Shown here: in pieces, positions 1-33,009 of the stretch | Layout: each line of letters begins with the position of its first letter | How positions within the stretch are numbered: position 1 is the stretch's first letter | Origin: Gammaproteobacteria bacterium | Lineage (GTDB): Bacteria; Pseudomonadota; Gammaproteobacteria; GCA-001735895 | NCBI GenBank assembly: GCA_014382695.1 | Contig: JACNJF010000071.1 | Coordinates: 1-33,009 of the forward strand | Direction: 5' to 3' | DNA: 33,009 nucleotides | Made by a program: the position numbers and the translations under genes | The notes under the pieces: model-generated | Told to the model about the DNA's origin: nothing | The model's database searches: none | The model's input: the letters and a program-made list of their open reading frames with translations, nothing else

Positions 1-129
1 AATTTTGAAAAATTTCAACGCCTGAAGATCAGCGGCTTTGTCAGCCGGCAGGCGGCAAAATCACTTGCAGCCCAGCTGCAGCAGGAGTTTAAACTGGATA
101 GTGTATGGATTAAGCCGGTGGGGTTTTAA
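1..129 (+). CDS. C-terminal end of a SPOR-domain protein (partial)
   Basis: The reading frame is open from the first base and stops at 127-129, giving the last 42 residues of a protein that begins outside the window. The visible part has the pattern of the end of a SPOR domain: a short strand with SGFVSRQ, a helix AAKSLAAQLQQEF, and a final strand DSVWIKPV. SPOR domains bind denuded glycan strands of peptidoglycan at the septum and occur at the C-terminus of cell-division and lytic transglycosylase proteins. The stop overlaps by 4 bases the stop of the convergent small exported protein. The match rests on a short stretch, so the family call is moderate and the full protein type is unknown. 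Confidence 0.5.
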   Translation, partial: NFEKFQRLKISGFVSRQAAKSLAAQLQQEFKLDSVWIKPVGF

Positions 130-491
130 TCGGCCCGCGGCGGTAACGCCAACTGTATTTCACGCCCACCAAAACCATGCACCAGATCACCTGCACGTAT
201 CGTCACCTGTTGCAGTTGAGCGGGAATGTTCACCCCGCTTAAGGAACGTGTAAACGGCTGCTCCGTTTCATGTGGATGATACAGTACACGGGTCGCCAGG
301 ATAGCCCCGTCAGCGGCGACTATTTGCCATTGATTAGCATAATGATCCCAGCCGCTATCGGCATGCCGCACGGTCACGTGGAAGGTACAACTACGGTTAC
401 AGCTTACTGTGGCATCGATTACATCCGCCTTTGCCGCATACAAGGCCGAACTACTCAACCACAACAGCAGCAAAAGTCCCTGCTGGATCAT
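126..491 (-). CDS. small exported protein of unknown function
   Basis: This is a 121-residue protein with a clear N-terminal signal sequence: a hydrophobic run at residues 5-18 ending near ALYAAKA, so it is probably periplasmic or cell-surface. The mature part is mostly predicted beta strand. It has two cysteines four residues apart (C31 and C35, CNRSC) that could form a disulfide, and a glycine-rich stretch near the end (HGFGGREI). I do not recognise the family. The ATG at 491 is preferred to a TTG at 503: the TTG would overlap the upstream gene, while the ATG starts 4 bases after its stop. It therefore sits directly behind the HD-GYP gene and is probably cotranscribed with it. Confidence 0.65.
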   Translation of the reverse strand: MIQQGLLLLLWLSSSALYAAKADVIDATVSCNRSCTFHVTVRHADSGWDHYANQWQIVAADGAILATRVLYHPHETEQPFTRSLSGVNIPAQLQQVTIRAGDLVHGFGGREIQLALPPRAD

Positions 492-495
492 CGCT

Positions 496-1599
496 TCAGC
501 CAACCAGGCGCATGGTTGGAACCTGATTCTGTTCTCGGATGTTTAAAAACAGCGGTAGATTCTGCCTGAATAGATCAACCAGATCAGGATCAAAATGCTT
601 TCCTTTTTCCTGCTCAAGATAGTCCAGAATTTTTTCCAGCGGCCAGGCTTTCTTATACACGCGCTCACTGCCGAGTGCTTCGAACACGTCCGCCAGCGCC
701 GTAATTCGACCATAGATATGAATCTCCCTGCCGGCAAGTCCATTCGGATATCCACTGCCATCCCATTTTTCATGGTGCTGGGCAGCGATGATCGCAGCGA
801 CTCGCATAACCGGACGGTCAGAATGTCGTAGCAATTCATAGCCAATCGACGCATGGGTTTTCATGATTTCCCATTCATCTTCGTTGAGTTTGCCAGGTTT
901 GAGTAAGATCGAATCGGGTATCGCCACCTTACCTATATCATGCAGCGGTGAAGCCATTTTCATTAGCTCGATATCTTCTAGCCGTAGGCCTGACAGCAAC
1001 GCCAGCTGTTCGGAGTACTCTGCCACGCTTTTCACATGGTTGCCCGCCTGCAAGTTGCGGGTTTCACCAATCTCTCCCATGCGGAAGATCAGTTCTTTCT
1101 GAGACTCGATAATATCTTCACGCGTTTTCAACAGTTTGGTGGCATCGAAACCATAAGCTGCAATCAGTTCGGTGCCCGGTATAGGGTCAAAGTTGAGCAG
1201 GTAATGACTACCCTTATCATGAAAACTCAACAGTTCCAGACCATGCTCTGCATTAAAATCCGTATGATCTTCAACTTCATGTAAATCGTCCATTGAGCGC
1301 AGATTGACCAGGATATTTTTTGCCGCCGCGTTTCTGAACACCAGATCGCCATGCCGGTTGAACAGATAAATCGGTTCCGGGTTATGTGCTGGGATGAGTG
1401 AAAGGTGATAGTTATTTCTGGCTCTTTGCGCATTAATGCCGAGCACTTGAAAGAGTGGACAATAACCGCTTGCTCCGGTATAGATCAGCCCTATACCGGC
1501 GGTAAGCAAAATCCAGTCGTTCGAACTGGAGGCAAGACCGAGCAGGATAATGCCTGCTAGCAGTCGGATTTGATGTTCGTATGGGAAAAGATTCCGCAT
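496..1599 (-). CDS. membrane DUF2892-PAS-HD-GYP protein, probable cyclic-di-GMP phosphodiesterase
   Basis: A 367-residue protein. Residues 5-55 form two hydrophobic segments ending in GYCPLFQVLGI, the hallmark of the YgaP-like DUF2892 membrane domain. Residues 65-160 look like a PAS sensor (YLFNRHGDLVFRNAAA). Residues 170-350 are an HD-GYP domain with H188, the HD pair 220-221 in PLHDIGK, HHE at 275-277 and the GYP signature at 283-285 (WDGSGYPNGL), followed by RITALADVFEAL. HD-GYP enzymes hydrolyse cyclic-di-GMP, and the metal-binding residues expected for activity are present. The sensor input is unknown. The fusion of a DUF2892 anchor to this output is unusual to me. A small exported protein follows 4 bases downstream. 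Confidence 0.88.
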   Translation of the reverse strand: MRNLFPYEHQIRLLAGIILLGLASSSNDWILLTAGIGLIYTGASGYCPLFQVLGINAQRARNNYHLSLIPAHNPEPIYLFNRHGDLVFRNAAAKNILVNLRSMDDLHEVEDHTDFNAEHGLELLSFHDKGSHYLLNFDPIPGTELIAAYGFDATKLLKTREDIIESQKELIFRMGEIGETRNLQAGNHVKSVAEYSEQLALLSGLRLEDIELMKMASPLHDIGKVAIPDSILLKPGKLNEDEWEIMKTHASIGYELLRHSDRPVMRVAAIIAAQHHEKWDGSGYPNGLAGREIHIYGRITALADVFEALGSERVYKKAWPLEKILDYLEQEKGKHFDPDLVDLFRQNLPLFLNIREQNQVPTMRLVG

Positions 1600-1825
1600 G
1601 ATTTAATGCTCAATACTCAGGGTTGCATTTATGTTGGACACTTTTTACGCAAAAAGATCCTTAGATGTTAGTGGATTAATTCGGTTAATTTTCTAAAAGT
1701 GAGATATTTCTCATATTTGAGATTTTCCTATTGTGTCTCTAATCCCCTATTAAGCAAGACTTTATTGCTCGAATTTCTAGATTTACAGTACTATTGTTAA
1801 ACGATTTACCTTTAACGACCTCATC
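1600..1825. other. intergenic region between divergent HD-GYP and LysE genes
   Basis: A 226-base AT-rich gap between two divergently transcribed genes, so both promoters should lie here. A short 5-4-5 inverted repeat (TGAGA, spacer TATT, TCTCA) occurs around 1700. I could not identify a convincing -35/-10 pair or a named operator. Confidence 0.3.
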
Positions 1826-2443
1826 ATGACACTCGAAAGCGGACTCGCGTTCTTTCTGGCCATCATCATCTTCGCCATCACCCCGGGGCCGGGTGTATTT
1901 GCGCTACTAGCTCGCGCCATGACACAGGGCGCTATGTCCTGCTTTTCGCTCGCTCTCGGTATGACCATCAGCGATATTATTTATCTGGTTTTTGCCTGTC
2001 TCGGTCTGGCGGTGATTGCCGAAAACTGGAGCGGGCTGTTTAGCGTGATTCGGATTGCGGGGGCGCTCTATCTTATTTATCTGGGCTGGAAGATGTGGAA
2101 TGAACGCGCACCGATTGCTGGCCGTACGAATCCTGCTACGCTGCAAAGCGAATGGAAGAGCCTGTTGCAGGGTTTTCTGATTTCGGCCTCCAACCCCAAG
2201 GTGATTCTGTTTTATATCGCTTTTTTACCCACGTTTATGGATCTGACGGTACTTTCCACAGAAGATATTGGGGTGGCCTCGCTGCTGTGCCTGGTCGGCC
2301 TGATGATCGGTTTGATGGCGATCGCCTTCAGCGCCTCGTGGGCGCGGCGCTATTTCCGTTCCGAACGGGCAATGACCGGATTAAACCGGGTGGCCGGCTC
2401 CATCATGATCTCGGCCGGTGTCTATCTGGGTACGCGTAGCTAG
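1826..2443 (+). CDS. LysE/RhtB family amino acid exporter
   Basis: A 205-residue, very hydrophobic protein with about six membrane segments, the usual size of the LysE/RhtB family. It carries the family signature near the N-terminus (AITPGPGVFALLARA, residues 18-32) and the conserved middle region GALYLIYLGWKMW, followed by the loop GFLISASNPKVILFY. Members export amino acids such as lysine, threonine, homoserine or cysteine from the cytoplasm; the substrate cannot be read from the sequence. The gene ends 2 bases from the convergent cysteine desulfhydrase-like gene, which makes cysteine or a related thiol compound a conceivable substrate. That is inference only. Confidence 0.88.
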   Translation: MTLESGLAFFLAIIIFAITPGPGVFALLARAMTQGAMSCFSLALGMTISDIIYLVFACLGLAVIAENWSGLFSVIRIAGALYLIYLGWKMWNERAPIAGRTNPATLQSEWKSLLQGFLISASNPKVILFYIAFLPTFMDLTVLSTEDIGVASLLCLVGLMIGLMAIAFSASWARRYFRSERAMTGLNRVAGSIMISAGVYLGTRS

Positions 2444-2445
2444 TA

Positions 2446-3510
2446 TTAAAAAGTCACCGGAAAGCGACCACTGTGATAGAACGCATCCAGCTGGTTACGG
2501 TAGCCGGTCAGATCATAGCCATTGTCCTGCAACCATTTTTCGTTATAGCAGGTATGCTGATAACGCTCACCGCCATCACACAGGAGCGAAACCACGCTAC
2601 CGCTCTGCCCCTGCTGATGCATTCTGGCCATTATCTGGAAAGACGCATACACATTGGTTCCGGTTGAGGCTCCACATTGCCGGTTAAGCAATTTCTGCAA
2701 AAAGTGGATCGTCGCAAAGGACGCTTCATCCGGCACCTTGATCATATGATCGATTACACTGGCGATAAAGGAAGGCTCGACGCGTGGACGCCCGATACCT
2801 TCCACCCGTGAACTTTTAGTGGCGGTCAGGCTGCGATCACCGGTCCTGTAGGCGTCATAAAAAACCGAATGCTCAGGATCGGCTACACATAACTGGGTGG
2901 AATGCTTACGGTAACGCAGATAGCGCCCGAGTGTTGCCGAGGTACCACCGGTACCGGCACTCATGACGATCCAGTATGGCTCCGGATAACGCTCACAGGA
3001 CATCTGCTCAAAAATGGAATCGGCAATATTGTTATTGCCTCTCCAGTCGGTGACACGTTCGGCATTGGTGAACTGATCCATGTAATGCCCATCCAGCTCC
3101 TGCGCCAGACGTTGCGCTGCGCTATAGATATCGCCGTTATCGACTAGATGACACTCACCCTGATAGAAACAGATCTGATCAATCTTCTGTTGCGACGTGC
3201 CTCTTGGCATCACCGCAATAAAACGTAATCCGATCAGGCGCGCAAAATAAGCTTCGGATACCGCGGTACTGCCGGAAGAGGATTCGATGATCGGTGTGCC
3301 TTCCAGAATATAGCCATTGCACAGACCGTACAGAAACAGCGAGCGCGCCAGCCGATGTTTCAGGCTACCGGTGGGATGGGTCGATTCATCCTTCAGATAA
3401 AAATCGATGTCCGGCAATGCCGGTAATTCGACCTTGATCAGGTGGGTATCGGAAGATCGCTGAAAGTCGGATTCTATCCTGGCTATGGCCTGATTGACCC
3501 ATTCACGCAT
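2446..3510 (-). CDS. PLP-dependent cysteine synthase-like protein, probable L-cysteine desulfhydrase (Cds1-like)
   Basis: A 354-residue fold-type II PLP enzyme. The PLP lysine is K51 in HPTGSLKHR. The substrate loop SSGST is at 78-82, and a phosphate-binding stretch MSAGTGGTSATLGRY lies in the second half. The wording KDESTHPTGSLKHRLARSLF and the long C-terminal tail resemble the Cds1 group of cysteine desulfhydrases, which release sulfide, pyruvate and ammonia from cysteine, rather than CysK or CysM, which make cysteine. A cysteine synthase role cannot be excluded. An AAGGA-type ribosome site precedes the ATG. The gene is convergent with the LysE-type exporter and divergent from the MFS gene. 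Confidence 0.8.
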   Translation of the reverse strand: MREWVNQAIARIESDFQRSSDTHLIKVELPALPDIDFYLKDESTHPTGSLKHRLARSLFLYGLCNGYILEGTPIIESSSGSTAVSEAYFARLIGLRFIAVMPRGTSQQKIDQICFYQGECHLVDNGDIYSAAQRLAQELDGHYMDQFTNAERVTDWRGNNNIADSIFEQMSCERYPEPYWIVMSAGTGGTSATLGRYLRYRKHSTQLCVADPEHSVFYDAYRTGDRSLTATKSSRVEGIGRPRVEPSFIASVIDHMIKVPDEASFATIHFLQKLLNRQCGASTGTNVYASFQIMARMHQQGQSGSVVSLLCDGGERYQHTCYNEKWLQDNGYDLTGYRNQLDAFYHSGRFPVTF

Positions 3511-3597
3511 AATTTTTCCTTCTTCTCATAGTAGTATTTTGTCCAGCCTAAGGTCGGGAATCGCTGCTACCATTAACCCTCTCAAACCGAGGCCGTT

Positions 3598-4770
3598 ATG
3601 TTTAACCGAAATCAGTTCATCATCAGCTACTGCACCATTGTAGCCTTCGCCATCCTGTATGAACACCAGCCATTATTGCCGTTACTCGCCCAACAATGGG
3701 GGATTTCGCTCAGTGATGCGGCACTGCTAACCACCGTCACCATGCTGCCGCTGGCGATTGCACCGCTGATCTACGGCTATATTCTGGAGCAGTTTTCGGC
3801 ACGTCACATGCTGATGGGCGGTTTTACATTATTGCTGCTGAGTCAGGCCATACTCTCGACCGCACCGGATTATCCGATCTTTCTGGTATTACGTGCTATC
3901 GAAGGACTGGTGCTGCCGGCGATATTTACTTCGCTGATGACCTATACCTCGGCCAGCGGTGGACAACAACATGCACGCCGCAATATCGGCATTTATATCG
4001 CGGCAACCATCGTCGGTGGTTATTGCGGACGTACCCTGACCGGTTTTGTCACTAGCCTGTATGACTGGCAAACAGCGTTCTGGATGTGGTCTTTTCTGGC
4101 CCTGGTTGCCGTTCTTGCTCTGTTCAGACTGGATTCCGATCCGCGCAGCAATCTGGTCAAACCATCGTTTGCCGAGATTAAGCTATTGATGAAAAAGCCG
4201 GTCAATCGTGAAGGCCTGCTGGCCGCCTTTCTGCTGTTTTTTGTATTTGCTGCGATGCTCAACTTCCTGCCCTTCCGTATGCTGGAGCTCGACCCGGAGA
4301 TCACCACCCTGGCCATCTCGATGGTTTACACCGGCTATCTGATCGGCATCGTCATTTCTCTGTCTGCCAGTCGTGTGATTGCCTGGTTCGGCAGTGAGCG
4401 TAAAACCCTGCTGGTCGCTGGCGTGGTTTATGTAGCCGGTACCTGGCTGTTCATGTCGGACAGTATCCTGCTGCTGTATCCTGCGATGTTTATCTTTGCA
4501 AGCGGGATGTTTACCCTGCATAGCGTGCTGTCCGGTTACCTGAATCACCTGGAGCCTGCGCGAAAAGGGATGATTAATGGCCTGTATGTTTCGGCCTATT
4601 ACAGCGGTGGTGCACTCGGCTCGTTTTTACCGGGTCTGGTTTACCAGTCGGTCGGCTGGACCGGGTTTAGCCTGGTACTGATGGCATTACTGCTGGTGCT
4701 GGGTGCCGTGCTATGGTCGATGCCACGGAATGACAAATTAGCCCCTAAGACAACAACGCCACACTCTTGA
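3598..4770 (+). CDS. MFS transporter (YnfM-like)
   Basis: A 390-residue protein with about 12 membrane segments, standard for the major facilitator superfamily. The loop between segments 2 and 3 (GYILEQFSARHMLMGG) and the segment-4 pattern LRAIEGLVLPAIFTSLMTY fit drug/proton or sugar-efflux MFS proteins of the YnfM/AraJ type. The C-terminal half carries LEPARKGMINGLYVSAYYSGGALGS-like spacing typical of this subgroup. The substrate is unknown. A GAGG ribosome site stands 6 bases before the ATG. The last 26 bases overlap the end of modC on the other strand, so the two transcripts converge. Confidence 0.85.
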   Translation: MFNRNQFIISYCTIVAFAILYEHQPLLPLLAQQWGISLSDAALLTTVTMLPLAIAPLIYGYILEQFSARHMLMGGFTLLLLSQAILSTAPDYPIFLVLRAIEGLVLPAIFTSLMTYTSASGGQQHARRNIGIYIAATIVGGYCGRTLTGFVTSLYDWQTAFWMWSFLALVAVLALFRLDSDPRSNLVKPSFAEIKLLMKKPVNREGLLAAFLLFFVFAAMLNFLPFRMLELDPEITTLAISMVYTGYLIGIVISLSASRVIAWFGSERKTLLVAGVVYVAGTWLFMSDSILLLYPAMFIFASGMFTLHSVLSGYLNHLEPARKGMINGLYVSAYYSGGALGSFLPGLVYQSVGWTGFSLVLMALLLVLGAVLWSMPRNDKLAPKTTTPHS

Positions 4771-5842
4771 CCTGGGCAAACACCTTTTTACCCGGTTCCA
4801 GCTTAAGCTCCTGAGCGGATTTACGCGTAATCCGGGACAGAATCGGCACCCCGGCAGCGCGCAGCTTGACTGTCACCTGAGCACTTCCTGTCGATAGTAT
4901 TTCATCCACGGTAACCGGGAAAATATTGAGAATACTGGTTGCACTCTGATGCTCAAGGGTCAGGCTGACATCACGCGCCATCAGCCTGACTCTGACCATT
5001 TCACCCAGCTGCAGGGGCTGCGCAGCGAGCGTAATGACACCGCCAGCAAACGCCAGCTGCATCAGCTGAAACTCGGGATCGAACCCGGAGACATCGGCAC
5101 TGATAATTGCCGAGGCCTCCAGCTCATGCGCCAGCGGCAGATCGAGGCGGGTAAACAGTTGCTGTATCTCACCGCTGGCGACCACCTTGCCAGCCTCCAT
5201 CAGGATCAGATGATGCGCCAGCTGGGCCACTTCTTCCAGCGCATGACTGACGTAGATCAGCGGTATATCCAGCTCTTTATGCAAGGCTTTCAGATAGGGC
5301 ATGACTTCCAGTTTACGGCGCTGATCGAGTGCCGCCAGCGGTTCATCCATCAGCAGTAAACGCGGGCTAACGGCCAGCGCACGCGCGATGGCCACGCGCT
5401 GGCGTTCACCGCCAGACAGGCTATGCGGTTTACGCTGCAGTAGATCCTGAATACCGAGTAGATGAACCGCCTGTTCGAGTGATATTTTTCGATCTGCCGG
5501 TTTGATCCGCTTCAGGCCATACTCAAGATTACGCAGTACATTCAGATGTGCAAACAGACTGGCTTCCTGAAACACATAGCCGATCGGGCGCTGATGCGGA
5601 GCGACAAAATGCGCTCCCTGTTGCCAGTTCATATCACCCACCTGCAGCATCCCGTCGTGATCGAACTCAAGACCCGCGATCGCCCGCAGTAGCGTGGTTT
5701 TGCCACAGCCGGAAGGACCAAACAGTGCACACACCCCCTGCGCCGGGACACTGAATGCAGCATCCAGCACAAACTCTCCACGCTGCAAAAGGAATCTGGC
5801 CTGAATGCTGGCCTGACTGTCGGAATGAGTTCTAGCTGGCAT
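4745..5842 (-). CDS. modC: molybdate ABC transporter ATP-binding protein
   Basis: The ATPase of the molybdate importer, 365 residues from the chosen start. It shows Walker A GPSGCGKTT (42-50), signature LSGGERQRVAIARAL, Walker B RLLLMDEPLAALD, and a switch histidine in IYVSHALEEV. A C-terminal MOP/TOBE domain (about residues 290-365, with ILNIFPVTVDEI and ITRKSAQEL) separates ModC from other ABC ATPases. An in-frame ATG at 5875 would lengthen the protein by 11 residues. I prefer the ATG at 5842 because the overlap with modB is then 11 bases rather than 44; neither has a strong ribosome site. It is the third gene of modABC. Confidence 0.95.
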   Translation of the reverse strand: MPARTHSDSQASIQARFLLQRGEFVLDAAFSVPAQGVCALFGPSGCGKTTLLRAIAGLEFDHDGMLQVGDMNWQQGAHFVAPHQRPIGYVFQEASLFAHLNVLRNLEYGLKRIKPADRKISLEQAVHLLGIQDLLQRKPHSLSGGERQRVAIARALAVSPRLLLMDEPLAALDQRRKLEVMPYLKALHKELDIPLIYVSHALEEVAQLAHHLILMEAGKVVASGEIQQLFTRLDLPLAHELEASAIISADVSGFDPEFQLMQLAFAGGVITLAAQPLQLGEMVRVRLMARDVSLTLEHQSATSILNIFPVTVDEILSTGSAQVTVKLRAAGVPILSRITRKSAQELKLEPGKKVFAQVKSVALLS

Positions 5843-6518
5843 GTCTGACCAGACGAAAACGGCGATTGAACCCATACACCGCCAGCAGCATCAGAAACGA
5901 CATCAGCAACAATCCACCCGAAAGCCAGTGTGCATTGCTGTACTCCAGGCTTTCCACATGATCATAGATCGCGATCGAAACCACCTGGGTTTCACCCGGA
6001 ATATTGCCGCCGATCATCAGCACCACACCAAACTCACCCACGGTATGGGCAAAACCGAGTACCGCTCCGGTTAAAAAACCAGGGCGGGCCAGCGGCACCA
6101 CTACCGTGAAAAATCGATCCAGCGGTGAAGCGCGCAGGGTTGCCGCCACCTCCAGCGGTCTGTGCCCGATCGCACTGAAAGCATCCTGTAACGGCTGTAC
6201 CACAAACGGTAGCGAGTACACCACCGAGCCGATCACCAGCCCGCTGAAACTGAACGCCAGCGGGCTGGCTCCGAGTGATTGCAGCAAACCGCCCAGCGGG
6301 CCGTTCTGGCCGAGCATCAATAGCAGGTAAAAACCCAGTACGGTAGGTGGCAGTACCAGCGGCAACGCAATGATCGCTTCCAGTAAAAATCGGTAGCGCC
6401 ATTGGGATCGGCTCAGCCACCAGGCTAGCGGGGTGCCGATAATGAGCAGAATCAGGGTTGTGATAAAGGCCAGTTTCAGCGTAATGCCGAGCGCCAGTAA
6501 ATCAGACTCGTTGAGCAT
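5832..6518 (-). CDS. modB: molybdate ABC transporter permease
   Basis: A 228-residue inner-membrane permease with about five to six membrane helices. The coupling-helix EAA motif is visible as EVAATLRASPLDRFFTVVVP, followed by LARPGFLTGAVLGFAHTVGEFG, which is characteristic of ModB and CysT/CysW-type oxyanion permeases. It forms the channel through which ModC drives molybdate delivered by ModA. The start codon overlaps the modA stop by one base (TGATG), implying translational coupling. Length and motifs match the family with nothing missing. Confidence 0.95.
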   Translation of the reverse strand: MLNESDLLALGITLKLAFITTLILLIIGTPLAWWLSRSQWRYRFLLEAIIALPLVLPPTVLGFYLLLMLGQNGPLGGLLQSLGASPLAFSFSGLVIGSVVYSLPFVVQPLQDAFSAIGHRPLEVAATLRASPLDRFFTVVVPLARPGFLTGAVLGFAHTVGEFGVVLMIGGNIPGETQVVSIAIYDHVESLEYSNAHWLSGGLLLMSFLMLLAVYGFNRRFRLVRHAS

Positions 6519-7255
6519 CAGGGGGTTTCGTAGCCAGAGCGTTGAATCAGGCTGCGCATCTGATCGCTTTTTACAAAAGCGATGAAGGCGCGTGCCGCGG
6601 GCTTATCCTTTAACAGCACAGCCTGTTGATCGATCGGCGCGTAGCGGTCCTGTGGCACGTGCCAGAAAGAGCCTTCGATTTCACCGCTTGCATCGATTAC
6701 CTGCGACAGCGCGACCAGTCCGAGATCGGCATTCCCGGTTTTCACAAACTGAAAGGTCTGACCGATATTCTCACCCTGCACCATGCGCCCGCTCAACTTT
6801 TTCCACAGTCCTTTTTCATCCAGTAACTGTTTTGCCGCCCGCCCATAAGGGGCCAGACGCGGATTGGCCAACGCCAGATAGTTAAAATCACCCTGTTCGA
6901 GAACTGTTCCGGCAGAATCCACCTGCTGTGGCAGCGGACTCCATAGCACCAGCTTGCCACGGGCATAGGTAAAGCGGCTGTCGGCGATGATCCGTCCTTC
7001 CTGTTCGAGTAAAACGGGGCGCTCGCTATCGGCCGCGAAGAAGAGGTCGAAGGGCGCTCCATTTTTAATCTGCGCGTAATGCTTACCAGTCGAGCCCGAA
7101 CTGATTTTGACCCGGTGGTCGCTGGACTTTTCAAACTCCTGGGAAATCTTTTTCAGCACCTGTACAAAATTGCTGGCCACCGCAATGCGCAACTCATCCG
7201 CAGCCGACACGCTGTTGAAGACACTTAACAATACAAGCAGGATGAGTTTTTTCAT
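6518..7255 (-). CDS. modA: molybdate-binding periplasmic protein
   Basis: A 245-residue substrate-binding protein with a signal peptide (residues 1-18, cleavage near VSA-AD). The mature N-terminus LRIAVASNF and the oxyanion-contact segments SSGSTGKHYAQIKNGAPFD (about 52-70) and LALANPRLAPYGRAAKQ are typical of ModA. It captures molybdate or tungstate in the periplasm and hands it to ModB. It is the first gene of modABC; the upstream gap to the divergent small membrane-protein gene is about 137 bases. I saw no ModE-type palindrome or molybdenum-cofactor riboswitch there, and no strong ribosome site before the ATG. Confidence 0.95.
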   Translation of the reverse strand: MKKLILLVLLSVFNSVSAADELRIAVASNFVQVLKKISQEFEKSSDHRVKISSGSTGKHYAQIKNGAPFDLFFAADSERPVLLEQEGRIIADSRFTYARGKLVLWSPLPQQVDSAGTVLEQGDFNYLALANPRLAPYGRAAKQLLDEKGLWKKLSGRMVQGENIGQTFQFVKTGNADLGLVALSQVIDASGEIEGSFWHVPQDRYAPIDQQAVLLKDKPAARAFIAFVKSDQMRSLIQRSGYETP

Positions 7256-7392
7256 GGGGGTCGGTTCAGCTCAGAACGCTGATCATACACCACTCTTTAT
7301 TCTACGGAATTCAAAAAGTGGATTTTGATTCGTGGCGATGACACCAGTTAAGCTATCATGTGCCCTGTTTAACGCTATCCATCCGGTTTTTA

Positions 7393-7758
7393 ATGATCAC
7401 CAAAATTCTGTTCACCATTGTTGTCGTTCTCGGCACCATTATTTTTTTTAAAAAAACACGTGGCCAGCAGGTTGCCAGGTCTTCCGCACCTGCCGTGATG
7501 AGCGAGGGACAGAAAATGTTTCGTCAGGGTGCCTACCTGTTCATGATACTGATGGTGATCAGTGCGATTGGTATATTTGTATTCCGGCTGGGCGATGATT
7601 ATGCGACGGTGAATGTGCATGTGATCAACACCCAGACCGGTAAACGAGTGACCTATCAGGCTGAACAGAAACAGATCAAATCAGACCGCTTTAAAACCGT
7701 TGACGGTAAAACCGTGTTTGTCGCCGATATCGAACGGGTTGAGGTTGAGTCTGAGTAA
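7393..7758 (+). CDS. small inner-membrane protein of unknown function
   Basis: A 121-residue protein with two hydrophobic segments: residues 4-16 (ILFTIVVVLGTII) and about 46-63 (YLFMILMVISAIGIFVF). Between them is a short basic loop KKTRGQQVAR. The C-terminal 55 residues are soluble and look like small beta strands (VNVHVINTQTGKRVTYQA, VDGKTVFVADIERVEVES). The ATG at 7393 is chosen because the hydrophobic segment follows it directly, whereas an earlier in-frame ATG at 7360 adds a polar stretch without support. I do not recognise the family. It lies divergent from modA and convergent with glgP. Confidence 0.7.
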   Translation: MITKILFTIVVVLGTIIFFKKTRGQQVARSSAPAVMSEGQKMFRQGAYLFMILMVISAIGIFVFRLGDDYATVNVHVINTQTGKRVTYQAEQKQIKSDRFKTVDGKTVFVADIERVEVESE

Positions 7759-7782
7759 AGCGGGCGCTACAGGCAGCCCGCT
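7759..7782. terminator. possible bidirectional terminator hairpin
   Basis: AGCGGGC and GCCCGCT form a perfect 7-base-pair, GC-rich stem with a 10-base loop, immediately after the stop of the small membrane-protein gene and 13 bases before the convergent glgP stop. There is no T-tract on either side, so it is only a candidate terminator. Confidence 0.4.
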
Positions 7783-7795
7783 GAGTGTCCTGTCG

Positions 7796-10291
7796 TTACA
7801 CTTCAACCGGGGATGGCTTCACCTTCCAGATTTTTGTGGCATAGTCCTGTATCGAGCGATCGGATGAAAACTTGCCCATGCGCGCCACGTTGAGTATCGA
7901 CATCCGGTTCCAGTGCGCCCGATCCTGGTAGGCATGCCCGACTTCATCCTGACATTCCACATAGGCTTCATAATCTGCCAGCACCATGAACGGATCAAGG
8001 TTTAGCAGATTCTCGGTGAGTGGCCGAAACAGTTCCGTATCCCCATGTGAAAACAGCCCGCTATTGATCAATTCAATCGCCGTGCGCAGCTCTGCATTGC
8101 TGTTATAGAAGTCACGCGGTCGATATCCACGCTGCAATTGCTCATGCACCTGATCGGCGGTGAGACCGAACAGGAAAAAGTTTTCCGCACCCACCTCTTC
8201 ACGAATCTCGACATTGGCACCGTCCAGAGTACCGATGGTGAGCGCGCCATTCATCGAAAACTTCATATTGCCGGTGCCGGAAGCTTCTTTGCCGGCCAGT
8301 GAAATCTGTTCCGACAGATCGGCAGCCGGGTACAGTCGCTGGCCATTTTTGACATTAAAGTTGGGTAAAAAAGCCACCTGCAGAGTGCCCTGGATCTGCG
8401 TATCCTGGTTAATCACCTCTGCCACCGAATTGATCAGTTTGATGATCAGCTTCGCCATCTTATAACCGGGTGCCGCCTTACCACCAAAGATAAAAGTACG
8501 CGGCGTGACGTGCAGATTCGGATTCGCCTTGATGCGGTGATACAGGGTAATGATATGCAGCAGATTCAGGTGCTGACGCTTGTATTCGTGGATGCGCTTG
8601 GCCTGCACATCAAACAGCGACTGTGGATCGAGCTTGACCCCGACCTCTTTTGCCAGCCAGTTTGACAGATCCTGTTTAGCCGCCGTTTTCACCTGCTGCC
8701 ACTGCTCCTGAAAGCTGACTTCATCCGCGAACGGTTCAATTTTTTGCAGACAGGATAGATTACTGATCCATTCTTCACTCTGACAGGAATCTGTAATCAA
8801 CCTGGCCAGACGCGGGTTGCTCACCACCATAAAACGGCGTGGCGTCACACCATTCGTAATATTGTGAAATTTCTCCGGCCACAATTCACAGAAGTCTTTC
8901 ATCACGGTCGATTTCAGCAGTTCGGTATGCAGCGCCGCCACACCATTCACCGCATAACTACCAACCGTCGCCAGGTGCGCCATACGTACTCGCTTTTCGC
9001 CATGCTCATCGATGATCGACAGGCGTGAAATCAGCTCATTGTTGCCCAGATAACGTATCCGCATCTGATCCAGGAACTGCCGGTTGATCTCGTAGATGAT
9101 TTCCAGATGGCGCGGTAACAGGCTCCCTATCAGCTCAACCGACCAGGTTTCGAGCGCTTCCGGCAGCAGCGTATGATTGGTGAACGCGAAGGTATTGCGG
9201 GTAATATCCCACGCGCTATTCCATTCCAGATGGTGTACATCCATCAACAGGCGCATCAGCTCCGGAACCGCAATCGCCGGATGCGTATCGTTCAACTGGG
9301 CGGCAAATTTTTCATGGAAACTCTGCAGCGGCTGCCCACTCTCCAGATGCAGGCGTATCATGTCCTGCAACGAGCAGGTCACAAAAAAGTATTGCTGCTT
9401 GAGACGCAGCTCTTTACCCACCTTCGGCTCATCGTTCGGGTACAGAACCTTGGTGATATTTTCAGCACCGACCTTGGCATTCACCGCACCATAATAATCA
9501 CCGGTATTGAAGGCCTGGATATCGAAGGACTTGGGTGCCTCCGCCTTCCAAAGTCGCAGCAGATTGGCGTTACCCACGCCGTAACCGAGGATCGGGGTAT
9601 CGTAGGCCACGCCATCCACCATCAGTTCCGGTGTCCATTTCACCTTGCTGCGTCCGTCATCGTGATAGCGTTCGGTGTGTCCGCCGAAACACACGGTATA
9701 GCGTAGCTTAGGCCGAGGTAACTCCCAGGGATTACCATTCCTCAGCCAGACATCGCTAATCTCCACCTGCCAACCGTTTTCTATAATCTGGTCGAAGATG
9801 CCGAATTCATAGCGGATGCCATAACCGATCGCCGGAATCTGCTGGGTGGCCAGTGAATCCATGTAGCACGCCGCCAGCCGACCCAGGCCGCCATTGCCCA
9901 GCCCCGGTTCTTCCTCCTGCTCGATAACGATGTCATCGAAGTTTAGCCCCAGCTGATTACCGGCTTCGCGCGCGGCATCCATGATTCCCAAATTGATCAG
10001 ATTGTTCGCCAGATGTGGCCCCAATAGATATTCCGCAGAAAAATAACACACCGTGCGGGCACGTGTAAGCTGATAGCTGCGCGCGCTGTTGACCCAGCGA
10101 TTGAGCATCCGATCGCGCACCGTATAAGCCGCAGACATATACAGATCATGCGCTGTAGCAACTTCAGGATAGCGTCCCTGTGAATAAAACAGGTTATCCA
10201 CAAAAGCGCGTTTGAGACCCTCCATGGTTGAACTGGTACGGGTATGATCATCGCTGATGGGGCTAACGGCGGGGGTTTTGATGTCCTTCAT
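7796..10291 (-). CDS. glgP: glycogen/maltodextrin phosphorylase
   Basis: An 831-residue glycosyltransferase family 35 enzyme, close to the 800-830 residues usual for the family. It releases glucose 1-phosphate from alpha-1,4-glucans using phosphate and PLP. The N-terminal region AACYMDSLATQQIPAIGYGIRY is typical. The PLP lysine lies in EASGTGNMKFSMNGA, followed by LTIGTLDGANVEI, and the glucan site segment FNVKNGQRLYPAADLSEQIS is intact. A GAGGA ribosome site stands about 6 bases before the ATG. No other glycogen genes are adjacent, and the gene appears to be a single transcription unit. Whether it prefers glycogen or maltodextrin cannot be told from the sequence. Confidence 0.97.
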   Translation of the reverse strand: MKDIKTPAVSPISDDHTRTSSTMEGLKRAFVDNLFYSQGRYPEVATAHDLYMSAAYTVRDRMLNRWVNSARSYQLTRARTVCYFSAEYLLGPHLANNLINLGIMDAAREAGNQLGLNFDDIVIEQEEEPGLGNGGLGRLAACYMDSLATQQIPAIGYGIRYEFGIFDQIIENGWQVEISDVWLRNGNPWELPRPKLRYTVCFGGHTERYHDDGRSKVKWTPELMVDGVAYDTPILGYGVGNANLLRLWKAEAPKSFDIQAFNTGDYYGAVNAKVGAENITKVLYPNDEPKVGKELRLKQQYFFVTCSLQDMIRLHLESGQPLQSFHEKFAAQLNDTHPAIAVPELMRLLMDVHHLEWNSAWDITRNTFAFTNHTLLPEALETWSVELIGSLLPRHLEIIYEINRQFLDQMRIRYLGNNELISRLSIIDEHGEKRVRMAHLATVGSYAVNGVAALHTELLKSTVMKDFCELWPEKFHNITNGVTPRRFMVVSNPRLARLITDSCQSEEWISNLSCLQKIEPFADEVSFQEQWQQVKTAAKQDLSNWLAKEVGVKLDPQSLFDVQAKRIHEYKRQHLNLLHIITLYHRIKANPNLHVTPRTFIFGGKAAPGYKMAKLIIKLINSVAEVINQDTQIQGTLQVAFLPNFNVKNGQRLYPAADLSEQISLAGKEASGTGNMKFSMNGALTIGTLDGANVEIREEVGAENFFLFGLTADQVHEQLQRGYRPRDFYNSNAELRTAIELINSGLFSHGDTELFRPLTENLLNLDPFMVLADYEAYVECQDEVGHAYQDRAHWNRMSILNVARMGKFSSDRSIQDYATKIWKVKPSPVEV

Positions 10292-10420
10292 AGAGTTCCT
10301 CGATATGCTTGATCAGCTCCAGTTTCTCCAGAGCTTCCTCATTTAGCTAAGACATGAGCATTTTTTCAGCAGACATTACATCAGCTTCTGTTCTGCTTCA
10401 ATGTAACTGCGCTCAAGCAT
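10263..10420 (-). pseudogene. possible decayed small ORF upstream of glgP
   Basis: Reading the minus strand from an ATG at 10420 gives a helical peptide MLERSYIEAEQKLM that stops at 10376-10378. A second ATG overlapping that stop (10374-10376) gives MSAEKMLMS and stops with TAG at 10347-10349. The same frame then continues LNEEALEKLELIKHIEELYEG and ends at 10263-10265, inside the glgP start. Joined with one frameshift and one nonsense codon, this would be a highly charged helical protein of about 50 residues. It has no ribosome site and matches no family I know. It may be a relic gene or chance. Confidence 0.2.
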
Positions 10421-10579
10421 TCAAAATAACCGGGGTTTATTAAAATAAATTACCCTGTCGCCTGTTATTTGTACTTTTCAATCTCGCACACATAAGGCAC
10501 ATTAAAGCCTGAGGACAGGAAAGTCTTTTTTACCTATATCAGCCTGAACAATAAACAACAATAATCCTCTGCTAGAGTA

Positions 10580-11422
10580 ATGACCCTGTTAACCATCATT
10601 GCCGCTTTTTTTATGATCATTGGCGCGCTCACCCTGAGCTATTCGCTGATCACAACAAAACAAATAATTGCCGCACTGCCCACCGGCATCGTCAGCTCAC
10701 GCTGGCTTGTGTTACGCAAACTGATTACTTTTTTCATCCTTGCCTATGCTGGTTTTTTTGTTTTCACCCTGCTGTATGGTGCTGACACCAGCATCTGCCT
10801 GATCGCCATCGTTTTCATGCTGGGAGCCGGTTTCGTACATCTGGTTTGCCAGCTGGCACTAATAACGGTACATGATATCAAGCGTATCAGTGTGCTGGAG
10901 CGGGAGAGTACCACCGATGCGCTGATGGGTATTTTCAATCGACGCTATTTCGATGATGCGATCCAGAATGAGTTTAGCCGCGCCAGACGCTATCAACTTG
11001 ATCTTGCACTACTGGTGCTGGACATTGATCACTTCAAACGATGTAACGATAACTATGGGCATCAGGCCGGCGATCTGGTGTTAAAAGCGTTCGCTCAACT
11101 GATCCAGCAGAATACCCGCAATACCGATATCGTGGCTCGTTATGGTGGTGAAGAGGTCGTTGTCGTGTTGCCCTCAAGCGATCTGTCTGCCGCCAGAATC
11201 TGTGCAGAAAAACTGCGCGCCTGCACTCAACAGAGCATGATTAGTATTGATCAGGATCTGACCATCAGCATCACCGTCAGTATTGGCATCGCCAGTATCA
11301 ACAGCACGATGGATTCCAGCAGAGAGCTCTTTAAGCAGGCCGATGCAGCCCTGTATCTGGCCAAACAAAGTGGCCGTAACTGCATTCGAACGCAACAGGA
11401 TGTGCTAAATCATCAGACCTGA
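10580..11422 (+). CDS. membrane-anchored GGDEF diguanylate cyclase
   Basis: A 280-residue protein. The N-terminal 100 residues contain about three membrane helices (2-24, 47-66, 71-96), and residues 107-270 are a GGDEF domain. The active-site loop is GGEEV (189-193), a functional variant of GGEEF. The inhibitory RxxD site RNTD (180-183) sits five residues before it. DALMGIFNRRYFD and LDIDHFKRCND mark the substrate- and metal-binding segments. It should make cyclic-di-GMP with product inhibition, opposing the HD-GYP protein at 496-1599. No sensor domain other than the membrane part is visible. Its end overlaps the FGGY kinase gene on the other strand by 10 bases. Confidence 0.92.
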   Translation: MTLLTIIAAFFMIIGALTLSYSLITTKQIIAALPTGIVSSRWLVLRKLITFFILAYAGFFVFTLLYGADTSICLIAIVFMLGAGFVHLVCQLALITVHDIKRISVLERESTTDALMGIFNRRYFDDAIQNEFSRARRYQLDLALLVLDIDHFKRCNDNYGHQAGDLVLKAFAQLIQQNTRNTDIVARYGGEEVVVVLPSSDLSAARICAEKLRACTQQSMISIDQDLTISITVSIGIASINSTMDSSRELFKQADAALYLAKQSGRNCIRTQQDVLNHQT

Positions 11423-12882
11423 ATATCCATTCCAAACACATCCTTCAGGTATTGTTTAAACTGCCGGTAGCGGCGCTGTAAAGCTTCATCCGTCAGCGGC
11501 AGCCAGCTTTTTTCTATCCGCCCGGCTTTCCAGTTATCGGTATCTGGGCTGGATAGCCAGGCTATCCCGCGCGCAGTGGCCTCTGTATCCTGTGATCGTG
11601 CAACTTCAAATCCGCTCAGATTAGCGAGTGCCTGACACACGTAATCCTGATTCGATAATCCGCCGCTGATGTCAATTTGTTGCAGCCCGGTTTTTATCCG
11701 CAACATGCTCTGTATGTTCATCGTCAATAGAAAAACAATACTTTCGAGCACAGCGATCACGGCCTGTTGAGGGTCACTTTGAATACCCTGGCGGTCAATG
11801 AAGTGCGCTTTAATATCGCTGCGCCAGAGCGGTGAACCGATATTGCCGACCGCATTGATGAAGACGGCCTGTTGACCATCGCCGCTAAGTTTTGTGAGTA
11901 AAATCTGGCTCACATCCATATCCGGGTAGCATTGCTGCAGCCACTGGATCGCCGATGCGGCACCATTCACCGTGCCTTCGATATAGTAACTGGCTGCGTT
12001 CTGGTTGCTGGATGCAATTCCAGCCAGTAACCCGCTGCGTGTAAACGCCGGTATTTCCAGTAACGGTTTGGTTACCGGGGTTAATACAAAAGCACCGGTT
12101 CCCAGATTGACACGCAGGGCCTGGCTGGCCGGCTCTCCATCACTGTATAAGGCCGCCGTCTGGTCACCATTCACAGCCGTAATGGGTATCCCGGTCTGCT
12201 TAATGGTTCCATAGTTGTAGCTGATGGGTCGACACTCGGGGAGTAGCGCTGGCGGCATTGAAAACAGTTGTAGCAGTTGTGCATCCCAGTCACGCTGCTG
12301 GAGGTTGCACAACAGGCTTCTGCAAGCATTCGCAATATCAATCTGGATGTGCTGTTGATCTGTCAGGTGATACAGCAGATAACTTGCAAGCGGCGTTATC
12401 ACACAATCCTGTTGAGCCAATGCCTGCTGAACATTCCGGTTATGCTGTAATAACCACTGCATCTTGGAAACGCTGTAGTGCGGGGACAGGCGTAATCCGG
12501 TTTTAGCCTGTATTAATTCTGCCTGTGACTCAAAACCACTAAGCCAGTCAGCGGCGCGTGTGTCCTGCCAGCTGAGAACCGGACTGAGCACCTTGCCAGA
12601 GGAAGGTTGCCAGGCCAGAATACTGGAGCGCTGGGTGGCCAGCCCGGCACTTTTAATATTTACCCGGGTGGCCTGCTGCGCCGCTAACACTTCATCCAGT
12701 ACCGCTAAAATCGAGGCTAGAATTTCTACCCCATCCTGCTCAACATGCTGCGCATCGATGCGCTTTAAAGTGATACGCCGACTCGCACTACACAAAACGG
12801 TGCCAGTCTCGTCATACAGCAGCGCGCGCGATGAAAGCGTACCCTGATCCAGCGCCAGACAGGCTGTTGCTGGCGGGTTCAA
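11413..12882 (-). CDS. FGGY-family kinase, glycerol kinase-like but divergent
   Basis: A 489-residue sugar/polyol kinase of the FGGY family, with the ATP-binding start ALDQGTLSSRALLYD (10-24), catalytic D240 in VNGDQTAALY, and the C-terminal ATP site ISGGLSNQDYVCQALANL. It ends the GDPD-GlpD operon, overlapping glpD by 4 bases (ATGA), which argues for glycerol as substrate. Two residues that contact glycerol in E. coli GlpK appear changed: the Glu after the conserved Arg (R85) is S86, and the Tyr of the PYFS segment is H135. The Arg, Trp (W105) and Asp (D240) contacts remain. The fructose-1,6-bisphosphate loop of E. coli GlpK is not recognisable. Another polyol substrate is possible. Confidence 0.82.
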   Translation of the reverse strand: MNPPATACLALDQGTLSSRALLYDETGTVLCSASRRITLKRIDAQHVEQDGVEILASILAVLDEVLAAQQATRVNIKSAGLATQRSSILAWQPSSGKVLSPVLSWQDTRAADWLSGFESQAELIQAKTGLRLSPHYSVSKMQWLLQHNRNVQQALAQQDCVITPLASYLLYHLTDQQHIQIDIANACRSLLCNLQQRDWDAQLLQLFSMPPALLPECRPISYNYGTIKQTGIPITAVNGDQTAALYSDGEPASQALRVNLGTGAFVLTPVTKPLLEIPAFTRSGLLAGIASSNQNAASYYIEGTVNGAASAIQWLQQCYPDMDVSQILLTKLSGDGQQAVFINAVGNIGSPLWRSDIKAHFIDRQGIQSDPQQAVIAVLESIVFLLTMNIQSMLRIKTGLQQIDISGGLSNQDYVCQALANLSGFEVARSQDTEATARGIAWLSSPDTDNWKAGRIEKSWLPLTDEALQRRYRQFKQYLKDVFGMDIQV

Positions 12883-14060
12883 AGGCTGTCGACCGGGCTA
12901 ATGGTGAGTTGAGCAGTATCCGCTATCGCCTTGCTGGCGGGTAAAGAGGGCTGCAGTAACTGCATCACCTTGAGCGCTGTTGTTCGATACACCGTTAACT
13001 TCCCACCGAGCATGGAGATTACGCGCGGCTGATAGCGGCGATCGGTTTCCAGCACGATGTCTCTGGAACGTTTAAATGCGGCTTTAGCACTCGCCGGCAG
13101 CACACGCAACCCCGCCATTTCAGCGATGATCTGAGTATCTCGCCCGGGGAAATACTGACGATAGATGTTCAGCAGGTAATTTTTTTCCTGCTCCAGCACC
13201 GTCACTGTCGAAGGGTTACCATGATAGCTATTCTCGGTCGTGCCAAGCAAAGCTTTACCTTTCCATGGCAGCAGAAAAACAGCGCGACGATCCTGAGTGG
13301 CTTCCATGTAAAAAGCCTGCTGTATCGAGGCGTTTAACACCAGATGGGCACCCTGTACCAGCTCTGGTTGCTGCATCTGTGATTGCGGGGAAATGCGCTG
13401 ATTCAACGAGTACACCCAGGGACCGCTCGCGTTCACCATCACCCTGCTGCTAATTTCTTTTTCGGTGTGGTTCTGTCGATAACGGATGATGAGCTGCTGA
13501 TCCAGCATGGTAGCCTGCAGCATTTCGGCATTGCACTGGTATTCAGCACCCAGTGATATGGCTGAAGCCAGTACCGCCCGGGTTAATGCCTGATCATCGG
13601 TCTGCGCATCCTGATACTGGAATACCGCTTTAAGATTTTGGGTCGTGAGGCCTTCGAGTCGATCCCAGTACGCCGGTTTCAATCGATGATATAAACTGTG
13701 TGGCTGCAGCCCGGAAAGTAACGCATACAGGCTCAGCCCTGTATGCAGGGCCACACGTGAACGACTGGTGCCAGAGTAAACCGGGATATTGAATGTCTGT
13801 AGTGTAACCAGCTCCGGTGCCAGCTTTAACAGCAGTTCGCGCTCCTGCAGGCTTTCCCGGACCAGCGACCATTCGAAGGATTCAAGATACCTGAGACCAC
13901 CATGGATCAGTTTGCTCGACCGGCTTGACGTTTCCAGTCCGGGTTGCGCATTTTTTTCCAGCAACAGGCAGCGGTAACCCATAGCAGCTGCGGCCTGCGC
14001 GACTCCGACACCATTAATTCCAGCACCGATAACAACGATGTCATAGCGATCATTCTGCAT
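12879..14060 (-). CDS. short FAD-dependent glycerol-3-phosphate dehydrogenase (GlpD-like)
   Basis: A 393-residue flavoprotein with the FAD dinucleotide-binding start VVIGAGINGVGVAQAAAAMG (9-28) and E35. It has the GlpD-type segment ETSSRSSKLIHGGLRYLE (43-60), the core MVNASGPWVYSLN and the late motif MLGGKLTVYRTTALKVM. GlpD oxidises glycerol 3-phosphate to dihydroxyacetone phosphate at the membrane and reduces quinone. E. coli GlpD is about 500 residues; this one ends soon after the GGKLT motif and so lacks the C-terminal helical domain. It lies between the GDPD gene (46-base gap) and the FGGY kinase (4-base overlap), consistent with one operon using glycerophosphodiesters. Confidence 0.87.
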   Translation of the reverse strand: MQNDRYDIVVIGAGINGVGVAQAAAAMGYRCLLLEKNAQPGLETSSRSSKLIHGGLRYLESFEWSLVRESLQERELLLKLAPELVTLQTFNIPVYSGTSRSRVALHTGLSLYALLSGLQPHSLYHRLKPAYWDRLEGLTTQNLKAVFQYQDAQTDDQALTRAVLASAISLGAEYQCNAEMLQATMLDQQLIIRYRQNHTEKEISSRVMVNASGPWVYSLNQRISPQSQMQQPELVQGAHLVLNASIQQAFYMEATQDRRAVFLLPWKGKALLGTTENSYHGNPSTVTVLEQEKNYLLNIYRQYFPGRDTQIIAEMAGLRVLPASAKAAFKRSRDIVLETDRRYQPRVISMLGGKLTVYRTTALKVMQLLQPSLPASKAIADTAQLTISPVDSL

Positions 14061-14106
14061 GCTAAATGATCCCTGGTTACTGGGCTGTTATGCTGGGGGG
14101 AGGGAT

Positions 14107-14862
14107 TTAAAAATCATAGCTCTCATCGACCATCTTACTTTCCTTTTTCAGCTCGCTGTAACGATTGGTTTCAATCAGCTCTATCCCCAGATTGGCATAA
14201 TGCTTGACGTCTTCCGCTTTATTAATGGTATACGCGACCCATTCCCAGCCGCCTTTCCATAGCTCAGCTTTTTGCTGCGGACAAAAGTCGATGTCGACAA
14301 ATAGATACTGCGGTTTTAGCTCAACCGCCTTTTGATGGTTTTCTTCTGACCACTCCGGCAATACCCAGCCGACCGGAACAGCATAATTCTTTTTGGCGTA
14401 GGCGACGGCTTCTTCATCGAAAGAAATCAGCACAACCTGCGACTCTATTTCGCTCAGTGCTTCGAGTGTGATATCGACGGCCTTGAGTCCAAAGTAATTG
14501 ATACTGGCAGATTTCAGTTCGATGAAACAGGTCACATCCGGCCAGTCTTTGAGTAAACCGGCAAACTGCTCCAGTGAGGCGATGCGGCTATTCGGGAACT
14601 TGTCGCCAAAGCGTTCTGCATAACCGGCAGGTATCTGCTTTATCTGTTCGAAACTAATGTCCGCCACAATAATCTGTTTACCGCTGAGCTTGAGCAGATG
14701 TGCATCGTGGCTTAGTAGTGGGATACCATCGGCGCTGATATGGACATCGGTTTCAACATAACCGGCTCCGGATTTAAGCACATGGCTAAACCCTTCCAGG
14801 CTGTTTTCAGGAAAAGAACGTGGTTGTCCACGGTGTGCGACAAGTGAAACTCGTCCAGTCAT
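14107..14862 (-). CDS. glycerophosphodiester phosphodiesterase
   Basis: A 251-residue cytoplasmic GDPD-family enzyme with no signal peptide, so it resembles UgpQ more than the periplasmic GlpQ. The catalytic histidines are H10 (VAHRG) and H52 (LLSHD). Metal ligands E37 and D39 lie in YVETDVHIS, and a later FIELKSAS provides the conserved E-x-K. It splits glycerophosphodiesters from lipid turnover into an alcohol and glycerol 3-phosphate, which the next gene (GlpD-like) can oxidise. A very good ribosome site GAGGAGGA lies about 9 bases before the ATG. It is the first gene of a three-gene minus-strand operon, and the transcript arriving from the right is stopped by a terminator at 14933-14966. 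Confidence 0.92.
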   Translation of the reverse strand: MTGRVSLVAHRGQPRSFPENSLEGFSHVLKSGAGYVETDVHISADGIPLLSHDAHLLKLSGKQIIVADISFEQIKQIPAGYAERFGDKFPNSRIASLEQFAGLLKDWPDVTCFIELKSASINYFGLKAVDITLEALSEIESQVVLISFDEEAVAYAKKNYAVPVGWVLPEWSEENHQKAVELKPQYLFVDIDFCPQQKAELWKGGWEWVAYTINKAEDVKHYANLGIELIETNRYSELKKESKMVDESYDF

Positions 14863-14932
14863 GACGGCTAATCCTCCTCAAAATTTTTTATTAGTATAGA
14901 TCAGCCGCCTCTGCGGAACATTATTATCTTGC

Positions 14933-14966
14933 AAAAAAAAAGCTTATCTGTGGTAAGCAGATAAGC
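14933..14966 (-). terminator. Rho-independent terminator after the DsrC-like gene
   Basis: On the minus strand GCTTATCTG, a 7-base loop and CAGATAAGC form a perfect 9-base-pair stem followed directly by a run of nine or more T. It lies about 75 bases after the stop of the DsrC-like gene and before the promoter region of the GDPD operon, so it separates the two units. Confidence 0.9.
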
Positions 14967-15040
14967 CCTAAATGGCGTTTAAAATACACGCCCTGTTTTC
15001 AGCTGTAAATCTCTGGTAGCACTATTTGCTTGCGCCCCGT

Positions 15041-15382
15041 TCAGTTCATGTAGGCTTTTGCTTCTTCCCCGGGGTTCGGCAGCCCGGCGATTTTCCACAG
15101 TTTCAGGCAACTGCCAAACTGTGCCTTCAATTCTGCTTTATCCAGCCCGACCGAGCGGCATACGGATCTCATCGGCGGTAACGCGCCGAGTCGCAGATAT
15201 TTGTCTCGAATCATCTCTATCAGCAACCAGTGCTTACTGGTCAGGGTAACCTGGGCCTGCTGTGCTTTTCTTTCGGTAAAAGCCGGGCTCCACTCATGCG
15301 TATCGATTAGATAGCCTTCGTTATCGAGTCTTTCGTAGGTCTGGTTATCTGCTCTGATTTTGCCTGTATCAATCGTCAACAT
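15041..15382 (-). CDS. DsrC/TusE superfamily protein lacking both redox cysteines (RspA-like)
   Basis: A 113-residue protein with the DsrC/TusE fold. The family core is seen in DNEGYLIDTHEWSPAF (20-35), TLTSKHWLLIEMIRDKYL (46-63) and the C-terminal KIAGLPNP (97-104). In DsrC and TusE this C-terminal arm carries a conserved cysteine just before the end and, in DsrC, a second one ten residues earlier; these accept and pass on persulfide sulfur. Here the arm reads WKIAGLPNPGEEAKAYMN: the inner position is W96 and the terminal cysteine is absent. C75 and C92 lie elsewhere. The superfamily includes cysteine-free members (RspA) proposed to be regulatory, and this gene fits that group. It is divergent from a CysB-like regulator. 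A GAGGAAA ribosome site is present. Confidence 0.83.
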   Translation of the reverse strand: MLTIDTGKIRADNQTYERLDNEGYLIDTHEWSPAFTERKAQQAQVTLTSKHWLLIEMIRDKYLRLGALPPMRSVCRSVGLDKAELKAQFGSCLKLWKIAGLPNPGEEAKAYMN

Positions 15383-15485
15383 GGTCTATTTCCTCAAATG
15401 TATGTGCACATTGTATGCATTTAGAGTATTACTTAAAATGATAAATAATGATTTAATATCAATTAAATTAATATAGAATTGCGCC
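15383..15485. promoter_or_regulatory. shared divergent promoter region of the DsrC-like and CysB-like genes
   Basis: A 103-base AT-rich gap between two divergent genes. It contains the small palindrome TGTGCACA with nearby ATGCAT (about 15404-15420) and an AT-rich block ending at the regulator start. LysR-type regulators commonly bind such divergent gaps to control themselves and the neighbour; the exact operator was not identified. Confidence 0.45.
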
Positions 15486-16406
15486 ATGGATATACGTCAA
15501 TTGCAGGCAATGATCACGCTGATCAATTCCGACTTCAGCGTTTCGGCCGCCGCTCAACAACTTTTTCTGGTGCAGTCGGCGGTGTCCCAGCAGCTTAAAC
15601 GGCTGGAGCAGGAACTCGGCACCCCGCTGTTTGTACGTAAGGGGAAGCGCCTGACCGGCTTAACCGAACTGGGCTCTCAGGTGGAACGTCAGGCGCGTGA
15701 AATTCTGACCGGGGTGAGCAATATCCAGCTCATGGCGGAAGATCATCTAAAGCTTGCCCTGGGGGTACTGCGCATAGGCTGCACCCATACCCAGGCACGC
15801 TATATTCTGCCCCCGGTAATCCGCGCTTTTAATCGTACTTACCCGGCGATAGAGCTGCAGATCCATCAGGGCAATCCACAGCAACTGGTGGAATGGGCGG
15901 GTAACGACCGGGTCGATTTCTCCATCTGTACGGAAGAACTGGGGCAATCCAGCAAACTCGAAAATATTCCCTGTTATCAGTGGAATCGAAGCCTGATTAC
16001 GCTGCCCGATCATCCACTGCAAGCTATCCGAAAACCAACGCTGGAGGATCTCTGCGCTTATCCGATCATTACCTATGTGGTCGGCTTTACCGGTCGTCAG
16101 CATTTTAATAGTATTTTTGCCGAGGCCAGATTGCAGCCGAATATCGTTTTGAGTGCGGCCGATACCGATATTATCAAGGCCTATGTTCTGGATGGACTGG
16201 GAATCGGAGTGATTGCCAGTATGTCATACGATAAAAATTTCGATGCCTCGCTCAAACGGCTCGACCTGAGTCATCTGTTTCCGTGGGAAACAACGCGTAT
16301 TGCCTACCTTAAAAATAAATATATCCGGCGTTACCAGCAAACTTTTATCGATCTGTTTATGGCGACGATCCGGGATGAGCGATCGGATCGTTTCAGGCCG
16401 TGCTAA
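15486..16406 (+). CDS. CysB-type LysR family transcriptional regulator
   Basis: A 306-residue LysR-family regulator. A winged helix-turn-helix fills residues 1-60 (SVSAAAQQLFLVQSAVSQQLKRLE), and the effector domain matches CysB: THTQARYILPPVIRAF, DFSICTEE, YPIITYVVGFTGR and VLDGLGIGVIASMSYD. The residues that bind sulfate or acetylserine in CysB are kept at the same numbers: T100, T102, Q103, T149 and T202. It therefore probably senses a sulfur-status ligand. CysB itself activates sulfate assimilation, and a paralogue such as Cbl is equally possible. It faces the DsrC-like gene across 103 bases and overlaps the arfB stop by 4 bases. Confidence 0.88.
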   Translation: MDIRQLQAMITLINSDFSVSAAAQQLFLVQSAVSQQLKRLEQELGTPLFVRKGKRLTGLTELGSQVERQAREILTGVSNIQLMAEDHLKLALGVLRIGCTHTQARYILPPVIRAFNRTYPAIELQIHQGNPQQLVEWAGNDRVDFSICTEELGQSSKLENIPCYQWNRSLITLPDHPLQAIRKPTLEDLCAYPIITYVVGFTGRQHFNSIFAEARLQPNIVLSAADTDIIKAYVLDGLGIGVIASMSYDKNFDASLKRLDLSHLFPWETTRIAYLKNKYIRRYQQTFIDLFMATIRDERSDRFRPC

Positions 16407-16816
16407 TCCCCAGTTACTTTACCACGCAGCTGCTTTTTGCGACCGGTGAGCGTTTTGCTATCCATTCTTTTATGACGTGCATTTTTGCTGGGCCGGGTTG
16501 CTACCCTTTTTTTGTCGGTCTGGGCAACACTTCGGATCAATTCAGCTAAGCGCTCCAGCGCATCTTCACGATTTTTTTCCTGGGTACGGAAACGCTGCGC
16601 CTTGATGATAATCACCCCTTCCTTGCTGATACGGTTGTCCGACAGGCTTAACAAACGCTGTTTATAAAAATCCGGTAGCGATGACGCCTGGATATCAAAG
16701 CGGCAGTGAATCGCACTCGAAACCTTATTTACATTCTGCCCGCCCGCACCCTGAGCACGAATCGCCGTCAGCTCGATTTCGCTATCCGGAATACTCACGT
16801 GGGTCGATATTATCAT
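16403..16816 (-). CDS. arfB: peptidyl-tRNA hydrolase ArfB (ribosome rescue)
   Basis: A 137-residue release-factor-like protein. The catalytic GGQ is at residues 25-27 in RAQGAGGQNVNKVSSAIHCRF. The codon-recognition domains of ordinary release factors are missing, and the C-terminus is a strongly basic tail (KKRVATRPSKNARHKR and GRKKQLRGK) that enters the empty mRNA channel. ArfB (YaeJ) frees ribosomes stalled on mRNAs without a stop codon by hydrolysing the peptidyl-tRNA. Length matches the E. coli protein. It follows the carbonic anhydrase gene on the same strand after 36 bases. Confidence 0.95.
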   Translation of the reverse strand: MIISTHVSIPDSEIELTAIRAQGAGGQNVNKVSSAIHCRFDIQASSLPDFYKQRLLSLSDNRISKEGVIIIKAQRFRTQEKNREDALERLAELIRSVAQTDKKRVATRPSKNARHKRMDSKTLTGRKKQLRGKVTGD

Positions 16817-16852
16817 CGTTATTGCCTGCGCTCTTTCAAGCTGGCGCCTGCT

Positions 16853-17452
16853 TCAGGCATTCGTTCCCTGACAGCTCTCCAGATCATGCAAAATCCCATT
16901 TTCTATATTATAAATCCAGCCATGCACGGTTAACTCCGCACCCCTTTTCCAGGCGTTCTGCACGATGGTGGTATTACAGACGTTGGTGACCTGCTCCTGC
17001 ACATTCAACTCGCACAGACGATCAAACTTCTGCTGGAACTCAAGGCCCTGCAATTTCTCCTCATGGAAGCGATTCACATCCTTGATATGGCGTAACCAGT
17101 TATCGATCAGGCCATGTTCCAAGGTTTCCAGCGACGCCTTAATCCCGCCACAGCCATAATGCCCACAGACGATGATATGCTTTACCTTCAGCACATCGAC
17201 CGCAAACTGCATCACCGACAGGCAGTTCAAATCGGTGTGGACCACCAGATTAGCGATATTGCGATGGACAAAAACCTCACCCGGCGGTAAATCCACAATC
17301 TGATTGGCCGGAACCCGGCTGTCGGAACAGCCGATCCATAGATATTCTGGTGCCTGCTGGCGCGATAGATTCTGGAAAAAATCAGGATCCTTTTGTCTGA
17401 TCGACTCCGCCCAGCGATTATTTTGATCAAACAGTTTCTTTAATTTACTCAT
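16853..17452 (-). CDS. can: beta-carbonic anhydrase
   Basis: A 199-residue beta-class carbonic anhydrase that interconverts carbon dioxide and bicarbonate. Zinc ligands are C42 (GCSDSR), H98 and C101 (CGHYGCGG), with the catalytic dyad D44-R46. No signal peptide is present, so the enzyme is cytoplasmic and would supply bicarbonate for carboxylations. The segment ELTVHGWIYNIENGILHDLE near the end is typical of the E. coli Can type. It is first in a short minus-strand unit with arfB and divergent from the DUF2058 gene. A small stem GCCTG/CAGGC (16846-16858) overlaps its stop codon. Confidence 0.96.
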   Translation of the reverse strand: MSKLKKLFDQNNRWAESIRQKDPDFFQNLSRQQAPEYLWIGCSDSRVPANQIVDLPPGEVFVHRNIANLVVHTDLNCLSVMQFAVDVLKVKHIIVCGHYGCGGIKASLETLEHGLIDNWLRHIKDVNRFHEEKLQGLEFQQKFDRLCELNVQEQVTNVCNTTIVQNAWKRGAELTVHGWIYNIENGILHDLESCQGTNA

Positions 17453-17660
17453 TTTTTACAGCAGCTCTATGCGGAATTTAGCGAATCCTAACATTTTTTA
17501 TTATGTGTTCGTGAAAAACAGCCGGTAAAGGTGATTCCATCCCAATTTAGACTATATTAGCCCGCGAGTTAAATTTACAATCGTGCTCTTTATTTCCGCT
17601 ATCGTCACAGTTGCTGTACATTCAACCGTTTCGATACCCAGTCACAACGAGAACAGATCA

Positions 17661-18203
17661 ATGAGTAACACACTCCGGGAGCAACTGCTGAAAGCAGGGC
17701 TGGTGAATAAGCAGCAGCTTAACAAGGCCAAACAGGATAAACAGAAGCAACAGAAACAGCAGCGCAATATCAAACACAGCGCAAGCGATGAGGCACTCGA
17801 AAAGTCACGCCAGCTGGCAGCACAAAAGGCCGAACGCGATCGTGAATTAAACCGCCAGAAACAGGAACAGGCCCGGAAGAAGGCGATCTCGATAGAGATC
17901 GATCAGCTGATTAGTAATAACCTGATCAAGCGCGATGCCAAATGTGAAATCGCCTATAACTTTGAACATCGCAACAAGGTTAACCGGCTGTATGTGAACC
18001 CTGAGATGCGCCAGCAACTGATTCAGGGCAAACTGGGCATTGCCCGTATTGAAGGTCGTTATGAACTGGTGTCGCACTCGATCGCTGAAAAAATTCAGCA
18101 GCGTAACGAAAAGCGCGTAATCCTGTTTGAAGCGGAAGTCACCACGCCTGCCGTCGACGACCCTTATGCCGAATTCCAGATCCCGGATGATTTAATGTGG
18201 TAA
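17661..18203 (+). CDS. DUF2058 family protein (YaiL-like)
   Basis: A 180-residue, highly charged protein starting MSNTLREQLLKAGLVNKQQL, the standard start of the DUF2058/YaiL family. A long K/Q/R-rich helix follows (about 20-90, a likely coiled coil or RNA-contacting segment), then a small folded part with RDAKCEIAYNFEHRNKVNRLYV and the closing region PYAEFQIPDDLMW. YaiL has been described as nucleoid- or polysome-associated; its biochemical role is not settled. The ATG at 17661 is chosen because the family begins there; a GTG at 17583 would add 26 unmatched residues. The adenylate cyclase gene follows after 69 bases on the same strand. Confidence 0.88.
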   Translation: MSNTLREQLLKAGLVNKQQLNKAKQDKQKQQKQQRNIKHSASDEALEKSRQLAAQKAERDRELNRQKQEQARKKAISIEIDQLISNNLIKRDAKCEIAYNFEHRNKVNRLYVNPEMRQQLIQGKLGIARIEGRYELVSHSIAEKIQQRNEKRVILFEAEVTTPAVDDPYAEFQIPDDLMW

Positions 18204-18272
18204 GCCGACGCATGCCATCCATCTTTGCGCGATGCAGGCTCCGTATTTGCAACCTTTGCAGTAGAGACATGC

Positions 18273-19331
18273 ATGAAACATCTGCCTGAAACTATCGTTG
18301 AAAAACTGTTTGATCTGATCCTGCAGCAGCGCCCGCTGGCCTTTCTTAAAATGGATCTGGACAGCACTCTGATCAGTGCGGGTGGCCAGCTTGAAACCTT
18401 TGGCCTGAGCGAGCTGAAGGAAGGTGTCTCGGTCAGGAATCAGGTCGATATACTGACCGGTTTGCTGGAACCGGAAAACCTGCCCATCGATTTACCTTTT
18501 TTAGAAACACCCTCCGGTGCCATCGCCGATGTCTATCTTTTTTTAAAACACGATCTGATCTGGGTACTGTTCCTGGATGCGGAAGAAAAGCAGAAAAATC
18601 AGCGCGCGGTACGCCAGAAAGTGAACGACCTGCGCTTAACCCACCATCGTCAGTCACGCATACTCAACCAGTATCTCGGTAAAGAAGTTGCAGAGCGGCT
18701 CGAAGAAGGGCTGGAAAATATCGAAAAATCCGGTGAACGGCGCAATCTTACCGTGATGTTTGCCGACATCCGCAACTTTACCTCGTTCAGTGAAAACACC
18801 TGTCCGGATGAGGTTTTCTCCGTACTGAATGTCTATCTCAGCACCATGATTCCGATCGTACTCAGCCGGCGCGGTGTACTCGACAAGATTATCGGTGATG
18901 AAGTAATGGCGATTTTCGGTATGCTGCCGGATGAAACGGAAGGCCCCAATCAGGCCTATGAAGCGGCGGTAAATATGCTGCTGGCGATTGAAAACCTGAA
19001 TCGCCAGCGCCAGCAGGATGGAGAGCCGCTGTTACAGATCGGTATCGGCATGGCCACCGGGCCGGTATCACTCGGCGTACTCGGCAGTCAGCACCGTAAA
19101 TCCATTACCGTGATCGGCAATCACGTTAATCTGGCGGCGCGATTACAGGGACAGGCAGCCCCCAGACAATTGATTATCGATGAAACGACCTACCGCGCCA
19201 TCAGTCGAGATAAAACCTCTTTTACCCATCAAAAGCTTGAGTTGAAAGGTTATTCCAGCGCGCTCGATACCTATCAGCTGGAACTTTCACAGCTCCCGAA
19301 GCTGGAGCAGCTGCTGGCCAGAAACCGCTAA
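18273..19331 (+). CDS. class III adenylate cyclase with N-terminal sensor-like domain
   Basis: A 352-residue cytoplasmic protein. Residues 1-125 form a PAS-like sensory region (LKMDLDSTLISAGGQLETFG), then a helix, and residues 155-340 are a class III cyclase domain. Metal-binding aspartates are D165 (MFADIRNFTSF) and D209 (GDEVMAIFG). The base-selecting pair is K205 and T279, and the transition-state residues are N286 and R290 in VNLAARLQ. The K/T pair marks the class IIIb type, whose members make cyclic AMP and are often stimulated by bicarbonate. The ATG at 18273 is preferred to an in-frame TTG at 18225, which lacks support. A carbonic anhydrase gene lies 0.8 kb upstream on the other strand. 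Confidence 0.9.
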   Translation: MKHLPETIVEKLFDLILQQRPLAFLKMDLDSTLISAGGQLETFGLSELKEGVSVRNQVDILTGLLEPENLPIDLPFLETPSGAIADVYLFLKHDLIWVLFLDAEEKQKNQRAVRQKVNDLRLTHHRQSRILNQYLGKEVAERLEEGLENIEKSGERRNLTVMFADIRNFTSFSENTCPDEVFSVLNVYLSTMIPIVLSRRGVLDKIIGDEVMAIFGMLPDETEGPNQAYEAAVNMLLAIENLNRQRQQDGEPLLQIGIGMATGPVSLGVLGSQHRKSITVIGNHVNLAARLQGQAAPRQLIIDETTYRAISRDKTSFTHQKLELKGYSSALDTYQLELSQLPKLEQLLARNR

Positions 19332-19339
19332 TAACGCTG

Positions 19340-19804
19340 TTATTCAGCCTCGTCTGCCGGAACCAGGTAGATCGGAACTGGTGATTTCCTGATCAGTGCT
19401 TCACTGGTGCTGCCCAGCAACAGCTGACTGATCATGCCCTTGCCATGTGAGCCAACTACGATAAAATCGGCGGACAGTTTATCGACTTCAGCCAGCAGCA
19501 TTTCCACGGTAGGGCCCTGAATCATCAGCCCTTTGGCCTCAAGATCCTGCTGGCGAAAATGCTCGGCATACTCCTGCAGGGTTTTATGCTCGTGATGAAA
19601 GCGCTGCGCAATCTGATTGCGAATCTCGGTTGGATCGATCGCGTACATCGCGGCAGGATCATAATCATAGGTAATATGATCTGGATTCGGCTCGGCAACA
19701 TGAATCAGGAAAACCTCTGCTTTCATCGCCTGCGCCAGGATCTCCGTCTGTTTCAACACTTTCTGGGTAATGTCAGAGAAATCGATCGCTACTAATATCT
19801 TCAT
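19340..19804 (-). CDS. universal stress protein, UspA family, ATP-binding type
   Basis: A 154-residue single-domain universal stress protein: MKILVAIDFSD at the start, VFLIHVAEP as the second strand, and the nucleotide site GSHGKGM followed nine residues later by GS (the G-2x-G-9x-G-S pattern), ending VPIYLVPADE. The pattern predicts ATP binding, as in the MJ0577 subgroup rather than E. coli UspA. Such proteins act as stress-related dimers. A strong AAGGAGG ribosome site precedes the ATG. Its stop lies 8 bases from that of the convergent adenylate cyclase; a small stem AATAAC-GCT-GTTATT (19330-19344) spans both stops. Confidence 0.93.
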   Translation of the reverse strand: MKILVAIDFSDITQKVLKQTEILAQAMKAEVFLIHVAEPNPDHITYDYDPAAMYAIDPTEIRNQIAQRFHHEHKTLQEYAEHFRQQDLEAKGLMIQGPTVEMLLAEVDKLSADFIVVGSHGKGMISQLLLGSTSEALIRKSPVPIYLVPADEAE

Positions 19805-19925
19805 GAAACCTCCTTAATCGAGCTTACTCAGCCCATTGATATAATTACTTTATACGTATGCCCGCTGCTGCCACAATGATGTAAATCAACGCACACTCCG
19901 AGTCAGATCAATACCGTCAGCGTAT

Positions 19926-20396
19926 TTACTGCTGGCACAGCTCGGCAAACTGCGCAGCGGTCAGCTGCTGCAAATCCTGCGGAGCCAGTTCGATCTCCAG
20001 CCCACGTCGACCTGCACTGACATAGATGGTGGAAAACCCTGCTGCGGACTGATCAATCAGGGTTTTAAGCCGGGTTTTCTGGCCCAGCGGGCTGACGCCA
20101 CCGAGCACATAGCCGGTCACTCGCTCGACATCCTGTCGCTCCGCCATCGCCGCCTTTTTAGCCCCTGCTGCTTTCGCCAGCCGTTTCATGCTGAGCTGAC
20201 TACCGACCGGAATAAGCGCGACCGCGAAGTTTTTCGGCTCCAGCCAGAGTACCAGTGTTTTAAATACCTGCTGAGGCGCAATCCCGAGCTTTTCCGCCGC
20301 CTCCAGTCCATACGAAGCAGCGCTCGCATCATGTGCATACTGATGCACCCGATGTGGAATTGCGGCCTTCAGAGCGACATTAATGGCGGGCGTCAT
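19926..20396 (-). CDS. ybaK: Cys-tRNA(Pro) deacylase YbaK
   Basis: A 156-residue protein matching YbaK/EbsC along its length: MTPAINVALK at the start, ASYGLEAAEKLGIAPQQVFKTL, then AVALIPVGSQLSMKRLAKAAGAKKAAMA, TGYVLGGVSPLGQK and STIYVSAGRRGLEIEL. It hydrolyses Cys-tRNA(Pro) mischarged by prolyl-tRNA synthetase. The conserved substrate-contact lysine (VFKTL) and the GGVSPLGQK loop are intact. The ATG at 20396 aligns with the E. coli start; a GTG at 20420 would add 8 residues and overlap the cation efflux gene. It lies 16 bases behind that gene on the same strand. Confidence 0.95.
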   Translation of the reverse strand: MTPAINVALKAAIPHRVHQYAHDASAASYGLEAAEKLGIAPQQVFKTLVLWLEPKNFAVALIPVGSQLSMKRLAKAAGAKKAAMAERQDVERVTGYVLGGVSPLGQKTRLKTLIDQSAAGFSTIYVSAGRRGLEIELAPQDLQQLTAAQFAELCQQ

Positions 20397-20412
20397 GCAC
20401 AATAGTCCCGCT

Positions 20413-21315
20413 TCAGACACACTCAGGACGGTTCAGCATGCAGCAGTTTTCTGTGGCCCCATTTTCGACCTGTATGGTCGAGTGCTCGATATCGAAATGA
20501 TCATGCAGATGTTGCTGTATCTCCAGCAGGAAGCCATTATCGATCGTCGTCTGGTCAATCACCAGATGAACGGTGAGTGCGGTTTCCGTGGTGCTTAAGG
20601 CCCACACGTGCAAATCATGCAACGCCATCACCGGCGCAATGGAGTGAAAGTAATCCCGGATGCCCTGCATATTGGTGCCGTTCGGCACCGCATCTACCGA
20701 CAGGTTGACCGATTCCTTAAGCAGCTGCCAGGTGCCGATCAAAATCACCAGTACAATCGCCAGACTGAGTACCGGATCGATCCATATCCAGCCGCTGAAC
20801 AGGATGAGCACACCCGCGATCACTACCCCCAGAGAAATCCCGGCATCGGCGGCCATATGCAGGTAAGCCGCACGGATATTCAGATCATGCTGCTGGCCCG
20901 CCATAAACAGCCAGGCCGTGAGCGAGTTAATCACCACCCCGATAGCCGCGACGATGATGATAATCATGCCCTCTACCGGTTGCGGATCAAAAAGCCGGCC
21001 GAAGGCTTCCCAGGCGATGCCTCCGAGCGCCAGCAGCAGTAACACCGCACTCGCCAGAGACGCCAGGATGGTGACACGGCGTAGTCCATAGGTGCGCATT
21101 GCGCTGGATGGCCGGGTCGCCAGCCGGTTAGCACCCCACGCCAGCAACAGACTGATCACATCGCTCAGGTTATGTCCGGCATCCGCGATCAATGCCAGCG
21201 AGTCAGCCATGATGCCGTAACTTGCCTCGATCACCACGAAGATCAGGTTCAAACTGATGCCAATCGCAAAAGCGCGGTTATAGTTAGCCGCAGGGTGGTG
21301 ATGACTATGAGACAT
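20413..21315 (-). CDS. cation diffusion facilitator (zinc/metal efflux) protein
   Basis: A 300-residue CDF-family antiporter with six membrane helices and a cytoplasmic C-terminal domain. It opens with a histidine-rich stretch (MSHSHHH). The transport-site pairs are H48-D52 in DAGHNLSD (helix 2) and H153-D157 in HMAADAG (helix 5), the HxxxD/HxxxD arrangement typical of the ZitB/CzcD zinc group. The C-terminal domain contains LHDLHVWALSTTETALTVHL, a standard metal-sensing segment. It exports zinc or a similar divalent metal against protons. It is followed by ybaK, probably in the same transcript. Confidence 0.93.
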   Translation of the reverse strand: MSHSHHHPAANYNRAFAIGISLNLIFVVIEASYGIMADSLALIADAGHNLSDVISLLLAWGANRLATRPSSAMRTYGLRRVTILASLASAVLLLLALGGIAWEAFGRLFDPQPVEGMIIIIVAAIGVVINSLTAWLFMAGQQHDLNIRAAYLHMAADAGISLGVVIAGVLILFSGWIWIDPVLSLAIVLVILIGTWQLLKESVNLSVDAVPNGTNMQGIRDYFHSIAPVMALHDLHVWALSTTETALTVHLVIDQTTIDNGFLLEIQQHLHDHFDIEHSTIQVENGATENCCMLNRPECV

Positions 21316-21360
21316 GGTGGCTATTAGCTTGAGACTTAAGGCGTTAAACCCGCACAGCGA

Positions 21361-21756
21361 TCAGTTTTCCTGAATCAGTACAAACAGCACATCTCTAACC
21401 CGGTCATGCCATTTGTCGATGATCTCGGCACTGATATGGATATCCTTCTGATCCATCGCCATGGTTGACTCAACCTCACCATGGCTTCTGCCGGAGGTGC
21501 TGGTGGAGCTCTGTTTCATCGAAAAACTGGCTTCAATATCAATCGAAACGCCTTTTGACATGGCGATATAGCTCAGTCCATTTTTATACGCACATTCCTC
21601 CTGCGCGATCAGACCACGGATGTGGGTACCGCATTTGCCAACGAAATTCGATCCGGGATTGCTGACCCAGTCAGGCCTCGGATTTTCTGGCATTTTAGGC
21701 GCACTGGCACAGGCGGAGAGGAATAAAACTAAACTGATGATGATGGTCTGGCGCAT
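21361..21756 (-). CDS. small outer-membrane-type lipoprotein of unknown function
   Basis: A 131-residue protein with a lipoprotein signal: a hydrophobic stretch 5-12 and lipobox LSAC, so C16 would be lipidated. The next residues (ASAPKM) lack an Asp at +2, which favours transfer to the outer membrane. The mature part begins PRPDWVSNPGSNFVGKCG, a pattern found in LPP20-like lipoproteins, and continues with an alpha/beta segment (CAYKNGLSYIAMSKGVSIDIE) and a serine-rich linker. The function is unknown. A perfect 16-base palindrome lies 36-51 bases upstream of the ATG and may regulate this gene. Confidence 0.75.
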   Translation of the reverse strand: MRQTIIISLVLFLSACASAPKMPENPRPDWVSNPGSNFVGKCGTHIRGLIAQEECAYKNGLSYIAMSKGVSIDIEASFSMKQSSTSTSGRSHGEVESTMAMDQKDIHISAEIIDKWHDRVRDVLFVLIQEN

Positions 21757-22062
21757 GATTGAAACCCTTTTTCTAGTTAGTCTTGGATTTGATAACGAGC
21801 TCGTTATTTTGCGTAATTTTTGCGCTGGAGTATAGCAATAGGTTTTATTTATCTATTACGGCATCATCGCGATCGGTCGATCTGCTGCTTTTATCGGACT
21901 TAAAGCCCGCTCCAGCGGTGCGCGCTGATTAATCCTGATAAATTCACCTGCAAAATTACTATAGCCACACATAACTTAGTAGATAGATAAAATTAATAAC
22001 ATAACCTATATACTGGTTCTAAGCCCCCCCTGTTCGCCTCAACCTCATTTAAGAGATTAATC
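21757..22062. other. divergent intergenic region, lipoprotein and SulP genes
   Basis: A 306-base gap between divergent genes. It holds the 16-base palindrome at 21792-21807, the near-repeat TTTTGCG-TAA-TTTTTGCG beside it, and an AT-rich stretch before the SulP gene containing TATACT (about 22010), a possible -10 element. No open frame with coding character was seen. Confidence 0.4.
21792..21807. promoter_or_regulatory. perfect 16-base palindrome, candidate operator
   Basis: ATAACGAGCTCGTTAT is a perfect, gapless inverted repeat of eight bases per arm. It lies 36-51 bases upstream of the lipoprotein start, where an operator overlapping the promoter would be. A short T-run follows on the plus strand, but no plus-strand gene ends here, so an operator is likelier than a terminator. 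The binding protein is unknown. Confidence 0.5.
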
Positions 22063-23793
22063 ATGAGCCTTGCTTCTATATTTCCTTTTCTGTCCTGGTT
22101 CAGACTGATCAGTAAAGAATCCCTTAAAGCCGATTTTCTGGCCGGTTTAACCGGAGCCGTTATCGTACTGCCTCAGGGTGTCGCCTTTGCCACGATTGCC
22201 GGTCTCCCTCCGGAATACGGTCTGTATACGGCCATGGTGACACCGATTGTTGCTGCCCTGTTCGGTTCCTCCTTTCATCTGGTATCCGGGCCGACCACGG
22301 CAATTTCTATCGTGGTGTTTTCTGCGATAAGCCATCATGCCGAACCTGGAACCGCAGAATTTCTATCCCTGACCCTGACCCTGACCTTCCTGGCCGGCGT
22401 CTATCAGCTCGCTTTCGGCCTGGCCAGACTCGGCGCACTGGTTAATTTTGTCTCGCATACGGTGGTCATCGGCTTCACCGCCGGCGCTGCGATCCTGATC
22501 GCCACCAGTCAGATGCAGCATATTACCGGTATCCCCGTGCCCAAGGGTGAATCCTTTTTGCATATCTGGGTTGACCTGTTTCAGGGTAGCGCCAGTCTCA
22601 ACCTGTATCTGCTGGTGATCGGAATGGCCACCCTGCTAACCGCCATCGCGTCCAAAAAACTCTTTCCTAAACTGCCCAACCTGCTGATCGGGATGGTGGT
22701 TGGTAGTGTTATCGCAGTAGTATTCAAAAACTTTACTCCAGATATCAAACTGGTCGGAGAGATTCCCGCACATCTGCCTCCTTTTTCTATCCCCGAGTTT
22801 TCTTTGGCGACCATCAAAATGCTCGCGCCGGAAGCTTTTGCAGTAGCACTGCTGGGCCTGATTGAAGCGGTATCGATCAGTCGTGCCGTGGCCACCAAGT
22901 CTTACCAGCGTATCAATGCGAATCAGGAGTTTATCGGACAGGGCATGTCGAATATTTTCGGCAGCTTCTTCTCCAGCTATGCCGGTTCCGGCTCGTTTAC
23001 CCGTTCTGGTGTGAACTATGCCTCCGGCGCGAAAACGCCTCTTTCGGCCATTTTTGCAGCACTGTTTTTAATGGTCATTGTGCTACTCATCGCACCGTTG
23101 ACCGCTTATCTACCGATTGCCGCGATGGGTGGGGTTATCCTGCTGGTGGCCTATAAGCTGATTGACTTTCATCATATCCGTCAAACCCTGAGCTTCAGTA
23201 AAACTGAGTCGACTATTTTACTCACCACCTTTTTTGCCACCCTGTTTCTGGAACTTGAATTCGCCATCTACCTGGGTGTTTTATTATCGCTGGTGTTATT
23301 CCTCGCCAAAACCTCGACCCCTGGCATACCGACTTTATCGATCGACGATCAATCTGAAAACAATCATCGAAAATTTATCGATATCAATAAAAAGCCGATC
23401 AAGCAATGTCCACAGTTAAAAATTATTCGTATCGATATGTCGATTTATTTTGGCTCGATCAACCATATACAGAAACGTATTACCAAAATTACCGATAATG
23501 AACGCATCTATAATATTCTGATTGTGGCCAGCGGTATCAACTTCATCGATCTGGCCGGCGCGGAAGCACTGGTCGCAGAAAACAATCGCCTCAAGTCTAA
23601 AAATGGCGGTCTGTATTTTGTCGATCTAAAGCCATCGGTGTATGAATTCGCGGCAAAGTCGTTTTTTATCAAGCAGATTGGCAATAACCATTTCTTCGAC
23701 TCCAAGGCACAGGCCATACATCGTATTTATGCCCGCCTCGATCGCTCGATCTGCCTGACCTGTAACGCGTTAATCTTTAACGAATGTAAATAG
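22063..23793 (+). CDS. SulP family anion permease with STAS domain
   Basis: A 576-residue SLC26/SulP transporter. The membrane domain (about 1-400) has the family signature VLPQGVAFATIAGLPPEYGLY (36-56) and the second conserved block GQGMSNIFGSFFSSYAGSGSFTRSGVNY in the half-helix region that forms the anion site. Residues about 435-555 are a cytoplasmic STAS domain (LKIIRIDMSIYFGSINHIQ, then ASGINFIDLAGAEAL). Family members carry sulfate, bicarbonate or organic acids; the substrate cannot be fixed here. A short in-frame CTGACC triplication (about 22368-22387) encodes LTLTLT in a membrane helix and is not a separate element. Confidence 0.93.
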   Translation: MSLASIFPFLSWFRLISKESLKADFLAGLTGAVIVLPQGVAFATIAGLPPEYGLYTAMVTPIVAALFGSSFHLVSGPTTAISIVVFSAISHHAEPGTAEFLSLTLTLTFLAGVYQLAFGLARLGALVNFVSHTVVIGFTAGAAILIATSQMQHITGIPVPKGESFLHIWVDLFQGSASLNLYLLVIGMATLLTAIASKKLFPKLPNLLIGMVVGSVIAVVFKNFTPDIKLVGEIPAHLPPFSIPEFSLATIKMLAPEAFAVALLGLIEAVSISRAVATKSYQRINANQEFIGQGMSNIFGSFFSSYAGSGSFTRSGVNYASGAKTPLSAIFAALFLMVIVLLIAPLTAYLPIAAMGGVILLVAYKLIDFHHIRQTLSFSKTESTILLTTFFATLFLELEFAIYLGVLLSLVLFLAKTSTPGIPTLSIDDQSENNHRKFIDINKKPIKQCPQLKIIRIDMSIYFGSINHIQKRITKITDNERIYNILIVASGINFIDLAGAEALVAENNRLKSKNGGLYFVDLKPSVYEFAAKSFFIKQIGNNHFFDSKAQAIHRIYARLDRSICLTCNALIFNECK

Positions 23794-23865
23794 AGAAACT
23801 TAGCCGAGCCAGGATTTTTTTCCTGTCCAGTAACTTTTCCATAGCGCAATATGTAATAGATTATT

Positions 23866-26499
23866 ATGAAATTATTATCCATAAAACTAATCAGAGCCTA
23901 CGCTGCTTTACTCTTGCTGCTGCCCCTGATTTCACTCTCGGCAACGGCACAGGAAGTAATTCAGGCCACCAGCACGGTGAGTCCAGCAGATAAATTTATC
24001 GCACTTTGGGAAGGCCGCATCGAGCGCTCGGTTAACAGTAGAAGCGAGGTAGAGGCCCGACTGTTGCTGGCGAGAAAAGATGTGGCGGAACAGGAAAAAC
24101 GCTTAACCACCGAAATCAATGAAGCCAACGGAATTGAGGATCTGATCGGTAGATCCGGCTCTAGCGGTGTAGTCAGCGAACGCCTGACGCTGACATTGCA
24201 GCAGATCCGTAAACGCCGCAAATTGCTTGACCGGATGCTGACCGCTGGCCTGATTGCCGATCTGAATGAGTACCGCGCACGTCGCTTTGAAATTGAAGAT
24301 AGCCTGCTAGGGCTGGCTGAACTGTTTGCGGAAAAGCAGCATAGCGTCGCTGAAACACTGCCCGAGTCTGAACGTAGAGCCTTTCTTGCCAGCACTAATA
24401 AACTGCTGGACAGATACCGCAACCTGGCGCGAGATGAAAAAACCGCGCTCAGTGAGCTCATCAGCATCGGTCAGCAGATGCAGGAACTAACCTTCAAAAG
24501 GCTGGAAACCCTCAACAAACTGCATCAGTTTATTCGTGTGCGTGCGTTCTGGTTACGCGATGGCAAACCGCTCGATGGCGATATCTTCAGCCGCCTGTTA
24601 GCGGAGAGCCAGAAGTTTGGCGTATGGCTTGCGCGTGCCATTTCTGACCCGGTTCGGATTCATCTGGGAGAGATGCTGTCGAGTCCGTTATCGATCGTCT
24701 ACACCCTGTTTTTATTCCCACTACTACCGCTTGGCCTGTTTTTTGCGCGCCAGAAAGTGAGAGCCTTAACGCGCAAAATAAACGACCGTGTCATTGCAGA
24801 GGGGCGCAGCCTCGGGCTGGTTATTCTTGTCATCATTACCGGCTTTACCAGTGCCGCGCTGGTTCCGTTCTATTTTCTGGTGGTCGCCAGGCTGGTTGAA
24901 ACGGCAAACCTTCCGGCTGGCATCGGACAGGTCGCCTCTACCCTGTTTGAGCACCTGGCATTATTTCTGTTGCTGTGGTTTCTGATCCGTTCATTCTTCG
25001 CGCGTCGCAGTATTGCCGAGGTGCAGTTTGGAATGCCGGCCAACGCCGCCAACTCTTTTCATGCCTCCAGCCGCTGGGTTCTGTTTGCTTACGTATTCTG
25101 GTTGCTGCCGTGGTGGATCCTGATTCAGCCTCCGTTCGAATTCGAAGCCATGCCGCGACTTTTTTATACCCTGTTCCTGCTAACGGCGGGGTTCGGCGTG
25201 TACTCACTGGTGCGGGTATCATCCCTCTATCTGCAGCATTCACTCAGCTTTATGCCGCTATCCTTTGTGGCCCGCTACTGGGGCACGATTGCCACCCTGT
25301 TCTTTATCCTGATTTCAGCCATTATTCTGCTGGATGTATCCGGTTATCGCTATTCATCGCGTGCAATCCTCGAAAGTCTGGCCGTTTCACTCGCGTTGCT
25401 AATGATCCTGCCGCCACTCTACCGGCGTACCATCGAAACCATCAGCAAGGTGTCACAGCTGAAACGCCCGGCCATTTCGGAAATAACCGGTGATGAACTG
25501 GAACCGGTCGAGGAAGTCACCAGCCGTGCACAAAACTCTATCCGTTTCCTGTTTGTCGTGGTTGGTGTGGTGTTACTGGCCCGATTCTGGGGACTGGATG
25601 CGCAGATTTTACAGACCCTCGATGAAATCAATGTATTTTCGGTGCGTGGTGGCGGAGAGCAGATGGAGTTTGTCACCATCGCCGATTTTGTTCGTGCAAT
25701 TGTTATCTTTATCGCCACCCTGTGGATTTTACGTGCGCTACCCGGCCTGTATGAGGTTGCGCTGTTTCCGCGCATCAAGACCGATGAAGGGGTGAAATAC
25801 GCCACGCTGACCATCTCGCGTTATATGATTTTCGTACTCGGTATCTTTTTTGCGCTATCTGAAGTACATCTCGATCTCGGTCGACTCGGCTGGCTGATGG
25901 CGGCCATCGGTGTTGGCCTCGGTTTTGGTCTGCAGGAAATCGTGTCCAATTTTGTCAGTGGCATCATCCTGCTGGTCGAGCGTCCGGTGCGGCCGGGCGA
26001 TACCGTCACCATTGGCGATATGTCGGGTAAAGTTCAGCGCATTAATATCCGCGCCACCACCATCATGAACTTTGACCGTCAGGAAGTGCTGGTGCCGAAC
26101 CGCACCCTGATTACCAGCAACGTCACCAACTGGACTCGCAGCGATACGGTCAACCGACTGGTGATTTCGATCGGGGTTGCCTATGGCAGCGATATCGATC
26201 AGGTCAGCGCGCTGTTACTGCGCATCGCAACCGATCAGCCCGAAGTCATGAAAGATCCCGAACCGACGGTTATCTTCATGAATCATGGCGAAAGTTCGCT
26301 CGACTTTAACCTGCGCGTATTCCTGCCCAGCCCGAGTGAATTGATGCCGTTACGCAATCGGCTGAATACCCTGATCAACAAGGAGTTCACGGCGCATGGT
26401 ATCGAGATACCGTTTCCCCAGCGCGATCTGCATATTCGTTCCAGTAGCGTGCCGCTGACGGCAGTGATGGGTACAGCGGATAGCCCGCTGAAATCCTGA
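23866..26499 (+). CDS. large MscS-family mechanosensitive channel (MscK/MscM-like)
   Basis: An 877-residue protein with a signal peptide (1-28, ATAQ-EV) and a periplasmic helical region rich in charged heptads (about 40-260, probable coiled coil). About ten membrane helices follow, and then the MscS core. The pore helix reads WLMAAIGVGLGFGLQEIVSNF (residues about 674-694), followed by the beta domain RPVRPGDTVTIGDMSGKV and LVPNRTLITSNVTNWT. This layout is that of MscK and MscM, which are about 1100 residues; the periplasmic part here is shorter. It should open under membrane tension and release solutes on osmotic downshift. Confidence 0.93.
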   Translation: MKLLSIKLIRAYAALLLLLPLISLSATAQEVIQATSTVSPADKFIALWEGRIERSVNSRSEVEARLLLARKDVAEQEKRLTTEINEANGIEDLIGRSGSSGVVSERLTLTLQQIRKRRKLLDRMLTAGLIADLNEYRARRFEIEDSLLGLAELFAEKQHSVAETLPESERRAFLASTNKLLDRYRNLARDEKTALSELISIGQQMQELTFKRLETLNKLHQFIRVRAFWLRDGKPLDGDIFSRLLAESQKFGVWLARAISDPVRIHLGEMLSSPLSIVYTLFLFPLLPLGLFFARQKVRALTRKINDRVIAEGRSLGLVILVIITGFTSAALVPFYFLVVARLVETANLPAGIGQVASTLFEHLALFLLLWFLIRSFFARRSIAEVQFGMPANAANSFHASSRWVLFAYVFWLLPWWILIQPPFEFEAMPRLFYTLFLLTAGFGVYSLVRVSSLYLQHSLSFMPLSFVARYWGTIATLFFILISAIILLDVSGYRYSSRAILESLAVSLALLMILPPLYRRTIETISKVSQLKRPAISEITGDELEPVEEVTSRAQNSIRFLFVVVGVVLLARFWGLDAQILQTLDEINVFSVRGGGEQMEFVTIADFVRAIVIFIATLWILRALPGLYEVALFPRIKTDEGVKYATLTISRYMIFVLGIFFALSEVHLDLGRLGWLMAAIGVGLGFGLQEIVSNFVSGIILLVERPVRPGDTVTIGDMSGKVQRINIRATTIMNFDRQEVLVPNRTLITSNVTNWTRSDTVNRLVISIGVAYGSDIDQVSALLLRIATDQPEVMKDPEPTVIFMNHGESSLDFNLRVFLPSPSELMPLRNRLNTLINKEFTAHGIEIPFPQRDLHIRSSSVPLTAVMGTADSPLKS

Positions 26500-26514
26500 T
26501 ACGGAAAACTTTAT

Positions 26515-26547
26515 GCATGCCTTCCCTGTGGAGTCGCGCAGGCATGC
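26515..26547. terminator. possible bidirectional terminator between convergent genes
   Basis: GCATGCCT and AGGCATGC form a perfect 8-base-pair stem with a 17-base loop in the 61-base gap between the MscS-family gene and the convergent NYN gene. Only a short T-run (TTT) follows on the plus strand, so the terminator call is tentative. Confidence 0.45.
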
Positions 26548-26560
26548 TTTAAAGCGGTGC

Positions 26561-27295
26561 TTATTTGTGGCGCTTGTCGCGAATAAAAAGAGCCTTTGAA
26601 TTGGTATCGCCGATCTTGCGCTGTTCCAGATCAAATAGCTTGGTTGCCGTGACCAGTTCGCCCAGCTTGGCATAGCCATAGTTGCGCGAATCAAAATCGG
26701 GTGCCTGTTTGGCAATATTGCTGCCGATCGATGCCAGATCTGCCCAGCCACTTTCATCCGAAGCCACCTCGGCTGCATTGCGCAACAGACTCACCAGTTT
26801 GGTATTCTGTTTGAGCTCGCTGCTGGATTTTTTGACGATGGTCGGTTCTTCATCCGCGCGTGCACGTAGTACCTCGGTATAGATAAATTTATCGCAGGCT
26901 GAAACAAACGGGGGCGGTGTCTTCTGTTCACCAAAGCCGTACACGATCAGTCCGGCCTCACGAATTCTGGAAGCCAGTTTGGTAAAATCACTGTCACTTG
27001 AAACGATGCAAAAACCATTAAAATTGCCGGTGTAGAGCAAATCCATCGCATCGATAATCATCGCACTATCGGTCGCATTCTTGCCTTTGGTGTAGGCAAA
27101 CTGCTGGATCGGCTGGATCGAATGCTGTAGCAGTACATCCTTCCAGCCTTTCAGGCCCGGTCCGGTCCAGTCACCATAGATACGTTTTACATTAGCCGTT
27201 CCATAGTTCGCAATCTCGGACAGCAGGCCATCGACGATACTCGGTTGTGCGTTATCGGCATCGATCAGGACCGCCAGTTTTTGTGTGTTTTCCAT
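26561..27295 (-). CDS. NYN-domain putative RNase with C-terminal OST-HTH/LOTUS domain
   Basis: A 244-residue protein of the LabA/DUF88 type. Residues 5-145 are a NYN (PIN-like) nuclease domain with acidic residues D12 and D14 (VLIDADN), D76 (NATDSAMIIDAMDLL) and D101/D103 (SSDSDFTKLA), the usual metal-binding set. Residues about 160-235 match an OST-HTH/LOTUS domain (SGWADLASIGSNIA, then FDSRNYGYAKLGELV), which binds RNA. The combination predicts an RNA-processing or decay enzyme in the cytoplasm; the target is unknown. It is convergent with the MscS-family gene and has no partner on its own strand. Confidence 0.9.
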   Translation of the reverse strand: MENTQKLAVLIDADNAQPSIVDGLLSEIANYGTANVKRIYGDWTGPGLKGWKDVLLQHSIQPIQQFAYTKGKNATDSAMIIDAMDLLYTGNFNGFCIVSSDSDFTKLASRIREAGLIVYGFGEQKTPPPFVSACDKFIYTEVLRARADEEPTIVKKSSSELKQNTKLVSLLRNAAEVASDESGWADLASIGSNIAKQAPDFDSRNYGYAKLGELVTATKLFDLEQRKIGDTNSKALFIRDKRHK

Positions 27296-27395
27296 GAATT
27301 TTCTGTTTGCCTGTTGATTGAGGTTAGAAAGTTATCAGCAACTTTGGCACTGTTTTACGGGTATTTCAAATTATTATCCTGGTCCAGTTTTCGAT

Positions 27396-27875
27396 TCAAT
27401 CCTTTTCCGCCCATTCGCGCATTTTACGCTTTAACTTTTTCTCTACTTTTTCACCGATCTGCTCCCAGTCCTTTGTGGCGTCAGTACCCTCCTCATCTTC
27501 GGCCCATTGTTTTAATTTACGCATGACCTTAACTTCAAGCTTATCGCCAATTTCTTTCCATTCCTGTTCACGTTGCTTTTTGGCAGCGGATTTACATTTG
27601 ACATGGGAGCTTCCACCCCAGATAGAAATAACGCCTAACAGGAATCCAAAATCATACCAGCCGCCCGTATTGCTGATTTCATAGACCGCGACGTTCTGAT
27701 TGAAGACATGGATGAGAAGACTGATTAACGCAATGACTCCATGCCACAGCCCAAACCAGAACCCGGCAGGAGTCTCCTGAGTAAATTGAGCATCGCCCGC
27801 AGCGCAGGCCGTTAACAACAGACCAGCGATGATCAGGATTATAGATTTAATAAATGATGGGTATGGCGGTGGCAT
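27396..27875 (-). CDS. lipoprotein with hydrophobic helices and charged C-terminal tail
   Basis: A 159-residue protein from the ATG at 27875, preceded by a good AGGGAG ribosome site 6 bases away; a TTG two codons earlier is not needed. The signal sequence ends in lipobox LTAC (C24). The mature part has two hydrophobic segments around WFGLWHGVIALISLLIHVF and YDFGFLLGVISIWGGSS, then a soluble tail with two related helical repeats (QEWKEIGDKLEVKVMRKLKQW and KDWEQIGEKVEKKLKRKMREW). The tail repeat suggests a short coiled coil. The membrane part resembles a widespread uncharacterised family; I do not know its function. Confidence 0.78.
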   Translation of the reverse strand: MPPPYPSFIKSIILIIAGLLLTACAAGDAQFTQETPAGFWFGLWHGVIALISLLIHVFNQNVAVYEISNTGGWYDFGFLLGVISIWGGSSHVKCKSAAKKQREQEWKEIGDKLEVKVMRKLKQWAEDEEGTDATKDWEQIGEKVEKKLKRKMREWAEKD

Positions 27876-28104
27876 GGTCAACTCCCTGTAGCTGTTGATA
27901 CGTACCTCGATTTAGAACTCATGTATTTGCAGCTTAATCTTGCGCACAGCGGGTTCATGGCTGAGCATTATGGTCACTACGGAGTAACGCTTCGGGCCTG
28001 GTGTCAATCGCCCGCAACCCGAATGTAACAGTCATTTAGCGGCCTCCTTTTACGCTACATAAGTCCTCTGCAGTAATAATAAATCCAGCGTGTTACTAAA
28101 TTCC

Positions 28105-28118
28105 ATGATTCAGATCAT
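28105..28118. promoter_or_regulatory. CRP/FNR-like palindrome
   Basis: ATGAT, spacer TCAG, ATCAT is a perfect 5-4-5 inverted repeat close to the FNR consensus TTGAT-N4-ATCAA, differing only at the outermost base of each arm. It is about 230 bases upstream of the lipoprotein start on the minus strand and 390 bases upstream of the plus-strand gene, so its target is unclear. Confidence 0.3.
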
Positions 28119-28213
28119 TAACGCTGCTAAGCGCAATTAGTCTGCCAGAATCAGCTGATTAAAATCAAAATGATAGATGGGACAACCGTCGGTATCCATT
28201 CACAAGTTTGCCT

Positions 28214-28281
28214 GTACCAGCTAAGCTGAAATCGCGCGCCCGGTTGCGATTAGTTCCTTTATCCAGCTTAGTCGGTGGTAC
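28214..28281. other. nested inverted-repeat structure, possible structured RNA
   Basis: Three perfectly complementary segments nest inside one another: GTACC with GGTAC (28214-28218 / 28277-28281), CTAAGCTG with CAGCTTAG (28221-28228 / 28264-28271), and AATCGC with GCGATT (28230-28235 / 28246-28251). Together they give 19 base pairs with small internal loops, on either strand. No T-tract follows, so it is not a simple terminator. Confidence 0.45.
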
Positions 28282-28508
28282 TCAATTGGAGACGATACGG
28301 ATAACCCACCGATGATTTCTATCACCGCTATCAGAGATCTGTTACACAGCTCCGACCTCGCAATGAATCCATTCATGATTTACCTGATTGCCGGAAAATA
28401 ATAGTATATTTTTAACTGAATTTTCACTCGGCATGTGTCGATGAACCACTCAAGTTATTAACTAAACTTTATTGAAATTAAGGATTACACTTTTTCAAGG
28501 AAAAGCTC

Positions 28509-29018
28509 ATGAATAAATTGGTTAAATTCTTCTTGTTGCTTCTATTTGTTCTTACTCCAATAGTGATTTATTTATCTGGATGGGAAGATATTGAGTTTTA
28601 TAGCGATGATCCAAAAATAGGCCGCAAATATAAATTTAATCAATCCGTTGTTTTCGTGACAGGTTTTGACGAATATTTAGGCGGTAAGTTTCTTTTCAAA
28701 AATTATCCTACAATTATTGGAAAGAAAGATTGGTGGGTAACAGGTTATATTTATTTTCCATTATCCAAAATTAATGAGATTCCCCCTGATATGTTATTTG
28801 AAATTACGGAAGTGTTTTCAAGTGAATCAAAAGGATTTTTAGCTCCGGGCATAGAAATTAAATACTCTGTGTTAATGGATAATCAAAATAAGGAATATGC
28901 GAACGCGAAAGCGTTCTTGATGAAGACACAGCAACTAGAATCGAATAAATCAGCTCACAGCTTTACCAGGACAGTGGTATATGAGCACCGACTCTTTTTA
29001 AGCCTTCGAGTTGGCTAG
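28509..29018 (+). CDS. AT-rich orphan gene, membrane-anchored protein of unknown function
   Basis: A 169-residue protein with one N-terminal hydrophobic segment (residues 6-23) that anchors or exports it. The rest is a soluble, aromatic-rich and lysine/asparagine-rich domain (KYKFNQSVVFVTGFDEYLGG, DWWVTGYIYFP). I recognise no family. Its base composition is clearly more AT-rich than the surrounding genes, which suggests horizontal acquisition. An AAGGAAA ribosome site precedes the ATG. The last 20 or so codons differ in style from the rest (SFTRTVVYEHRLFLSLRVG), so the original C-terminus may have been replaced. A 9-base-pair hairpin lies 17 bases after the stop. Confidence 0.7.
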   Translation: MNKLVKFFLLLLFVLTPIVIYLSGWEDIEFYSDDPKIGRKYKFNQSVVFVTGFDEYLGGKFLFKNYPTIIGKKDWWVTGYIYFPLSKINEIPPDMLFEITEVFSSESKGFLAPGIEIKYSVLMDNQNKEYANAKAFLMKTQQLESNKSAHSFTRTVVYEHRLFLSLRVG

Positions 29019-29034
29019 TTCGAATTCCTGTACA

Positions 29035-29055
29035 GTGATACAGGCTCTGTATCAC
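29035..29055. terminator. perfect hairpin after the AT-rich gene
   Basis: GTGATACAG, loop GCT, CTGTATCAC: a perfect 9-base-pair stem with a 3-base loop, beginning 17 bases after the stop of the AT-rich gene. No T-tract follows on either strand, so it may act as an RNA 3'-end stabiliser or a weak terminator. Confidence 0.45.
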
Positions 29056-29138
29056 CGGTCAAAACCACGAATAAACCCTTCGCAGTTAAATTATCGTGCA
29101 GAAAACCGGTATATTCCAGCTTACTACACGAAAAAATT

Positions 29139-29417
29139 TCAGGCGGTTTCTTGCGGCGAATAATCCGGATGGGTTGCAATAAAATGCATCAGGACTTCTT
29201 TTAATTTCTGGACCTGTTGCGGATTGCCTTTGCTCCTGGCGATCTCAATATCTTCGATGATGATTCTGCTTATTCTGGGGACGCCATCGGGACTATGGAT
29301 CAGATAGGATGCCAGCTCAGCGGCGATAGCATCTGGTACGCTTTCGTGCATGGCAATGGCTTCTATTTCGTCTTCGGTACATTCGCACATACCCATAATA
29401 TCTTCCAGGCTTAACAT
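29139..29417 (-). CDS. small conserved-looking cytoplasmic protein, unknown function
   Basis: A 92-residue, acidic, largely helical protein without signal or membrane segment. It begins MLSLEDIMGMCECTEDEIEAIAMHE, with two cysteines two residues apart (C11, C13), and ends in a helix KLKEVLMHFIATHPDYSP. A good AGGAG ribosome site stands 7 bases before the ATG, which with the clean coding pattern supports a real gene. I do not recognise the family. It has about 120 bases of non-coding DNA to its left and 320 to its right, so it is probably a single-gene unit. Confidence 0.7.
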   Translation of the reverse strand: MLSLEDIMGMCECTEDEIEAIAMHESVPDAIAAELASYLIHSPDGVPRISRIIIEDIEIARSKGNPQQVQKLKEVLMHFIATHPDYSPQETA

Positions 29418-29737
29418 GATTCAGCTCCTAATATTAAATGTTGTTAGTATTTAATAAGATCTGGTAGCGGCTAATTTCCTACTCAGTCAGTACCTGACCT
29501 TATCAACCTGCCTGAAAAATAATACTCTCCTGATGTTTTAATGCATCTTGCATCATCAACTACAGGGTTCAGAGTCAAAGTTTTTTGACTCAGGTCAAAC
29601 AAGCTTACGACAACGCGAATGCTGCACAGATACATCTAAATACTGATTATTGATGTGGTCGATAAAAATAAGCCAATTGCCGGGATGCCACTGCCTATTT
29701 ATACTTCACGTCATCAAATAATATTGAGACATCACCC
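29418..29737. other. divergent intergenic region with hairpin and FNR-like box
   Basis: A 320-base gap between the small cytoplasmic gene and the exported amidohydrolase. It contains an 8-base-pair hairpin GAGTCAAA-GTTT-TTTGACTC (29572-29591) that overlaps the palindrome TTGAC-TCAG-GTCAA (29585-29598). No coding signal was seen. Confidence 0.45.
29585..29598. promoter_or_regulatory. CRP/FNR-family-like palindrome upstream of the amidohydrolase
   Basis: TTGAC, spacer TCAG, GTCAA is a perfect 5-4-5 inverted repeat with the geometry of FNR-type sites (TTGAT-N4-ATCAA; arms of the TTGAC/GTCAA kind are accepted by some relatives). It lies about 140 bases upstream of the amidohydrolase start. It shares one arm with the 29572-29591 hairpin, so the two signals may exclude each other. 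Confidence 0.35.
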
Positions 29738-30649
29738 GTGGAAAAGATATTTACAATTTTAATCCTGCTGGTTTTCAGTGGCCCTGTGTTGTGTGCCTCC
29801 ACGCCCTTTGCCGATATTCATTTGCACTTTAACTGGGATCAGAAAGAAATTATTTCAGCACAGGAGGTGGTCAAACGCCTGCAAGCCCATAACGTCGTTC
29901 TGGCCACGGTTTCCAGCACACCTTCCGAGCTGGCCCTGGAGTTATCCGAAGCCGGGGGACCCTGGATCCAGCCGTTTTTCAGCCCTTACCTGACTCCGGC
30001 GCATCGTGACCGCTGGTTTCTTGATGAAACGGTTCTAGTGGAAGCCGATAAAGGCCTCGCCAGCGGACGCTATAAAGGCATTGGTGAATTGCATATATGG
30101 TCCGGCATAGGGCCTCGACGAGACAATAAGATTCTGCTTGGCCTGCTAGCGCTGGCCGATAAATACCAGGTTCCTTTTTTAATCCACACCGAAGCTTCCA
30201 GCCATCTGTTTTTCACACCCCTATGTCAGAACTATCCGAGCGTAAAATTTATCTGGGCACATGCCGGCGGCCGACTAAAACCGGCATCAATAGACCAGCT
30301 GATGCAACAGTGCCCGAATGTCTGGGTGGAGGTTTCTGTGCGCGACCCCTGGCGTTACCACACACTGGTCGATGATCAGAACCAGTTGCTGCCGGGGTGG
30401 CGGGAACTGTTCATTAAATATCAGGACCGCTTTATGACCGGATCCGATCCGGTATGGAATGTAACTCATGGCCAGCGCTGGGCTCAGGCCGACAACGGCT
30501 GGGATCATTATGATCAATTAATGGAGTTCCATCGACACTGGTTAAAGCAATTACCTGCTGAAGTGGAGACAAAAATACGCCTGACCAATGCAACAGAATT
30601 GTTAACCGGCAAAGTTTCTGGTGCTAAATTTTCAGTGGAAGGTGATTAG
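29738..30649 (+). CDS. exported amidohydrolase-family (TIM-barrel) metal-dependent hydrolase
   Basis: A 303-residue protein with a signal peptide (1-20, VLCAS) and an amidohydrolase-2-like barrel. Likely metal ligands are H28 and H30 (DIHLH after strand 1), E117 (GIGELHIW), H150 (FLIHTEAS), H175 (WAHAGG) and D237 (MTGSDPVW). The pattern fits a periplasmic hydrolase or lactonase/decarboxylase-like enzyme, but the substrate is unknown. Export is unusual for this family, most of which is cytoplasmic. It starts with GTG, chosen because the signal peptide begins there. It stands alone, with an FNR-like palindrome about 140 bases upstream. Confidence 0.82.
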   Translation: MEKIFTILILLVFSGPVLCASTPFADIHLHFNWDQKEIISAQEVVKRLQAHNVVLATVSSTPSELALELSEAGGPWIQPFFSPYLTPAHRDRWFLDETVLVEADKGLASGRYKGIGELHIWSGIGPRRDNKILLGLLALADKYQVPFLIHTEASSHLFFTPLCQNYPSVKFIWAHAGGRLKPASIDQLMQQCPNVWVEVSVRDPWRYHTLVDDQNQLLPGWRELFIKYQDRFMTGSDPVWNVTHGQRWAQADNGWDHYDQLMEFHRHWLKQLPAEVETKIRLTNATELLTGKVSGAKFSVEGD

Positions 30650-30853
30650 AAATACCGTAAACGTCTAGCCAACCGCAGCTGTTGAAATAAAAGCAAATTG
30701 GGGGCATCCATTAATTTATTTTGAACGCGACCTTTTACTTTGTTACCAGTCTTTCAATCGATGGGTGTCTCTGTTTTTCTGCTAAAGGTAACTTCCGGCT
30801 GATTACGATCATGAAAATTTTGCTGAATTCAAACTTGAACCCTGATAACAAAG

Positions 30854-31615
30854 TTAAAGGCGTTTGAGTAATTCGCTTTTCTTCAAATGGTATTCTTCAT
30901 CCGTTAGAGCACCTATTTCGCGCAACTGTGCCAGTTTTGAGATCAATTGAATCACCGCGTCACTAGAGCCGAGGTTATCATTAAACGGCTCCGGCATCGA
31001 TGGTACTGGATTTGAAGAGTTGTTTCGCACAGGCTCTGCAAAATTGTTTTGCTTAGGAGGGGTTATGTTACCGGCACCCGAAACAATCGGCAGACTGGAT
31101 ACGGCGATGGTTCCGAACTGACTACTAAACGTCAGCGATGTATTGCCGCCCTGTTGTTGACTGACACCGCCAATATTATGATTTAGTGTGTCATAGACCG
31201 TGACTTGACCATTCATCTCGATGGCAAGTCTATTGGGAAATACGGCATAGCGTATATTATTCTGTGCGCCACTACTAAATGGGCTACCCAGTCCAGAAGG
31301 CCACCACTGGTTACTGTTTCTCGAGCCTGGAGCAGGAGCAGGAAAAATCTGCGTATTGGCTAATGCATTGGAAATCTCGGCACAGAGGTTATTCACCGTC
31401 ATTTTTAGGCCATAGTTAAACATGTCGCCCACCATGGTCATTCCGCCACGCATCCATTGACCCGAACCACCCAGCTCCGGACAGTTAAACTGGGCCATCG
31501 ACCCACCGCCGTTATTAACCGCGATAATCATGTGTATCACAGCATCATTACTTAAATGATAACGACTGGAAAGATCGTTGACTAAATTCTGGCCTGCCTG
31601 GGTGAGCTGTTGCAT
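30854..31615 (-). CDS. protein of unknown function with C-terminal SHOCT domain
   Basis: A 253-residue cytoplasmic protein. The last 35 residues (AVIQLISKLAQLREIGALTDEEYHLKKSELLKRL region) are a SHOCT domain, a short oligomerisation module found at protein ends. The N-terminal 95 residues are helical with glycine- and methionine-rich loops (NGGGSMAQFNC, GQWMRGGMTMVGDMFNYGLK). A proline/asparagine/serine-rich linker and a small beta region (IRYAVFPNRLAIEMNGQVTVYD) follow. No signal peptide is evident. The function is unknown. It lies on the same strand as, and 234 bases downstream of, the cassette-like genes at the right end, but shows no attC of its own. Confidence 0.78.
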   Translation of the reverse strand: MQQLTQAGQNLVNDLSSRYHLSNDAVIHMIIAVNNGGGSMAQFNCPELGGSGQWMRGGMTMVGDMFNYGLKMTVNNLCAEISNALANTQIFPAPAPGSRNSNQWWPSGLGSPFSSGAQNNIRYAVFPNRLAIEMNGQVTVYDTLNHNIGGVSQQQGGNTSLTFSSQFGTIAVSSLPIVSGAGNITPPKQNNFAEPVRNNSSNPVPSMPEPFNDNLGSSDAVIQLISKLAQLREIGALTDEEYHLKKSELLKRL

Positions 31616-31813
31616 GGTATTTCTCTATTAAAATTAGATGCTAAAGATGGGATATTGAATGCTATCGATAATTGAAAAATTTGCCGATAGTAGAAGTCAT
31701 GTCTGATGAAACCTGAATAAATTTAACCACCAGTTGATCGTCGCTGATGAACCCAAATCATAACAGATTAAAACGCTTTAAGAAGATAGTATGCGCTTAA
31801 TATGGCAACAGAT

Positions 31814-31858
31814 GCGTAACAAATATCTTACATTGGCATCAATACCGTACTAAATGTT
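31814..31858 (-). repeat. possible degenerate attC after the HEPN-like gene
   Basis: On the minus strand, right at the stop of the HEPN-like gene, AACA, TAC and ATTG are mirrored across ATGC by CAAT, GTA and TGTT, ending in GTTACGC. That last element differs by one base from the GTTAGGC end of the good attC. The stem is short and interrupted, so this is a weak call. Confidence 0.25.
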
Positions 31859-32287
31859 ATTAACCTTCTTATCTGCTGTTGATCCGTCATGAGTAATCCA
31901 GTTGCGAATAAGCCGAAGGTCACCCATAACATCGCACATTACATCATTTGTTTCGCAGCCAATCTCTTTAGCTACTTTTGAACGGTAATCTTCATTCCAA
32001 AGTTCATAGATTAGAACAATAATTCCATGAGCAATTAGTTGGCTAAATGGACCGTTTTTCGTCATTCCACTTAACGCAAATTTTGTAGGAATTTCAGCAA
32101 TTGCAGGTGCCCCTTTTCCGGGTGGGCCGTTACCAACTTGAAATAAACCCTCAGGATTCATTCCATCCATTTTTGATATGTCCTTTTCAGTGTTGCTCAT
32201 TCCATAATTCGCCATACTGTAAGCAATATGGTATGCGTGAGATAACTTTTTAAACTCGAGAAGTGTTCTTAGCTGGTTGTCTGACAT
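31850..32287 (-). CDS. putative HEPN-domain protein in a gene cassette
   Basis: A 145-residue protein without signal or membrane segment. The C-terminal helix carries GDLRLIRNWITHDGS with R128-N129 and H133, the RX4H (R-N...H) motif of HEPN RNases, preceded by a helix LIYELWNEDYRSKVAKEIG. This is the usual two-helix layout of that fold. HEPN proteins are frequent toxins or antiviral RNases, and some are inactive partners. I do not recognise the exact family, and the middle region (GNGPPGKGAPAIAEIP) is unlike known ones to me. The start codon is 8 bases after the attC end and lacks a clear ribosome site. GC is below that of the chromosomal genes. Confidence 0.6.
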   Translation of the reverse strand: MSDNQLRTLLEFKKLSHAYHIAYSMANYGMSNTEKDISKMDGMNPEGLFQVGNGPPGKGAPAIAEIPTKFALSGMTKNGPFSQLIAHGIIVLIYELWNEDYRSKVAKEIGCETNDVMCDVMGDLRLIRNWITHDGSTADKKVNNI

Positions 32288-32294
32288 TACGTTT

Positions 32295-32369
32295 GCCTAA
32301 CGCTGCAATCACCGGAATTTTGCGGCGCGTAGCAGAGCAAAATATCCGTGTGGATTGGCCTTGTTAAGC
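32295..32369 (-). other. integron attC recombination site
   Basis: On the minus strand the site runs from GCTTAAC (R'', RYYYAAC) to GTTAGGC (R', the conserved G/TTRRRY cleavage box), 75 bases in all. Between them CAATCACCGGAATTTTGC (18 bases, plus-strand 32306-32323) is fully complementary to the opposite arm (32337-32357) except for three single unpaired bases. On the plus strand these are A32344, T32349 and one G at 32352 or 32353. A 13-base loop separates the arms. Long imperfect symmetry with a few extrahelical bases, including G and T on the bottom strand, is the defining structure of attC. The position between two same-strand genes agrees. Confidence 0.92.
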
Positions 32370-32371
32370 CT

Positions 32372-32668
32372 TTACGCGTAATTGTTGTGATAAGGCAGAA
32401 CATGTAAATCAGACTTGTTTTGGCGAGACTGCCAAAGGTCATAGGCATTTTGTAGGCGAAGCCAGTGGTCTGCAGATGGTTTTTTAAATACCAGCTCTAA
32501 ACGTAGTGCCATTTCTGGCGTTATTGAACCTCTACCATTTAAGACTTTTGAAAGTGTTTTACGACTAACATTTAAATGCTCTGATGCATCTGTAATGGTG
32601 AGTTCTAAAGGGGTAATTACCAGCTCTTTTAGAATTTCACCAGGGTGCGCTGGGTTATGCATACTCAT
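32372..32668 (-). CDS. higA: HigA family antitoxin
   Basis: A 98-residue Xre/HigA-type protein: [19 protein letters not shown] at the start, then the helix-turn-helix [39 protein letters not shown] (about 26-64), and a C-terminal helix [13 protein letters not shown]. HigA binds its own promoter and neutralises the RelE-like RNase HigB. The frame begins in the overlap TAATG with the end of the higB remnant, as is normal for higBA. The stop lies 3 bases before the attC, marking it as the last gene of its cassette. Since the toxin gene next to it is truncated, it is probably an orphan antitoxin now. Confidence 0.9.
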
Positions 32669-32859
32669 TAGTGATAATCCTCATAATTAACTATTTCCGC
32701 ATCTCGACCTATAAATCGAAATGTTACTCTCCAATTGCCACTGACAGAAACTGACCATATGTTTTTACGACTACCTTTTAGTTCGTGTAACCGTAAGCCG
32801 GGCAAATCCATATCCTGCGGGCTTTCTGCCTGATCAAGGTTGGTGAGTATTAACCTTAA
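32668..32859 (-). pseudogene. higB: N-terminally truncated higB toxin remnant
   Basis: Upstream of higA an open frame of 63 codons encodes the C-terminal two thirds of a HigB/RelE-family mRNA interferase: LRLILTNLDQAESPQDM, LPGLRLHELKG, WSVSVSGNWRVTFRF and the closing VNYEDYH. The catalytic-side residues near the end (K in HELKG, N and R in GNWRVTF, terminal YH) are kept. The frame is closed by TAG at 32860-32862 exactly where the first helix should join. The roughly 27 N-terminal residues of HigB are absent; the upstream sequence is unrelated. There is no start codon before the internal ATG of PQDM. The toxin is therefore probably inactive. Confidence 0.8.
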
Positions 32860-32973
32860 CTAGAGTTTAGAGCGTAGCAATCCAATCAACCTGTTTTCCT
32901 CAGGTTGATTTTCATTCCAACTGCTCTCGCTTTTCGTTACTTTATGCTGCTTTGAGCGTATTTGACTCAGCAT
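32860..32973 (-). CDS. short ORF replacing the higB start (doubtful)
   Basis: A 37-codon frame, MLSQIRSKQHKVTKSESSW to RLIGLLRSKL, with a GAGAGGAAG purine stretch 4-12 bases before its ATG, running into the same frame as the higB remnant but separated from it by a TAG. It contains a strong 10-base-pair inverted repeat (32884-32910), which argues against a real protein. It matches no family I know. Confidence 0.2.
   Translation of the reverse strand: MLSQIRSKQHKVTKSESSWNENQPEENRLIGLLRSKL
32884..32910 (+). terminator. terminator-like hairpin beside the higB break
   Basis: AATCAACCTG, loop TTTTCCT, CAGGTTGATT: a perfect 10-base-pair stem followed by TTTCATT on the plus strand. This looks like a weak plus-strand terminator, but no plus-strand gene ends before it in the window. 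Confidence 0.4.
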
Positions 32974-33009
32974 GCTCACTTCCTCTCCAGTTTGGTGGTT
33001 CGAATTTTT

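Follow-up and report, generated by a model that had tools for sequence, protein, structure and literature searches.

An integron attC site of ordinary kind near a contig end in a gammaproteobacterial draft genome, probably at the distal edge of a sedentary cassette array

The stretch at positions 32295–32369 of the window, the whole 33,009-nt contig analysed here (JACNJF010000071.1), is a real integron attC site of the ordinary, well-known kind, in a lineage where cassette arrays are common. We read it, with a probability of roughly 0.6, as a junction between two cassettes, located at the distal edge of a sedentary array whose reading direction is toward the chromosome. This true attC was picked out by a tool-free reading of the sequence (the original prediction), which took it for a cassette junction; that assignment is upheld by a higA homologue with its own attC in a congener (G002:C48).

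Anatomy and polarity of the attC site

The site comprises 75 bases. On the plus strand it is organized as GCCTAAC, a GCTG spacer, an 18-nt arm (32306–32323), a 13-nt loop, a 21-nt arm (32337–32357), the five-base spacer GCCTT, and GTTAAGC. As originally described, the 18-base arm is complementary save for three unpaired bases: all 18 of its bases pair with the long arm, in which three single bases (32344, 32349, and 32352) are left over. Read on the minus strand, the outer boxes are R'' (GCTTAAC, 32363–32369) and R' (GTTAGGC, 32295–32301), and both satisfy RYYYAAC/GTTRRRY, as had also been claimed from the letters. In this reading the fully paired arm at 32306–32323 is L', and the arm at 32337–32357 is L'', which carries all three extrahelical bases of the arm alignment, with none on the other side. 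In integrons, crossover is expected adjacent to the GTT of R'. The site begins two bases (AG) from the higA stop codon and is separated by seven bases (AAACGTA) from the next ATG; the original prediction placed it correctly between a stop and a start, while its spacings of 3 and 8 were each off by one.

The anatomy departs in nothing from known attC sites. Likeness to the attC of sedentary chromosomal integrons extends to the box consensus, the two-arm hairpin, the three extrahelical L'' bases, the length of ~75 bp, and the location immediately after one stop codon and shortly ahead of the following start. The site itself shows no difference from these; the difference lies in its surroundings, where the contig end interrupts the array and leaves attI and a full intI out of view.

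The outer boxes fit both strands and therefore give no orientation, a point that the original prediction had left undecided. The three extra bases fall on the arm that is L'' in the minus-strand reading, a pattern that matches the intI-adjacent arrays of the family, and both ORFs adjoining the site lie on the minus strand. Because the extrahelical bases and both neighbouring genes agree, the cassettes are read on the minus strand, in the order higB remnant–higA, attC, 145-aa ORF, chromosome. The first gene of the flanking chromosome (30854–31615, minus strand) has a 75% identical orthologue in a congener (G007:C552), with no attC nearby there. Elsewhere in the flanking chromosome, at 26561–27295, the window encodes a protein with NYN and OST-HTH/LOTUS domains.

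Support beyond chance

In a pattern search that combined strict outer boxes with an arm score, the site scored 13.5, against 11.5 for the best of 300 dinucleotide-preserving shuffles of the window; 0/300 shuffles reached 13.5 or more with strict boxes. The original prediction had also proposed running an attC covariance model on the window. We built such a model (R1) from 15 attC sites taken from other family genomes, excluding every site of the source genome; 11 of the 15 training sites lie on contigs or segments that also bear an integron integrase match, and 94% of the cells in the training alignment pair, versus 23–49% with the partners slid. R1 detected one attC in the window; at 61.4 bits, with E 5.7e-13 when the full 4.0 Mb genome is searched, it is the top site of that genome. 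A broader model (R2), likewise built without the source genome, gave 62.8 bits. The E-values of both models are rough, yet the gap to background is wide.

The Rfam scan of the site returned no match at the gathering threshold, and the folding-energy test failed to single the site out (z −0.8 on the plus strand, −1.6 on the minus strand). The latter result, uninformative alone, could also be shown by an inverted repeat that arose by chance or by a terminator-like hairpin separating two genes of an ordinary operon. That explanation is refuted by the covariance-model search, whose E-value comes from an independent model, and its probability is negligible given that no shuffle was equally good, that the neighbouring genes are cassette-like, and that a second site, 80–88% identical, occurs in the same genome. 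A separate idea, that attC sequence tracks the genome rather than the gene, found no support: the sites on C156 of the same genome and on G007:C35 are equally similar to the window site, each at 80% identity.

Genes on either side of attC

Upstream of attC in the minus-strand reading lies higA (32372–32668), encoding an antitoxin that scores 104.6 bits against TIGR02607 (cut-off 47.7). It is preceded by a higB toxin remnant (32668–32859, minus strand) lacking its 5' part, with an in-frame stop upstream and a match to PF05015 covering only positions 33–91 of 91. The arrangement resembles HigBA toxin–antitoxin cassettes in that higA exceeds the NCBIfam cut-off, higB lies 5' of higA, and attC follows right after higA; it differs in the broken higB, so that antitoxin and toxin are not both intact as in a HigBA module. 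In G002:C48 (locus L181), a few bases separate the end of a 74% identical higA from an attC; there too no further cassette lies between this one and a chromosomal gene, which has a GGDEF motif by inspection. Because this homologue directly precedes attC, we regard the higA of the window as a bona fide cassette gene. In both cassette-carrying genomes the antitoxin gene is intact and the toxin gene is broken, by the 5' loss in the window and by a frameshift in G002 (L181 5500–5843).

On the chromosome side, a 145-aa ORF (31850–32287, minus strand) starts seven bases past R' and appears truncated at its 3' end. Its GC content is 39%, versus 50% for the contig. The profile search gave no family match, and no relatives were found in genome_contigs, viral_contigs, or 368 other genomes of the class. 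The only matches are three distant ones from plasmids: the ORF is 29–31% identical to hypothetical proteins of 246–251 aa on conjugative plasmids. An R-x4-H pattern, R128 and H133 in the 145-aa product, is common to all three inside a conserved MGDLR.IR..I.H stretch; such a pattern is typical of HEPN-type proteins. The product can thus be termed HEPN-like, on the basis of the motif and sub-threshold matches rather than a fold (single-sequence structure prediction gave pLDDT 38.6 and no usable model). Since the ORF is ~105 residues shorter than its plasmid relatives and the covariance search of the window found no attC behind it, it is probably a truncated last cassette at a decayed array edge, whose own attC would have been lost.

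Integrase fragment and other attC sites of the source genome

The draft genome comprises 238 contigs, of which the window is one in full (C25); it ends 640 bp beyond attC, with no attI seen on it. At the start of another contig (C134:3–353) lies part of an integron integrase gene, coding for the C-terminal 116 aa and scoring 175 bits to TIGR02249; this fragment stays under the family's full-length cut-off because the contig end cuts the gene. It points into C134, away from the expected array, which fits an array lying off the left end of C134. The original statement that no integrase is visible holds for the window, but it only reflects the contig break.

R1 also scored two strong attC sites elsewhere in the genome, on C156 (49.3 bits) and C130 (47.2 bits), followed by one on C238 (22.2 bits) and then by 17.3 bits. 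With R2 the C238 site reaches 27.3 bits, and it is probably an attC as well. The original prediction had named further attC sites at cassette-sized spacing, or an intI gene, as support for an array; further attC sites and an integrase fragment occur in the source genome, on contigs other than C25. None of the sites on C156, C130, and C238 is more than 1.8 kb from a contig end, a location to be expected since repeated attC sites break assemblies. On C130 and C156, the side where attI should be is occupied by chromosomal genes, which by inspection encode transporters, and not by intI; the genome may for this reason also hold integrase-free clusters. Neither shared contig-end k-mers nor synteny in relatives supported joining C25 to C134, C156, C130, C238, or C106. 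Near the start of C106 (L214, 353–416), a weak attC-like site of 19 bits immediately follows a BrnA antitoxin gene, possibly marking another cassette.

Array edge or integrase-free cluster

The edge of a sedentary array is favoured by the R1 score, the shuffles, the polarity evidence, the higA cassette of G002:C48, the IntI C-terminus on C134, the further attC sites, and the prevalence of attC sites and IntI matches in the family. The upstream cassette would be a degraded higBA and the downstream one a HEPN-like cassette without its own attC. One strand of attC would fold into a hairpin, the integron integrase would bind the paired boxes with the extrahelical bases as a guide, and cleavage adjacent to the GTT in R' would allow the upstream cassette to be excised or new cassettes to be joined. 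The integrase acting here would be the one whose fragment lies on C134, which would belong to the same array. Against this stand the missing physical link between C25 and C134, the chromosomal genes on the attI side of C130 and C156, the lack of an attC past the 145-aa ORF, and the incompleteness of the integrase gene in the assembly.

Both alternatives named in the original prediction, the tail of a chromosomal integron and an integrase-less cluster, stay live. Under the second, a few cassettes would sit at an ectopic chromosomal position with no linked integrase (CALIN), either as remnants of a decayed integron or because IntI, acting in trans, had inserted them at an attG-like site; the identity of the attC would be the same. 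The window resembles a CALIN in carrying cassettes that bear attC without an integrase on the same contig, and differs in that a single attC is visible (IntegronFinder 2 by default reports a CALIN from two or more attC) and in that an integrase fragment lies elsewhere in the genome. Clusters of attC without an integrase are found in the interior of long contigs in the genus, as on C159, C396, and C225 of G007, whose sole strong IntI match is on C14. On G007:C159 (L243, 5391–16037), three attC lie in a segment of 10.6 kb between orthologues of two genes that in the window (19343–19813 and 19929–20432) are only 115 bp apart (gap 19814–19928), so that the window holds the version without the cluster. 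As the segment also includes larger genes unlike cassettes, it represents a variable region containing a cluster, not a clean cassette insertion. In Xanthomonas, about half of the genomes were likewise reported to hold integrase-free clusters away from the integron (PMC12444791). On the other side, the source genome does encode an integron integrase, and the authors of IntegronFinder 2 caution that drafts overstate integrase-free clusters since similar attC sites hinder assembly (PMC9024848), which bears on a genome whose attC sites all lie near contig ends. We consider an integrase-less cluster a credible, if less probable, account. With the draft assembly broken, whether the integrase is linked or unlinked is an assembly question.

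A wider version, in which the genus scatters cassettes to ectopic chromosomal positions via a trans-acting integrase and the ends of C25, C130, C156, and C238 are separate attG-type insertions instead of one array, appears unlikely. Cassette insertion at non-classical attG sites has been obtained experimentally (Loot et al. 2024, as cited in PMC12444791). Comparing orthologous loci that have or lack an attC cluster, for example G007:C159 and the window, could test how cassettes reach non-integron positions.

Integrons and cassettes in the family

Integron cassettes are now placed in an uncharacterised lineage: attC sites were found in 31 of the 41 family genomes and IntI matches with an E-value of 1e-30 or lower in 22, with 16 over the cut-off (the source genome is one of the 41). 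Arrays adjacent to intI occur in the family, for example on G029:C40 and G024:C1, and both they and integrase-free clusters are common there.

Several further loci were observed in relatives. A congener (G001:C26) carries a full-length integron integrase at the left end of its contig (L125, 388–1335); the contig is otherwise syntenic with the window at 1.8–15 kb, so the integron of this congener sits near that block. In another family genome, an IntI-like C-terminal domain lies within a 1611-codon stop-free frame (L118, G008:C1:308697–309059). Within L243, mscL, encoding a large-conductance mechanosensitive channel, is flanked by two attC in a cassette-like manner (13152–13556), and a RelBE-type toxin–antitoxin pair lies between two attC in the orientation opposite to attC polarity (14117–14725).
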